This document shows, piece after piece, positions 1 to 64,000 of a stretch of DNA of 64,000 bases. Position 1 is the first letter of the stretch. Each line of letters begins with the position of its first letter. This stretch comes from Atopobiaceae bacterium (GTDB lineage: Bacteria; Actinomycetota; Coriobacteriia; Coriobacteriales; Atopobiaceae). Both the position numbers and the translations under genes were made by a program. The notes under the pieces were generated by a model that saw only the letters and a list, made by a program, of their open reading frames with translations, searched no databases and was not told where the DNA came from. The stretch is from NCBI GenBank assembly GCA_022483015.1, contig JAKVOB010000001.1, positions 1,016,902-1,080,901 on the forward strand. The letters run 5' to 3'.

Positions 1-850
1 CGACCACCCCCACCCACTGCACGGCCCCTATGGGCTGCCCCAGCACGACCATCGAGATCAGGAGTCCCGCTGGAAGCTCCGCAGACGCCAGGACGGTCGA
101 TCGTGCCGGCAGGAGGTGGGGTGTCCCCAGCCCGTAGAGCAGCACGGGCAGGAACACGCCGAAGAGGCCCACCACGACGGCGTAGGGAAGGATTCCCTGC
201 ACGAGCACGCCCGACGTGAAGTACAGCGGGCACACCAGCAGCGACATCAGCCCCGTCCCCAGGCAGACGATGAGGCCGCGCTGCTCGTCGGAACAGTCGG
301 GCCTGACCCTTCCCGAGAGCGTGACGAACATGGCGCAGCTTACTGCGGCGAGAAGGGCGCACGCGATGCCGCGCGGATCATAGCCGGCAAGGCCCGTCTG
401 GTAGATCCCGCTCGCGAACACCGTACCCACCAGGATGACGGCGGCCGAGGCGACCTCGAAGACGGTGGGCCTGCGGTGCGTGATGACCACCTGGATGGGG
501 ATGCCGATCCAGGTGAACTGGAACAGCAAGGTGATGGCCACCGGGACGGGAAGCAGCGACATGGCGTAGCAGTACAGGATTGATGTCACGCAGGTGAGCG
601 CCCCGACTCCTACGAGCTCGAGGGTCATCTTGGTCCCGAGACGACTCCACCTGTGCCCGAAGGCGTGCCCCACCACCACCGCGATCGCGAAGAAGGCCGC
701 GGCGAACCAGGCCTGGCTGGCTACGACCTGGTTCCACGTGAAGCCAGCCGCGTACGAGAGCTTGTACGAGGTCGCCATCACCCCGTAGCTCGCCCCGCCG
801 AGGAAGACCTCGACCGAGGCGATGCCCTGCTGTGCCCGTTCGTCTCTCAT
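1..850 (-). CDS. EamA/DMT-family transporter, cut by left edge
   Basis: An open frame runs leftward from ATG at 850 to the edge without a stop (283 codons seen). It encodes a very hydrophobic protein with about nine membrane-spanning segments, the spacing expected of the ten-TM drug/metabolite transporter (EamA/RhaT) fold. The internal segment reading SLLPVPVAITLLFQFTW is typical of the first EamA half, and a second half follows after residue 140. The start has a GAGAGGAA ribosome site eight bases upstream that overlaps the end of the FtsX-type permease gene 14 bp away, so it is the third gene of a leftward operon with the GAF-ABC ATPase and that permease. Substrate cannot be told. The C-terminus is missing because of the window edge, not because of a mutation. 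Confidence 0.85.
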   Translation of the reverse strand, partial: MRDERAQQGIASVEVFLGGASYGVMATSYKLSYAAGFTWNQVVASQAWFAAAFFAIAVVVGHAFGHRWSRLGTKMTLELVGVGALTCVTSILYCYAMSLLPVPVAITLLFQFTWIGIPIQVVITHRRPTVFEVASAAVILVGTVFASGIYQTGLAGYDPRGIACALLAAVSCAMFVTLSGRVRPDCSDEQRGLIVCLGTGLMSLLVCPLYFTSGVLVQGILPYAVVVGLFGVFLPVLLYGLGTPHLLPARSTVLASAELPAGLLISMVVLGQPIGAVQWVGVV

Positions 851-864
851 GGGACCAGTTCCTC

Positions 865-3800
865 TCACATCTTGTTGATGTCGGTGAGGCGCATGCGCGG
901 GATGCGCCTGAGCGCGATCAGGTTGACCACCACTGCCAGTATGAAGGTGGTGAGGGCCGCCACGCCGATGGCCATCAGATTGGGCGTGTGGATGAACAGG
1001 TTCGTGTCGGTCTCGGCGGACAGCAGCGTGAGGTAGCCCATGAGCATGCCGACGACGATGCCGATGGCGGTGCCTACGATGGTGAGCGCGATGTTGTCGC
1101 GGTAGATGTAGCGCTTGGCGTCGCGTACCGAGAAGCCGTTGATCATGAGGACGATGAGGTCGCGCCGCTTCTCCTCGATGAACATGGTCGTGAGGTTCAG
1201 GAGCACGACCAGGGCCATCACGACCGAGAGGCCGAAGAAGACGACGACCATCGTCATGCTGAGCGACTGGTACTGCTTGAACGTCGCCATGTTGGACGCA
1301 TGCTCGTCGACGTACGAGAAGAACCCGTCGATGTTCTCGAGCTTGGATATGAGCGCGTCCTGGTCGGTCCCGCCGAGGCTCACGAAGACGGAGTTGGGCT
1401 CGAACGTCGTGCCGAAGGCCTGCTCGTAGTAGTCCTTGGACATCACGACCTCGTTGTGGACGAGGTAGTACTCGAAGACCCCCGCTATGGACAGCTCCCG
1501 CTTGGTGCCTGACAGGTCGCGGACGACGATGGTGTCGCCGGCCTTGACCCCCTCGCGAGCGGCATAGGCCGAGCTTACCCATACGCCGTTCGACCTCAGT
1601 TGCCTCTCCTGCCCGTCGCTCGCGTCGATCAGGTGGAACATCCCCGAGAAGCCCTCGGAGTCGGCGGGTACGTCGAGGGTCGTCACCTTGGTCTTGCCGC
1701 TGGGGGCCAGGACCGAGAGGTAGGAGTGCAGCACGCTCACCCCTGAGGCGCCCGTGTCGTCGATGGCACCCTCCACACGCTCGCGTGCCCCCGCGTCCGA
1801 CGAGGAGAGCTTGACGTAGGAGTCGTAGTCGTAGATGGCGTCGTACTGTCGGGCGAAGGAGTCGTTGACGTTGCCGTACAGGGTCATGGCCATGGTCACC
1901 AGGACCGTGCAGCCGGCCACGCCGATGAGGGTGGAGGACACGCGGAGCTTGTCGTTCAGGAAGTTGCTGACGATCGACTGCGAGTACAGGGGCATCCGCT
2001 TCCAGACGGTCCAGCCCTCGAAGAAGCGCGTCCTCGCCTTGGGAGGTTCCTCTCCCTTGAGGAGGTCGACCGCCTGCTTCCTCAGGAGCCTGTGGCAGGC
2101 GAGCCAGGTGGTGAGGCCCATGAGGAGGACCTCGAGGAGGCCCACCGCCAACGTGTCGACAGGGGAGAGGTAGCGGGAGACGGACGAGAAGTCGAAGTTG
2201 TTCGTGATGACGCTCGAGAAGATCCCCTCGACCACGAGGACGGCCATCAGCACGGCCAGGACCATCCCTGCCAGGACGGCGATCGTCGTGTACAGGAGGA
2301 AGCCCTGGGTGATCTCGCGACCTCGGAAGCCCAGGGCCTTCTTGGTCCCGATGCTGACCACCTGCTCGCGTACGATGCGCGAGACGGCCGTGTAGCACAC
2401 GAGGAGTCCCACCAAGAAGAACACGAAGGCCATCGAGACGCGCAGGCTGCTGAGCGAGGTGATGAACTCCCTCACGCCTACTACGCCCGTGATGGAACGG
2501 CGCCCCATGACGATCCAGTCGCCCTTGGACATCGAGTCATAGGAGGCCTGGCTGTCGGCGAGCCGCTCCCGTGCGGATGCGAGCTTGTCCTTTGACTCCT
2601 GCAGGGTGACCTTGCCCTGCTCGAGGGCATCCTTGGACTCCTGTAGCGTGACCTTGCCCTGTGCGAGCGCGTCCTTTGCCTGCTGGAGCTCGACCTTGCC
2701 CTGTGCGAGCGCGTCCTTGGCAGCCTGGACCTTGGCTTTGCCGTCGGCGAGCTGTTGGCGTGCGTCGGCGAGTCGCTGGACGCCCTGGGCGAGCTCGGAC
2801 TCCTTCTGGTCGAGGGCCGCACGTCCCGCGTCGTAGGCATCCCGGGAGCTTGCGAGCGTCGTGCCTGCCTCGCGGTAGGTGCGGTAGTCGTCGATCTCGG
2901 CCTGGGCCTGGTCGACGTATTCGAGGAGGTCGCCTTCGGGGATGCCGACGTCCCGCGCCGCCTGGGCGAGGTCTACGCCCAGGTCCGTGACCTCGTCAAG
3001 CATCTCACGCAGGCTGTCTGCGATCTGGTCGACGCTCTCCGTGCCGCCGAACCCGTTGTCGTGGATCTCGGTGGCGGCCGCCTTGAGGCCGTCCTCGAGA
3101 GTACCGGTGGCGGCGTCGTAGGCGCTCTGGCCCTCGTCGAGCTGGGACTTTGCTTCGGCAAGCTGACCTTCCGCGGCGTCCACCTGTGCCTGTCCGTCGT
3201 CCACCTGCGCCTGGCTGCTCTCTATCTGCTCTTGCGCGTCTGCCAGCTGCGCCTCGCTCTCGTCGATGGTTGCCTGTCCGTCCACGAGCCTCTGCTCGCT
3301 CTCGTCGATGGTGGCCTGCCCGTCCACGAGCCTCTGCTCGGCGTCGTCGATGGCGGCCTGTCCGTCCACGAGCTGCTGCTCCCCGTCGTCCACCTGACCC
3401 TGGGCATCGTCTATCTGCTGCTGTGCGTCATCGAGCTTGGCCTGCGACTGTTCACGGATGCTGTCATAGCGGGCCTGCGAGAGGGCCGTGCCCTTCTCGG
3501 CAAGCCGGTCCGAGATCGTGTCCGAGGTGCTCGCGTAGGAGTCGCCCAAGGTGGGGAGGCTGTCGAGGCTCGAGCACCGAACGTAGGCGTCGGTGAAGCA
3601 GCCGTCATAGGCGGTGTCGTCGAAGGCGGTGCCAGCCGTCACGAGGTAGCAGTCGGCCGTGCCCTCGTAGAGGTTGGTCATGCCCCTGGTGGTCGAGTAC
3701 CTCATGAGGTAGTCGGGGCGCGTGACGAGGGCCGTGACCGTGAAGGTGCGGCAGGTGAGGTAGGTCATGCCGTCGTCGTCGGTCGCGCCGTCGGGGTCGA

Positions 3801-4248
3801 GGCTGATCGTGTCGCCGACCGAGACGCCCTGCTTCTCGGCGAAGAGCGAGTCGACGGCCACCTGGTCGGCCTGTGTGGGCATGGTTCCCTCGACGCATCT
3901 CGCGAGGTTGGTCCTGGAGGTGTCCGACATGATCCTGGCCACATGACCCTGGTCGTTCATGCTGAACGTGGCGAAGGCCACGCGAGCGCCCTCCACGTCG
4001 CTCACGCCCTCCATCTGCGAGATGCTCGTCAGGTCATCCTGCGTGATGCCATAGGAGTAGGAGATGTCGTAGTCGCAGAGGGCCTGCTCCGCGTAGTCCT
4101 TCTCGGCTGACGTCTCGACCACCTTGCTGGTCCAGGTGAGCCCTAGGAACAGGGTGGCTCCCAAGGCCACGAACATGACGATCGAGAAGAAGGGCACCCG
4201 CGTCGCGCGGATGGTGGCGAGCAGGTCTATGAGCTGGGTCCTCTTCAC
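865..4248 (-). CDS. FtsX-like ABC transporter permease with long periplasm-side coiled coil
   Basis: A 1127-residue permease of the MacB/FtsX type. An N-terminal membrane segment (about 18-40) is followed by an extracytoplasmic region, then a long helical coiled coil at about 260-575 built of Asp/Gln-rich heptads and 14-residue repeats. A first FtsX block with four membrane segments spans about 600-800. A second extracytoplasmic domain and a final FtsX block with three segments (about 995-1120) close the protein. The GTG start at 4248 lies 6 bp after the stop of the GAF-ABC ATPase, so the two should form one transporter. The double FtsX layout and coiled coil fit type VII ABC (mechanotransmission or lipoprotein/peptide export) systems rather than importers. 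What it moves or signals is unknown. Confidence 0.9.
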   Translation of the reverse strand: MKRTQLIDLLATIRATRVPFFSIVMFVALGATLFLGLTWTSKVVETSAEKDYAEQALCDYDISYSYGITQDDLTSISQMEGVSDVEGARVAFATFSMNDQGHVARIMSDTSRTNLARCVEGTMPTQADQVAVDSLFAEKQGVSVGDTISLDPDGATDDDGMTYLTCRTFTVTALVTRPDYLMRYSTTRGMTNLYEGTADCYLVTAGTAFDDTAYDGCFTDAYVRCSSLDSLPTLGDSYASTSDTISDRLAEKGTALSQARYDSIREQSQAKLDDAQQQIDDAQGQVDDGEQQLVDGQAAIDDAEQRLVDGQATIDESEQRLVDGQATIDESEAQLADAQEQIESSQAQVDDGQAQVDAAEGQLAEAKSQLDEGQSAYDAATGTLEDGLKAAATEIHDNGFGGTESVDQIADSLREMLDEVTDLGVDLAQAARDVGIPEGDLLEYVDQAQAEIDDYRTYREAGTTLASSRDAYDAGRAALDQKESELAQGVQRLADARQQLADGKAKVQAAKDALAQGKVELQQAKDALAQGKVTLQESKDALEQGKVTLQESKDKLASARERLADSQASYDSMSKGDWIVMGRRSITGVVGVREFITSLSSLRVSMAFVFFLVGLLVCYTAVSRIVREQVVSIGTKKALGFRGREITQGFLLYTTIAVLAGMVLAVLMAVLVVEGIFSSVITNNFDFSSVSRYLSPVDTLAVGLLEVLLMGLTTWLACHRLLRKQAVDLLKGEEPPKARTRFFEGWTVWKRMPLYSQSIVSNFLNDKLRVSSTLIGVAGCTVLVTMAMTLYGNVNDSFARQYDAIYDYDSYVKLSSSDAGARERVEGAIDDTGASGVSVLHSYLSVLAPSGKTKVTTLDVPADSEGFSGMFHLIDASDGQERQLRSNGVWVSSAYAAREGVKAGDTIVVRDLSGTKRELSIAGVFEYYLVHNEVVMSKDYYEQAFGTTFEPNSVFVSLGGTDQDALISKLENIDGFFSYVDEHASNMATFKQYQSLSMTMVVVFFGLSVVMALVVLLNLTTMFIEEKRRDLIVLMINGFSVRDAKRYIYRDNIALTIVGTAIGIVVGMLMGYLTLLSAETDTNLFIHTPNLMAIGVAALTTFILAVVVNLIALRRIPRMRLTDINKM
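2580..2726 (-). repeat. 42-bp tandem repeats in the FtsX coiled coil (second block)
   Basis: About three and a half units of 42 bp encode 14-residue helical repeats of the form DALxQGKVxLQESK. The units are in frame and differ by a few bases, so copy number could change without a frameshift. Confidence 0.75.
3250..3384 (-). repeat. 42-bp tandem repeats in the FtsX coiled coil (first block)
   Basis: Three near-identical 42-bp units encode the 14-residue heptad pair QRLVDGQATIDESE and variants. The DNA identity between units is high enough to suggest recent slippage or unequal crossover. Confidence 0.8.
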
Positions 4249-4254
4249 GGGGAC

Positions 4255-5475
4255 CTACCAGACCAGGTCTGTCGCGTGGGCGGGGCGGCGGTTCACGACC
4301 ACCTCGTACATGCGGCCGTCGCGCATCCTGACCACGCGGTCGGCCATGCGGGTGATCTCCTCGTTATGGGTGACCATGACCAGCGTCGCCCCGTCACGCA
4401 CGACCTTCTCCAACAGCGAGAGGACCTCGATGCTCGTGGCGTAGTCGAGGGCCGCGGTAGGCTCGTCGGCGAGGATGACCTTGGGGTTCTTCACCAGGGC
4501 GCGCGCCACCGAGACACGCTGCTGCTGGCCGCCTGACAGCTGCGAGGGGTAGCTCGTCTTGCGGTCGCCCAGGCCCACGATCTCGAGGGCCTCGTCGGAG
4601 TCGAGCGGGTCGTCGACCAGCTCGCCGATGAGCCGGAGGTTCTGGGAGGCGGTGAGGTTGGGCATGAGGTTGTATGACTGGAAGATGAAGCCGATGTAGT
4701 CGCGCCTGAGCTCGGTGAGCTCGGCGCGGCTGGCCGTGGAGTAGTCCCTGCCCATGAAGGTGAAGCTACCCGAGCTGGCCTCATCCATGCCACCGACGAT
4801 GTTCAGGAGGGTCGACTTCCCACAGCCCGACTCGCCCAGGAGCACGAGCAGCTCCCCCTCGTACACGTCGAGGTTGACCCCCTTCAGCACCTTGGTGACG
4901 ATGGAGCCGTTGGTGAAGTCGCGCGTGATGTCGCGCAGGCTCATGATGGTCGTGCCTGGCGTCCAAGGCCGTAGGGTCAGGTCGCTCTCATCCAGGGCGA
5001 TGGCCGCCATCATGGCCATGATCTCGCAGGTGTCGGCGTCCTCGTCCGAGAAGGGCCCTCCGTCGGAGCGGTTGATGAACTCGAGGCAGCCGAGCGTCTC
5101 GTGGCTGTTCGAGACGGGCACGCAGACGAGCGAGGTGATGTCGACGTCGGGGAGGCCCACGTCATCTGCCGGCAGGTCACAGGCCTTGAAGTCGAGGAGG
5201 CGCTCCGAGGCCCCGCTCGTGAACGTGCGACCCACGATGCCCTCGCCCGGGCGATGGGTCACGGCCGTGAGGTCATGGGGGCATATCCAGTAGTAGGGAT
5301 GGAGTTGGCCGTCACCGTCGCGGTCGAGGTACCACAGCACCGCCATGGACGCGCCACATTGCTCGATGATGATCTTGAGGCCGGCGCGCACGGCCTCGTC
5401 GAGGGTCGTGGCGTTCGCGATCGCAAGCTGCACCTGGCCGATCGCCTTGTAGTGTCGGATGGCAGACTGGTCCAT
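4255..5475 (-). CDS. GAF domain fused to an ABC transporter ATPase (LolD/MacB type)
   Basis: A 406-residue cytoplasmic protein. Residues about 10-165 form a GAF-like sensor domain ([13 protein letters not shown], the [10 protein letters not shown] turn, and a C-terminal CLEFINR strand). Residues about 178-390 are an ABC ATPase with Walker [11 protein letters not shown]-loop FQSYNL, signature [15 protein letters not shown], Walker [13 protein letters not shown] and H-loop THN. The ATPase half is of the class that pairs with FtsX-type permeases, and the permease gene starts 6 bp downstream. ATG at 5475 is chosen over an in-frame ATG at 5526 because it has an AAGG site at proper distance and begins the folded part. 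The fusion suggests that ATPase activity or assembly responds to a small ligand or redox/nitric-oxide-type signal read by GAF. That is inference. Confidence 0.88.
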
Positions 5476-5645
5476 GGGTCCCGCCTTCGTTCGAGGGCGC
5501 CGCGATGTCGGACTTGCCCACATCATACCCAGCGGTGTCGAAGAACTGGCTCCCTACGTGCGTCTTTACCGGCTAACGGTGGCACACGTGCGGAGGACGG
5601 GGGTCGGATGGGCGTCTGTGGCCATGCGGTGGGGCAGCCCGTCAG

Positions 5646-7856
5646 TCAGCGGGTCCTTCTCGCCAGCGTCGAGCCCATGAGGCAGAGCGTGCCGAGAAGC
5701 ACCATGGCCGTCGCGACGCCACTGTCTGTGCCATCGTCCGTGTCGGGCAAGGCCCTCGCCCAGGACGAGGGGGTCGTCGTCGCCTCGCCCGGGGTGTCTG
5801 CGGTGGCCGGTGTCGTGGGCGTCGCTGGTGTCGTGGGCGTCGCCGGTGTCGAGGGCGAGCTCGGGGTGGACGGGACCCACTCCTGGTAGACCACGTCCGA
5901 GCCTTCCGCCACGGCCTCCGCCGTGACTGCCGGCATGCTCACCGTGAGCACGGTCCCCGCCGTGAGCGGTATCGAGGCGAGCGTCTCCGTGCGCGTGAAG
6001 GTGTCGCTCTGGTATGAGAACTCGCGGATCGTCGGCGTCACGTCGACGTCGGAGGCGCTCGTTATGCTCACGTCGTAGGTCGTTCCGAGTGGCAGGTAGA
6101 CCACGACCTTCCCATCGCTCAGGCGCGCATGGATGGTGGGGTCGCTCCTCGTGAGGATGGTGGCATCCTCGAGCGTCGCCACCACGTCGCCGGTCTCGGT
6201 ATCGGTCACGGTGATGTTCAGGGCCGACCCGTCAGCCGGCACGTCGAGGACGAGCTGGCGGTAGCCTGCCGCCTGCGTCGCGGTGGGGGCCTGGGGATTC
6301 GCGAAGGCACCACCCTCGGCCCGAAGGAATGCCAGGTAGGTCTGGTAGCTGTGGGCGTTATAGATGCCCGAGAAGTTGCCGACGAGCGTGCCGACGTTGG
6401 GGAGGCCCTGGAAGTAGTCGGAGAAGGCCAGACCCAACACGGCGGTCTGGACGCTGCTCGTCGACTCATCGAGCTTCGTCGCGTCCGCCACGATGCCGGC
6501 ATCGCCCACGGCCTGCTTCACCACCTTGCCTAGGTTGAAGAGCAGTCCCGTGTAGTCGCCTGCGTCTATGTAAGGCTTTGCCGATGCAGTCACGGACTCG
6601 ACCAATGCCGACTTCTGGGTGGGCGTCGCGCCATAGTAGAGGCCCATCAGATAGGTCAGCGCGTCCTGCACGGACGGGTCGAACAAAGTCGTTGTGGCGT
6701 AGAGCTCTCGGGAGAGGTTCTTCGCCAGGAAGCTCGCGAGGACCGACGTGAACTCCCCCTGCGTCTTGACGGCGGAGGCTGGGTCATCCACGAGCGAGCT
6801 GCCATCCAGCTTCTTTGCCATGAAGTCGTCTACCAGGTACTGGGCGTCGGGCGAGATGGCGGCCAGCTGGGCCAGCATGTCATCGCGCCTCTGGGCGTAG
6901 CCTGTGTCCGCCGCGTCAGGAAGCACGTGGTCCGTGCCATAGCGGGTGAAGTCCCAGCCGGTGTCGCTCGGGGGGATGCTGGTGATGAGGTCGGCGGGGA
7001 GGACCACGTTGTGGATGTTGTCATAGAGGGCCGCGTCAGCCTCGGTGTCGACGGTCGTCCTGGGTGTGGCGAAGAGGTAGGCATAGATGTCGGCGAAGGG
7101 GCTCGACTCCTGCGCGCCGAGGCGTGCGGCCGCGAGGTCGGCGATGGCTGCGCCGCGGGAGTAGCCACAGAGCCAGAGCTTGGCGTTTCCTGTCACATGG
7201 GCTTGCATGTACTCGTCGAGGGCGCTGACGAGCTTTGCTGCCGCCGTGGTGAAGCCGGCATGGTCGCCGACGTCACCTGTCATGACGTTGTTCAGCCACT
7301 CCATGCCGTAGCCCTCGCCGCGCACGCTCACGACCACGAGCGTGTATGGGCCATCTGCGCCCGTGACCTGCTTGCTTGCGATGACGAAGCCCACCGAGTC
7401 GGCGGTGGGCACGGAATCCAGGTCATGGCTCTCGACGTCGGTGAAGCCCGTCTCGTCCAGAAGGGCTTGTACGTTGCAGTCTGCGTCGGCATAGGTGGTC
7501 AGGTCCGTCCTCGAGGCGGGCAGGGTGGCCATGGACAGGCAGAGGGACATATCGGCGAGTTGGGCGTCGAACGTGGACGCGGGCGAGTCGAAGTAGGTGT
7601 CGCTGTAGCGGTAGAATGCGGCGACGTCGCTGGTCGCGGAGGTCGTCGTGGTGTAGTCAGGTGAGAGGAACACCCCTTGTATGGTGTCGTCCGTCTGGGC
7701 GAGCGCCGAGGTCGGCAGGAGGCAGACAAGCGACAGCGCCATCAGCATGCCTGCGATGAGGCAGGGAAGCGCGCGGACGATGGCGGGACTCCTGGAGGAA
7801 TCACCCGAGCGGGTCGTCGGGTGTACGGGGATGGCACGCAGCGTGAGGCCAGCCAT
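5646..7856 (-). CDS. Secreted lipase-like alpha/beta hydrolase with sortase-type anchor
   Basis: A 736-residue exported protein. The N-terminus has a basic stretch and a hydrophobic core ending in a TSALA-Q signal-peptidase-like site near residue 53. The catalytic domain carries the nucleophile elbow GYSRGAA with Ser233, preceded by a beta strand (KLWLC), as in class 3 lipases and related DUF2974-type hydrolases. Later parts (about 540-640) look like beta-sandwich repeats. A Pro/Thr linker (about 660-700) leads to a C-terminal sorting signal: LPDTD, a hydrophobic stretch and an RRTR tail. LPDTD is a variant of LPXTG, so cell-wall attachment is likely but depends on a matching sortase outside this window. 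Substrate (lipid, ester or peptide) is not determinable. Confidence 0.75.
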   Translation of the reverse strand: MAGLTLRAIPVHPTTRSGDSSRSPAIVRALPCLIAGMLMALSLVCLLPTSALAQTDDTIQGVFLSPDYTTTTSATSDVAAFYRYSDTYFDSPASTFDAQLADMSLCLSMATLPASRTDLTTYADADCNVQALLDETGFTDVESHDLDSVPTADSVGFVIASKQVTGADGPYTLVVVSVRGEGYGMEWLNNVMTGDVGDHAGFTTAAAKLVSALDEYMQAHVTGNAKLWLCGYSRGAAIADLAAARLGAQESSPFADIYAYLFATPRTTVDTEADAALYDNIHNVVLPADLITSIPPSDTGWDFTRYGTDHVLPDAADTGYAQRRDDMLAQLAAISPDAQYLVDDFMAKKLDGSSLVDDPASAVKTQGEFTSVLASFLAKNLSRELYATTTLFDPSVQDALTYLMGLYYGATPTQKSALVESVTASAKPYIDAGDYTGLLFNLGKVVKQAVGDAGIVADATKLDESTSSVQTAVLGLAFSDYFQGLPNVGTLVGNFSGIYNAHSYQTYLAFLRAEGGAFANPQAPTATQAAGYRQLVLDVPADGSALNITVTDTETGDVVATLEDATILTRSDPTIHARLSDGKVVVYLPLGTTYDVSITSASDVDVTPTIREFSYQSDTFTRTETLASIPLTAGTVLTVSMPAVTAEAVAEGSDVVYQEWVPSTPSSPSTPATPTTPATPTTPATADTPGEATTTPSSWARALPDTDDGTDSGVATAMVLLGTLCLMGSTLARRTR

Positions 7857-8062
7857 GGTGAGGTCCGATCTTCTCGAGGAGCACCTGGCGGTTCATCAGA
7901 GGGAAGGACTTTGATATATGGCATCCTACTCTGGTCGGACCCTGGTTCAGTCGACTCTTCGGTGAGAGCGCTGGAAAAGGCCTTCGTGCCTCTCGTATGC
8001 CATCCGTTGAATGTATACTTTGCATACTGTTGGAGGGTCTATTCGTCCATCGGAGAGGCGTC

Positions 8063-11000
8063 TTGGAACAGGTATCCCGACATGGCACGGGACTCATAGG
8101 GAGCAGGGCCATCCTGCGCCTCATGACATGCCTGGTGTTGTGTGCCTGCGTCGCGGTCGCCCCGAGGGTTGCTCATGCCGCTGCCACCGGGTCTGGTGAC
8201 GTCTTCTATATGAGCGGCAGCACCGATGGCGGGGGCGAGGCCACCGGGTCATCCGTAACGATGACCACCTGGCTGTCCTCTATCGACCAATACAGCAACG
8301 CTGCCTACAACGGCATATTGGGCGGGTTCGCCCTGAAGGACGAGTGCACGCTCTCGGGGGCCACGCTCGACCCGGGCGGCACGGCCATGAACAAGTACTT
8401 CCGCACCTCGAGCACGGTGGCCGACCCGCAGATCCTCAACCTCACCAGCGCGTCCTCCATCACCACGGGCACCGCCGCCAACGTCACCACCTTCACCAAC
8501 ATGACCATCAACCTCACCGGGGCAAGTCACCTCGACTGTGCGGCAGCCGGCACCATGAGGTTCGTTGACTGCACCATCAACCTCAGCGATACCAGCTACC
8601 TCACCAACGCGGGCACCATGAGCTTCGACGGCTGCACCATCACCGTTGCCAAGGCCGCCTCCATCACCACCTCCGGCACCACGACGCTCACCGACTGTGC
8701 GCTCACCGGCACCACGGACCGGACGAGCGCGCTCTTCTCGGTCACCGGCGGTACCACCGAGGTGGCCGGAACCACCACCATCACGGGCATCACCAACACC
8801 AGCGGTGCGAGCGGGGGCAGCGTCTTCAACGTGAGCGCCGGCACGCTCAAGCTGGCAGGTGGAACCATCTCAGGCTGCAACATCGTGGCCCCCCAGGGCA
8901 TCAACGGCGGCGGGTCCGTTGCCTATGTCGGCAACGGTACCATCGAGCTGTCCGGCACCACCGTGAGCGGCTGTGGGAATACCACCAAAGAGCAGTACAC
9001 CTGCTGCCCGTTCGTAGTTGCTGGCAGCGGCACCATGAACATGACCGGTGGCTCCATCACCAACTGCAACGGCTCTCATGGTGGAGCTGTCGCCGTCATC
9101 GGGGCGACAAGCTCCCTCAACATGAGCGGCGGCTCGATCACGGGATGTGCCGCCTCCTACGATGGGGGCGCGCTCTTCGCGATGAACGCCAATGCCACCA
9201 TCAACATGAGTGGCGGGTCCATATCCGGGTGCACCGCGAAGCGTTCCGGCAGCGCCATCAGCGCTCGCGCGGATACCGTGGTGAACATCTCGGGTGGTTC
9301 CATCACCGGTAACAGGCTCAGCTCGACCGACGGCATGGGCGTCAGCATCGCGGCTGTCGCCGGCTTTGACGGAATCGGCACGGTGACCATCTCGGGCGGT
9401 CCCATGATCTCGGGAAACACGACCTATGCGGGTGCGGCGGCTGACGTGATGGCCTACTCCGCGACCTCCCTGAAGATCGGCGACCTGACTACCTCCGCCA
9501 ATGTGGGCATCACCTCGAGCACGCCGTCCTTGCTCGCGCAAGATGCCCAGTTCGCCGCTGCTTCGAGCGGCACGGCCAGCTCCACCACCAGCCTCGACAA
9601 GCTCTTCAATGACTCCACGTCGACGCTCATGGGCACTGCCGGCACTGGCTCGGCCGTCACATGGGGCACCTACGTCTGTCAGATCAGAGACGACGTCACG
9701 GGGACGGTCCTCGCCCGCTATGCCTCGCTTGCCGCCGCCTGTGCCGCTGTCGACGACAACCAGACCATCGAGATGCTCCAGGACGTCACGCAGACGGCAG
9801 GGATCACGCTTCCCGCCAAGACCTTCACCATCACGAGCATGGACTCCAGCGCCTCCAACACCATCAACCGTGGGTACACCGGTGGCAGCCTGTTCACGAC
9901 GGTCTCAGGCACGAAGCTCACGATGAAGGGCATCACCGTTGATGGCCAGAAGGACACGTACTCCTCCGACAAGCCTGGTGGCGTCCTCGCTGTCGCGTCT
10001 GGGAGCACCTTCGTCATGGGCTCCGGCTGCACCATACAGAGCTCCAAGGCATCCATCTCGGGTGGTGGTTCGACAGGCGCCGGCGCAGTCTACCTCTTAG
10101 GCACGATGGAGATGCATGATGGCGCCCTTGGTAAGGGGTGCACGACGACGAACAACTACGGTGGGTTCCTCTATCAGGAGCCCGGTTCCACGTTCACGGC
10201 CGACGGCGGTGAGCTGAATGGCAACTCGTCCGCGTCGTCGGGTGGGGCCATCATGCAAGCCACGGGTGGCGTCTGCACCACGACGCTTGGCGGCACCTTC
10301 TCGGCCACAGGCAACAGCTGCTTGGCAAACGGTGCGGTCATCCACGGTGGTGCTGCTGGAAGCGCCATCAACATCCAAGGTAGCGCCACGTTGAAGAACA
10401 ACACCTGTTCCAGCTCCAGCTGGTCCGGCGGAGCGGTCTTTGCCTATAATGCGACGGTCAACATACAGGATTCGCCGACGATCACGGGTAACACCAACAC
10501 CGATACCGACGACGCAAGCGTGACGACCAGGAACGTCGCCCTTACGGGAGGCAACGGCAAGCTCGTCGTCACTGGCAACCTCACAGGTGGTGAGGTGGGC
10601 ATCTATTCTGGCAACTATAAGGCCGGCACCGTCTTCGGTTCCACGAGCTCTGACCCGGCCACGGCCTACTCAGGGTTGGAACGCTTCACCGACGACCGCG
10701 ATGCGACCCTCTATGGTGTCGCTGGCTCTGCCGCGAACGTGATATGGGGCACCACAGGCCCTCTCAGGGTCTACAAACATGTGAGTGGGACCTACGCGGA
10801 CATGACCAAGTCCTTCTCGTTCACGGGGACGATGACCAAGGCGTCGGCCAGTGCAGTCACGAGCTTCGTGGCCACGGTCTGCGATGCGGATGGGAACGCG
10901 ACCGGCACCACGGTGACGTTCACGTCAGGTACGCCCGCGAGCTTCTCGCTATCGGATGGTCAATACCTCGACCTCACCGATGTGCTCACGGGTACGACGT

Positions 11001-11302
11001 TCTCGTTCGCCGAGGATGCTGCTGATGGCTATACGTTGACCCTCCCCACCACGGACGGCTGGAACGCGGTCGGCACCGGTGCGACCCTCACCACCAGCGG
11101 CCGCGTGGCCTCGGGCGAGGTCGGCACAGATCTCACGCGGGCAGACTTCCTCAACACGAAGACCGATGTGCCCGTGACGGCGACGAAGGCAGGCGGGTCG
11201 ACCGCATGGCCCCTCATGGTGGGGGTCACGTGCGGTGTGCTGGCTGTGATGGTGGCCTGGCGTCTCCGCCGCCGCCGGTATGTCGGGTCCCACTTGCGCT
11301 GA
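8063..11302 (+). CDS. Secreted beta-helix surface protein with C-terminal membrane anchor
   Basis: About 1079 residues if translation begins at TTG 8063, which has a GGAGAGG site just upstream; an in-frame ATG at 7997 lacks one. A signal peptide (VLCACVAVAPRVAHAAA) is followed by many short repeats of the type GGSITGC/MSGGSISGC, about 20-25 residues each. These are the hallmark of right-handed parallel beta-helices in polymorphic-membrane-protein-like adhesins. Residues about 915-1040 form a pilin/Cna-B-like beta domain (LRVYKHVSG... FLNTK), as seen before anchors in Firmicutes and Actinobacteria. The last 35 residues are a membrane segment and Arg-rich tail. The expected LPXTG is not seen; VPVTATKAG lies at its place, so the anchor may be a retained membrane segment. 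Probably an adhesin or mucus-facing structural protein. Confidence 0.78.
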   Translation: MEQVSRHGTGLIGSRAILRLMTCLVLCACVAVAPRVAHAAATGSGDVFYMSGSTDGGGEATGSSVTMTTWLSSIDQYSNAAYNGILGGFALKDECTLSGATLDPGGTAMNKYFRTSSTVADPQILNLTSASSITTGTAANVTTFTNMTINLTGASHLDCAAAGTMRFVDCTINLSDTSYLTNAGTMSFDGCTITVAKAASITTSGTTTLTDCALTGTTDRTSALFSVTGGTTEVAGTTTITGITNTSGASGGSVFNVSAGTLKLAGGTISGCNIVAPQGINGGGSVAYVGNGTIELSGTTVSGCGNTTKEQYTCCPFVVAGSGTMNMTGGSITNCNGSHGGAVAVIGATSSLNMSGGSITGCAASYDGGALFAMNANATINMSGGSISGCTAKRSGSAISARADTVVNISGGSITGNRLSSTDGMGVSIAAVAGFDGIGTVTISGGPMISGNTTYAGAAADVMAYSATSLKIGDLTTSANVGITSSTPSLLAQDAQFAAASSGTASSTTSLDKLFNDSTSTLMGTAGTGSAVTWGTYVCQIRDDVTGTVLARYASLAAACAAVDDNQTIEMLQDVTQTAGITLPAKTFTITSMDSSASNTINRGYTGGSLFTTVSGTKLTMKGITVDGQKDTYSSDKPGGVLAVASGSTFVMGSGCTIQSSKASISGGGSTGAGAVYLLGTMEMHDGALGKGCTTTNNYGGFLYQEPGSTFTADGGELNGNSSASSGGAIMQATGGVCTTTLGGTFSATGNSCLANGAVIHGGAAGSAINIQGSATLKNNTCSSSSWSGGAVFAYNATVNIQDSPTITGNTNTDTDDASVTTRNVALTGGNGKLVVTGNLTGGEVGIYSGNYKAGTVFGSTSSDPATAYSGLERFTDDRDATLYGVAGSAANVIWGTTGPLRVYKHVSGTYADMTKSFSFTGTMTKASASAVTSFVATVCDADGNATGTTVTFTSGTPASFSLSDGQYLDLTDVLTGTTFSFAEDAADGYTLTLPTTDGWNAVGTGATLTTSGRVASGEVGTDLTRADFLNTKTDVPVTATKAGGSTAWPLMVGVTCGVLAVMVAWRLRRRRYVGSHLR

Positions 11303-11318
11303 CCCAGGTGTCTGGGTC
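11301..11318 (+). terminator. Hairpin at the stop codon of the beta-helix gene
   Basis: A perfect 7-bp stem (GACCCAG/CTGGGTC) with a 4-base loop begins inside the TGA stop codon. No U-run follows, so it may act as an mRNA 3-prime end stabiliser or a weak terminator. Confidence 0.4.
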
Positions 11319-11809
11319 GCGGCGAGGATACCCGACGGGCGTAACGAGACGGTTCGTGAGGGCCTTCTGGACAAACGGGGCATACGGCCTATGACCAGGC
11401 CGTGAACCTTGCACGAAATCGTGGGAGCTCATGGGTCCACAAGCTATGTCGCGCGGTCGGTGGCGACGGCTGAACCGAAAGCTCCTGTTGATGAGGTGTC
11501 GCGAGGTGGTTCTCCGTCCGAGCGGTGGCACAAATCTGAAGATAGACATCGTCGGCTCAGGCCTCATCAGAACAAGATGAATATTGATATTCAATAACCA
11601 CTGGTGGATGTCTTGCTCGCAAAGCATCAACAATTTAGCGTCATGATTGCGGCGCATCGAACGATGGCTAAGTTCGATTTCTTGCCACCAGGCTCTCGAA
11701 CCATCTCCCATGGGTGCGGCGTGGATCGACGGCATCGACATCGATGCCGCCCGTCGGGCAGCCTGTCTAAGCGTTCATCTGCCGTTTCCTATGGGTCGGC
11801 CCCTCTCGG
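11303..11809. other. 507-bp stretch without a supported gene
   Basis: This contains the stop-codon hairpin, a copy of a dispersed ~155-bp repeat (11527-11681) and a tight inverted repeat at 11731-11750 (CGGCATCGA, two bases, TCGATGCCG). It has lower GC than its surroundings. Open frames here lack ribosome sites and recognisable products. Confidence 0.6.
11527..11685 (+). repeat. Dispersed ~155-bp repeat, copy A
   Basis: The two ends match the element at 16399-16557: the left ~25 bp (GGCRCAAATCYGAAGA... ACATCGTC) and the right ~45 bp ending in ATGGCTAAGTTCGATTT. The outer distance is the same in both copies while the middle has diverged. The right end contains an inverted repeat ATCGAAC/GTTCGAT. 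It may be a MITE or insertion-sequence remnant or a structured RNA. Confidence 0.6.
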
Positions 11810-12502
11810 CTAGTAGGTCAGTCCCGTGTCTGCCTCGAAGGCCTGGGCATACTGTGCATAATAGCCGCGGTCGGTGAACGCGTAGGGCGAGTCAGGGCTT
11901 CCCAGTAGGTCCTCGGGCAGGTTGATGAGCAGGAAGCACAGGGCGAACATCGTGGCCACCGCCATGACCCACTGCTTGGCGGTGGGTCGCGGCGCCTTTC
12001 CGAACAGCTCGATCGCCAGGCCCACGGCCACGGGCAGGAAGCCAAAGAGTGCGGTGACGAGCCCGGGGGAGTAGAGGGTGCTCATGCCGTAGGTTCCGAA
12101 GGTCTGCATCGACGTGATGCCGATGGCCACGTGGATGACCACCTCGAACCCGGAGAAGAGCATGATGGCGATACCTGCCGGCTTTCGGAACCCCCAGACC
12201 TTGAGCACCACCACGCCCAGGATCACGCCGCCGAAGTTGGTGACCATGTCGGTGAGGCGGTTCATGGGATAGCGGCTGAGAATGTCCGACCCGTGGCTCA
12301 GGTTGTACGAGTAGTGCAGGCCACCGGGGAACACCCATTCCTCCAGCACGTGGAGCACCAGGACGATGACGGCGAGGGTGCAGAGAATCTGGACCCTCGA
12401 CCACGTGGCGCGGTTCTTGTAGACCTGCCAGCCCAGATAGATGCCGATGCCGACCATGACATAGAGCCAGATGGACAGCCAACCTTGGATGATTGTCTCC
12501 AT
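11810..12502 (-). CDS. HXXEE-domain integral membrane protein
   Basis: A 230-residue protein with about seven predicted membrane segments. It carries the family-defining His-x-x-Glu-Glu motif at residues 51-55 (HVLEE) at the end of a helix, followed by conserved-looking NRLTDMVTNFGG and a later FEVVIHVAIG helix with another buried His. The HXXEE family has no settled function; the paired acidic and His residues inside helices suggest metal binding or membrane chemistry. It is transcribed divergently from a TetR regulator 118 bp away, the classic layout of a regulator and its target, so expression is probably repressed by that TetR. The last codon falls at 11810. Confidence 0.82.
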   Translation of the reverse strand: METIIQGWLSIWLYVMVGIGIYLGWQVYKNRATWSRVQILCTLAVIVLVLHVLEEWVFPGGLHYSYNLSHGSDILSRYPMNRLTDMVTNFGGVILGVVVLKVWGFRKPAGIAIMLFSGFEVVIHVAIGITSMQTFGTYGMSTLYSPGLVTALFGFLPVAVGLAIELFGKAPRPTAKQWVMAVATMFALCFLLINLPEDLLGSPDSPYAFTDRGYYAQYAQAFEADTGLTY

Positions 12503-12518
12503 GACGCTCCTCTCGTCG

Positions 12519-12575
12519 ATTTACGAAACTAATGTAGCGAAATGGTAGGTACCGATACAATGGTTGCGAAACGAG
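12519..12575. promoter_or_regulatory. Probable TetR operator between divergent genes
   Basis: An AT-richer patch has three spaced copies of the octamer-like motif WNGCGAAAY (TTACGAAAC, TAGCGAAAT, TTGCGAAAC) in the same orientation. It sits between the divergent starts of the HXXEE gene and the TetR gene. The position fits an autoregulatory operator; the site itself is unproven. Confidence 0.4.
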
Positions 12576-12620
12576 TGCTCCACGAGGGACGAAGGTCGTA
12601 GCGGAACCTGAGGAGACGCC

Positions 12621-13181
12621 ATGTACCACATCAGCCACGACAAGCGCAGCGAGCGGTCGGCCGAGACGATCTACGAGGGACTCCTCCGGTGCCTTGAGGA
12701 GAAGCCCTTCGACCGTATCACGGTGAGCGACCTGCAACGGGCCTCGGGCGTGGCGCGGACCACCTTCTACCGTTGCTTCGATGACGTCTCGGACGTGCTG
12801 ACGTGGAGGTGCGACGCCTGCTTTGCCGAGGTCCTGGGCCAGTGCGGGCCCGAAGGGTTCGCCGATGAGCTGGGTCTTGTCCGGCGATACTTCGAGTACT
12901 GGATGCGTCACAGCGACATCCTCGAGCTGCTGGTGCGGATCGACCGGCAGGACATCATCTATGCCTGTCATATGCGGGCCGCCGATGCCCTGCAGGAGCG
13001 CTATGGCAGCGTGCCGGGTCTTCCCGATGGCGAGGGCGACTACTTCATGGCGCTGCGCACGGGCCTCACCATCAGCATCCTCACCACGTGGTTGAGGCGC
13101 GGTCGCACGGAGAGCCCGGACGAGGTCGCGGACATCGTGAAGGGGCAGGTGGCCATGATCGCGCGTGGCAGCGGGGCGTGA
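12621..13181 (+). CDS. TetR/AcrR-family transcriptional regulator
   Basis: A 186-residue DNA-binding repressor. Residues about 12-58 form the TetR helix-turn-helix (AETIYEGLLRCLEEKPFDRI then TVSDLQRASGVARTTFYRCF). The remaining ~125 residues form the variable helical ligand-binding domain, which resembles the TetR subset with a C-terminal TetR_C_8-like fold. The ATG at 12621 is preceded by GAGGAGACGCC, a strong ribosome site. Its neighbour across a 118-bp divergent spacer is the HXXEE membrane protein, the likely target. Inducer unknown. Confidence 0.9.
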   Translation: MYHISHDKRSERSAETIYEGLLRCLEEKPFDRITVSDLQRASGVARTTFYRCFDDVSDVLTWRCDACFAEVLGQCGPEGFADELGLVRRYFEYWMRHSDILELLVRIDRQDIIYACHMRAADALQERYGSVPGLPDGEGDYFMALRTGLTISILTTWLRRGRTESPDEVADIVKGQVAMIARGSGA

Positions 13182-13190
13182 AGCTGACGA

Positions 13191-13212
13191 GGATCCCAGC
13201 AGAGGGGGATCT
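13191..13212. terminator. Short hairpin between convergent TetR and M6 protease genes
   Basis: GATCCC and GGGATC arms with an 8-base loop lie in the 34-bp convergent gap and are followed on the + strand by TTGTCT. A modest bidirectional terminator. Confidence 0.4.
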
Positions 13213-13215
13213 TGT

Positions 13216-15591
13216 CTAACTGACGCGCACCTGGCGGCGGCGAAGGCCCGCGGCGAGGGCGATTCCTGCAGTGCCAACCGCCACGAGTGGCGCCGTTGGG
13301 ATGGTGCCGTCACCCGTGGCGGGGATGCTCGAAGTCGTGGCGGCCCTGACCGTGGTCGTGGTCTCCTGTGTGCCGGAACCCTCCGGTGCAGTTGCGACGC
13401 TGGCCACGGTCACGGTGACCCGTGCGCTTGTGTTGACCTCCGTGCCGTTCGCGAGGACGCGGACGGTATAGGTCACGGGATCGGTGCCGGTGTTAGCTGG
13501 GAAGGCGATGGAGCCCGTGGCCGTGCCGTCGGCGCCCACGGGGTAGGCGACGTGTGCCCACCCAGCGTCGATGGCGTTGCCGTCAGCATCGAAGACCTGC
13601 AGCGTGAGCGTATCGCTCACGTTCTCCGTGGCAGACGAGAAGGACAGCGTGGCCCCGCTGGCGGCCAGCTCGCACGAACCGCCGGCCACGAGCGTGCTCA
13701 CCGTGTCGGGGAAGTCGACCGTGAACGTCATCGAGGTCGCACCGTCGTCGCTGGTGGAGATGGTGATGCCGGAGTCCACGCGGGCGGCCAGGTCATCGGA
13801 CCCGTCGTACTCGAGCAGCTTGTCCGTGCCGAGCTCGATCGTGTTGATGGTGGTCTTGTTCATGAAGGGATACCGCCAGAGGGCGCGGCCGCCCCCGATT
13901 GAGCTCACCTCAGGGTAGATGGGCATGACGCCCGGTCGGTGCGTGGTCACGTTGACGGTGTTCTCCACGTCCTTGTCGCACTCGCTTCCTACGCCGCATC
14001 TGGTGGCGACGCCGTCGTCGACGTGCCACGCCACGATGCCTCCCCCGAGGTTCGCATAGGGATAGAGCTCTAGGTTGCTCGGCACCACCGCCTGGCCGAG
14101 GAAATAGAACGTCTGCAGCGCCTCGTCGAAGGATTCGTACTCGCGGTTCTCGATGAGGTAGTACTCGTCGGCGCTCACGTCTATGCGATAGCAGGTGTAG
14201 CCCGCGGCATCGGTCTGCGAGGTAACCGTGTACGTGCCGTCCTGGTCGATTCTTGTGGGCGTCACGAATCCCAGCAGTGTACGGCAGTATGCGTCGAGGT
14301 CGACGGGCCGAATCTCGCCTCCGAGTGTGGAACCGTTGGCACCCATGTCCATGGTCGACATACCGCCCACGGTGTAGTCCTTCCAGGCGCCGTCTCGGAG
14401 GTTGGTCGAGTCATAGAGGTCGGGGAGCCCCAGGTAGTGCCCCAGCTCGTGCGTGAACGTCCCGATGGTGTTGTGCCCCATGACCTCGCCGTCATACATG
14501 TCCTCGCCTACGGCGACGTAGGAGAGGGCTTCGACCCCGTCGACCGAGAAGGACGAGGTGGGGTATTGCGTGAACTTGGACTGGTGCGCCCAGATGGACG
14601 GCTGGTCGGTCGTCGTCGAGGCCTCATAACCGGCGATCACGAAGCAGATGCCCACCTCTTCGTTCTCCAGTTTGCCGTCATGGTTGGTGTCGAAGGAGGC
14701 GAAGTCGACATAGGGGGCGGCGGCTTGCAGCGCCTCCGACAGCGTCTCACCAAAGCCTCGCACCTTCTCGGCGTTGGTGAAGTCGCTGCTGATGTTGGGG
14801 TGGGCGTGGTCGATGGTGACGTGGACGATGCCGTCGTTGACGGCGTCCGCCGTGTTGGTGTCGCCGTCCGTGCCGTATGCGCACGTCTCGCTGGCAGGAA
14901 GCCAGGTGAACTGCCCGTCCGACATCTGGGAGTAGAACGCGGTGAGGCTGTACTCGCCTGAGTACATGTAAGTGCCCCAGTCATACGTGCTGTTATACGG
15001 GATGTGCGCGTAGGTAGCGGACGGGTCGCTCACGTCATCGAAGCCTACGACGATGGTGATGACGGGGATGGACTTCGTGGCCTGCGTGCTGGTCTCGGAC
15101 TGCGTGGTGAGGCTCTCGGCCTCGACAGCTGTGGTGCTCTGGATGCTGTCGAGGGTGACGAGGTCCCCGGACCCGGAGGCGGAAAGCCCGTCGCCATCGA
15201 CCGTGGCACCGGAGAGCTCTCGATAGGCGGTCTCGTCTGAGTCGGTGAGGTCGCTGCCGGTGAGCGCAGCATCGTCCACGGAATCCTGCGCGGCGGGGCC
15301 CAGCTGGAGCGCGCCGTCGGAAGCGCGTGTGACCTGGCGCCACGTGCTCGTGGCTGGGTCCTTCTGGATGAGGGTACCGGCCGAGGTCACGTACCAGCTG
15401 AAGCACTCGTCACCCTTGATGTAGCCGGTGAAGCTGGAGCCGTCGGGCTGGGCGAAGGTCTGTTCGGCCGTGGTAGCGGGGACGGCGACGGCAGACGCGG
15501 GCTGACCCATCATACAAGCGAGCGTGAGCACGGCGGCCAGGGCATAGGCGGCAAGGCGACGGGTGCTCGTCTGCGTGGTATGGCGAAGCAT
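13216..15591 (-). CDS. Secreted M6-family metalloprotease with sortase anchor
   Basis: A 791-residue exported zinc protease (immune inhibitor A-like). After a signal peptide (LAAYALAAVLTLACMMG... ASAVAV) and a propeptide-like region, the catalytic domain has HELGHYLGLPDLYD, with zinc ligands His381 and His385 and catalytic Glu382. That extended motif is typical of M6 peptidases. A C-terminal beta-rich part (about 620-740) resembles a jelly-roll/CARDB-like module. The protein ends in a Thr/Ser linker, IPATG, a hydrophobic segment and RRRQVRVS, a sortase-type anchor with Ile in place of Leu. ATG 15591 is chosen because GAGGAGGGG sits just upstream; longer in-frame starts at 15651 lack this. Likely degrades host or dietary protein at the cell surface. 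Confidence 0.88.
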   Translation of the reverse strand: MLRHTTQTSTRRLAAYALAAVLTLACMMGQPASAVAVPATTAEQTFAQPDGSSFTGYIKGDECFSWYVTSAGTLIQKDPATSTWRQVTRASDGALQLGPAAQDSVDDAALTGSDLTDSDETAYRELSGATVDGDGLSASGSGDLVTLDSIQSTTAVEAESLTTQSETSTQATKSIPVITIVVGFDDVSDPSATYAHIPYNSTYDWGTYMYSGEYSLTAFYSQMSDGQFTWLPASETCAYGTDGDTNTADAVNDGIVHVTIDHAHPNISSDFTNAEKVRGFGETLSEALQAAAPYVDFASFDTNHDGKLENEEVGICFVIAGYEASTTTDQPSIWAHQSKFTQYPTSSFSVDGVEALSYVAVGEDMYDGEVMGHNTIGTFTHELGHYLGLPDLYDSTNLRDGAWKDYTVGGMSTMDMGANGSTLGGEIRPVDLDAYCRTLLGFVTPTRIDQDGTYTVTSQTDAAGYTCYRIDVSADEYYLIENREYESFDEALQTFYFLGQAVVPSNLELYPYANLGGGIVAWHVDDGVATRCGVGSECDKDVENTVNVTTHRPGVMPIYPEVSSIGGGRALWRYPFMNKTTINTIELGTDKLLEYDGSDDLAARVDSGITISTSDDGATSMTFTVDFPDTVSTLVAGGSCELAASGATLSFSSATENVSDTLTLQVFDADGNAIDAGWAHVAYPVGADGTATGSIAFPANTGTDPVTYTVRVLANGTEVNTSARVTVTVASVATAPEGSGTQETTTTVRAATTSSIPATGDGTIPTAPLVAVGTAGIALAAGLRRRQVRVS

Positions 15592-15669
15592 GGGACCCCT
15601 CCTCATCGGTGCTACGTCCGATGAGGTCATAGGCGGCCTCACGGAATACATATCAATGAGGATACGACT

Positions 15670-15711
15670 TCACGGTGCGCTGAAGGGCGGTATTCCCTCC
15701 GCGCACCGTGA
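15670..15711. terminator. Long hairpin after the flavoprotein gene
   Basis: Perfect 11-bp arms (TCACGGTGCGC/GCGCACCGTGA) enclose an inner AGGG/CCCT stem. It lies 12 bp beyond the stop of the leftward flavoprotein gene and upstream of the M6 protease start. There is no U-run on the minus strand, so strength is uncertain. Confidence 0.55.
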
Positions 15712-15723
15712 GTGGTGCGACAC

Positions 15724-16272
15724 CTAGCTGATGAGGTCTGCCAGGGCAGCGGACTTGTCACAGGCGCCCTTTGCCTGGGCGTCACCCTTGGCACCGACGC
15801 CCGCGGCCAGGACCTCGCCGATGACGTCCCAGCCCATGAGCTTGACGGAGCGCTCGAAGGCGAACCTCACGCCGTTCATGGTGGACTCGTCCTCGTCCAT
15901 GCAGCAGGTGAGCAGTGCCGTCTGCTTGCCGGTGAACTCGTCGCCCTTGTGGAAGAGGCAGTACATGCGGTCGAGTACGGCCTTGAGCTGCGCCGTCATG
16001 CCGTACCAGTAGACAGGTCCCGAGAAGACCACGACGTCGGCGGTGAGGATGTCAGGTGCCACCGTGTTCCAAGGGTCGTCATCGAAGACGCAGGGCTTGC
16101 CTGTGGTGTAGCAGGCGTCGCAGGCGGCGCAACCATGGATCTTGAGCTTCTGGAGGTCGAGGGTCTCGACCTCGTGGCCGCTCTCCTTGGCACGCTCGGC
16201 GAGCGCTGCGCTCATAGACTGGGTGTTGCCGTTCCTGCGGGGAGATCCGTTCAGGATGACGACCTTGCTCAT
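15724..16272 (-). CDS. NADPH-dependent FMN reductase / flavodoxin-fold oxidoreductase
   Basis: A 182-residue protein of the iron-sulfur-flavoprotein/NADPH-FMN-reductase family. The N-terminus has the FMN phosphate loop GSPRRNGNTQ (8-17), followed by LKIHGCAACDACYTTGKPC, a Cys-rich stretch used in some members for an Fe-S cluster or redox thiols. The flavin-binding SGPVYWYGMTAQLKAVLDR motif is at about 84-102. The start at 16272 has AAGGAG six bases upstream, and the protein begins directly with the flavodoxin beta strand (SKVVILNG). It probably reduces quinones, nitro compounds or acts in electron transfer in an anaerobe. It stands alone between intergenic repeats. Confidence 0.88.
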   Translation of the reverse strand: MSKVVILNGSPRRNGNTQSMSAALAERAKESGHEVETLDLQKLKIHGCAACDACYTTGKPCVFDDDPWNTVAPDILTADVVVFSGPVYWYGMTAQLKAVLDRMYCLFHKGDEFTGKQTALLTCCMDEDESTMNGVRFAFERSVKLMGWDVIGEVLAAGVGAKGDAQAKGACDKSAALADLIS

Positions 16273-16398
16273 GGGTGCTCCTTGTCTGGGGTGAGGTGTT
16301 TGTCGTATGACATCATCGGCCCCAGACGGTGTCTTGTAAAATGCCTGGTCCGGATGCTGGGTATGCACTCGGTGCATGACGGCGGCACGACAGGCCTG

Positions 16399-16557
16399 GC
16401 GCAAATCCGAAGAAAGACATCGTCTGACTGAGCCATGGCGCGAGATACGACACTTGATGCTCACCAGTGCATGCGTTCTACCAGGCGTTACTTTGAGATT
16501 CAAAAACATATGTCATGACGGTGCGCTGCTCGAACCATGGCTAAGTTCGATTTTGTG
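16399..16557 (+). repeat. Dispersed ~155-bp repeat, copy B
   Basis: Partner of the element at 11527-11685. Both ends are conserved (GGCGCAAATCCGAAGA at left; GTCATGACGG and CGAACCATGGCTAAGTTCGA at right) with a divergent middle and the same overall length. The right end holds the inverted repeat TCGAAC/GTTCGA. Confidence 0.6.
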
Positions 16558-16560
16558 GCA

Positions 16561-16590
16561 GCCGTCGAGGTCCGAACGGGCCTCGACGGC
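16561..16590. terminator. Hairpin next to repeat copy B
   Basis: Perfect 10-bp arms (GCCGTCGAGG/CCTCGACGGC) with a 10-base loop. It lies immediately downstream of the repeat and 150 bp before the helicase gene. No U-run. Confidence 0.4.
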
Positions 16591-16744
16591 CGGACGGGCC
16601 GCCAGAGGCATGTCGAGGAGGCCGGTCTGCCATGTCTCCGTCACCTTTCCTCTTGCCATGTCCTGCCGTTTGGTGGCCAATGCGTCCATCCAGGTCACTT
16701 GTGGGTGATACTTGGTGCAAAGAGCTCCCGTGGAAGGGACAGCT

Positions 16745-19654
16745 ATGGCCCGGGTCTTTCTTGGCAAGTCAGGTTCCTTCGAGGACGTGACGGCGCTTGC
16801 GGATGTCGAAGGCCCATCCGAGCGCGGTCTCTACTCAGTACGGTTCCTGAGCGCTCCCGAGAAGGTCTACCAGTATGGTGCCAAGCGGGTGGCCCTTGCC
16901 TCCGAGGTCTCGGTGTCATTCGATATGGGGGACCTTGTCTATGTGGACGGGACCCTCTTGGGCCATCCCACGAGTGTCACCCGGCTTGAGTCGGACAACC
17001 CCCTGTTCGGTACCCGCCTGGCCATCTCGTGGGACGATTCCCATGGCTTGCACCGCACGGGGACCTTCTTGGCAGGCACGGCCACGTTCGCAAGGCCTGC
17101 CGGGGCAAGCTCACTCTTCCGATATCTCGCTGAGGTCGCCAAGGCCACGCGGTCTGATGCGGGAGACCCTCTTGTGCGGGACTACCTTGTCAGGCAGTTC
17201 GAGGGGCTCGAGGGGGAGCGCCTTGCGACGACCGCGGCCGGACCACTTGCCGACCCCAAGGAACCCTGTGCCCTCATGGCGGAGGGTGTCGCGACGATCT
17301 ATCCGTTCGGGTCGAACCTGAGTCAGATGACTGCGGTCGACGCGGCGCTTTCCAGTCGTCTCTCGCTCATACAGGGACCTCCCGGTACCGGGAAGACCCA
17401 GACGATCCTGAACATCATCGCCAACCTGGTCCTACGCGGACGGTCGGTCCTGGTGGTGTCACCTAACAACGAGGCGACGCGCAACGTGTCCGACAAGCTC
17501 GAGGCGGCGAGGTTCGGCTTTATCGTCGCAGAGCTTGGAAGGCGCGAGAATCGAGATGCCTTCGTGACATCCCAGGAAGATGAGAAGTGCTACCCGGACG
17601 ATCTCAAGAGCTGGAGGCTCTCGGACTCGGAGCGAGAGGCCACCATCAATGAGGTGACCTCGAATCGGGACGTCCTCAAGGAACTCTACGAGAGGCGGCG
17701 CTCCCTCGCCAGCGATCGCGAGAGGCTGAGGGCCTTCGAGTTGGAATACGCTCACTTTGTCAAGACGGACCGGGTGGAACCGATCGCCGCGAGGTCGCGT
17801 TCGACGCCCGAGCACCTCTCTATCGTTCGCGACCAGGTCCGCTTCCTTTCCGATACGGCATCGTCGATGCCGCTCATGGACCGTGTGAGGGACGTCTTCC
17901 TCTGGGGTATCGGCAGATGGCATGACTTCGACGAGATGACGGTGGCCACAGAGGCCCGTCTTGACCGGGGGATCCTCGAGCGTGATCTGGACCTTGCCAG
18001 GTCGGAGGTCGCCAAGGCCGAGGAGGTACTCGCATCGCATGAAGAGGAGGACCTCGAAGGCTTGGTCCGCGAGAGGTCGATGGCATTGCTCCGCGACGCG
18101 CTCTTCCGGCGCTATCGGAGGTCCTCTGGCCATCGGCGGCGCACCTTCGACAACCCGTGGAAGGACCCGATGGACTTCCGCGACGAATACCCCGTCATCA
18201 CAGCCACGACGAACTCCGCCCGTGCGCAGATGGGGAAGGGCGGAGTCCCCTTTGACTATGTCATCATCGACGAGAGCTCCCAGGCGGACCTGGTAACGGG
18301 TTTCCTCGCCTTGTCGTCTGCGCGGAACGCCGTGGTGGTGGGTGACACGCACCAGCTCCCGTGTGTCATATCCCAAAGGGACAGGGAGAGGGCGCGGCCC
18401 TGCTTCGAGAGCACCGGCCTCGCGGAACGTTACGACTTCACGAGGCATAGCCTCCTCGACTGTCTGGACGAGTGTGTGAGGACGGCAGGCCTTCAAGCTC
18501 CGATGACATTGTTGAGAGAGCACTATCGGTGCGACCCTGACATCATCGGCTTCTGCAACCAGCAGTTCTATGACGGCGAGCTGATTGTGATGACCAAGGC
18601 AGGGAACCCGTCCCGACCTGCTCTCTCGTGCGACCTCAGTCCCGACGCGAACCTCGATCGGAAGGCGACGTTCAACAAGGTCCAGGCGGAGATGTTCGCG
18701 CGGGATGTCCTCCCATCCCTTCTCGAACGCTATGACGCGAGCGACATCGGTGTGGTGACGCCGTACCGCAAGCAGGCCGATGGGATGAGGTCGGGGCTGC
18801 CTCTCGGCGTGGAGGTGGATACCGTCCATAAGTTCCAAGGGAGGGAGAAGGACGCCATAACCCTTGTCACACGCTCGAATGACATCAACGGTTTCATTGA
18901 CAGCCCGAATCTCCTGAACGTCGCTGTCTCGCGGGCGAAGGGCTCCTTCTGCCTCATCGCCTCACCATGTGTGGTCACCGGGTCGAGCAACCTCGCGGAC
19001 TTGAGGCGCTACATCGAGTACCACGCCGGGAAGGTCACACAGACCAAGGTGCGTCCTGCGTTCCCCCTGCTCTATCCTGCTCAGGCCGAGGGGCGGAAGG
19101 CCTTCGTCCTCAGACGTGGATATGACGAGACGGAAGAGTACTCCGAGATACAGGCAGAGGAGTACGTCAAGCTCGTGCTCGAGGAAATGGGGGTGACCTC
19201 GCAGATCGGCTATAGGCGGAACTATCCGCTGGCCTTGCTCTTCGAGGAGATGGGCCGGTTCGACGATGACGAGCGGCGGTTCATCCGGACCTCTGCCCAT
19301 GCCGACTTCGTGCTCTTCCGCACAGTCAATCGCAGCCCCATACTCGAGATCGAGGTGAACGGCTCCCAGCACCTGACGGACCCCAGGCAGAGGAGACGGG
19401 ATGCAATCAAGCGTTCCATCCTCGAGAAGGCCATGCTTCCGCAGGTGGTCTTCGAGACGAACGACGAGCGGGAGCAGGACCTTGGCATGCTCCAGAGGGC
19501 GCTCGAGGCCGCGCTTGGCTTCAAGGGTGATGCAGTGACACCGATGGGACCAGGTCATGCATCCGTCTCGGTCGCCGTGTCCACGCCTGAGATGCCTTTC
19601 GCTGACGGGCAGGATTCCCAGGCCACCAGCCTCCCTGGGCCTTCCGCTCGATGA
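16745..19654 (+). CDS. Superfamily 1 DNA/RNA helicase with C-terminal DUF2726-like nuclease domain
   Basis: A 969-residue protein. An N-terminal beta-rich region (1-150) precedes the helicase core: Walker A GPPGTGKT (211-218), a coiled insertion (about 310-470), Walker B DESSQ (Asp509), motif III GDTHQLP, and the C-terminal motor lobe with VDTVHKFQGREKDAITLVT and NVAVSRAK. This is the UPF1/AAA_11-AAA_12 type. Residues about 795-930 resemble DUF2726, a PD-(D/E)xK-like fold, with HADFVLF followed by ILEIEVNGSQH supplying possible acidic residues. ATG 16745 has GGAAGGG upstream; an earlier ATG at 16712 does not. It is a single gene with no partner. Solitary helicase-nuclease proteins of this kind occur in genomic islands and defence loci, but no defence partner is visible. 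Confidence 0.85.
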   Translation: MARVFLGKSGSFEDVTALADVEGPSERGLYSVRFLSAPEKVYQYGAKRVALASEVSVSFDMGDLVYVDGTLLGHPTSVTRLESDNPLFGTRLAISWDDSHGLHRTGTFLAGTATFARPAGASSLFRYLAEVAKATRSDAGDPLVRDYLVRQFEGLEGERLATTAAGPLADPKEPCALMAEGVATIYPFGSNLSQMTAVDAALSSRLSLIQGPPGTGKTQTILNIIANLVLRGRSVLVVSPNNEATRNVSDKLEAARFGFIVAELGRRENRDAFVTSQEDEKCYPDDLKSWRLSDSEREATINEVTSNRDVLKELYERRRSLASDRERLRAFELEYAHFVKTDRVEPIAARSRSTPEHLSIVRDQVRFLSDTASSMPLMDRVRDVFLWGIGRWHDFDEMTVATEARLDRGILERDLDLARSEVAKAEEVLASHEEEDLEGLVRERSMALLRDALFRRYRRSSGHRRRTFDNPWKDPMDFRDEYPVITATTNSARAQMGKGGVPFDYVIIDESSQADLVTGFLALSSARNAVVVGDTHQLPCVISQRDRERARPCFESTGLAERYDFTRHSLLDCLDECVRTAGLQAPMTLLREHYRCDPDIIGFCNQQFYDGELIVMTKAGNPSRPALSCDLSPDANLDRKATFNKVQAEMFARDVLPSLLERYDASDIGVVTPYRKQADGMRSGLPLGVEVDTVHKFQGREKDAITLVTRSNDINGFIDSPNLLNVAVSRAKGSFCLIASPCVVTGSSNLADLRRYIEYHAGKVTQTKVRPAFPLLYPAQAEGRKAFVLRRGYDETEEYSEIQAEEYVKLVLEEMGVTSQIGYRRNYPLALLFEEMGRFDDDERRFIRTSAHADFVLFRTVNRSPILEIEVNGSQHLTDPRQRRRDAIKRSILEKAMLPQVVFETNDEREQDLGMLQRALEAALGFKGDAVTPMGPGHASVSVAVSTPEMPFADGQDSQATSLPGPSAR

Positions 19655-19955
19655 GCCAGTACGTCATACCGCCCAGGAGGTAGGCGAGAAGGTCCCACGG
19701 GTCGCTTATACTGTGGGCTATGAGGAGCGGGACCACGTACTCCCATACCAGGCCGCATCCCAGGATGTAGGCGCCGCATGTGAGCGGCCGAACGATCCTG
19801 TGGCTCGGTCTGACGCCATCGAACAGCAGGTTGGTGTAGGCCAGGAAGGCCACGCCTGCGAGGTAGTCGTTGGCATGGCCGCTCATGAGCCACCCTGCGG
19901 CGGTGCCGGCAAGGGCAGCCTTGAGCACGACGTTGTTGGCCAGGTAGGCACCCAT
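19521..19955 (-). CDS. Small integral membrane protein, family unknown
   Basis: A frame of at least 144 residues from ATG 19955, overlapping the 3-prime end of the helicase by 134 bp. Four hydrophobic helices are visible, with SGHANDYLAGVAFLAYTNLL and ISDPWDLLAYLLGG as recognisable conserved-looking motifs. The acidic-Asp-before-helix pattern resembles VanZ-like or lipid-facing membrane proteins, but I cannot name the family. The start is uncertain: an alternative ATG at 20060 with a GGGAGGGG site would add an Arg-rich N-terminus overlapping the 31-residue gene. The Lys/Arg-rich tail may be partly translated helicase antisense and not conserved. Confidence 0.55.
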   Translation of the reverse strand: MGAYLANNVVLKAALAGTAAGWLMSGHANDYLAGVAFLAYTNLLFDGVRPSHRIVRPLTCGAYILGCGLVWEYVVPLLIAHSISDPWDLLAYLLGGMTYWLIERKAQGGWWPGNPARQRKASQAWTRRPRRMHDLVPSVSLHHP

Positions 19956-19996
19956 CGCACCTGCCAGGACGAGAAGGTCGCGTCGGCCGCACCTGC

Positions 19997-20092
19997 CTAG
20001 CCGAGCGCGCCAAAGAGCCAGAGCCCGAGGGCGATGCCGAACCCGATGATGAGTATCCATGAGCAGCATCCCCTCCCGCCTGCGTCAGCCAT
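19997..20092 (-). CDS. 31-residue single-pass membrane peptide
   Basis: A tiny gene, MADAGGRGCCSWILIIGFG... ending in LFGALG, led by an ideal AAGGAGG ribosome site six bases from ATG 20092. It is one hydrophobic helix with two adjacent Cys at its cytoplasmic edge. It lies just upstream of, and in another frame to, the membrane protein ending at 19521, suggesting translational coupling. Function unknown. It is supported only by the ribosome site and hydrophobic character. Confidence 0.5.
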   Translation of the reverse strand: MADAGGRGCCSWILIIGFGIALGLWLFGALG

Positions 20093-20277
20093 GAGGACCT
20101 CCTTGCCTGAGTCACCGACACCCATCGCGCGGGACAAGCCTAGTCGGGGCCTCGGACACAAATGCCGCATCGTCTGCCGTCGGGCGGGCGAGAGGGCACG
20201 TCTGCGTGCCCGTTGCGTAGAAACCGTCCCTGTGACGTCCCAAGCGGATAGACTCCCTTCTAAGGACATTCTTCCGC

Positions 20278-21240
20278 GTGTCTAACCGCTTGGGGGCCAG
20301 CATGGACGGCACCGATGCAGACAGGACCCCGAGGGGCCCCACGCCTGCCGAGCTCAAGGAGAAGTACGGCCTCTCCCGCCAGGAGCTCCAGAGGGTCATC
20401 GAGTCCATCCCTGCGAACGTCTTCTTCAAGGACACGCAGGGCCGCTACCTCATCGCGAGCCATACCTGCCAGATGATCAGTGGTGGGGACGAGGGCTTCA
20501 CCCTCGTCGGCAAGACAGACCTGGACATCCAGCCAGACCACGAGCTCGGCCAGCGCTATCTCGACGAGGACCTCGAGGTGGCGGCGACGGGCAGGAGGTT
20601 CTCATATACCCAGGAGATGGTCTTCGAGGGCGAGAGCTACTACTACGAGATCAGCAAGAGCCCCGTCTATGACGATGACGGTCGGATCATCGGCGTGACG
20701 GGCTTCGTGAACGACGTGACCAAGGCCACGCGTCTGGGGAAGGAGCTCTACGAATACAGCGTCACCGACAGCATGACCCAGGCATACAACCGCTCCTACT
20801 ACGAGCGGCATCCCCAGGAGTTCGCCCCGGCCGACCTGCCCGTGTCGGTCGTGATGGCAGACTGCGACAACCTCAAGTACCTCAACGACACCTTCGGTCA
20901 TGACCAGGGGGACTACCTGATCACGAGCACCGTCGCCAACATCCGTCGGCATACCGGGAGGTCGGCCGAGATCATCCGCATGGGTGGCGACGAGTTCCTG
21001 ATGCTCATCCCCGCCTGCGACGAGGCACGGTGCCGGTCGCTGCTCGCGGCCATCAAGGCCGACGAGGCCCGCGTCCACGTCCAGGACACGACGCTCTCCA
21101 CCTCGTATGGCTACGTGGTGGTGGATGACGCCGCCATCTCGCTCGAGGATGCCGTGCGACTGGCCGACCGGTCGATGTACGAGGACAAGCGCCGGCGAGC
21201 CCAGCAGCATCTCTTCAAGGACCTGCGCGACGGGATCTGA
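20278..21240 (+). CDS. PAS-GGDEF diguanylate cyclase
   Basis: A 320-residue cytoplasmic protein: a PAS domain at about 35-150 (ESIPANVFFKDTQGRYL, then GVTGFVNDVTKATRL) and a GGDEF domain at about 160-310. The catalytic signature MGGDEF is intact and the nucleotide-binding DNLKYLNDTFGHDQGD segment is present, so it should make cyclic di-GMP. The product-inhibition RxxD site is altered to RSAE, so feedback control may be lost. No membrane segment. The start is GTG 20278, or ATG 20302, which has a GGGGG tract ahead of it; both lie before the PAS domain. It stands alone; no EAL or PilZ protein is in the window. Confidence 0.9.
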   Translation: MSNRLGASMDGTDADRTPRGPTPAELKEKYGLSRQELQRVIESIPANVFFKDTQGRYLIASHTCQMISGGDEGFTLVGKTDLDIQPDHELGQRYLDEDLEVAATGRRFSYTQEMVFEGESYYYEISKSPVYDDDGRIIGVTGFVNDVTKATRLGKELYEYSVTDSMTQAYNRSYYERHPQEFAPADLPVSVVMADCDNLKYLNDTFGHDQGDYLITSTVANIRRHTGRSAEIIRMGGDEFLMLIPACDEARCRSLLAAIKADEARVHVQDTTLSTSYGYVVVDDAAISLEDAVRLADRSMYEDKRRRAQQHLFKDLRDGI

Positions 21241-21343
21241 GGCATCGGGAGGGCGGACGGCCATCGTCTGTGCCTCCCCGTCGCCCGTCCCTTGCCGTAT
21301 CCTCGAGGGGACGCGTCATGCCCCGTCGAGCAGGAGGCCCGAG

Positions 21344-22267
21344 TTGACCCTACAGCAGCTGCGCTATGTGGCGAGCATCGTCGAGGCAGGCTCCTTCAAC
21401 GAGGCCGCGCGCAACCTCTACGTGGCTCAGCCCACCCTCTCGGGTGCCATCAAGGAGCTCGAGCGCGAGCTGGGAATCCACATCTTCAACCGCACCTCTC
21501 GCGGTGCGACGCTCACTGACGAGGGCGCGGAGTTCCTCTCGTACGCACGGCAGGTGCTGGAGCAGGCCGACCTTCTGGAGCGCCATTACCTGGGGACCCC
21601 TCCGCAACCGCAGCTCTGTGCCATCTCGACCCAGCACTATGCCTTCGCCGTCGAGGCCTTCGTGGCGCTCATACGCGAGACGGGCGCCGACCGCTACAAG
21701 TTCACCCTGCGCGAGACGCGCACGCATGACATCATCGAGGACGTGGCATCCCTCAGGAGCGAGGCGGGGATCCTGTTCGAGAACGACTTCAACCGTTCGG
21801 TGCTCAGGCAGTGCATGGACGAGCACCACCTGGAGTTCCATCCGCTCTTCGAGGCCGAGCCCCACGTGTTCCTATCGCATGAGCATCCCCTGGCCGACCG
21901 CGACTCGATCCGCCTGCCCGACCTCGACCCCTATCCCCGCCTTGCCTACGAGCAGGGCGACGACAACTCCTTCTTCTTCTCGGAGGAGATCCTGAGCACG
22001 GTCGAGCATGCCAGGAGCATCTACGTGAGCGACCGGGCGACCCTGTTCAACCTGCTCATCGGCCTGAACGGCTATACCCTGTGCACCGGCGTGCTCAACA
22101 GCGACCTCAACGGCGACGACATCGTGGCCGTGCCGCTCGTGAGCGATGAGCGGATGCTGCTGGGATATGTCACCAACCGCCGTGCCTCGCTGAGCGCCAT
22201 GGCGCAGCGCTACCTTGCCAAGCTCAGGGAGATCCTGTCGGCTGACGGCTTCGAGCTGCTGTCATAG
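21344..22267 (+). CDS. LysR-family regulator, probable methionine-gene regulator
   Basis: A 307-residue LysR regulator. Residues 1-60 are the winged helix-turn-helix (LRYVASIVEAGSFNEAARNL, then PTLSGAIKELERELGIHIFN), and the rest is the two-lobe effector domain. TTG at 21344 is the start, with GCAGGAGG six bases upstream; the codon follows directly into the conserved TLQQLRYV. It ends 70 bp from the convergent metF, in a cluster with metE-metF. LysR proteins such as MetR commonly control these genes, so control of the metE promoter near 25.55 kb is a reasonable inference, not shown. Effector (homocysteine, O-acetylserine or other) unknown. Confidence 0.88.
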   Translation: MTLQQLRYVASIVEAGSFNEAARNLYVAQPTLSGAIKELERELGIHIFNRTSRGATLTDEGAEFLSYARQVLEQADLLERHYLGTPPQPQLCAISTQHYAFAVEAFVALIRETGADRYKFTLRETRTHDIIEDVASLRSEAGILFENDFNRSVLRQCMDEHHLEFHPLFEAEPHVFLSHEHPLADRDSIRLPDLDPYPRLAYEQGDDNSFFFSEEILSTVEHARSIYVSDRATLFNLLIGLNGYTLCTGVLNSDLNGDDIVAVPLVSDERMLLGYVTNRRASLSAMAQRYLAKLREILSADGFELLS

Positions 22268-22337
22268 CGGACAGGCGAGAGGAACGTGGCGGGCGGGCAG
22301 CCGCATAGGCACCTGCCCACCACGGGCGCTGCTCCGC

Positions 22338-23207
22338 TCAGGCCGCGACGATGTCGGACGCGGTTCGGTCATGCCCGAACAGGGATGCCGTCGCCTCGGT
22401 GATGCGTCGCGCCACCTCGGGGTCGTTCATCGTGTAGAGGTGCACGCCGTCGACCCCATGCGACACCAGGTCGACAATCTGGTCCACGGCATAGGCGATG
22501 CCGGCGTCGCGCATGGCGACGTCGTCTGAGCCGTAGCGGTCCATCATCGTCCGAAACTTCTCGGGCAGCTCTGCGTCGCACAGCCGCACCATCCGCCTGA
22601 TCTGACGCTCGTTGACCACGGGCATGATGCCCGCCTCGATGGGCACCGTGATCCCGGCGCTGCGCGCGCGTGCCAGGAACTGGTAGAAGCTGGCATTGTC
22701 GAGGAAGAGCTGCGAGATGAGGTGGTTGGCCCCCGCATCGACCTTCTCCTTGAGATGGGCGAGGTCCGCATCCATGCTCGTGGCCTCGGGGTGCCGCTCG
22801 GGATAGCATGCCGCGAGGACCTCGAAGCCCTGGTCTGCCAGGAACCCGACCAGGTCGGCCGCGTGGGCGAAGTCCCCTGCAGGGACCCTCCCCTCCACCG
22901 TGTCGCCCCTGAGGGCGAGGACCCGGCTGACGCCCGCCTCCTTGAGCCCGTGCGCGATGCCCGACGCCTCGTCCCTGGTGAGGTAGAGGCAGGTGAGGTG
23001 GGCCACGGCTGGGATATGGTAGCGGTCCTGGATGTCCGACGAGATTCGTGTCGTCAGGGAGTCTGATCCCGCCCCTGCGGCACCGTAGGTGACGCTGATG
23101 AAGTCGGGGTGCAGCCCCTCGAGGCCGTCGAGCGTGCGATAGATGGTGCCGAGGGGGGCATTGCGCCGAGGGGGGAAGACCTCGAACGACCAGAGGGGTG
23201 CGCTCAT
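22338..23207 (-). CDS. metF: 5,10-methylenetetrahydrofolate reductase (first copy)
   Basis: A 289-residue (beta-alpha)8 flavoprotein that reduces methylene-THF to methyl-THF, the methyl donor for methionine. It begins WSFEVFPPR, with the catalytic Glu of the MetF family, and includes VTYGAAG, LALRGDT, and YPERHPEA folate/FAD segments, plus [12 protein letters not shown]. The start overlaps the end of metE by four bases (ATGA), so the two are translated together. It is only moderately similar to the second copy at 44837-45706 and so is not a recent duplicate. It serves the B12-independent enzyme MetE in the same operon. Confidence 0.95.
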
Positions 23208-25489
23208 GCTCCCAGCCCCTGCCTGACCTCGTGCGCGGCGGCGACGAGGTTCCTGAGCGACGGCTCGGTCTCGGCGGCCCCACGTGTCTTGAGGCCGCAG
23301 TCGGGGTTGACCCAGAGCTTGGCCGGATCGATCCTCTTGAGCATCGCCTCGAGGGCGGCCACGATCTCGTCGGTCGAGGGGACGCGTGGGGAGTGGATGT
23401 CATAGACGCCAGGCCCCACCTGCGTCTGGAAGTGCTCGCGGGCCAGGTCGTCCAGGATCTCGAGGTTCGAGCGGGAGGCCTCGAACGAGATCACGTCGGC
23501 ATCCATGGCGTCGATGTCGCCGATGATGTCGCCGAACTCGCTGTAGCACATGTGCGTGTGGAGCTGCGTGCCGGCGGCGAGGCCGCTCCCCACCAGGCGG
23601 AAGGCGGGGATCGCCCAGTCGAGGTAGCCCTTGTGCCAGTCGGCCTTGCGCAGGGGGAGCTTCTCGCGCAGGGCGGCCTCGTCGACCTGGATCACACGGA
23701 TGCCATGGGCCTCGAGGTCGAGCGCCTCGTCTCGGATGGCGAGGCCGATCTGGAGGGCCTGCTCGCGCCGGCTCACGTCCTCGCGGGGGAACGACCAGTT
23801 GAGGATCGTGACCGGTCCGGTGAGCATGCCCTTGACCGGCTTGTCGGTGAGGCTCTGGGCATAGGCCGACCAACCCACCGTGATGGGCCGTGCGCGGGAG
23901 ACGTCGCCCCAGATGATGGGGGGCTTCACGCAACGGGTGCCGTACGACTGGACCCAGGCGGCATCGGTGAAGACGAACCCGTTGAGGTTGTCGCCGAAGT
24001 ACTCGACCATGTCGTTCCTCTCGTACTCGCCATGCACGAGCACGTCGAGCCCGACCTCCTCCTGGAGCCTGATGCACGAGGCGATCTGCCCCTTGAGGAA
24101 GGCCTCGTATCCGGCATCGTCGAGCTCGCCCTTGTTGTGGCGGGCGCGCGCCGACTTGACCTCGGCCGTCTGGGGGAACGACCCGATGGTGGTGGTGGGC
24201 AGGAGGGGGAGTCCCAGCTCGTCCCTCTGGATGTCGGCTCGCTCGGGGCGGGTCGGCGTGCGCGTGAAGTCCGCGTCGACAAGGGTCGCGACCCGCGAGC
24301 GCACGGCCTCGTCGGCGCCTGGTCGTGCCTCCGAGAAGAGCCGGTCGTTGGCGGCCAGCGCCGCGTCAGCGTCGCGGCCCTGCTGCGTGAGGTCGGCAAG
24401 CCGTCCGAGAAGGGCGAGCTCGTCGAGCTTCTCGTCGGCAAAGGCGAGGTGTTCGGTGACGTGGGCGGGAAGGCCCTTCTCGGCGTCGACGGAGTAGGGC
24501 ACATGGAGCAGCGAGCACGCCGTGGACAGGACGATGGGGGCATTCGTCGCCGCGGCCAGCCCGTCGATGGTCGCGAGCGTCGTGCGCAGGTGATTGCGCC
24601 AGATGTTGCGTCCGCTCACCACACCCGCGAAGAGGGTGGTGCCCTCGGGCAGGGGATGCTGTCGGACGAGCTCGCATGCTTGCTCGCCCTCGACGAGGTC
24701 TATGCCGATGCCGTCGAATCCCAGGGAGCATATGTCCTGGAAGCAGTCGCGGGTGTCGCCGAAGTAGGTCTGCAACAGGACCTTGGCGTCCCCCTTGGCC
24801 GACAGGACCTGGCGGTAGAGGCTGGAGACCAGCGTGACGTCCTCGCCTGTGAGGTCGCCCACCAGCGACGGCTCGTCGAACTGCACCCACTCGGCCCCTG
24901 CCGCGGCGAGGCGCCCGAGCAGGTCGGCATAGGCGGCTGCAGCCTGGTCGGCGAAGTCCGCTGCGGTGCGTCCGTCCTCGTAACGTGCGAGCGTGAGGAA
25001 GGTGTATGGGCCCACGAGCACGGGCTTGGTCCGGATGCCGGCCGCGGCCGCCTCAAGGTATTCGTCGAGGGGCTTCGTCGAGGCGAGGTGCAGGCTAGTG
25101 TCGGCGTCCAGCCGCGGGACGATGTAGTGGTAGTTGGTCGTGAACCACTTCTTCATGGGGCGGGCATGGACGTCTCCCGCCTCCGCCTGGTAGCCACGGG
25201 CCATCGCGAACATCGTGTCGAGGGGGGCAAGGCCGAGCTCACGGTAGCAACGAGGCACGGCATCGAGCATCAGGGAGGTGTCGAGCATGGTGTCATAGAA
25301 GGAGAAGTCGCCCGAGGGGATGAGGTCGATGCCGGCCGTCTGCTGGGTGTTCCAGTGCGTGAGGCGCAGGCTTGCGGCGAGGCCCTCGAGCTCGGCCGCG
25401 TCCATCTCATGACGCCAGTACCGCTGGACCGCGAACTTGAGCTCGCGTCGTGCGCCGATGCGGGGATACCCTACGACCGATGTCTGCAT
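23204..25489 (-). CDS. metE: Cobalamin-independent methionine synthase
   Basis: A 761-residue protein of normal MetE length that moves the methyl group of methyl-THF-polyglutamate to homocysteine. It begins [17 protein letters not shown], the conserved N-terminal signature. The C-terminal half has the zinc ligands in [10 protein letters not shown] (His and Cys) and NPDCGLKTR (Cys), with a conserved [15 protein letters not shown] loop before them. The ATG at 25489 has GAAGGG upstream. It is followed by metF with a four-base overlap. The window also contains the B12-dependent enzyme, so this cell can make methionine with or without cobalamin. Confidence 0.97.
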
Positions 25490-25546
25490 GCTGACCCTTC
25501 CCGTGGATGAGCGCCCCTCGGGCGTTCGCTTGCAAGGAAGGATAGG

Positions 25547-25612
25547 CGAAATCCTAGTAAATCGGTACTATCTATAATCTATGATATGCGATAGGAATAG
25601 ACTATAGCATGG
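25547..25612. promoter_or_regulatory. AT-rich promoter/operator upstream of metE
   Basis: A 60-bp AT-rich island in GC-rich DNA just upstream of metE contains repeated CTAT/ATAG half-sites, including an inverted CTATC...GATAG pair (25570-25594) and ATAGACTAT. LysR boxes have this dyad character. It is the natural place for the metE promoter and for the neighbouring LysR protein to bind. No SAM or cobalamin riboswitch pattern was recognised here. Confidence 0.5.
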
Positions 25613-25659
25613 GAATCGGGACTCCCGCCACGATGACGGCTGCGTCGCCGTGGCGGCCC

Positions 25660-28422
25660 CTACAGTGTCAGCTCCTCGCTGCAGGTGGAGTGTGTGATCG
25701 TGGAGGCTGTGCTGCGTACCATCGTGGCCGACAGGTCGTCTGCCACCTCGAGCGGGTCGAAGTCGTTCCCATGCCATGAGAACGTCAGCCGGATGGCATC
25801 CTCGGCCTCGTCGTACTCGAGCCCTATGGAGAGTGGCTCCTGCGCCGAGAGCTCGCTCGCATGCGGGAGGATGGTCTGGATGCCCAGCTCCTCCACGCAG
25901 CGCAGGATCGAGTCGACCTGCCTGCGCGAGAGGGCATGACGCTTGCCGAACTCCTTGAAGGCGTTGTTCATGCCTACGAAGTCGAACCCTGCCGACACGA
26001 TCTGGTAGCGGAAGACCTTGAGGTGCTTGATGAAGATGCGGGTGTTGGTGCCCTTGGGGTGCTCGAAGACCTCCTGCGGAGTGCCCTGCTCGTAGACGAT
26101 GCCCTCGTCCATGAACAGGACGCGGGTGGACACGTCATAGGCGAAGCGCATCTCGTGCGTGACGATGAGCATGGTCATGCCGGTCTGGGCCAGGCGCTTG
26201 ATGACGGCCAGGACCTCGCCGACCATGGTGGGGTCGAGGGCGCTCGTGGGCTCGTCGAACAGGATCACGTCTGGGTGCATGGCGAGCGCGCGCGCGATGG
26301 CGGCACGCTGCTTCTGGCCACCCGAGAGCTCGCTTGGGTAGGCGAGCGCCCGCTCGGTGAGGCCCATCGATGCCAGGAGCCGCATCCCCTCGTCGTAGGC
26401 GTCCTGGCGGCTGGTCCCCTTGAGCTCGACCGGTGCCAGCATGACGTTCTCGATGATGGTGAGGTGGTCGAAGAGGTTGAAGCTCTGGAACACCATCCCC
26501 ATGTGCTCATGGACCTCGTTGATGTCCGTGGCGGGGTCGCAGGTGTCGGTCCCCATCACCGTGATGGTGCCCTCGGTGGGGACCTCGAGGTGGTCGATGC
26601 AGCGCAGGAAGGTCGACTTGCCGCAGCCCGACGGCCCGATGATCGAGATGACCTCGCCAGGCATCACCTCGGCGTTGACGTCCGTGAGCGGCGTGGCCTC
26701 GGCATAGGACTTCCTGAGGTGGGAGACCGTGATGATGGGCTCGCCCGTGCCCTGGGTGGAGGGCACCTGCGGGAGGTCCCTCTCGGGGGCCGTGCCCTGC
26801 GTCGCCTTCCAGGCGTCCATGTCGACGTCACGGACCTCCTTGGAACGGTGCGCGGGGTCGATCCGGCGGCTCGCGCGGTCGAGGACGATCGAGAAGAGCC
26901 ATGAGAGCCCCAGGTAGATGAGGGCCGTCGAGACGAGCGGGAAGAAGGCGTCGAACGTCTTGCTGCGAATGAGGTCCGAGACCTTGGTGAGGTCCATCAC
27001 GGCGATGAAGCCCACTATGGACGTGGCCTTGAACATGCTGATGAACTCGCCCTTGTAGATGGGCAGGATGGCACGGATGACCTGCGGCGCGATGATCTTG
27101 GTGAAGGTCTTCGTCCCGTTGAAGCCGAGCGCCTGGGCTGCCTCGGTCTGCCCGGCGTCGATGCCGTCGATGCCCGTGCACATGATCTCTGCCGTATAGA
27201 TGCCGAAGTTGATGGCGAAGCCGATGATGGCGACCACGACGCCCGAGAGCCCGCTCGAGGCGAAGACCAGGTAGTACAGGAGCATGAGGATGACGACCTC
27301 GGGGATGCCCTGGACGATGCGGACGAGGGCCGCGGCGGTCCTCGACAGCCAGCGCCTGCGGCTCCTCTGCATCATGCAGACGCCGAAGCCCAACGCCGTC
27401 CCGAGCACGGCCGAGGCAAAGGTGATGGTGAGGGTCACGCCGAGCCCCGAGAGGATGAGCTGCCAGCGGTCACCCTGCACGAAGGTCTTGTCGAAGCCGG
27501 ACGTGACGGCCGTGAGGATGCCGGAGGCGCCGGATCCCGTCTCCCCATCCGAGGTGACCCCCTGGTCCGATGCCTTCGTGACGAGCGTGATGCCTCCCGT
27601 GTAATGGCTCGTGGCGAAGTCGACGCTCTGCCTGCGCTCGTCCGTGATCGTGATGGACCCTGACGCGATGTCGGCGGAGCCTCCGGTCAGGGCGGGGATG
27701 ATGGAGGAGAACTTGCCCTGCTGTATGTCGACGTTCATGCCCATGTCCTTGGCGACCATGAGGACGAGCTCGACCTCGAGGCCGGAGCTCGTCCCGTCGT
27801 CGGCGACGTAGGACATGGGGACCAGGGTGGAGTCGTGGATGTAGCGTAGGGTCCCGTTAGGTGCGTCATAGCACTCGTACTGGGACCAGTCGATCTTCAT
27901 CCTGGACTCATCCCCCGAGAGCCACTTCTCCTTGAGGTCGTCCATGGTGCCGTCTGCCAGGTATTTCTCGACGATGGCGCTCACTTGGGCTGTATAGGGG
28001 CTGTCCTTGGCAAGTGCCAGCGCGTAGTCCTCCTCGTCGACGGTCTGCGGGAACGCCTTGAGCTCCGGATGGTTGGCGACGATGAGTCGCGCCACCGGAT
28101 CGTCGATGGCTAGGGCGTCGGCGTAACCCGAGATGACGGCCTGCACGCTGGAACTCGTGTCATCGTAGAAGTCGAAGGTCAGGTCTGGGATGGTCCTCGA
28201 TACGATCTGGTCGTAGACGGTCCCGGTCAGGGTGGAGATGGTCGTTCCCCCGAAGTCCGAGAGGGATGTGAAGCGTGCCGTGCCATCCTCCGCGCGGGCT
28301 GGGGCGGGTGCTGCCACGAGGGTCAGCAGGCAGCTGACGATGACGGTGCAGGCGAGAAGCACGTGACGCCAGCGAGGTCTCGGCGTCGCTGCCTTCCCAT
28401 GTGCGGTGGATGCGGCCCGCAT
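25660..28422 (-). CDS. Single-chain amino-acid ABC transporter (binding lobes, permease, ATPase, extra C-terminal domain)
   Basis: A 920-residue protein. After a signal-anchor (18-42), residues ~50-165 match the second half of a family-3 solute-binding protein (tonic end [14 protein letters not shown]). Residues ~185-295 match the first half (GTLRYIHDS... [21 protein letters not shown]), so the lobes are in swapped order. A HisM/GlnP-type permease follows (~315-525; [14 protein letters not shown] loop), then a GlnQ-type ATPase (~555-795; Walker [10 protein letters not shown], signature [24 protein letters not shown]). The last ~125 residues ([12 protein letters not shown]... [10 protein letters not shown]) resemble a degenerate HATPase_c_2 (anti-sigma/GHKL) fold. 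All parts of an importer are thus in one chain, which must dimerise. Substrate is probably a polar amino acid. Perfect AAGGAGG site; it lies 151 bp after the GntR gene on the same strand. Confidence 0.88.
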
Positions 28423-28481
28423 GGTGCCTCCTTGCCTGGTGGCCTGGAGCGAATGCCCTGTCCATCCTGTCTATCACAGTG

Positions 28482-28494
28482 TCGGTGCCGGTCA
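28482..28494. promoter_or_regulatory. Candidate operator ahead of the single-chain ABC gene
   Basis: The odd palindrome CTGT-CTATC-ACAG lies about 60 bp upstream of the start, between the GntR gene and the transporter gene. It is a possible regulator site. Based only on symmetry. Confidence 0.25.
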
Positions 28495-28573
28495 GGCCAT
28501 GAGCCAGCATGCGTCTGGCAGACGTGGGGAATCGCTCGGGAAGCGGGGGTCGGCGACCGTGGCTCTCGGGGTC

Positions 28574-29377
28574 CTAGGGCACCAGGACCTTCTTGGCGGC
28601 GGTGCTGCCGTCCATTCCGAGGTCCATCACGTAGCGGGTGGCATCCCCTGGGGCGACGACCTCGCAGCGCTCGCATACCTTGCCATGGACGTCGGAGGCC
28701 TGCCGGGTGATGCGGAAGGTGGCCGACCCCGCCTTGCGGTTCAGGGTCGCGGCCTCGTCTGCGGTCAGGACGGACGCCTCGTGCACCTCATGGGCCGATG
28801 CGAGGGCGACCCCCGACCTGCGCACGATGGCCTCGTAGAGCGACCCCTCCACGTCCGCGCGCGTGAGGCCGGGGCAACGGACCTCGGGCACGCAGGAGCG
28901 CTCCAGCAGGAGCGGCCTGCCATCGGCACGGCGAACGCGCACCACCCGATAGACGATGTCGGTCGGGTGGATGCCGAGGACCGCGGCCATGTCGGTGCCG
29001 GCAGCCTCCTCGTGGAAGTCGAGCAGCTCCGAGGAGGGCTCCATGCCCATCAGGCGGACCTCGGTGGTGAAGTTGTAGAGGCCGTGCAGGTCACGGTCGA
29101 GCTTGGGGTGCGAGACGAACGACCCTCTCCCGGCCCGGCGGATCACGAGGCCCTCGTCGACCAGCAGGGCATAGGCGCCTCGCACGGTGGAGACGCCGAT
29201 GCCGAGGTCGCGGCTCAAGGACTGCTCGGTGGGGAGGCGGTCGCCCTCCGTGAGCCGCCCGGCCCCGATGCGGGACCTGAGCACGTCCGCAAGCTGGCGA
29301 TAGAGCGGGGTCGAGGAGGCCTGGTCGAGGTCGTCGGCCGAGACGAGGGGAGACCCTGGTGTCATCGCGTCTGGCAT
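28574..29377 (-). CDS. GntR/HutC-family regulator with UTRA domain
   Basis: A 267-residue repressor or activator. Residues about 20-88 are the GntR winged helix (TPLYRQLADVLRSRIGAGRL, LPTEQSLSRDLGIGVSTVR). Residues about 105-250 form a UTRA ligand-binding domain, which in related proteins binds sugar phosphates or amino-acid-derived ligands. The start ATG 29377 has GAGAGGAA upstream. It is divergent from the nanE-like/glycyl radical operon across 161 bp and is followed on its own strand by the single-chain amino-acid ABC transporter, so it could control both. The ligand is probably an intermediate of the glycyl radical pathway. Confidence 0.9.
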   Translation of the reverse strand: MPDAMTPGSPLVSADDLDQASSTPLYRQLADVLRSRIGAGRLTEGDRLPTEQSLSRDLGIGVSTVRGAYALLVDEGLVIRRAGRGSFVSHPKLDRDLHGLYNFTTEVRLMGMEPSSELLDFHEEAAGTDMAAVLGIHPTDIVYRVVRVRRADGRPLLLERSCVPEVRCPGLTRADVEGSLYEAIVRRSGVALASAHEVHEASVLTADEAATLNRKAGSATFRITRQASDVHGKVCERCEVVAPGDATRYVMDLGMDGSTAAKKVLVP

Positions 29378-29444
29378 ATGGCTCGTTCCTCTCGTCGGGG
29401 GCGTCCTTCCTGGCCACAGTCTAGCGCACCTCCCTGTCGCTCCG

Positions 29445-29500
29445 TGATATTCTATGAAACAACCCAAAGAAATAGAAGAAATAGAAGAAATGCGGTATGC
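29445..29500. promoter_or_regulatory. Operator/promoter between GntR and nanE-like operon
   Basis: An AT-rich patch with TTCTAT (29450-29455) facing two ATAGAA half-sites (29472-29477, 29481-29486), and a GAAATA direct repeat. A TATGCT hexamer near 29495 could be the -10 of the rightward operon. It is the likely binding region of the divergent GntR protein. Confidence 0.4.
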
Positions 29501-29538
29501 TACGAGCTGGCACGCATGCTCCACGACAAGGAGGCACC

Positions 29539-30282
29539 ATGACCGAAGACCAGAGGAAGTCCCTGCTCGACAGCCTGAGGGGCGGGCTGATCGTGAGCTG
29601 CCAGACGCAGCCCGACGACCCCATCTACACCCCGGACATGTCCACCAAGATGGCCGAGGCGGCCGAGTGGGGCGGTGCCGTGGGCATCCGTGCCAACGAC
29701 CCCGACCAGATCGCCAGGATCAAGGCTGCCGTGAGCTTGCCGGTCATCGGGCTCTGGAAGGTCTGGCATGACGACACGGACGTCTTCATCACGCCGACGA
29801 TGCACGAGGTGGAGGCCATCATCGAGGCCGGTGCCGACATCGTCGCCATGGACTGCACGGCGCAGGTGACGCACGAGGGCACACGGGCGTGGGACCTCCT
29901 GCCCCAGGTGCGCGAGCGGTTCCCCGAGGTCATGACCTTCGCGGATGTCTCGGACGTGGAGGAGGGGCGGCATGCCGTGGAGGCTGGCGCCGACATCGTG
30001 GCCCCGACCCTCTACGGTTACACGGCCGCGACGGGCAGCATCGAGTCCGCCGACTACCGCATGCTCGCGCAGTTCTGCCGCGAGTTCGCGGGCGAGTGCT
30101 GCGTCATGATGGAGGGGCACATCTATACCCCCGAGGATGCCATGAAGTGCATCTTCCTTGGGGCCCACTCCGTGGTCGTGGGGAGCGCCATCACGCGCCC
30201 CCAGCTCATCACCAAGCGGTTCGTCGACCTGCTCGACGGCTATACCACCAACTGGCGTGATGCCGAGAAGGCCAGCCACTAG
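29539..30282 (+). CDS. NanE-like sugar-phosphate 2-epimerase (divergent)
   Basis: A 247-residue TIM-barrel protein of the N-acetylmannosamine-6-phosphate 2-epimerase family. It retains the probable catalytic Lys74 (IGLWK) and Glu192 (MMEGHI), the GIRAN phosphate-side Arg, and the C-terminal VVVGSAITRP phosphate loop. It departs from typical NanE at the substrate pocket: the usual DATxRxRP is DCTAQVTHEG, LMADIST is TFADVSD, TTLSGYT is PTLYGYT, and EGRI is EGHI. So it is likely an epimerase of another hexose/amino-sugar phosphate or a related aldehyde. AAGGAGG site before ATG 29539. First gene of the operon with a glycyl radical enzyme; no sialic-acid lyase, NanK, NagA or NagB is nearby. Confidence 0.8.
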   Translation: MTEDQRKSLLDSLRGGLIVSCQTQPDDPIYTPDMSTKMAEAAEWGGAVGIRANDPDQIARIKAAVSLPVIGLWKVWHDDTDVFITPTMHEVEAIIEAGADIVAMDCTAQVTHEGTRAWDLLPQVRERFPEVMTFADVSDVEEGRHAVEAGADIVAPTLYGYTAATGSIESADYRMLAQFCREFAGECCVMMEGHIYTPEDAMKCIFLGAHSVVVGSAITRPQLITKRFVDLLDGYTTNWRDAEKASH

Positions 30283-30316
30283 ACGGCAGCCCACGGCATG
30301 AGGGGAGGGTGCGACC

Positions 30317-32608
30317 ATGTCACACGTGAACGTCGACGGCGCTCAGAACGTCGAGGTCAGCAAGCCCATTCCATGCGAGAGGACCCCGTCCGAGCAGCTC
30401 GCGCTCATGGAGGCCTACACGCAGGCGCACCGCGCGCACTCGGGGGGCGACAAGGCGCGGCGCGAGGTCGAGTGCCTCAAGGTCATCTATCCGGCCCTGT
30501 TCAGGCACATGGAGCCTGCCGACCTCATCGCGGGGCGTCTCGACTTCCTGCCCATCGGGTTCGGCTCGGTCACCTCGGTGGGCGGCGTGGGCCACTACTG
30601 CGTCTTCCACAAGCTGCGCGCCTTCAAGCAGCTCCTCGCCACGGACGAGGAGCGTGCCCGCGTGGACGCGCTCTATGACTACTGGCAGGACCACGACACC
30701 AAGTCGCTCTACTGCCAGGACGTGCTCGGCGACGCCACCACGGGCTTCTTCATGCAGTACGAGCCTCCCCTCATGGCGACGGCCCGGCTCTCGGGGATGA
30801 TGCTCGACTACACGAAGCTCATGCGCCTGGGCGTGGGCGGTCTCATCGCCGAGGTGGACGCCCGTATCGATGCCGCAGGCGAGAAGGACGGGTTCCTCCG
30901 TGCCAGCCGCGATGCGCTGGTGCTGTTCCAGCAGGTGATCGACCGTGAGGTCGAGCTCGTGCACGAGGCCATGGTCGGTACCGCTCCCGGGCGCATGGCC
31001 GAGCTCGAGCTCATGGCCGCCGACCTCGGGGCCGTGCGCGAGGCGCCGCCTCAGACCTTCCACCAGGCCCTGCAGCTCTTCTGGCTCTATGCCCTCTGCG
31101 CGGGATGCATCAACTACGGCCGCCTGGACGTCGTGCTGGGACCGTTCCTCGCCCACGACCTCGAGGAGGGCACCATCACGAGGGACGAGGCCCATGCCTA
31201 CGTGAAGAGCCTCTGGACCATGATCGAGAACCGCCGCACCACCGTGAACGGTCGCGTCATCGTGGGCGGCCAGGGACGGCCCGACCCGGGGGCGGCTGAC
31301 GAGTTCGCACGCATCTGCCTCGAGGTCTGCAAGGAGTGCCGCTATGTGGAGCCCCAGTTCACGCTCCGCTTCGACCACGAGACCCCGGCCGACATCCGCG
31401 ACATGGCCCTCGATGCCATCGGGGCCGGTGCCACCTACCCGACCCTGTACAACGATGACGTCGAGGTGCCGGCCGTCGAGTACGGCATGCGCGTCAGCCA
31501 CGCCGAGGCCGAGCAGTACGTGCCCTTCGGCTGCACGGAGTTCGTCATCCAAGGCAGGAGCGTGGGCACCCCCAACACGCTCATCAACCTCCTCAAGATC
31601 CTGCAGATGAGCCTCGAGGGCGGTGTCGACCCGTACGACGGCGTCGACAAGGGCGCCGGCGTGGCGGTCCTCCCGCTCGAACGGCTCACGTCCTTCGACG
31701 TCCTTCTCGACAACTACCACCGCCTGCTCGACCGCTACATGGACCTTGCCGTGGCAGACCAGGCCCATTCCTATGAGGTCATGAACCACGAGGTGAGCTT
31801 CCTGTTCACCTCGATCCTCATGGATGGGTGCCTCTCGCGCGGGAGGGCCCTCCTCGACGGGGGCGTCGAGATCCTGGGCGGCTCGTGCGAGACCTACGGC
31901 AACATCAACTCGTCCGATGCGCTCTGGGCCATGAAGACCCTCGTGTTCGACGAGGGGCGCTACACCCTGCGTCAGGTGGTCGACGCGATGGACGACGACT
32001 TCCGAGGACCGGGGGAGGAGCGCCTGCGCCTCGACCTCTGGCACGCCGACAAGTACGGCAACGACCTCGACGGCGTGGACGGCATGGCCAACGACCTCTA
32101 TGAGTACGTGGCCAAGGGCATCCGCGACCGGGGTATCAGGGCCGGTCTGGGCTACTTCCTCATCGTCATCTCGAACAACCAGACCAACACCGACTGGGGC
32201 CACATGACGGCGGCGAGCCCGGACGGCAGGCACGCCGGGCTCTACCTCAATCCCGCCAACAACCCGCAGGGTGGTGCCGCCACGAGCGGTCCCACGGCGA
32301 TGCTCAACTCCCTTGCCAGGTTCGATGCGCGCTATCACGCGGGGAGCGTCCAGAACATCAAGTTCACGCCGCGCATGTTCAACCATGACCGCAAGAAGGT
32401 GAAGGTCCTCTTCGACACCTACTTCCGTCGTGGCGGCTGCCAGCTCATGGTGACCGTGTGCGACCGGGGCCAGCTCGAGGACGCCCAGGTCCATCCCGAG
32501 CGCTATCCCGACCTCATCGTGCGGGTGGCGGGCTACAGCGCCGTCTTCGTCGACCTGCCCCGCGACGTGCAGGACGAGGTCATCTCGCGCACGCTCTGGG
32601 ACGAGTAG
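30317..32608 (+). CDS. Glycyl radical enzyme of the PFL/glycerol-dehydratase family, substrate unknown
   Basis: A 763-residue anaerobic radical enzyme. The C-terminal glycyl loop RVAGYSAVFVDL has the radical Gly739. The active-site thiyl Cys406 is in GCTEFVIQGRS. The +2 Glu408 gives Cys-x-Glu, the pattern of eliminase-type members (glycerol dehydratase, choline lyase, propanediol dehydratase), not the Cys-Cys of pyruvate formate-lyase. The N-terminal PFL domain (GRLDFLPIGFGS, VYP-like segments) and length are normal. The next gene is its own activase, 11 bp away. With an upstream NanE-like epimerase and a UTRA regulator, a sugar-phosphate-derived or polyol-type substrate is plausible. None of the characterised subfamily signatures (choline, hydroxyproline, isethionate, arylacetate) is clearly present. 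Confidence 0.88.
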   Translation: MSHVNVDGAQNVEVSKPIPCERTPSEQLALMEAYTQAHRAHSGGDKARREVECLKVIYPALFRHMEPADLIAGRLDFLPIGFGSVTSVGGVGHYCVFHKLRAFKQLLATDEERARVDALYDYWQDHDTKSLYCQDVLGDATTGFFMQYEPPLMATARLSGMMLDYTKLMRLGVGGLIAEVDARIDAAGEKDGFLRASRDALVLFQQVIDREVELVHEAMVGTAPGRMAELELMAADLGAVREAPPQTFHQALQLFWLYALCAGCINYGRLDVVLGPFLAHDLEEGTITRDEAHAYVKSLWTMIENRRTTVNGRVIVGGQGRPDPGAADEFARICLEVCKECRYVEPQFTLRFDHETPADIRDMALDAIGAGATYPTLYNDDVEVPAVEYGMRVSHAEAEQYVPFGCTEFVIQGRSVGTPNTLINLLKILQMSLEGGVDPYDGVDKGAGVAVLPLERLTSFDVLLDNYHRLLDRYMDLAVADQAHSYEVMNHEVSFLFTSILMDGCLSRGRALLDGGVEILGGSCETYGNINSSDALWAMKTLVFDEGRYTLRQVVDAMDDDFRGPGEERLRLDLWHADKYGNDLDGVDGMANDLYEYVAKGIRDRGIRAGLGYFLIVISNNQTNTDWGHMTAASPDGRHAGLYLNPANNPQGGAATSGPTAMLNSLARFDARYHAGSVQNIKFTPRMFNHDRKKVKVLFDTYFRRGGCQLMVTVCDRGQLEDAQVHPERYPDLIVRVAGYSAVFVDLPRDVQDEVISRTLWDE

Positions 32609-32619
32609 GGGGGGCGGCC

Positions 32620-33576
32620 ATGGGTGACATCGAGGGGGCGACACGCGCGGCCGACGAGGGCACGGTGCTTCTCGTCATGAACCTCGAGCGCTTCGCGACG
32701 CACGACGGTCCCGGCATCCGCACGGTGGTCTTCCTCAAGGGCTGCCCGCTGCACTGCCCGTGGTGTGCCAACCCCGAGACGCAGATGGCAGGGCCGGTCG
32801 TCTTCCATGACGTCCGTCGGTGCGTGGGATGTGCCGCCTGCGAGAGGGCCTGTCCGGCCGGGGCCATCACGATGCGGGAGGATGCCGACGGGAGCCCGTG
32901 CCCCTCGTTCGACCTCGGGCGTTGTGACGGGTGCGGCGCCTGCGAGCGCGCGTGCCTCCACGAGGCCATCGCGTTGCAGGGCCGTCGTCGAAGCGTGCGC
33001 GCCGTCCTCGACGAGGTCCTGCGCGACGCCGACTACTACGAGGCGTCGGGAGGCGGCCTCACCGTGAGCGGCGGCGAGCCCCTGGCGGTCCCCGCCCAGG
33101 TGATGCCGCTGCTTCGCGAGGCCAAGGCGCGCGGGCTCGATACGGCCATCGAGACCTGCGGAAACGTTCCCCTTGACATCATCGAGGAGGCAGAGCCCCT
33201 GGTGGACCACTTCCTCTATGACCTCAAGCATCTGGACGACCGGGTCCTGGCACGCGTCACAGGCGGGGACGGCGTCCTCATCAAGGGCAACCTCGCCTGG
33301 CTGGCACGGCGCTGCCCCCAGAAGGTGAACGCGCACATCCCCGTGATCCCGGGGTTCAACTATGACGCTGGCGTGCTGCGGCCCATGATCGGGTGGCTGC
33401 ATGAGGTGGGTGTCACCCGGGTGAACCTGCTGCCGTACCACACGCTGGGGCTCGCCAAGTACGAGAAGCTGCATCGCGCGTACGACCTGCCACGTCAGGG
33501 CCTTGCCGACAAGGACCTCATGCCGTATCACGAGTACGCGCTGTCGCTTGGGATGGAGTCGAGGATCGGCGCCTGA
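32620..33576 (+). CDS. Glycyl radical enzyme activase (radical SAM)
   Basis: A 318-residue radical SAM protein that makes the glycyl radical on the upstream enzyme. The SAM cluster motif is C42-x3-C46-x2-C49 (GCPLHCPWC), preceded by RFATHDGPGIRT, the usual activase N-terminus. Two ferredoxin-type CxxCxxC...C motifs (CVGCAACERACPAGA and CDGCGACERACLHEA) lie in the 60-115 insert, as in activases of glycerol dehydratase-like enzymes; PFL activase itself lacks them. That supports a dehydratase-type partner. GGEP and the C-terminal NLLPYHTLGLAKYEKL are present. It starts 11 bp after the enzyme stop, at ATG 32620. Confidence 0.93.
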   Translation: MGDIEGATRAADEGTVLLVMNLERFATHDGPGIRTVVFLKGCPLHCPWCANPETQMAGPVVFHDVRRCVGCAACERACPAGAITMREDADGSPCPSFDLGRCDGCGACERACLHEAIALQGRRRSVRAVLDEVLRDADYYEASGGGLTVSGGEPLAVPAQVMPLLREAKARGLDTAIETCGNVPLDIIEEAEPLVDHFLYDLKHLDDRVLARVTGGDGVLIKGNLAWLARRCPQKVNAHIPVIPGFNYDAGVLRPMIGWLHEVGVTRVNLLPYHTLGLAKYEKLHRAYDLPRQGLADKDLMPYHEYALSLGMESRIGA

Positions 33577-33635
33577 CCCTGTGGCGGGTACAAGGAACGG
33601 GAACGCACATGGGGTCCGGGACCGGGGAGCATGCC

Positions 33636-33887
33636 ATGGCCATCATCTCGATCAACCACATCGTCGACGTGAACCACCTCGTGGAGGACGCTGGGCTTCC
33701 CTACAAGGTGCATCTGAGCGATGCCTGTGGCAGGCAGTCTTGCTGGGTCGAGGAGCTCGCGGCCCCTGCGAGCGACGACGAGAAGGCCGCCTCGCTCACG
33801 AGGCTCCACGACCTGCTCTCGGGCTACTTCCGCCCACGTCGCATCACGCTCGAGTTCGCCGAGGACGGCATGCGCTTCTGGGCGTGA
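33636..33887 (+). CDS. Small cytoplasmic protein of the glycyl radical operon
   Basis: An 83-residue protein from ATG 33636 with a GGGGAG site; an ATG at 33609 would add nine residues but is less well placed. It has VNHLVEDAGLPYKVHLSDACG at 10-30, with a Cys in a DACG motif and a nearby second Cys, and ends in an acidic-hydrophobic FAEDGMRFW. I do not recognise its function. It follows the activase by 59 bp and may be an accessory or a radical-enzyme stabiliser (a YfiD-like role is possible, but there is no glycyl motif). Confidence 0.65.
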   Translation: MAIISINHIVDVNHLVEDAGLPYKVHLSDACGRQSCWVEELAAPASDDEKAASLTRLHDLLSGYFRPRRITLEFAEDGMRFWA

Positions 33888-33928
33888 GGGGGGCGGGAGC
33901 CTTCCGCGCGACCCTCTCTCGGGCGAGC

Positions 33929-33951
33929 CCCCGAGGCCCTCCTGCTATACT
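33929..33951 (+). promoter_or_regulatory. Promoter of the first MFS gene
   Basis: A CTGCTATACTG block with a TATACT -10 at 33946-33951. The same block precedes the paralogous MFS gene at 60120. It gives a 5-prime leader of about 100 bases in both cases. The -35 is not canonical. Confidence 0.5.
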
Positions 33952-34059
33952 GCCCCTGTTGCCGTACGGCATGAGGGGCCGCCCCTCGCCGTCGTGCGCC
34001 TCGGACGACGGCCCATGTGGCCGGGACGTCCCCATCATTCCGCGGAAGGTCAATTCCCT

Positions 34060-35478
34060 ATGTCACAGTCTCGGTCTCGTGCCGCAGACGGCCACATGCT
34101 GCTGCTTGTGGTCATGTATGCCGCCGCGTTCGTCGCGGCGTTCAACGAGAACATCGTCAACGTCGCCCTCATCGACATCATGGGCGACCTCTCCGTCGGG
34201 GCGACCACGGCCCAGTGGCTCATCACCGGCTACATGGTGCTCGCCTCCGTCATCACCGCCTCCATGGGGTACCTCTCGAGGCGCCTCTCCACGAGGTGCC
34301 TCTTCTTCGTGGCCGTCGCCTCGATCCTGGTCGACGAGGTGCTCTGCATGGTGGCCCCGACCTTCGAGGTGCTTCTGGTGTGTCGTATCATCCAGGCCGT
34401 GGGCTCGGGGATGCTCTTCCCGCTCATGATGAACGTGGTGCTGGCGGTGGCACCACGCGAGCGCATGGGGTTCTTCCTCGCGATAGGTGGTGCCTGCATC
34501 ACCCTGGGCCCTGCCTTCGGCCCGGTCGTGAGCGGGCTGGCGGCCACGCTCTTCGGCTGGCGGGCGATCTTCGTGGTCCCGGCCGTCGCCATGGCGGTGC
34601 TTGGCGGCATCGGCCTGAAGGCGGTGCGGAACGTCTCCGAGACCTCTGCTGCCGTGCTTGACGTTCCCTCCCTCGTCGAGCTTGCGGTGGGTCTGACCTG
34701 CTTCGTCTATGGCCTCACCGAGCTCTCGACCTCGGTCCTTCTCGCCTGCGGGCTCCTGGTGGCGGCCGCCGTGGTCCTCGCGCTCTTCGTGCGCAGGCAG
34801 GGCCGCATCGCGGAGCCCCTGCTCGACCTGCGCCCGATGCGCAACCCCCGCTTCTGGCCTGCCTGCCTGCTCGTGGTCGTGGCCATGATGGAGACCTTCT
34901 CGATGAGCGTGCTGCTGCCGCTCTACTTCGAGGGGGCCTGTGGGACGAGCGCCCTCGTGGCTGGTCTGCTCGTCCTCCCCGCCATCCTGGGTAACGCCGT
35001 GACCGCGGTCGTGGGCGGTCGCATCATGGACGGACGGGGCGAATGGCCGCTGCTGCCGCTGGGCTTCGCCCTCGTGCTGGTGGGGCAGCTCCTGGTCTGC
35101 GCCGCGTCGCCCAGCATGGACATGGTGCTTGTCATGGCGCTCACCATCCTGGTCTATGCCGGCGTCGGCCTGGTGTTCTCGCCGTCGCAGACGGCGGGGC
35201 TCCGCACGCTGCCGGCAGACGAGTACCCCCATGGGACGGCGCTCATCAACACCTTCGTGATGGTGGCGGCAAGTGTCGGCTCGTCGCTGTTCGTGGGAAT
35301 CCTCTCGGGCGCTGCCGATGCGGCCGCTGCGGGCGGGGCCACGGCGGCGGCCGCGCAGGCCTCGGGCTTCTCCGTGGCCGTGCTGGTGGCCGCCGCGATC
35401 GCGGCTGCGGGCCTTGCGCTCTCGTTCTGGTATGCCCGCGCGATGCGAGGCGAGTCGGGCACGCGCGTCCACGGATAG
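34060..35478 (+). CDS. DHA2-type MFS multidrug transporter (paralogue 1)
   Basis: A 472-residue membrane protein with about 14 predicted helices (EmrB/QacA layout). The first helix carries AAFNENIVNVAL, followed by GATTAQWLITGYMV, the motif C-like AIGGACITLGPAFGPV and the antiporter GWRAIFVVP turn. These are drug:proton antiporter hallmarks. A close paralogue lies at 60242-61747, with a DNA tract identical over 152 bp in the middle. Promoter and leader are also alike. No partner EmrA-like protein is present, fitting Gram-positive use. Substrate unknown. Confidence 0.9.
   Translation: MSQSRSRAADGHMLLLVVMYAAAFVAAFNENIVNVALIDIMGDLSVGATTAQWLITGYMVLASVITASMGYLSRRLSTRCLFFVAVASILVDEVLCMVAPTFEVLLVCRIIQAVGSGMLFPLMMNVVLAVAPRERMGFFLAIGGACITLGPAFGPVVSGLAATLFGWRAIFVVPAVAMAVLGGIGLKAVRNVSETSAAVLDVPSLVELAVGLTCFVYGLTELSTSVLLACGLLVAAAVVLALFVRRQGRIAEPLLDLRPMRNPRFWPACLLVVVAMMETFSMSVLLPLYFEGACGTSALVAGLLVLPAILGNAVTAVVGGRIMDGRGEWPLLPLGFALVLVGQLLVCAASPSMDMVLVMALTILVYAGVGLVFSPSQTAGLRTLPADEYPHGTALINTFVMVAASVGSSLFVGILSGAADAAAAGGATAAAAQASGFSVAVLVAAAIAAAGLALSFWYARAMRGESGTRVHG
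34783..34934 (+). repeat. 152-bp tract identical to 60965-61116
   Basis: This part of the first MFS gene matches the second copy base for base, while flanking codons differ at many third positions. It is a likely gene-conversion tract. Confidence 0.85.
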
Positions 35479-35530
35479 GGACTGCCGAGAGGGGCCTGCG
35501 GGTCGATTATGCCGTGCAACGTGCGAGCCG

Positions 35531-35639
35531 CCTCGCGTTGCCTGCCCATAGTGACCCTGGTGCGGCCTTGACCCCGCCTCGCGAGTCGCTTTGGGCAGGC
35601 AACCCTACTGCGACCTCGCGTTGCCTGCCCATAGCGACC
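35531..35639. repeat. Three-armed inverted/direct repeat between MFS and VOC genes
   Basis: A 20-bp sequence GTTGCCTGCCCATAGYGACC occurs at 35537-35556, inverted at 35584-35603, and direct again at 35620-35639. The middle arm can pair with either neighbour, giving two exclusive hairpins. The outer copies share ~30 bp. It may be a terminator, attenuator or repetitive palindromic element. Confidence 0.7.
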
Positions 35640-35753
35640 CTGGCACCCACCCGCCGACTCGTGACGCCGTCTCGCCCGCGACGCATGGCCCTTCTCGCCG
35701 GCTCGTCGGGTAGACTCCTAGGCAAGGACGACCGTCACGGGAAGGGGACTGTC

Positions 35754-36125
35754 ATGAGGGCACGCTTCGTGCATTGGTGCATCCATGTGCTCGACAAGGA
35801 GGCGACCATCGCGTTCTACGAGAAGGCCCTCGGGTTCCATGTCGACCGCGAGAAGGGCCCAGCCGACGGCTCGTGGTCCAACACCTTCATGGTCTCGCCG
35901 GAAAGCCCCTTCGAGCTCGAGCTCACCTGGAACCGAGGCCGCACCGAGCCATATGCCAACGGCGGCAGCAACACCCACATCGCCTTCCGCGTGGACGACA
36001 TCGACGCGGCGCATGCCCTTCACAAGGAGATGGGCTGCATCGTCTACGAGAACCCCGACATGGGCCTCTACTTCATCGCCGACCCCGACGGCTCCTGGAT
36101 CGAGGTCCTGCCCGAGAAGGGCTGA
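35754..36125 (+). CDS. VOC-superfamily protein (glyoxalase-I-like)
   Basis: A 123-residue protein with two beta-alpha-beta-beta-beta modules. Likely metal ligands are His in VHWCIHV, Glu in FELELTW, His in SNTHIAFRV and Glu in SWIEVLP, the four-ligand pattern of glyoxalase I and its relatives. GGGAAGGGG precedes ATG 35754. It probably removes methylglyoxal (lactoylglutathione-lyase-like, or with bacillithiol/other thiols), or is a related metal enzyme. It is 167 bp upstream of the dehydrogenase gene and both could be dicarbonyl or acetoin handling. Confidence 0.85.
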   Translation: MRARFVHWCIHVLDKEATIAFYEKALGFHVDREKGPADGSWSNTFMVSPESPFELELTWNRGRTEPYANGGSNTHIAFRVDDIDAAHALHKEMGCIVYENPDMGLYFIADPDGSWIEVLPEKG

Positions 36126-36291
36126 GGGCGTCGCGTCGCTTTCGCTTTGGCTTCTCCTCCCGGTGATGTGAAGGCCCTCTCCTGGGCCGTACGTCCGACC
36201 GCTGACGGGCTGTCGTGTAGATGCCACCTCTTGTGGGTAAGAGCGCCCATTGGTGCGTTATTATCGGACGTTTTGAGATGGAGGTTCTCGT

Positions 36292-37368
36292 ATGAAGGCA
36301 GTGCGGTGGTACAAGGCGGGGGACATTCGCGTCGAGGATGTTCCCGAGCCCGAGATCGATGACGACTATGACGTGAAGGTCCAGCCGAAGTGGTGCGGCA
36401 TCTGCGGGTCTGACCTGCATGAGTACACCTCCGGCCCCATCTTCATCCCTGTGGGGACCCCACATCCCATCACGCATGAGGTCGCACCGGTCATCATGGG
36501 TCACGAGTTCTCTGGCGAGGTCGTCGAGGTCGGTCCCAAGGTCACCAACGTCAAGCCCGGCGACCGCGTGGTCGTCGAGCCGATGGACGTGGACGACACC
36601 TGTCCCGCCTGCAAGGAGGGTCGCTACAACCTGTGCGAGAACCTCGGCTTCCATGGCCTTGCCGGCAGGGGTGGTGGCTTCTCCGAGTACACCACGTTCC
36701 GCCACAAGTTCGTCCACAAGATTCCTGACTCGCTCCCATATGACAAGGCGGCCCTCGTGGAGCCCATCTCCGTGGGCTACCATTCGCTCGAGGCGGGCGA
36801 CTTCAAGCCGGGCATGAACGCCGTCGTGGCAGGGGCCGGCACCATCGGCCTCGCCACGGTGCAGTCGCTCCAGGCCATGGGCGCTGCGAAGGTCATCATG
36901 GTCCAGCGCAAGTCCATCCGTCAGCAGTACGCCAGGGACTGTGGCGTCGACGCGGTCCTCGACCCCAACGAGTGCGACGTGGTCGAGGAGGTCAAGAGGC
37001 TCACGGGTGGTCGCGGCGCAGACATCGCCTTCGAGACCACCGGTGCCGAGCAGTGCTTCAAGCTCGAGCTCGACTGTGTCCACGCTGGAGGCACCGTGGT
37101 CGTCACCTCGATCTGGGAGCGGGACGTCACCTTCAACCTCAACTCCATTTGCATCCCCGAGAAGCGCGTGGTGGGCTCGATTGCCTACTGTGACGACTTC
37201 CCCAAGGTCATCGAGCTCCTGGGTAACGGCAAGATCCCTGCGACGGGCTTCATCACCAAGCGCATCGCACTCGATGACATTGTGGAGGAGGGCTTCAAGA
37301 CGCTCACGGGCCCCGAGAAGAAGAAGCAGGTCAAGATCATCGTGACGCCGGACAGCAGCCTCCTGTAG
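36292..37368 (+). CDS. Zinc-dependent (R,R)-butanediol-type alcohol dehydrogenase
   Basis: A 358-residue MDR enzyme. Catalytic zinc region: WCGICGSDLHEY, then GHEFSGEVVEVG. The Rossmann fold has VAGAGTIGLATVQ. It most resembles 2,3-butanediol/acetoin or sorbitol-type dehydrogenases. The structural-zinc loop reads DDTCPACKEGRYNLC: the first of the four usual Cys is Asp, so metal binding there would be by Asp-Cys3 or weakened. Oxidises or reduces a vicinal diol/ketone with NAD. The ribosome site GGAGG precedes ATG 36292. The upstream 160 bp has TATTAT at 36259-36264 as a possible -10. Confidence 0.9.
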   Translation: MKAVRWYKAGDIRVEDVPEPEIDDDYDVKVQPKWCGICGSDLHEYTSGPIFIPVGTPHPITHEVAPVIMGHEFSGEVVEVGPKVTNVKPGDRVVVEPMDVDDTCPACKEGRYNLCENLGFHGLAGRGGGFSEYTTFRHKFVHKIPDSLPYDKAALVEPISVGYHSLEAGDFKPGMNAVVAGAGTIGLATVQSLQAMGAAKVIMVQRKSIRQQYARDCGVDAVLDPNECDVVEEVKRLTGGRGADIAFETTGAEQCFKLELDCVHAGGTVVVTSIWERDVTFNLNSICIPEKRVVGSIAYCDDFPKVIELLGNGKIPATGFITKRIALDDIVEEGFKTLTGPEKKKQVKIIVTPDSSLL

Positions 37369-37390
37369 GCGAGGCACCGTACGTCAGGCC

Positions 37391-37438
37391 GAGAGCGGGC
37401 GGGGGAGGGGCCGGGCGGCTCCGCCTCCGCCCGCTCTC
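37391..37438. terminator. Strong hairpin between convergent dehydrogenase and PAP2 genes
   Basis: Perfect 12-bp arms GAGAGCGGGCGG/CCGCCCGCTCTC with a 24-base loop lie in the 92-bp gap. This is a GC-only bidirectional terminator candidate; no U-run. Confidence 0.6.
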
Positions 37439-37460
37439 ATGCCGGCATCTGTCTTCCGAC

Positions 37461-38414
37461 CTACGCCGCGTGTCGCTCCCACGCCTCGTGCGTCTTCGTG
37501 AACAGGAGCGGGAGGATGATGAGCCCGACCACGCACAGGAGCAGGTGACCTACGAAGCGTCCGACCCATGCGCCCATGAGCGTGACGATGGGGTCCAGGG
37601 CACCCAGGTAGATTCCCATGACGATGATGCTGCCCACCAAGCCGCGGACCACCCGTTCGGCCACGCTGCCCTCGCACGAGTAGCGGACGAGCCGACGGTC
37701 GACGAACCATGAGCCGAGTACCCCCATGAACAGCCCGGCGTTGCTGTAGCAGTCGTTGACCATCTTGGCGGGGTCGACCAGGAGCTCGCCGTTGACGTAG
37801 TCCATCGGGTACGACTTGACGTTGAGGAACACCAGGATCGCCGCGCAGATCGCATATCCCACGAGAAGGACCGTGAGGTCGCGGCCTGCCCCGTCGTCGA
37901 CCCACGCGAGCACCTTGCGCACGACGAGGACGGCCGTGATGCCTACCAGCAGCCCCACGAGGACGTCCTGGGGCGTGTGGACCCCCAGCCAGTTGCGCGA
38001 GAACATCATGAGGGCGATGACGACCACGCAGGCTGCCACCACGGCCTTCTTCTTGCGCCACCATACGGCGAGCGCCGCTATGGCCGAGCTCGTGCCGCTG
38101 ACGTGCCCGCTGGGAAACGAGTATCCGGTGGCCTTGGCGAGCGCGGACTGGACGGGGTGGAGCTCGGAGCTCCTGATCCAGGGGCGATACACGCAGCAGA
38201 CGTTCTTGAGGAGCTGGTTGATGGTGCTGCCCGTGGTGTAGCTCAGGAGCGACAGCCAGCCTCCGCCGGTGTCGATGCACCAGAACACGAGGAGCGGGAC
38301 CAGGATGCCGAAGACCACGAGTCCCACGTCGGAATAGGTCTGGATGGCCGCGTCAAAGACACCGCCGGTTGCCTCACGAACCCCTTGCAGCATGAGCAGA
38401 TAGTCGATGTCCAT
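37461..38414 (-). CDS. PAP2-superfamily membrane phosphatase
   Basis: A 317-residue protein with about eight predicted membrane helices. It has the three PAP2 phosphatase motifs: CVYRPWIR (motif 1), SFPSGHVSG with the catalytic His (motif 2) and SRNWLGVHTPQDVLVG (motif 3). It should remove phosphate from a lipid phosphate, e.g. undecaprenyl pyrophosphate or phosphatidate; motif and length fit the membrane-bound subgroup. It starts at ATG 38414 (GAGAGGAGC upstream) and lies downstream of the ECF operon on the same strand, 130 bp away. The tail is very hydrophobic. Confidence 0.9.
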   Translation of the reverse strand: MDIDYLLMLQGVREATGGVFDAAIQTYSDVGLVVFGILVPLLVFWCIDTGGGWLSLLSYTTGSTINQLLKNVCCVYRPWIRSSELHPVQSALAKATGYSFPSGHVSGTSSAIAALAVWWRKKKAVVAACVVVIALMMFSRNWLGVHTPQDVLVGLLVGITAVLVVRKVLAWVDDGAGRDLTVLLVGYAICAAILVFLNVKSYPMDYVNGELLVDPAKMVNDCYSNAGLFMGVLGSWFVDRRLVRYSCEGSVAERVVRGLVGSIIVMGIYLGALDPIVTLMGAWVGRFVGHLLLCVVGLIILPLLFTKTHEAWERHAA

Positions 38415-38543
38415 GAAGCTCCTCTCGTCGGTCTGCGCCCATTGTAGGGGTGCGTGTCGGACGAGAGGAACGGATTCGTCGAGGCGACGGCCGAGCAGGC
38501 GGCCCCTCCCGTCGAACGGTAGCCCCTGCTGGCGAGAACGGAC

Positions 38544-39332
38544 CTATCGTGCCTGCGTGCCATGGAGGTCGTACTTGGTCACGACATGCTCGATCCTGCG
38601 GTGCCAGGGCGCCCAGATGAGCGCGAGGAACCCCACGGTCGAGATGCCGTGCAGCAGGTCCCAGGGCAGTGCCGTGGCAAAGGTCGCGAGCGTTCCCTCG
38701 AGCGTGAGGGGCCTCACCCATCCCACCACGGAGTATCCGTTCAGGATGAGCCCATAGAGCAGGCACGAGCAGAACCCGAAGGCATAGATGACGCCGCGTC
38801 GTGAGAGGAGGCCGCGGTCCTGCAGCATGCCGGCGAGGTAGCCGATGAGGCCCCAGGCGTACATCTGCCAAGGCGTCCAGGACCCCTGTCCGAAGAAGGC
38901 GTTCGAGGCCAGCGCCGCGAGAGCCCCCACCATGAAGCCGTTACGTCGTCCCAGCACGGCACCGGCCACGATGCAGATCGCCGTGAGCGGCTTCACGTCG
39001 GGCACGGCGGCGAACAGGAGCCGTCCCGCACAGGCCACGGCGGCGAGCACCACGGTGGGCATGATCTGTCGGATGGTCGGTCGCGAGCTCTCGTAGCTGG
39101 CGGCCATGAGGCCGAGTGCCACCACGACCACCCCGAGGCTCAGGGCTGCCGAGGCCTCGACATCCGCTGCTGCGCAGGCCACGAGGACCACGGGCACCGC
39201 CACGAGGGCGGGTGCCTCGAGGCGCGCGAGGGTGCGCGAGATGGCCGTCGGGGGTGTGGACGCCTGAGCTGCCACCGCCGTGGTCTCGCGGCTCTCTGTG
39301 TTCTTCTCGTCCGTGGAAGTGGTACTAACCAT
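38544..39332 (-). CDS. ECF transporter substrate-binding (S) component
   Basis: A 262-residue membrane protein. A Thr/Ala-rich N-terminus (1-35) precedes six hydrophobic helices with SNAFFGQGSWTPWQMYAWGLIGYLAGML, the conserved loop of ECF S components. It is the last gene of a leftward series (metF, activation domain, metH, ecfT, ecfA, ecfS) and overlaps the ATPase gene by eight bases. The substrate is not readable from sequence alone. Coupling to B12-dependent methionine synthase makes a corrinoid the leading guess; cobalt, or another vitamin, is possible. Confidence 0.85.
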   Translation of the reverse strand: MVSTTSTDEKNTESRETTAVAAQASTPPTAISRTLARLEAPALVAVPVVLVACAAADVEASAALSLGVVVVALGLMAASYESSRPTIRQIMPTVVLAAVACAGRLLFAAVPDVKPLTAICIVAGAVLGRRNGFMVGALAALASNAFFGQGSWTPWQMYAWGLIGYLAGMLQDRGLLSRRGVIYAFGFCSCLLYGLILNGYSVVGWVRPLTLEGTLATFATALPWDLLHGISTVGFLALIWAPWHRRIEHVVTKYDLHGTQAR

Positions 39333-40791
39333 TGAGGATGGTCCTCCTGAAGTAGTCGTCCGTGGCCAGCGTCGCCGTTATGCCGCCGTCGAAGAGCAGC
39401 GACGTGGTGTCGGACACCTGTCGGGCCAGCCTGAGGTCGTGGGTCGCGAGCACGATGGTGCAGCCGGCGTCGCGCCGCTCGCAGATGACCTGCGCGACGA
39501 GCGAGGCCGCCGCGTCGTCGAGACCCTTGGTGGGCTCGTCGAGCAGGAGCAGCCGTGGGCGGTGCAGGAGCAGGCGTGCCAGGGCGAGCAGCTGCTGCTG
39601 GCCGGCCGAGAGGTCGAAGGGACTGCGGTCCTCGAGGCCGCTCAGTCCCATGCGCTCGAGCATCTGCCGCCCCTCGTCCGGTCCGTGGCCGTCGTGCCCG
39701 TGCATGGGGTCGACCACGTCTGCGACCGTCTCGCCGACGAGGAGCACCTTGGGGTCCTGCGGGAGCAGCGCCTGCGACACGGCGAGCGGGTTCGTCACAC
39801 GTCCGCGAGACACACGTGTCACGCCCGCGAGCGTCAGCAGCAGCGAGGTCTTCCCACTACCGTTGCCGCCTATGATGGCATGCACGCTGCCTGAGGCGAC
39901 CGCGAGCGAGCAGTCGCGGAGGACCCAGCCTTCGTCGCGCTGGTAGCGCATCCAGACGCCGTCCATGCCCGCGGCAGCCGCGTCCCTCTCGTCCGACGTG
40001 GCGGCCGGGGCTCCCTCCCAGCGGGTCCCGGAAAGGAGGTCCGGCTCCGTCGAGAGACCGTCGAGCGAGGTGACGGGCGAGACCTGCCCATCTTCCATGC
40101 GAAGCGCCGCGGTGGCGTAGCCCACCATGGGGGCAGGGCGGTGCGTGGCCACGACCACGGTGGTCCCGAGCTCATGGTTTACACGGAAGAGCGCGTGCAG
40201 GAAGTCTCGCTCGGCCACGGGGTCGAGCATGGAGGTCGGCTCGTCGAGAAGGAGCAGGCGGGGCTGCATCGCAAGGGTCGCGGCGAGTGCGAGGACCTGC
40301 CGCTGACCTCCCGACAACGTCGCCACGCTCTGCCTGAACCAGGGCTCCATACCCAGGAAGGTGCAGGTCTCGGCCACGCGGCGATGCATCTCGGGCTCGG
40401 GCACACCCAGGTTCTCGAGGCCGAACGCCATCTCGTGCCAGACGGTGTCGCAGACCACCTGGGCGTCGGGGTCCTGGAACACATAGCCCACGAGCCGGGC
40501 GGACTCGACGGGGGAGAGCCGGCGCACGTCATGCCCCATGACGCAGACGCCACCCGTGCAGGTGCCCGCAGGCGCCACCTCAGGCTTCGCCAGCGAGAGG
40601 AGCGTCGTCTTGCCGCATCCGGTCGGGCCCGTGAGGAGGGTGAGGGATCCCTCCTCGACGTCCAGCGAGAGGTGCGAGAGGATGGGGCGCGCGACCTCAC
40701 CGTCCTGGGCGGCATAGGAGAACGAGACGTCGTGGAAGGCGAGGGCCGGTGCGGTGGCAGCTGAGGCCTCGGTGGGGGCTATCGACTCCAA
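39325..40791 (-). CDS. ECF transporter double ATPase (EcfA-EcfA fused)
   Basis: A 488-residue cytoplasmic protein with two complete ABC ATPase domains. The first (about 10-250) has Walker A GPTGCGKTT, signature LSGGQRQVLALAA and DEPTSMLDP. The second (about 265-485) has GGNGSGKTS, LSAGQQQLLALAR and DEPTKGLDD. This is the fused form of EcfA1/EcfA2 found in group I and solitary ECF systems. It starts 13 bases inside the end of ecfT and its end overlaps ecfS, so all three are co-translated. It powers the S-component/T-component importer. Confidence 0.93.
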   Translation of the reverse strand: MESIAPTEASAATAPALAFHDVSFSYAAQDGEVARPILSHLSLDVEEGSLTLLTGPTGCGKTTLLSLAKPEVAPAGTCTGGVCVMGHDVRRLSPVESARLVGYVFQDPDAQVVCDTVWHEMAFGLENLGVPEPEMHRRVAETCTFLGMEPWFRQSVATLSGGQRQVLALAATLAMQPRLLLLDEPTSMLDPVAERDFLHALFRVNHELGTTVVVATHRPAPMVGYATAALRMEDGQVSPVTSLDGLSTEPDLLSGTRWEGAPAATSDERDAAAAGMDGVWMRYQRDEGWVLRDCSLAVASGSVHAIIGGNGSGKTSLLLTLAGVTRVSRGRVTNPLAVSQALLPQDPKVLLVGETVADVVDPMHGHDGHGPDEGRQMLERMGLSGLEDRSPFDLSAGQQQLLALARLLLHRPRLLLLDEPTKGLDDAAASLVAQVICERRDAGCTIVLATHDLRLARQVSDTTSLLFDGGITATLATDDYFRRTILNG

Positions 40792-41654
40792 CGGATGCGC
40801 CCCCCGAGGTCAAGGGCGGTGGGCAGGCCCGCGAGCAGGGTGGCCGGCAGGTAGGACCACCACGGGCCTAGGGTGCCCATCATGGGATAGAACGAGAAGC
40901 CCATCATGCGGGTGCAGGTGGTCAGCAGCGCGAGCGTGACCAGGGCCGCGAGGCACGCCACGGCCGCAAGGTCCCGTCGTCCGAAGCGGGTCGGCTGCCA
41001 GCTCGTGCGCAGCGCTCCCGACTCCCAGCCGCGGGCGCGCATGACGTCGGCGCACACGACGGAGTCCTCGAGCGACCAGGCCATGAGGGTGGTCGTGCGC
41101 CGTGCCCCGGCGGCCACACGAGCGCGCATGCTGGTCGGGACCGTACCTGAGCAGGCCAGCTCGCACGAGCGCATCAGACGTCCGCGACGCAGGAGTTGCG
41201 GTATGAGGCGAGCCGTCATGGAGGCCATGACGGTGATGGTGGGGAGCGTGCGGCCCGAGAGGGTCATGAGCCGGTCGGGCGCGAGCATGCGCCCACCGAC
41301 GCCCACCCAGAGGAACACGGCCGCGAGCATCGTCCCCATGCAGGCTCCGTAGGCGAGGCTCTCGAGGTAGATGGGATGATTCCAGACCCAGGCGAGCACG
41401 GTCGAGCCACGGGTCGAGAAGGCCGGGTTCAGGAGGCAGACGAGCAGCAGCCACGGCAGCAGCTGGCGGAGCGAGCGCGCCGTGGCCTTGCTGCCGCGCA
41501 AGGCGAGCGAGGCGGCAATCGCTCCCGCCAGCGAGATGGCTGCACAGACCGGCTCGAGCGCGAGCATCGAGCAGGCGAGCTCGCCCACAAGGTAGACGAG
41601 CGGCACGACCGCATGGGCCGTCTCGAAGGGGGCATGTCGGGCGGATGCGATCAT
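40779..41654 (-). CDS. ECF transporter transmembrane (T) component
   Basis: A 291-residue integral membrane protein with about six helices. The cytoplasmic coupling helix contains the Ala-Arg-Gly motif (ADVMRARGWES), the signature of EcfT that docks to the ATPases. The real start is ATG 41654, which overlaps the metH stop in ATGA; a longer frame upstream is a shadow of metH. It is the link between the ATPase pair and the S component in the same operon. Dedicated T component with its own ATPases implies a self-standing (group I) ECF system. Confidence 0.92.
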   Translation of the reverse strand: MIASARHAPFETAHAVVPLVYLVGELACSMLALEPVCAAISLAGAIAASLALRGSKATARSLRQLLPWLLLVCLLNPAFSTRGSTVLAWVWNHPIYLESLAYGACMGTMLAAVFLWVGVGGRMLAPDRLMTLSGRTLPTITVMASMTARLIPQLLRRGRLMRSCELACSGTVPTSMRARVAAGARRTTTLMAWSLEDSVVCADVMRARGWESGALRTSWQPTRFGRRDLAAVACLAALVTLALLTTCTRMMGFSFYPMMGTLGPWWSYLPATLLAGLPTALDLGGRIRWSR

Positions 41655-44140
41655 GCCTGGCCCAGCACCTCGCCGGCGATGCGTGCGGACTCCGCGGCGT
41701 CCTTGGCGTAGAAGTCGGCCCCGACCATCTTGGCGTACTCGGGGTTGAGCACGGCTCCGCCCACCATGACCTTGCACGCGGGTGCCTGCTCGCGGAGCAG
41801 GGCGATGGTGTCTGCCATGGCGGGCACGGTGGTGGTCATGAGCGCCGAGAGGCCGGCCAGGCGGATGTCGTGGGCCACGACGCAGTCCACGAAGGTCTGG
41901 GGCTCCACGTCGCGCCCGAGGTCGTAGACCTGGTAGCCATAGTTCTCGAGGAGCATGCGCACGATGTTCTTGCCGATGTCATGGATGTCTCCCTTGACCG
42001 TGCAGAGCGCGATGGCCCCCTTGCTGGGGGCGGCTTCCGCACCGGCATGGTCGCGGATGGTCGAGAAGCCGGCCTTGGCCGCCTCGGCCGAGGCCATGAG
42101 CTGGGGGAGGAAGAAGGTGCCCTTCTCGAACCGCTCGCCCACCTCGTCCAGGGCCGGGATCAGCACGTCATCGATGACCTGCATGGCATCCATGGTCTCG
42201 AGCAGGCGGCCGACGACGCCGGCCATGGGCTCGCGCCTGCCCTCGAGCACCAGTCGACGGGCGAGGTCCTCGGGCGGCAGGTCTGCGGCAGGTCCCCCGT
42301 CGCCTGTGCCGCTGGCCGTGGTCGTACGTGCCGACGTCCGGGTGGCCGTGCGCCCCGCATAGGCCTCGATGAAGTGACCGGCACCCACATCCTCGCCGTT
42401 CAGCACGCGCCATGAGGCGATCGCGTCCATGAGGCGCTCGTTGGTGGGGTTCATGATGGCGAGGTCGAGACCGGCCTGGAAGGCGGCCGTGAGGAAGGTC
42501 GCGTTCAGGAGCTCGCGGAAGGGCAGGCCGAAGCTCACGTTCGAGACGCCCAGCACGCATCGCACGCCGGCGACCTCGTGCTTCACGAGCTCGATCGACC
42601 GCAGGGTCTCGCAGCCGGCCTGCTGGTCGGTCGAGACGGCCATCGTGAGGCAGTCGATGGCCACGTCGGAGCGAGGGATGCCTGCCTCGTCGGTGGCCGA
42701 GACGATGCGTCGGGCCACGTCGAGGCGGCCCTCGGCGGTCGCGGGGATGCCGGTCTCGTCCAGAGTGAGGCCCACGAGGCAGCAGCCGTAGTGGCGGGCG
42801 ATGGGCACGATGGTGGCGAGGCTCTCCGCGCGACCGTTGCACGAGTTGATGATGGGCTTGCCGGGATAGCTCCTCACGGCGGCCTCCACGGCGAGCGGGT
42901 CTGCCGAGTCGACCTGGAGGGGCAGGGCGGTGACGCCCTGGACCTGCTCGACCAGCTGCACGAGGCAGGCAGGCTCGTCGAGCTCGGGAAGGCCGGCGTT
43001 CACGTCGAGTGCCTGGGCGCCGGCCGTGGTCTGCGCGATCGCCTCGCCCATGATGTAGTCGTGGTCGCCCGAGCGCAGGGCCTCCTTGAGGCGTCGCTTC
43101 CCGGTGGGGTTGATGCGCTCGCCGATGACGCCCACCTGGCCGGGCTCCAAGGCGAGCATCCCCTGCGCGCTCGTCGCCGTGAAGGCGTCGGCGCGCGCTC
43201 GTGGCGCTGGCGTGCGGCCGGCGAGAAGGTCCTTCTCGCCGGCGATGTAGGCAGGTGTGGTGCCGCAGCAGCCGCCGATGATGGTGACGCCGGCGTCGAG
43301 CATGCCGGCCACGGCGGCACAGTAGTCGCTGATGCCAACGGAATAGGTCGTGGCACCGTCGACCACGTGCGGGAGCCCCGCGTTGGCCTGGACCATCACG
43401 GGACAGGTCGCCCAGGGGAGCATGCGACGTACCAGGGGTGCCACGTCGTCGGGGCCGAGCGAGCAGTTGATGCCGAGCGCATCCACGCCGAGGGCCGACA
43501 GGGTCACGGCGGCGATCTCGGGCGTGGTGCCCAGGAAGGTGCGGCCGTCCTCGCCGAAGGTCATCGTGCAGAGGATGGGCAGGTCGGAGTTCTCCTTGCA
43601 GGCGAGCACCGCAGCCTTGGTCTCGGCCAGGTCGGCCATGGTCTCGATGGCGAACAGGTCGGCACCGGCGGCATCGGCCGCGAGGGCCTGCTCGGCAAAG
43701 AGGTCGTAGGCCTCGTCGAAGGACATCGTTCCCAACGGTCGCAGGAGCGAGCCCGTGGGCCCGATGTCGGCAGCCACGTAGCGTGGGTGCGCGGCGCGCG
43801 CGCAGGCGACGGCCGCCGAGAAAATCTCTGTCACGGTCGCGGCGCCGGCGAGCTTGGCCGCGTTGGCGCCGAAGGTGTTGGCACTCACGACCTCTGATCC
43901 GGCAGCGACATAGGCGGCATGGACCTTGGTGACCACCTCGGGGTGCGTGAGGTTCAGGAGCTCAGGCAGGGCCCCCGCCTCGAGGCCGGCAGCTTGGAGC
44001 TGCGTTCCCATGGCGCCGTCGAAGAGGAGGAAGTCCTCTCCTGCCAGGACGCGGGCCAGGTGCTCGTCCCGGGTGCGGACGTGGCGGGGGCGAAGGTGGC
44101 CCTCAGGGGCATGAATGGAGATCGAGCTGGTCTTATCCAC
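41651..44140 (-). CDS. metH: Cobalamin-dependent methionine synthase lacking the activation domain
   Basis: An 829-residue protein. Domains: homocysteine-binding zinc barrel (GINCSLGPDD, then IGGCCGTTP with the Cys pair) at ~20-320; pterin-binding barrel (VGVIGERINPTG, DVNAGLP, NSCNGR) at ~325-600; B12 cap and binding (DIHDIGKN, the His-on ligand, at ~715) to the end. It stops before the SAM-dependent activation domain, which is the separate gene immediately upstream. GTG 44140 is chosen because it has GGAAGGA six bases upstream and overlaps the previous stop; an ATG 39 bases earlier is weaker. The stop overlaps ecfT. Confidence 0.95.
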   Translation of the reverse strand: MDKTSSISIHAPEGHLRPRHVRTRDEHLARVLAGEDFLLFDGAMGTQLQAAGLEAGALPELLNLTHPEVVTKVHAAYVAAGSEVVSANTFGANAAKLAGAATVTEIFSAAVACARAAHPRYVAADIGPTGSLLRPLGTMSFDEAYDLFAEQALAADAAGADLFAIETMADLAETKAAVLACKENSDLPILCTMTFGEDGRTFLGTTPEIAAVTLSALGVDALGINCSLGPDDVAPLVRRMLPWATCPVMVQANAGLPHVVDGATTYSVGISDYCAAVAGMLDAGVTIIGGCCGTTPAYIAGEKDLLAGRTPAPRARADAFTATSAQGMLALEPGQVGVIGERINPTGKRRLKEALRSGDHDYIMGEAIAQTTAGAQALDVNAGLPELDEPACLVQLVEQVQGVTALPLQVDSADPLAVEAAVRSYPGKPIINSCNGRAESLATIVPIARHYGCCLVGLTLDETGIPATAEGRLDVARRIVSATDEAGIPRSDVAIDCLTMAVSTDQQAGCETLRSIELVKHEVAGVRCVLGVSNVSFGLPFRELLNATFLTAAFQAGLDLAIMNPTNERLMDAIASWRVLNGEDVGAGHFIEAYAGRTATRTSARTTTASGTGDGGPAADLPPEDLARRLVLEGRREPMAGVVGRLLETMDAMQVIDDVLIPALDEVGERFEKGTFFLPQLMASAEAAKAGFSTIRDHAGAEAAPSKGAIALCTVKGDIHDIGKNIVRMLLENYGYQVYDLGRDVEPQTFVDCVVAHDIRLAGLSALMTTTVPAMADTIALLREQAPACKVMVGGAVLNPEYAKMVGADFYAKDAAESARIAGEVLGQA

Positions 44141-44831
44141 GGCAGGTCCTTCCGGTGGGGCGGATGGTGCAGAAGTCATGGCAGTGGCACTTGTCGCACA
44201 GGCACAGCTCCCGCGTGCGCGGGGCCGTGAAGAGGCCGCAGACGGCGGTCACGCTCTTGGTCGGCACGAGCAGGCTCGAGGCCGTGAGCGTGAGGCCCAG
44301 GCCCCGTCCCGCGTCCAGGCAGGCGAGCAGGGGCCGCTGGGCGTCGAGCGGGAGGTCGCCGTAGCCGGGGCTGTAACGGGCGTTCAGGAAGAGCCCCCGT
44401 CGGTCCGCCTCGGCGACGAGCCGTGCCTCGCAGGCATCGGCGGCGCGCTCCACCAGGGTCGTGGCGCAGGCGTCGAGAAGGACCTGTCCCAGGGCATCGG
44501 TGAGCGAGAGACGCCTGAGCTCCTGGTCCACGCCAGCGCCGAGGGTCACGGCCATCACGCCCACGGCGCAGGCACCCTCGAGGTGGTGGGCGATGTCGGC
44601 CCCCTCGAGACCGAGGGTCGTGCCGACCAGGCAGAGGCGCCCCGGGACGGAGGCAGCGTCGTCGACGTCGAAGACGCGCCAGGCTCCCGAGGGACGGGCC
44701 TGCGCGAGGCAGGCGGCCATGGCAGCGTCAAGCCGATCGTCGAGGTCATCGGACAGCTCCTGGCCATGGTGACCCAGGTAGCGGAGGACCTCGGCGCGGT
44801 CTATCGAGTCGATGTCGAAGCGCTCGGTCAA
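44133..44831 (-). CDS. Methionine synthase reactivation domain as a separate protein
   Basis: A 232-residue homologue of the MetH C-terminal activation domain. It has the long helical arm and core motif RGLFLNARYSPGYGDLPL (the RxxxRxxPGYG type motif that binds SAM) and a Cys-rich C-terminus (CLCDKCHCHDFC) that may bind a metal or cluster. Start is TTG 44831, five bases after the metF stop. It would re-methylate cob(II)alamin on MetH using SAM and an electron donor. Splitting of this domain from MetH occurs in several anaerobes. The Cys cluster is extra to most MetH and could supply the electrons. Confidence 0.8.
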   Translation of the reverse strand: MTERFDIDSIDRAEVLRYLGHHGQELSDDLDDRLDAAMAACLAQARPSGAWRVFDVDDAASVPGRLCLVGTTLGLEGADIAHHLEGACAVGVMAVTLGAGVDQELRRLSLTDALGQVLLDACATTLVERAADACEARLVAEADRRGLFLNARYSPGYGDLPLDAQRPLLACLDAGRGLGLTLTASSLLVPTKSVTAVCGLFTAPRTRELCLCDKCHCHDFCTIRPTGRTCRG

Positions 44832-44836
44832 ACGGC

Positions 44837-45706
44837 TCAGGCCTTGAGGTAGCCCGAGGCCAGGAGGGCCGCGTGGGCGGCGTGGGCCACCTCGGGCTTG
44901 TTCATGGTGTAGACGTGCACGCCGTCGACACCGTTCTCGCCGAGGTCGCAGAGCTGGTCGCAGGCATAGTCGATGCCGGCCTCGCGCATGGCGGCCGTGT
45001 CGTCGCCCACGCTCACGAGGCGCTTGATGACGCGCGAGGGGATGGTGGCGCCGCAGGTGAACGCCATGCGCTGGATCTGCTTGACGCTCGTGAACGGCAT
45101 GATGCCGCAGACCACGGGGACCTTGATGCGAGCCTTGTCGCAGGCCTCCCTGAAGCGGTAGTAGTACTCGTTGTCGAAGAAGAGCTGGCTCACGAGGAAG
45201 TCGACGCCGGCATCCTGCTTGGCCTTGAGGTGCTCCATGGAGCGCGAGAAGTCCTCGCACTCGACGTGGCCCTCGGGATAGCAGGCTCCGCCCACGCAGA
45301 GGTCGGGAGCGGTCGCCTTGAGGTAGGCGATGAGGTCGGTGGCATGCGAGAAGTCGACTGGGGGCCGCCCCGGGACATGGTCGCCGCGCAGGGCCAGCAC
45401 GTTCTCCACCCCTGAGCGCCTGAGCTCGGCGGCATAGGCGTCGACATCCGCCCTGGTGGCTCCCATGCAGGTGAAGTGGGCGAGTGCCGTGAGGTCGAGC
45501 TCCGACTGGAGGCGCCGTGCGATGGCTGGGGTGTTCTCGGACGACCCCGACCCCCCTGCCGAGAAGGTCACCGAGACGTAGTCGGGCCGGTCGCGGGTGA
45601 GCTCGCCTGCGATGGCGAGGGCCTGGTCGACGGACAGCTCCCCCTTGGGAGGGAAGATCTCGAACGAGAAGGTCTGCTTGTGTATGAGCATGTCTGAGAT
45701 CTTCAT
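44837..45706 (-). CDS. metF: 5,10-methylenetetrahydrofolate reductase (second copy)
   Basis: A 289-residue MetF of the same length as the first, beginning FSFEIFPPKGE with the catalytic Glu, plus VTFSAGGSG, LALRGDH, YPEGHVE and SQLFFDNEYYYRF. Only moderately similar to the metE-linked copy. Five bases before the split activation-domain gene, it is the first gene of the B12-dependent methionine/ECF operon. ATG 45706 is preceded by GAGAGGT. It makes the methyl-THF for MetH. No separate electron-donor subunit is encoded beside it. Confidence 0.94.
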   Translation of the reverse strand: MKISDMLIHKQTFSFEIFPPKGELSVDQALAIAGELTRDRPDYVSVTFSAGGSGSSENTPAIARRLQSELDLTALAHFTCMGATRADVDAYAAELRRSGVENVLALRGDHVPGRPPVDFSHATDLIAYLKATAPDLCVGGACYPEGHVECEDFSRSMEHLKAKQDAGVDFLVSQLFFDNEYYYRFREACDKARIKVPVVCGIMPFTSVKQIQRMAFTCGATIPSRVIKRLVSVGDDTAAMREAGIDYACDQLCDLGENGVDGVHVYTMNKPEVAHAAHAALLASGYLKA

Positions 45707-45815
45707 TGATGCACCTCTCGGAATCGGTCATGCCGACGGTGGACCAGCTGTTTGGGACAGTGTAGGCGATATGGGGCGGAGAGCGGGGCGGCACAGGTGC
45801 CCGCACGGCTGCGAC

Positions 45816-46172
45816 CTAGAGGTTCCTCTCGCCCCAGTCGCGCAGCTCCATGAGGATGGGGACGAGGCTCCGTGCCGTGGGCGTGAGGCTGTACTCCACG
45901 CGCACGGGCATCTCGTCGTACTGGCGCCGCATCACGAGCCCGTCAGCCTCGAGCTCCTTGAGCGAGCTTGCGAGCATGGTGTTGGTGATGCCGTAGACCA
46001 TGCGCCGCAGCTCCCCGTAGCGTAGCTCGTCCGCCTGGTCCAAGGCGCAGATCAGGAGGATCTTCCACTTGCCGCCCACGGCGTCGAGGACGCGGCGCAG
46101 CGCGCACCCGGGTCCTGCGATGGCAGGCTCGGCACTCTTCAGGCAGGGCGATATGTCTCGTGTGCCGCTCAC
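45816..46172 (-). CDS. HxlR-family transcriptional regulator
   Basis: A 118-residue winged-helix protein. The N-terminal CLKSAEPAIAGPGCALRRVLDAVGGKWKILLICAL and the wing EYSLTPTARSLVPILMEL are typical of HxlR. The two early Cys could be redox-active, as in aldehyde- or thiol-responsive relatives. The start is GTG 46172 with an excellent AAGGAG. Divergent from a thioredoxin gene with an operator in between, so it probably regulates thioredoxin and itself in response to electrophile or disulfide stress. Confidence 0.9.
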   Translation of the reverse strand: MSGTRDISPCLKSAEPAIAGPGCALRRVLDAVGGKWKILLICALDQADELRYGELRRMVYGITNTMLASSLKELEADGLVMRRQYDEMPVRVEYSLTPTARSLVPILMELRDWGERNL

Positions 46173-46192
46173 TCAGGTTCTCCTTACCACAT

Positions 46193-46211
46193 AAGTATGA
46201 ACTGCGTACTT
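46193..46211. promoter_or_regulatory. HxlR-type operator in the hxlR-trx spacer
   Basis: An inverted repeat AAGTA-N9-TACTT, followed by further GTAC-like bases (CGTACC), the usual shape of HxlR sites. It lies just upstream of the HxlR GTG and 138 bp from the thioredoxin start. Confidence 0.6.
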
Positions 46212-46349
46212 GCTCAGTAAAACGTACCACATACACTGGAGGTGGAAAAGGGGACGGGGCGAGCTCACCAAGGTCGTGCAAAGGCCAGGTCATGCCCGAA
46301 GACGTCCACAGCAGCCCGCGGCCATGCCGCACCAGACGAAGGAGCCATC

Positions 46350-46667
46350 ATGGAGTACAGGTTCACCGAGAAGAACTTCGAGCAGGAGGTCCTCAAGAGC
46401 GACATTCCGGTCGTCATCGACTTCTACGCGGAGTGGTGCGGCCCCTGCCGCGCCATGGGACCGGTCGTCGCCGAGCTTGCCGATGCCTATGACGGCAAGG
46501 TCAAGGTCGGCAAGGTCAACTCCGACGAGCAGCAGGCCCTGGCCCAGCGGTTCAACGTCATGAGCATCCCGTCCTTCTTCTTCATCAAGGACGGCAAGGT
46601 CGTCGACAGTGCCGTGGGCGGTATGCCCAAGGGTCGCCTCGAGCAGAAGATCAAGGCCCTCCTCTGA
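46350..46667 (+). CDS. trxA: Thioredoxin
   Basis: A 105-residue thioredoxin-fold protein with the active-site WCGPC in YAEWCGPCRAMGP, the cis-Pro in SIPSFFF and a C-terminal helix. It is the expected length for a housekeeping thioredoxin. AAGGAG lies six bases before ATG 46350. Divergent from HxlR across 177 bp containing an operator, so it looks stress-inducible. It reduces protein disulfides; its reductase is not in the window. Confidence 0.95.
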   Translation: MEYRFTEKNFEQEVLKSDIPVVIDFYAEWCGPCRAMGPVVAELADAYDGKVKVGKVNSDEQQALAQRFNVMSIPSFFFIKDGKVVDSAVGGMPKGRLEQKIKALL

Positions 46668-46693
46668 GGGCAATCAGGTAGTGAGGTCTGCGG

Positions 46694-46726
46694 GCGCGCC
46701 ATGGGGGCTGTCCCTCCGTGGCGCGC
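46694..46726 (+). terminator. Terminator of the thioredoxin gene
   Basis: Perfect 8-bp arms GCGCGCCA/TGGCGCGC with a GG/CC extension, 27 bp after the stop, followed by TTGTC. The U-run is short. Confidence 0.6.
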
Positions 46727-46763
46727 TTGTCGTTCGCCGGGCGATAGACGCAGCCGTTCTCGC

Positions 46764-46825
46764 GCACGTTTCGTCGATTCCGCGCCAGATTCGGTACAAA
46801 TCAGCGCGGAATCGACGAAACGTGC
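46764..46825. repeat. Perfect 22-bp inverted repeat
   Basis: Arms at 46764-46785 and 46804-46825 are exact reverse complements with an 18-base loop. The arm begins GCACGTTTCGTCGATTCC and resembles the outer GTTTGTCGATGC of the 53-54 kb hairpins. It is not followed by a U-run. Confidence 0.75.
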
Positions 46826-46999
46826 AGGGCCCTTGTAAGCCTGTCTTATATCACCGCGGGTGAGAAGCACGCACGTTCTTCTCGCCTCAGATTAGCCTGC
46901 GCGGAAACGCACGCACGTGCATCGTGCGGTCATCAGCGAGCGTTATCCCCCCTGCCTCTCGGTGCGCGCCTCCGCATCCTCTGCACCGTGCCGGACGCC

Positions 47000-47776
47000 C
47001 TATCTGATCCGGGCGGTGTCGTAGCGGACCTGCGGGAAGGTGGCCTTGTCGGGAAGGCACCGCCGATGGGGCACGAGGGTGTCCTCGAGCTTCGTGAGCC
47101 GCATGACCAGGTCGTAGGTCGCCTGCATCTGTTCGGTGGTCTGCCGGCCGCTGCCGTGTCCGTACCAGCAGGCGTGGTCGGCAGAGAGCCCGATGAGCCT
47201 ACGTCCTCCCGGGAGCCATTCCTCGAGCGTGACGCTTCCGGGTAGGTGGAGCCAGAGCGACGGGTTGATGTCGTCGCCCGTGAACATGAGCCTTCGACCG
47301 TCGTCGACGAGTGCGATCGAGCCGCGGGTATGCCCCGGCACGCTCACGGCGCGGACCGTCCGGTCCCCGAGGTCGAACGAGAAGCCGTCCTCGATCGGGA
47401 CACGCTCGGGCCGGAATGGCTTCCTGGGGACCTCCACACCCTTGGGAATCATCGCCTTTGCGACGAACGACGAGCCCAGCAGCTTGTAGACCGGTGTGCA
47501 GTCGGCCTCGTGCACGTGGTAGCGCTCGAACCACCCGATGCCGCCCGCATGGTCCCCGTGCATGTGCGTGAGCACCACGTCGAGCGGTGTGGGAGTGATG
47601 CGCCTGACCACTGCGCCCAGGTCGCCCATGCCCAGGCACGTGTCGACGAGAAGCGACCGCTCGCTGCCCACCAGGAGGTAGCAGTTCACGACGCCTGCCT
47701 CGTCGATGCGGTAGGTGTCGGGTGCGATCCTCTCGACGGTATGAATCCCGTCCTCCGTGCCGGTGCCGTCGTGCAT
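47000..47776 (-). CDS. MBL-fold metallo-hydrolase
   Basis: A 258-residue protein. The metal motif THMHGDHAGG and downstream PGHTRGSIAL and FTGDDINP ligands are those of a glyoxalase II/lactonase-like di-metal hydrolase. Start ATG 47776 has GGGAGA upstream; a longer frame to 47797 lacks a site. It likely hydrolyses a thioester or lactone. Quorum-quenching lactonase or glyoxalase II are both possible; the sequence does not decide. Divergent from the PAS kinase. Confidence 0.88.
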   Translation of the reverse strand: MHDGTGTEDGIHTVERIAPDTYRIDEAGVVNCYLLVGSERSLLVDTCLGMGDLGAVVRRITPTPLDVVLTHMHGDHAGGIGWFERYHVHEADCTPVYKLLGSSFVAKAMIPKGVEVPRKPFRPERVPIEDGFSFDLGDRTVRAVSVPGHTRGSIALVDDGRRLMFTGDDINPSLWLHLPGSVTLEEWLPGGRRLIGLSADHACWYGHGSGRQTTEQMQATYDLVMRLTKLEDTLVPHRRCLPDKATFPQVRYDTARIR

Positions 47777-47931
47777 GGTACCGTCTCCCTTCGACATGCT
47801 GGTGATACCCTATCCCGATTCGTGTCCCCCGTTGGCGGAGCGGTCGTCGGTTCGGCGGATCTACCGACCATCTCCCCCGTATACTAGCAACGTCTTGGCA
47901 TATAGCGCCATGCATGAGGCGAGGCGACGTG

Positions 47932-51897
<3,966 letters not shown>

Positions 51898-51948
51898 GAC
51901 GGCTGGGTTCGGCGAGGTCCGGGGTATGTCGGGTGGTGCGAGCCGGGG

Positions 51949-53124
51949 CTATTTTGCCGAGACGTAGCTCGAGTCGATGGTGACCTTGGGCACGGCCTTG
52001 GGCTCGGCGGCGAGCACGATGGGGGCGATGGCCGCCTTGAGCTCCTCGTCGGTCATGTCGAGGTCGTGCGGACGGACGCAGTCGAAGATAACGTTGGTGT
52101 GGGTGGGTCCAGGCACGCACCTGAGGTCGTGGATGGTGAGGCGCGGGTCGATGGTCCTGACGCCGGTGGCGATGGCGTCGTGCAGGGCCGACACCTTGGG
52201 GTCGGTCGTCACGATGGGGTCGTAGTGCAGGACGAGGACCAGATGGTCCTGCTCGCGGAAGTCCTGCTCGATGTTATCGATGGTGTCGTGGCTCTCGAGG
52301 GGGTCCGTCTCGGCGGCCATCTCGACGTGGGCGCTCGCGAACTGCCGGCCGGGGCCGTAGTCGTGCACCATGAGGTCATGCGTGCCCAGCACCCCGGGGT
52401 AGCCCATGATCTTGGTATGGATGTGGTCCACGAGCTTGGGGTCGGGGGCCTGGCCCAGCAGCGGGCTCATCGTGTCGCGTACGAGCCCGATGCCGCTCGC
52501 CACGATGAAGGCGCCCACGGCGAGACCGGCCCAACCATCGAGGTCGATACCCGTATAGTGCGAGATGATGGCCGCGGCGAGGACCGCGCCCGTGGTGATG
52601 ACGTCGTTTCGGGAGTCGGCTGCGGTGGCCTCGAGCGCCGTGGATGAGATGCGTTGTCCGGCCGTGCGGTTGAACACGGCCATCCAAGTCTTCACCAGGA
52701 TCGATGCCACCAACACCACCACCACGGCAACACTGAACTCGATCGCCGTGGGGCTCGCGATCTTGTCGGCCGAGGTCTTGAGGAGCTCGAGGCCGATGCT
52801 CACGATGATGACGGCGATGACGAGGCCTGACAGGTACTCGTAGCGGCCATGGCCGTAGGGGTGCTCCTCGTCGGGGGGACGACTCGCCATGCGGAACCCC
52901 AGGAGCGTCACGATGTTGCTCGACGCGTCCGAGAGGTTGTTGACGGCGTCTGCCACGATCGAGACTGAGCCCGACAGCGCGCCGACGATGCCCTTGCCCA
53001 GGCAGAGGAGGACGTTGCAGATGATGCTCACGATGCTGGCGACACGCCCGTAGGCCTCGCGGACGGCGGGGTCCTCGACGTCGTCGGCATGGGCCACGAA
53101 CCTGTTGATGAGCCAATCGACCAT
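51949..53124 (-). CDS. Cation diffusion facilitator family metal transporter
   Basis: A 391-residue CDF protein. Six membrane segments with SVSIVADAVNNLSDASSN (first metal-site segment), HPYGHGRYEYLSG and ATAADSRNDVITT (second site) are followed by a C-terminal cytoplasmic domain (~215-391) longer than the minimal form. It should export Zn, Fe, Mn or Co in exchange for protons; the metal cannot be assigned. ATG 53124 has GCGAGAGACAC; a longer frame starts at 53154. It stands alone, 52 bp past the kinase gene convergent end. Confidence 0.93.
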   Translation of the reverse strand: MVDWLINRFVAHADDVEDPAVREAYGRVASIVSIICNVLLCLGKGIVGALSGSVSIVADAVNNLSDASSNIVTLLGFRMASRPPDEEHPYGHGRYEYLSGLVIAVIIVSIGLELLKTSADKIASPTAIEFSVAVVVVLVASILVKTWMAVFNRTAGQRISSTALEATAADSRNDVITTGAVLAAAIISHYTGIDLDGWAGLAVGAFIVASGIGLVRDTMSPLLGQAPDPKLVDHIHTKIMGYPGVLGTHDLMVHDYGPGRQFASAHVEMAAETDPLESHDTIDNIEQDFREQDHLVLVLHYDPIVTTDPKVSALHDAIATGVRTIDPRLTIHDLRCVPGPTHTNVIFDCVRPHDLDMTDEELKAAIAPIVLAAEPKAVPKVTIDSSYVSAK

Positions 53125-53444
53125 GTGTCTCTCGCATTCCCTCGCATCTGGCACCGCACGGGCACCAATCAGACCAGTATGGCCGCATGCAGCCAGGATG
53201 CAAGCGGGGAGTCACCTGGCGGTGCCACGGGAGGCCTCGACGCGGTGCGACGATGGGGAAGAGGCGGGCCGTAGGTGCCGTCGACCGGGTCCATGGCCTG
53301 GTGCCGGTCCTTCTCGCCGATGTCCTTTCGTTTGTCGATGCAGTTCCTAGTGTTCTTGGCTATTTAGCGGAGCAAGAAACGCTAGGGAATGCATCGACAA
53401 ACATTGATGATGTCACGGTGGCAGAGAGGGCAGGTCCGCTGCCG
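53125..53444. other. 320-bp stretch without a supported gene
   Basis: It contains the promoter side of the CDF gene and the left hairpin repeat (53324-53412). No frame with a ribosome site and recognisable product was seen. Confidence 0.6.
53324..53412. repeat. Hairpin direct repeat, left copy
   Basis: An ~89-bp element, nearly identical to 54489-54577, with ~28-bp imperfect inverted arms (53331-53358 and 53373-53401) starting TTTGTCGATGCA. The right arm is identical in both copies; the left arm has a few changes here. Confidence 0.8.
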
Positions 53445-54407
53445 TCACGGTGCCTTTGGGATCTCGAAGGCATCGAGCTTCGCCGAGAAAGCCACCGGGT
53501 CGTAGACTTCCTTGAACTGGAAGCGCATCACGGGGATGCCCAGCGCGTTGATGTGCGACTCGCGCTGGCGCTCGGCGAGAAGGACGTCGGCCGTGCTGCG
53601 CCCTCCCGTCATGGAGGGGTCGACGTACTTGTCACGCCCGTCGAGCTCGCCGGCGACCTTGGAGCCGTCGGGTCGCTCCCACAGGTAGTCCAGGCGCATG
53701 ACATGTCCCTGATCGAGTGGGTCCGTAACATCAACCTGCAGGTCGGGGATGGCGTAGCCCAGCCCGAGCATCATGGCTCGCGCGATCGACTCGCCGCCGT
53801 TCTCCGAGCGGCCATCCGCATATGAGATGGTGATCCTTGCCAACTTGATGCCGTGCTGTCTGCCTTGGGTCCTAATCTCCGCCTCGAGGTCTGCACGGGT
53901 CACCCTGCCCGAGCGAAGCGCAGCGTCCGCTATCGCGAGTCCCTCCGAGAACCCCAGCGTGCGGCAACAGTCGATGACCGTGGTGGCCATCGGCGTCACT
54001 TGGATGTTGCCTACCCGCTCCGATCTGAGCTTCGTGGCGCTGTGACGCACGACGTTACCGCTTCCATGCTGGCGGTTGTGCACGGATGTCGTCACGTGAA
54101 TCGTCTCGAGCAGGTTGTATGAGGTCGTGAGGCCATGGACGAACGCTGCCGTCTGGTGCGAGAACGTCCAGCCCATGTGGAGCATCCCAAGGGTCCGTAC
54201 GACCAGCACATGTTGCTCGATGCGCGTCAGTGCCTCCCAAGAGCGTCTCCTGGCAAAGAGGCCATCGGACGGACGCACGAGCACGTCGCTTCCGACTCTC
54301 CTGATCATGGCTTGTCGCATTCGCTCGGACTGCACGGGCGTGCAGATGCCGATTCGCTCGGAGCCGTCGAGCCATCCGTCGATCTGTGCGGCAATGGCGT
54401 GCTGCAT
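53445..54407 (-). CDS. AbiEi-like antitoxin-domain protein with DUF559-like C-terminus, orphan
   Basis: A 320-residue cytoplasmic protein. N-terminal ~60-190 resembles the AbiEi antitoxin/transcription-factor-like domain (SHQTAAFVHGL, VTPMATTVIDCCRTLGF). The C-terminal ~210-320 has MRLDYLW, GELDGRDKYVD and LLAERQRESHINALGIPVMRF, a Vsr/DUF559-like PD-(D/E)xK pattern (Asp...Glu-x-Asp...Lys). ATG 54407 has GAGAGGG upstream; the longer frame runs into the right hairpin repeat and is not used. There is no AbiEii toxin beside it. Two 89-bp hairpin repeats bracket the gene, so it may have arrived as a unit. Widespread in actinobacteria; role unknown. Confidence 0.75.
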   Translation of the reverse strand: MQHAIAAQIDGWLDGSERIGICTPVQSERMRQAMIRRVGSDVLVRPSDGLFARRRSWEALTRIEQHVLVVRTLGMLHMGWTFSHQTAAFVHGLTTSYNLLETIHVTTSVHNRQHGSGNVVRHSATKLRSERVGNIQVTPMATTVIDCCRTLGFSEGLAIADAALRSGRVTRADLEAEIRTQGRQHGIKLARITISYADGRSENGGESIARAMMLGLGYAIPDLQVDVTDPLDQGHVMRLDYLWERPDGSKVAGELDGRDKYVDPSMTGGRSTADVLLAERQRESHINALGIPVMRFQFKEVYDPVAFSAKLDAFEIPKAP

Positions 54408-54488
54408 ACGGGTCCCTCTCGGTGGCGGGTGGTGTCGGGATAACGGGTTCGTACCCGTGGGGTGCCTGGGGGAGTCGGCATGCCATGC

Positions 54489-54577
54489 CCTTTCGTTTGT
54501 CGATGCATTCCCTAGTGTTCTTGGCGATTTAGCGGAGCAAGAAACGCTAGGGAATGCATCGACAAACATTGATGATG
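54489..54577. repeat. Hairpin direct repeat, right copy
   Basis: An ~89-bp element matching 53324-53412 with only a handful of differences. Inverted arms at 54496-54523 and 54538-54566 pair over about 28 bp around a 14-base loop. Located 82 bp upstream of the AbiEi-like start. Confidence 0.8.
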
Positions 54578-54659
54578 CTGCAGCCGAGAAGAACGACCAG
54601 TCGTGGCTGCTACGGGGGAGTGACGTCTGCTGACCGTATGCGACGCGCACCGCATGCGG

Positions 54660-54863
54660 CTACTTGTCGTGGAAGGTGTGGCTCCAGGTGGTCATGGTCT
54701 CGTCGATGCTCTCGGGATTGCCGGTCGCGTCGATGTTCTCCTGACGCTCGCGGGCATCGTCGGCAGGGGTACGGTGCCTCTGCTCGTTGGCGTCACCCTT
54801 GAACAGGAGGGCGATGATCGCGACGAACACGACGATTCCCACGAATATGATCACGGTGGTCAT
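54660..54863 (-). CDS. Small membrane-anchored protein
   Basis: A 67-residue protein: an N-terminal membrane segment (VIIFVGIVVFVAIIALLF) and a soluble, Asp/Glu/Arg-rich helical tail ending TWSHTFHDK. GAGGAGCGCGAGG lies upstream of ATG 54863. Function unknown. It could be an anchor or regulator; the tail is too short for an enzyme. Confidence 0.55.
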   Translation of the reverse strand: MTTVIIFVGIVVFVAIIALLFKGDANEQRHRTPADDARERQENIDATGNPESIDETMTTWSHTFHDK

Positions 54864-55010
54864 GTGGCCTCGCGCTCCTCGGATGTGGCCCTGCCGATGC
54901 CTTCGTTATACCCCTGACGTCGTTCGCCCGTGTCGGCTTTGCCGGCGCGCGCGAGGGAGTACGCTAGCTGTCGTGTCACACCCCCAGCATCCGTTCGCAA
55001 GGAGGACCAG

Positions 55011-56387
55011 ATGGACTATCGCGTCGAGCACGACTCCATGGGAGAGGTGCGGGTCCCCGCTGACCGCCTCTGGGGTGCCCAGACCGAGCGCAGCCATGAG
55101 AACTTCCCCATAGGCGTCGGCCTCGAGACCATGCCCGCCGAGGTCATCCATGCCTTCGGCGTCCTGAAGCAGGCTGCGGCCGAGGCCAACCGGGAGCTCG
55201 TGCCCGACCGCATGACGGCGCAGAAGCTCGAGGCCATCAGCACGGCTGCCTCCGAGGTCGCGGCCGGTGCCCTTGATGCGGAGTTCCCCCTGGTGGTGTG
55301 GCAGACGGGCTCGGGCACGCAGTCCAACATGAATGCCAACGAGGTCATCGCCAACCGTGGCAACCAGGTTGCGGGCACCCGCCTGCTCCATCCCAACGAC
55401 GACGTCAATATGAGCCAGTCGTCAAACGACACCTTCCCCACGGCCATGCACATCGCCGCAGCTCGCGCGCTCGAGGGTGACGTCCTGCCCTCCGTGCGCC
55501 GTCTCGCCCAGACGTTCGCCGAGCTCGAGGCCCGCTATGCCGATGTGGTCAAGTGCGGTCGCACCCACCTGCAGGACGCCACGCCCATCACCTTCGGCCA
55601 GGAGGTCTCGGGGTGGCGCGCGAGCCTCGAGCGCGACGCGGGACTCATCGAGGCGGCGGCCAAGCCCCTCCACGAGCTGGCGTTGGGTGGCACCGCGGTC
55701 GGTACGGGCCTCAACGCCCCCGACGGCTTCGACACCCTGGTGGCCGAGAAGGTCTCCGGGCTCACGGGCGTGTGCTTCTCGACGGCCCCGAACAAGTTCC
55801 ATGCGCTCACCTCGAAGGACGAGCTCGTGGTGGCCCACGGTGCCTTGAAGGCGCTCGCGGCCGACATGATGAAGATAGCCAACGATGTGCGCTGGCTCGC
55901 GTCGGGCCCGCGCGACGGCCTGGGCGAGATCCGCATCCCGGCCAACGAACCTGGCTCGTCGATCATGCCTGGGAAGGTCAATCCCACCCAGTGCGAGCAG
56001 GTCACGATGGTGGCCGTGCAGGTCATGGGCAACGACTGCGCGGTCGGCATGGCGGCCTCGCAGGGCAACTTCGAGCTCAACGTCTTCATGCCGGTGCTCA
56101 TCTATAACTTCTTGCAGTCGGCGCGGCTCCTCTCGCAGTCCATGGACTCGTTCCGCGAGAGGTGCGCCGTGGGCATCGAGCCCATCCGGGAGAAGATGGA
56201 CGCCAACCTGCACGACTCGCTCATGCTGGTCACGGCCCTCTCGCCGACCATCGGCTACGAGCATGCCGCCGAGGTGGCGCACAAGGCCTACGAGGATGGC
56301 ACGTCGCTCAGACAGGCGTGCGTCGATTTGGGGTATCTCTCCGCACAAGGGTTCGATGATGTGTTCCACCCCGAGAGGATGGTCTGA
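55011..56387 (+). CDS. fumC: Class II fumarate hydratase
   Basis: A 458-residue member of the fumarase/aspartase family, full length. The signature GSSIMPGKVNP is present, as are TGSGTQSNMNANEV and CGRTHLQDATP. These identify fumarase C rather than aspartase. Oxygen-stable, iron-free; converts fumarate and malate. AAGGAGG precedes ATG 55011. It is followed 16 bp on by malic enzyme, so malate and pyruvate are linked in one operon. Confidence 0.95.
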   Translation: MDYRVEHDSMGEVRVPADRLWGAQTERSHENFPIGVGLETMPAEVIHAFGVLKQAAAEANRELVPDRMTAQKLEAISTAASEVAAGALDAEFPLVVWQTGSGTQSNMNANEVIANRGNQVAGTRLLHPNDDVNMSQSSNDTFPTAMHIAAARALEGDVLPSVRRLAQTFAELEARYADVVKCGRTHLQDATPITFGQEVSGWRASLERDAGLIEAAAKPLHELALGGTAVGTGLNAPDGFDTLVAEKVSGLTGVCFSTAPNKFHALTSKDELVVAHGALKALAADMMKIANDVRWLASGPRDGLGEIRIPANEPGSSIMPGKVNPTQCEQVTMVAVQVMGNDCAVGMAASQGNFELNVFMPVLIYNFLQSARLLSQSMDSFRERCAVGIEPIREKMDANLHDSLMLVTALSPTIGYEHAAEVAHKAYEDGTSLRQACVDLGYLSAQGFDDVFHPERMV

Positions 56388-56403
56388 CCGAGAGGAAGCA
56401 GCC

Positions 56404-57579
56404 ATGGATTACGCAGCCGAGTCGCTTCGCCTTCATGAGCAGTGGAAGGGCAAGATCGAGGTCGAGGCGACGGTTCCCGTGAAGACCAAGGACGACCTGT
56501 CCCTGGCCTACACGCCTGGCGTGGCTGCGCCCTGCCTTGCGATCCAGGCCGACCCCCAGAGGAGCTATGACCTCACGCGGCGCTGGAACCTCTGTGCCGT
56601 CATCACCGACGGCAGCGCCGTGCTGGGACTGGGCGACATCGGCCCGGTCGCCGGCATGCCCGTCATGGAGGGCAAGTGCGTGCTGTTCAAGTCGTTCGCG
56701 GGGGTGGATGCGTTCCCTCTGTGCGTGAACACCCATGACGTCGACGAGTTCGTGAACGCCGTGGCGCTCATCTCGGGCTCGTTCGGCGGCATCAACCTCG
56801 AGGACATCGCGGCGCCGCGCTGCTTCGAGATCGAGCGCAAGCTCAAGGAGCGCTGTGACATCCCCATCTTTCACGATGACCAGCATGGCACCGCCGTCAT
56901 CACGCTCGCCGGCCTCACCAATGCGCTCAAGGTCGTGGGCAAGCAGGTCGAGCAGGTCCACATCGTCGTGTCCGGTGCGGGTGCGGCTGCCACAGCAATC
57001 ACGAAGCTGCTGCTCAAGGCTGGTGTGTCAGACATCATCATGTGCGACCGTCATGGTGCCATCTACGAGGGTCGCACGGAGGGCATGAACTGGAGCAAGG
57101 ACGAGATGAGCAAGGTCACCAACCCGCGGCACCTCTCGGGCTCGCTTGCCGACGTGCTGCCGGGGGCCGACGTGCTCATCGGCGTGTCTGCGCCGGGGCT
57201 CGTCACCACCGAGATGGTCAGGACCATGGCGCGCGATTCCATCATCTTCGCCTGCGCCAACCCCACGCCCGAGATCTTCCCTGACGATGCCAAGGCGGGC
57301 GGCGCTGCCGTGGTCTCGACCGGCAGGTCCGACTACCCCAACCAGATCAACAACGTGCTGGCCTTCCCAGGCATCTTCCGCGGCGCCTTCGACGTGCGGG
57401 CCTCTGACATCAACGAGGACATGAAGATTGCGGCGGCCCACGCCTTGGCCGACCTCGTGACGCCCGACGAGCTCTCGGCCGACTACATCATCCCCAAGGC
57501 CTTCGACCCGCATGTGGGGCCGGCCGTGGCCTCGGCTGTCGCCGATGCCGCACGCAGGAGCGGCCTTGCCAGGATATAG
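56404..57579 (+). CDS. NAD(P)-dependent malic enzyme
   Basis: A 391-residue enzyme that decarboxylates malate to pyruvate. AYTPGVAAPCLAI, the metal-binding GGINLEDIAAPRCFEIE and FHDDQHGTA motif, and the nucleotide loop VVSGAGAAATAITKL are all present. The short form (about 390 residues, no phosphotransacetylase tail) is usual in Gram-positive anaerobes. It starts 16 bp after fumC and is co-expressed with it, giving a fumarate-malate-pyruvate route that supplies pyruvate and reducing power, or runs in reverse. Confidence 0.95.
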   Translation: MDYAAESLRLHEQWKGKIEVEATVPVKTKDDLSLAYTPGVAAPCLAIQADPQRSYDLTRRWNLCAVITDGSAVLGLGDIGPVAGMPVMEGKCVLFKSFAGVDAFPLCVNTHDVDEFVNAVALISGSFGGINLEDIAAPRCFEIERKLKERCDIPIFHDDQHGTAVITLAGLTNALKVVGKQVEQVHIVVSGAGAAATAITKLLLKAGVSDIIMCDRHGAIYEGRTEGMNWSKDEMSKVTNPRHLSGSLADVLPGADVLIGVSAPGLVTTEMVRTMARDSIIFACANPTPEIFPDDAKAGGAAVVSTGRSDYPNQINNVLAFPGIFRGAFDVRASDINEDMKIAAAHALADLVTPDELSADYIIPKAFDPHVGPAVASAVADAARRSGLARI

Positions 57580-57720
57580 GGCCGTGGCCGCCGCGTAGCC
57601 CCTCTCGCGTGCCCCTCTCGCGTGCCGCTCCGCATGCGCGCCGCTGCGCCCATCCTTCGTGCCTTCCGCCTGTCTCCCTCTTGTGTCACCCTGTTCTCAT
57701 CAAGCAGGGGAGAGGAACAT

Positions 57721-59526
<1,806 letters not shown>

Positions 59527-59681
59527 TCGTAGCTGTGCGCGGAGGGGGGGCCGACCCCGCACGCCTCGTCCGCCCTGCCTCCTGCCCGCGTCCCGTACGA
59601 GCTCCGCCCCGCCGAGAAGAACGAGGCGGTCGCCCCATCCTCTGGGACGACCACCTTCGTGCCGACCGATCGGCTCGCCGT

Positions 59682-59918
59682 CTACGAGGCGAGCGTCTTG
59701 AGGTAGGCGATGATGTCGTCCGACTCATACATGGGCTTGCCGTCAATGAACAGGCAGGGGACCTGTTTCTTGCCGCCAACGCGTACGAGTTCGTCGGCGG
59801 CCTCGGGGTCGCGCAGAATGTCGCGCTTCTTCAGCGTGATGCCGTTCTGCGCGATGAATTGCATGACCTTGCGGCAGTAGGGGCAGGTGTCCTTCTTGTA
59901 GAGTACGAGGTCGGGCAT
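59682..59918 (-). CDS. Glutaredoxin-like protein
   Basis: A 78-residue thioredoxin-fold protein with CPYC at 12-15, the cis-Pro in KQVPCLFIDG and a terminal ESDDIIAYLK glutathione-site-like segment. It fits NrdH-redoxin/glutaredoxin. The start ATG 59918 has GAGAGGAG upstream. It would reduce disulfides for ribonucleotide reductase or other proteins. Convergent with the ABC exporter, divergent from the second MFS gene. Confidence 0.9.
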   Translation of the reverse strand: MPDLVLYKKDTCPYCRKVMQFIAQNGITLKKRDILRDPEAADELVRVGGKKQVPCLFIDGKPMYESDDIIAYLKTLAS

Positions 59919-60241
59919 GGGGTCTCCTCTCGGTCGCGGCACCTGGGGCGCCGCCTCATCGGTTGCTTCCTTACTGCGTATCCCCCCAAACGGTTGCTCC
60001 CATTCGCAGCGAGCCGAGCTCGACCATCCTGATGGGCCGGCGGGCGCAGGTGGCGGCAGGAGGGTCAGCACACAGCGCGCCGACCTTGTTCACTTTGTGG
60101 GCCCCACCCGCTCGCCTGCTATACTGGTCCCATCAACGAGCGGTTCTCGACAACGTAAGTCCAGTTGACGCAGCCGCACGCCCATAAGGACTCCCGTGTG
60201 GCTGCCAGATGCCCAAGCCTCACGGAAGGTCGGTCCCCTGC
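59919..60241. other. 323-bp stretch without a supported gene
   Basis: Spacer between the divergent glutaredoxin and second MFS genes. It carries a CTGCTATACTGG promoter block and a ~115-base leader shared in layout with the first MFS gene. Nothing else recognised. Confidence 0.5.
60095..60125 (+). promoter_or_regulatory. Promoter of the second MFS gene
   Basis: TATACT at 60120-60125 inside CTGCTATACTG, the same 11-base block as at 33943 before the paralogue. A weak TTGTGG lies 19 bp upstream. Confidence 0.45.
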
Positions 60242-61747
60242 ATGTCACAATCTGCGTCCCGCCCCACATCCAGCCATATGCCGCTGCTGGTGGTGATGTA
60301 TGCCTCCGCGTTCGTCGCGGCCTTCAACGAGAACATCATCAACGTCGCGCTCGTCGACATCATGGGCGACCTCTCCGTGGGGGCCACCACCGCGCAGTGG
60401 CTCATCACCGGCTACATGGTCCTCGCCTCCATCGTCACGGCCTCGATGGCGTTCCTCTCGCGTCGCCTCTCCACCCGGAGGCTCTTCTTCGTGGCCTCCG
60501 CCTGCCTGCTCGTGGGTGAGGTCGCCTGCTATGTGGCGCCGACCTTCGCGGTGCTGCTGCCGTGCCGCATCATCCAGGCCATCGGTTCCGGCATGCTCTT
60601 CCCGCTCATGATGAACGTGGTGCTGGCGGTCGCCCCCAAGCAGCGGATGGGACTGTTCCTCTCCATAGGTGGCGCCTGCATCACGCTGGGGCCAGCCTTC
60701 GGCCCCGTCATCAGCGGCCTTGCGGCGACGCTCTTCGGCTGGCGGGCGATCTTCGTGCTGCCGGCCCTTGCCATGGCGGTGCTCGCCCTCGTCGGCGTCC
60801 GCGTGGTCGAGGACGTCTCCACGCCGCAGGCGGCCACGCTCGACGTGCCTTCGCTGGTCGAGCTCTCCGTGGGCCTCACCTGCTTCGTCTATGGGCTCTC
60901 GGAGCTCACGTGCGCCTTGCCGCTTGCCCTGGGTGCGCTTGTCGTGGCGCTCGTGGTCCTCGCACTCTTCGTGCGCAGGCAGGGCCGCATCGCGGAGCCC
61001 CTGCTCGACCTGCGCCCGATGCGCAACCCCCGCTTCTGGCCTGCCTGCCTGCTCGTGGTCGTGGCCATGATGGAGACCTTCTCGATGAGCGTGCTGCTGC
61101 CGCTCTACTTCGAGGGTGCCTGCGGTACCGATGCCCTCGTGGCGGGCCTGCTCATCCTCCCTGCCATCGCGGTGAACGCCGTGACCTCGGTGGTGGGCGG
61201 CCGTGTCATGGACGCCCGCGGCGGGTGGCCGCTGCTGCCGGTGGGCTTCGCCCTCGTGGTCGTGGGGCAGGTCCTGGTCTGGTCCGTCTCGGAATCGCTC
61301 GCCATGGGGCTCGTCGTCGCGGCGACCGTGGTGGTCTATGCCGGTGTGGGGCTCGTGCTCTCGCCCTCGCAGACGGCCGGCCTCAGGCACCTGTCACAGG
61401 ACGAGTACCCGCACGGCACAGCCCTGCTCAACACGTTCGTCATGATCGCCGCCAGCATCGGGCCGTCGCTCTTCGTGGGGATCCTCTCGAGCGGCGCCGC
61501 CTCGGCTGCGGCCTCCGGCCTTGCCGCGTCGGCGTCAGAGGCGGCGGGGTTTGCCCAGGCGGTGCTGGTGGCCGCCGTCATCGGCGCCGCAGGACTCGCC
61601 CTCTCGGTCGGCTATGCCCGCAAGGCGCGGACCGAGAAGGCGATGCCTCCGCAATCGCAGGGGCCATCTGGGGCTGGGGCAGATGATCAGGTCATATCCG
61701 AGAAGGACGCCTCGGGCAGGGCGCGTCGGGAGGGTGTGCGGGCATAG
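60242..61747 (+). CDS. DHA2-type MFS multidrug transporter (paralogue 2)
   Basis: A 501-residue protein closely similar to the 34060-35478 product in almost every helix: AAFNENIINVAL, GATTAQWLITGYMV, SIGGACITLGPAFGPV, EPLLDLRPMRNPRFW. It differs in a longer acidic-basic C-terminal tail of ~30 residues. The 152-bp identical tract (60965-61116) with matching promoter blocks points to duplication plus later gene conversion. Probably exports drugs or bile-type compounds; the specificity of the two copies may differ in the variable helices. Confidence 0.9.
   Translation: MSQSASRPTSSHMPLLVVMYASAFVAAFNENIINVALVDIMGDLSVGATTAQWLITGYMVLASIVTASMAFLSRRLSTRRLFFVASACLLVGEVACYVAPTFAVLLPCRIIQAIGSGMLFPLMMNVVLAVAPKQRMGLFLSIGGACITLGPAFGPVISGLAATLFGWRAIFVLPALAMAVLALVGVRVVEDVSTPQAATLDVPSLVELSVGLTCFVYGLSELTCALPLALGALVVALVVLALFVRRQGRIAEPLLDLRPMRNPRFWPACLLVVVAMMETFSMSVLLPLYFEGACGTDALVAGLLILPAIAVNAVTSVVGGRVMDARGGWPLLPVGFALVVVGQVLVWSVSESLAMGLVVAATVVVYAGVGLVLSPSQTAGLRHLSQDEYPHGTALLNTFVMIAASIGPSLFVGILSSGAASAAASGLAASASEAAGFAQAVLVAAVIGAAGLALSVGYARKARTEKAMPPQSQGPSGAGADDQVISEKDASGRARREGVRA
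60965..61116 (+). repeat. 152-bp tract identical to 34783-34934
   Basis: Base-for-base match to the first MFS gene, ending at GAGGG; flanking sequence differs. See the partner entry. Confidence 0.85.
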
Positions 61748-61946
61748 GCCGAGGGCCCTCGGCGACTCGCCGTCTCGCGACCTGTCATGTCTCGCGGACC
61801 GGGGGCCCGCACGTCCCCCCAAACCGGCCTTTCGCCTTCCTGAATAGGGGATTCAGCCTGATGGCAGGCTAAGATGGGCTGACTAGTATCTCAAGGGGAA
61901 GGTCCCTTTGTGGTCCGTCCCCTTTCGAGACGAAGGCGGGCCCATC

Positions 61947-64000
61947 ATGCGAAGCGACCCTTCTCGCAAGGCACTTGTCATCATCCTTTCCGTGGCGATG
62001 GCGCTCACATGCATGCCCGTGCAGGGCCTCGCCGAGGCCGTGGACGAGGCGCAGGTCGTCACGAGCTCCCTTGTGGGATCGGCCTCCGCTTCCCTGACCG
62101 TCCAGGATGCCGGTCAGTCGACTGCCGATGACGCCATCTCGCAGGATGCGACGAGCGACCAGGAGGTCGACGCTTCCTCTGCGGTCAGTGCGGAGACCCC
62201 TACTGCGACCGATGACGACGCGAGTGCCGTCGAGACCGCTGCCGCGACCACCGATGACGCGTCCACCACCTCCGAGACGGCCGACGCCCAGGCTGCCACC
62301 ACGCAGGATGCGCTCACTGTCCAGTCCGATGACCTCGTCACACAGACATATGACGCGCTGGAGATCTTGGTAGATGGCGGCCGTACCATCACCATCTCGG
62401 ACGCGAGCGAGTCTGGCATGCTCAAGATCTCTGGCCTAGGTGGCAACCCCTCCATCATCCCCGCGAGCGCCAGCGTCATACTGACGAGCGAAGATGGTGC
62501 GGCCCAGGACAGCATGGTCAACGTGGTCGCCACCAAGTCCACGGTGAAGCTTGAGCTTAAGGACCTCAAGCTCAGGCACGACGGCGACAGCCCGCTTCGC
62601 ATCCAGGGCGGAAGCACCGTGGTGGCCACCCTGGAGGGCTCCAGCGAGCTCAACTGCGTCGGTGGCGGTCAGCCGGGCGTCCAGGTGCAACGGGGCGCCT
62701 CCCTCACGATCACAGGCACGGGCTCGCTCAACGCCCTAGGCGACACCGACGGTGCGGGTATCGGCACCTGGAACGGTGCCAGCATCTCGATGGGTTCCCT
62801 CACCATCACGGGCGGGGCCCAGGTCACGGCCACAGGATATGGCGAGGCTGCTGGCATCGGCTGTGGCAACGAGGCGACGAGCGGCGGTACGGTGACCATC
62901 ACGGGTGCTGGCACGAAGGTCACGGCCAACGGCGGCAAGTACGGTGCTGGCATCGGTGGCGGTGACCAGTCGGGCGGCTGCAACGTCATCATCTCCGACG
63001 GCGCCTCGCTCACGGCCACGGGCGGCTACGGTGGCGCTGGCATCGGTTCCGGCGACAAGGACGGGGGCAGCCCCGGCACGCTCACCGTGAGTGGCGATGA
63101 CACGCGCGTCACGGCAATCGGCGGGGAGAAGGCCGCGGGTGTCGGGACTGGACGTGACGCCACGCATGGCGGCACGGTCACCGTCAACGGCGGCATCCTC
63201 ACTGCCACGGGCGGGGAGTATGGCGCCGGCATCGGTGGGGGATACGAGACCTCCGGCAGCACCGTCATCATCAACGGCGGCACCGTGGTCGCGCGTCACG
63301 GTGGGGATGCCAGCGGCATCGGCTCGGGCAGCGAAGGCTCGAACGGTGGTAGCCTCACCATCAATGGCGGTTCCGTGCTGGGGTCCGGTACCTCGGGCTT
63401 CGATGAGTCCGTGCAGCCCACGCCCAAGAACGCCGACGGCGTGGAGCTCGAGCGCTACTCCGTCCAGCTCCAGTACACCTCCACCTACGAGCTGGTGACG
63501 GAGTTGAGGCTCTATGACTCTGCGGCTGCCGCGCTGTCCCAGAGCGACGTGCACATGTGGACCATCCCAGGTCCCTTTAGCGACTGTGCCGCGCTCTACC
63601 TCTACCTTCCCAAGGGCACGGACCTCGGCTACGTGACCACGAACATCGCCTCCTATAATCGCCTGGGCACCTCGGACATCTTTGAGCTCTATCAGCTGCC
63701 CTATCTGGTCCATTTCGACTCTGGTGTGGATGATGTCAGCGGCACCATGCCTGATCAGATCTGGAGGCACGGGGAGCGCAAGTCCCTCTCCCCCAACACC
63801 TTCTCGCGACCGAACTACTTCTTCGCCGGCTGGTCCAAGACCAAGGGATCCACCAAGGCGGATTACTCGGACAAGCAGGTGGTCACAGAGGTGGCATCGA
63901 ATGACTCGGTGACCCTCTATGCCGTCTGGATCCCGATGACCAAGAACGCGACCCTTACCTACGCCTCCTCGGATGCGAGCCATGGCACGGTATCCCTGGC
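61947..64000 (+). CDS. Large secreted repeat protein (beta-helix and InlB-type repeats), cut by right edge
   Basis: An open frame runs from ATG 61947 (AAGGCGGG upstream) to the edge without a stop, 684 residues seen. A signal peptide (ALVIILSVAMALTCMPVQGLA-EA) is followed by an Ala/Thr/Asp-rich low-complexity stretch (about 50-140). About nine Gly-rich repeats of the form ITGxGxxVTATGGxYGAGIGGG then form a parallel beta-helix at ~220-470. At ~570-650 an InlB B-repeat-like beta module appears (VHFDSG... YFFAGWSKTKGS... YAVWIP). The C-terminus and anchor are outside the window. An adhesin or host-interaction protein by class. Confidence 0.82.
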   Translation, partial: MRSDPSRKALVIILSVAMALTCMPVQGLAEAVDEAQVVTSSLVGSASASLTVQDAGQSTADDAISQDATSDQEVDASSAVSAETPTATDDDASAVETAAATTDDASTTSETADAQAATTQDALTVQSDDLVTQTYDALEILVDGGRTITISDASESGMLKISGLGGNPSIIPASASVILTSEDGAAQDSMVNVVATKSTVKLELKDLKLRHDGDSPLRIQGGSTVVATLEGSSELNCVGGGQPGVQVQRGASLTITGTGSLNALGDTDGAGIGTWNGASISMGSLTITGGAQVTATGYGEAAGIGCGNEATSGGTVTITGAGTKVTANGGKYGAGIGGGDQSGGCNVIISDGASLTATGGYGGAGIGSGDKDGGSPGTLTVSGDDTRVTAIGGEKAAGVGTGRDATHGGTVTVNGGILTATGGEYGAGIGGGYETSGSTVIINGGTVVARHGGDASGIGSGSEGSNGGSLTINGGSVLGSGTSGFDESVQPTPKNADGVELERYSVQLQYTSTYELVTELRLYDSAAAALSQSDVHMWTIPGPFSDCAALYLYLPKGTDLGYVTTNIASYNRLGTSDIFELYQLPYLVHFDSGVDDVSGTMPDQIWRHGERKSLSPNTFSRPNYFFAGWSKTKGSTKADYSDKQVVTEVASNDSVTLYAVWIPMTKNATLTYASSDASHGTVSL

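Follow-up and report, generated by a model that had tools for sequence, protein, structure and literature searches.

A CbrUVT-type ECF importer, predicted to carry corrinoids, in one operon with methionine synthase genes of an Atopobiaceae bacterium

In the genome of a gut-type actinobacterium of the Atopobiaceae, the genes for an ECF transporter directly follow those for methylenetetrahydrofolate reductase, a MetH-reactivation protein, and B12-dependent methionine synthase in a single six-gene operon, all on the minus strand. Our best reading, to which we give a probability of about 85%, is that the operon encodes a dedicated, translationally coupled importer of the CbrUVT type that feeds MetH, corrinoid binding being predicted from sequence. 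The transporter class is already known, and no new one is added here; what is new is the arrangement of known parts, in an operon found in one genome.

Organization of the operon

The operon lies in a window of 64,000 nucleotides, which is the whole stretch of DNA analyzed, and its features are as follows (numbered by window position, in order of transcription).

45707..45815, minus strand: upstream intergenic region, presumed promoter site of the operon (109 bp between an hxlR-like gene and metF)
44837..45706, minus strand: metF, methylenetetrahydrofolate reductase (PF02219, E = 3e-75)
44133..44831, minus strand: separate MetH reactivation (activation-domain) protein, TTG start (PF02965, E = 4e-7, above the cut-off; PDB 1j6r, E = 3e-11)
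41651..44139, minus strand: metH, B12-dependent methionine synthase with homocysteine, pterin, and two B12-binding domains (PDB methionine synthase, E = 3e-105)
40779..41654, minus strand: EcfT-type transmembrane subunit (T), CbrV-like (family profile against EcfT 5d3m_D, E = 1.3e-18; ARG motif at residue 207)
39325..40791, minus strand: fused double ATPase A-A', CbrU-like, TTG start (two complete ABC ATPase halves)
38544..39332, minus strand: S component, CbrT-like (PF07155, E = 4e-8; CbrT 6fnp, E = 1e-16 by profile; hhalign 99.3%)

The gene order, gaps, and overlaps described in the first-pass annotation were borne out, as the coordinates match and the genes are identified by homology. A gap of 5 bp separates metF from the activation gene, the stop of which is overlapped by the GTG start of metH (44139), with GGAAGGA just upstream of the GTG. 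This GTG is the most likely start of metH, an in-frame ATG at 44179 being also possible. The stop of metH and the start of the T gene share ATGA, a 4-base overlap on the same strand, and the T/A and A/S overlaps are 13 and 8 bp, respectively. Because each of the overlapping genes is backed by homology, the overlaps are not those of chance open frames; they suggest that translation of the enzyme and the importer may be coupled.

The MetH chain ends after the B12 domain, matches solved methionine synthases in the PDB, and carries a DxHxxG motif at residue 731 (numbering of the longer form); the product of the activation gene matches Thermotoga maritima chain 1j6r. The T subunit alone matched no Pfam model, and a profile built from 17 relatives matched EcfT structures (E = 1e-18). 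The gene read earlier as ecfA does encode an ATPase with the overlaps described, but in detail its product is a single 488-aa protein in which A and A' are fused, with Walker A motifs at residues 55 and 308, LSGGQ/LSAGQ at 159 and 394, and DE at 179 and 414.

Class assignment of the S component

A single-sequence search of all PDB chains with the S component gave CbrT of Lactobacillus delbrueckii (6FNP), an S component with proven B12 binding, as the sole credible match (E = 7e-5). With a profile of 32 relatives, the same chain scored E = 1e-16 against E = 9e-4 for the next S component, 4hzu_S, which contradicts the earlier impression that S does not resemble CbrT. Profile-profile comparison, of the kind proposed earlier as a check, gave the following: hhalign matched the S profile to seven CbrT sequences with 99.3% probability (163 columns, E = 7.5e-21) and to RibU with 0.4%. 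S is about 20% identical to the short CbrT, and the conserved CbrT positions (the IP-V-P motif, N, GxGxWTxxQ, and DxxH) are kept in register. A BtuM chain is absent from the PDB profile matches of S up to E = 10, an indirect comparison with BtuM through this list. Searches of S and T against NCBIfam gave no model above the cut-off; some members of the S family match folate-family and riboflavin models weakly. The RibU riboflavin class was considered for S and rejected for lack of a profile match; a separate gene (L140) encodes the RibU-like protein of this genome.

Judged by these sequence comparisons, the S component is a member of the CbrT family of ECF S components. The transporter genes likewise have the makeup of a group I CbrUVT system, with a dedicated T and a fused AA' beside S in the order T-AA'-S. 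The same order occurs in systems already named CbrV-CbrU-CbrT, which speaks against the first-pass suggestion of a possible new S-component class. T-AA'-S is linked to B12 genes by metH in its own operon and, in most relatives, by a gene for DUF4430, which we take to be a transcobalamin-like domain.

An AlphaFold model of S (pLDDT 86, pTM 0.83) shows the S-component fold from approximately residue 79. Solved S components align with it at Z scores of 10 to 15 over residues 79 to 255, and the predicted structure confirms an S-component fold. The scores of the S classes in this list, from which 6fnp is absent, differ by just a few Z units, and the comparison does not separate the classes. Two more hydrophobic helices precede the fold (residues 30-82), corresponding to 60 extra N-terminal residues compared with the short CbrT.

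B12-related genes and regulation in the genome

MetH is the single protein found in the genome with PF02310, the common B12-binding domain; the search covered B12 enzymes that carry this domain, which NrdJ, for example, lacks. Targeted searches of the genome found no DUF4430 and no FecCD (BtuC-type permease) above the cut-off, with one sub-threshold match to the latter. One TP_methylase-family gene is present, assigned by family alone, so a corrin-ring pathway of the usual kind does not appear to be encoded. The genome also holds two other EcfT genes and a RibU-like S component.

B12-independent methionine synthase is encoded as well: metE (25489-23204, minus strand) lies 13 kb from the operon and overlaps a second metF (23207-22338, minus strand) that is 43% identical to the metF of the operon. 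The metE-metF pair and the metH operon therefore make up B12-free and B12-using routes, each with its own MetF.

No cobalamin riboswitch was found in a search of the genome, and an Rfam search of the window gave no match. Upstream of metF, a permissive scan returned just a sub-threshold miRNA match, taken as chance, and a promoter scan found no sigma-70-like site. An HxlR-type regulator gene (45816-46172, minus strand) precedes metF in the same orientation, at a distance of 109 bp, and may regulate the operon.

Relatives and the position of metH

The S gene is present in 161 of 199 Coriobacteriales genomes, in genera including Olsenella, Collinsella, Gordonibacter, Eggerthella, and Adlercreutzia, normally as T-A-S. 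A DUF4430 gene directly precedes T in 51 of 72 genome-contig loci and in 17 of 20 loci from family and order relatives; judged by record title, Collinsella accounts for 17 of the 21 genome-contig loci that have no DUF4430 before T. In several plasmid records from lactobacilli and enterococci, genes for CbrT and DUF4430 occur with genes for B12-dependent ribonucleotide reductase, and some of these plasmids carry adenosyltransferase genes with CbrT too.

Many Coriobacteriia T-A-S loci have upstream genes for large surface-type proteins that combine DUF4430 with bacterial Ig-like or beta-propeller domains (L050:89-5821, L034:1-6579, and L076:4504-6774). A signal-peptide-like protein (L077:4280-6637) has weak DUF4430 and alpha-alpha toroid matches, both near or below the cut-off, a combination reminiscent of the two domains of transcobalamin. 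In Olsenella phocaeensis (L035, 4446-9119), a tandem pair of T-A precedes a single S, a possible duplication of the energizing module.

Across the order (199 genomes), S and MetH occur together in 134 genomes, S only in 27, MetH only in 18, and neither in 20; within the family the numbers are 36, 3, 3, and 15, all of these being raw counts that ignore kinship. Reading by eye, we found metH and S at most 10 kb apart in six genomes among those with both. The tandem of metH and importer in the present genome was not seen in any other genome sampled. The two are convergent 17 bp apart in G007 and G146 and approximately 1.1 kb apart in G015 and G170, and metH and S are approximately 6.5 kb apart in G197. 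Such close convergent neighbors occur in two other genera, and in Olsenella profusa the convergent form has metF, the activation gene, and metH contiguous. In a relative from the same genus (G001), DUF4430 precedes T and metH is absent from the 18 kb examined. Since the tandem is seen here only and this relative has DUF4430 before T, the tandem fusion is, within the sample, confined to this lineage; since the importer stands apart from metH in most relatives, its link to MetH alone is likewise specific to this lineage. A literature search for metH together with this importer in Olsenella found none, and we know of no description of this operon arrangement.

Discussion

Good support for the first-pass proposal that the importer brings in a corrinoid for MetH comes from the family membership of its S component, from the gene neighborhoods of related loci, and from the B12-related gene content of this genome. 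In ECF transporters, the S component binds the substrate, docks on T, and topples, and ATP drives the reset. MetF would supply 5-methyl-tetrahydrofolate to a B12-dependent MetH with a separate reactivase, both judged by homology. The CbrT-like S would bind a corrinoid outside, dock on T, and topple inward as in ECF-CbrT; ATP hydrolysis by the fused AA' would reset S, and the imported corrinoid would load MetH, its presumed user. As to origin, the T-A-S operon, which stands behind DUF4430 in most relatives, probably came to lie behind metF, the activation gene, and metH in this lineage.

Several known systems share parts of this arrangement. The module of Lactobacillus plantarum plasmid pMF1298-5, named CbrV-CbrU-CbrT, has the same order of T, fused ATPase, and S, and its S is 30% identical, of similar length, and also has an N-terminal extension (PMC6722938); however, it is plasmid-borne beside DUF4430 and other cobalamin genes, whereas the present module is chromosomal and stands behind metF, the activation gene, and metH without DUF4430. 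ECF-CbrT of L. delbrueckii (6FNP), which transports cobalamin and cobinamide (PMC5997447), has a homologous S core with the same conserved residues, but it is a group II system with a 182-aa S and a common ECF module, in contrast to the dedicated module found here, the S of which has two further helices at its N terminus. Coriobacteriales operons with DUF4430 (Olsenella, Eggerthella, Gordonibacter, and others) contain orthologous T-A-S with S 49 to 67% identical, but are preceded by surface-protein genes of which this genome has none; bacterial surface proteins related to transcobalamin belong with it to the beta-grasp superfamily (PMC1796856). The split MetH of T. maritima (1j6r, 1q7m) likewise has a separate reactivase and a shortened MetH, whereas here metF, the reactivase gene, and metH are contiguous and continue into the importer.

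The present evidence does not tell cobalamin and its precursors apart as substrates. It is unlikely, in our judgment, that the importer mainly takes up a precursor such as cobinamide or cobyrinate diamide that is completed inside before use by MetH. A review does place cbrUVT under cobyrinate diamide uptake (PMC8123684), and ECF-CbrT accepts cobinamide besides cobalamin (PMC5997447); however, a search aimed at corrin-ring synthesis, as distinct from salvage, saw no sign of it in the genome, with one TP_methylase-family gene.

We consider it highly improbable that S represents a new class for another methionine-linked compound, for example, folate or a methionine precursor. Its low identity to the short CbrT, the 60-residue extension with two hydrophobic helices, the lack of an NCBIfam model above the cut-off, and the weak folate-family and riboflavin matches in some members would fit such a class, but the 163-column match to CbrT, the long members with T-AA'-S order already called CbrT, and the adjacency of relatives to DUF4430, as for CbrT, all argue for the corrinoid family. 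A chance rearrangement that left metH and T-A-S adjacent and functionally unlinked is decidedly improbable, even though the two are far apart in most relatives that have both and G001 keeps T-A-S behind DUF4430 with no metH within 18 kb: the same-strand ATGA junction, MetH as the sole B12-binding-domain protein found in the genome, and the fact that metH and importer lie no more than 10 kb apart in two other genera point to a functional connection.

Beyond the preferred reading of a dedicated importer feeding MetH, we offer tentatively a broader scheme that is rather doubtful as a whole. Group I CbrT may form an eight-helix branch in which the N-terminal hairpin receives the corrinoid from a surface DUF4430 protein in most Coriobacteriia; this species might have lost that capture protein and placed its importer with metH, so that a single importer would serve a single corrinoid enzyme under control that involves no B12 riboswitch.

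The CbrUVT-type importer occurs widely across the Coriobacteriales, a major group of the gut, mostly in association with surface proteins of transcobalamin-like type. The operon described here is compact and testable: what its transporter carries may be deduced from the neighboring genes and from a genome showing one B12-binding-domain enzyme.
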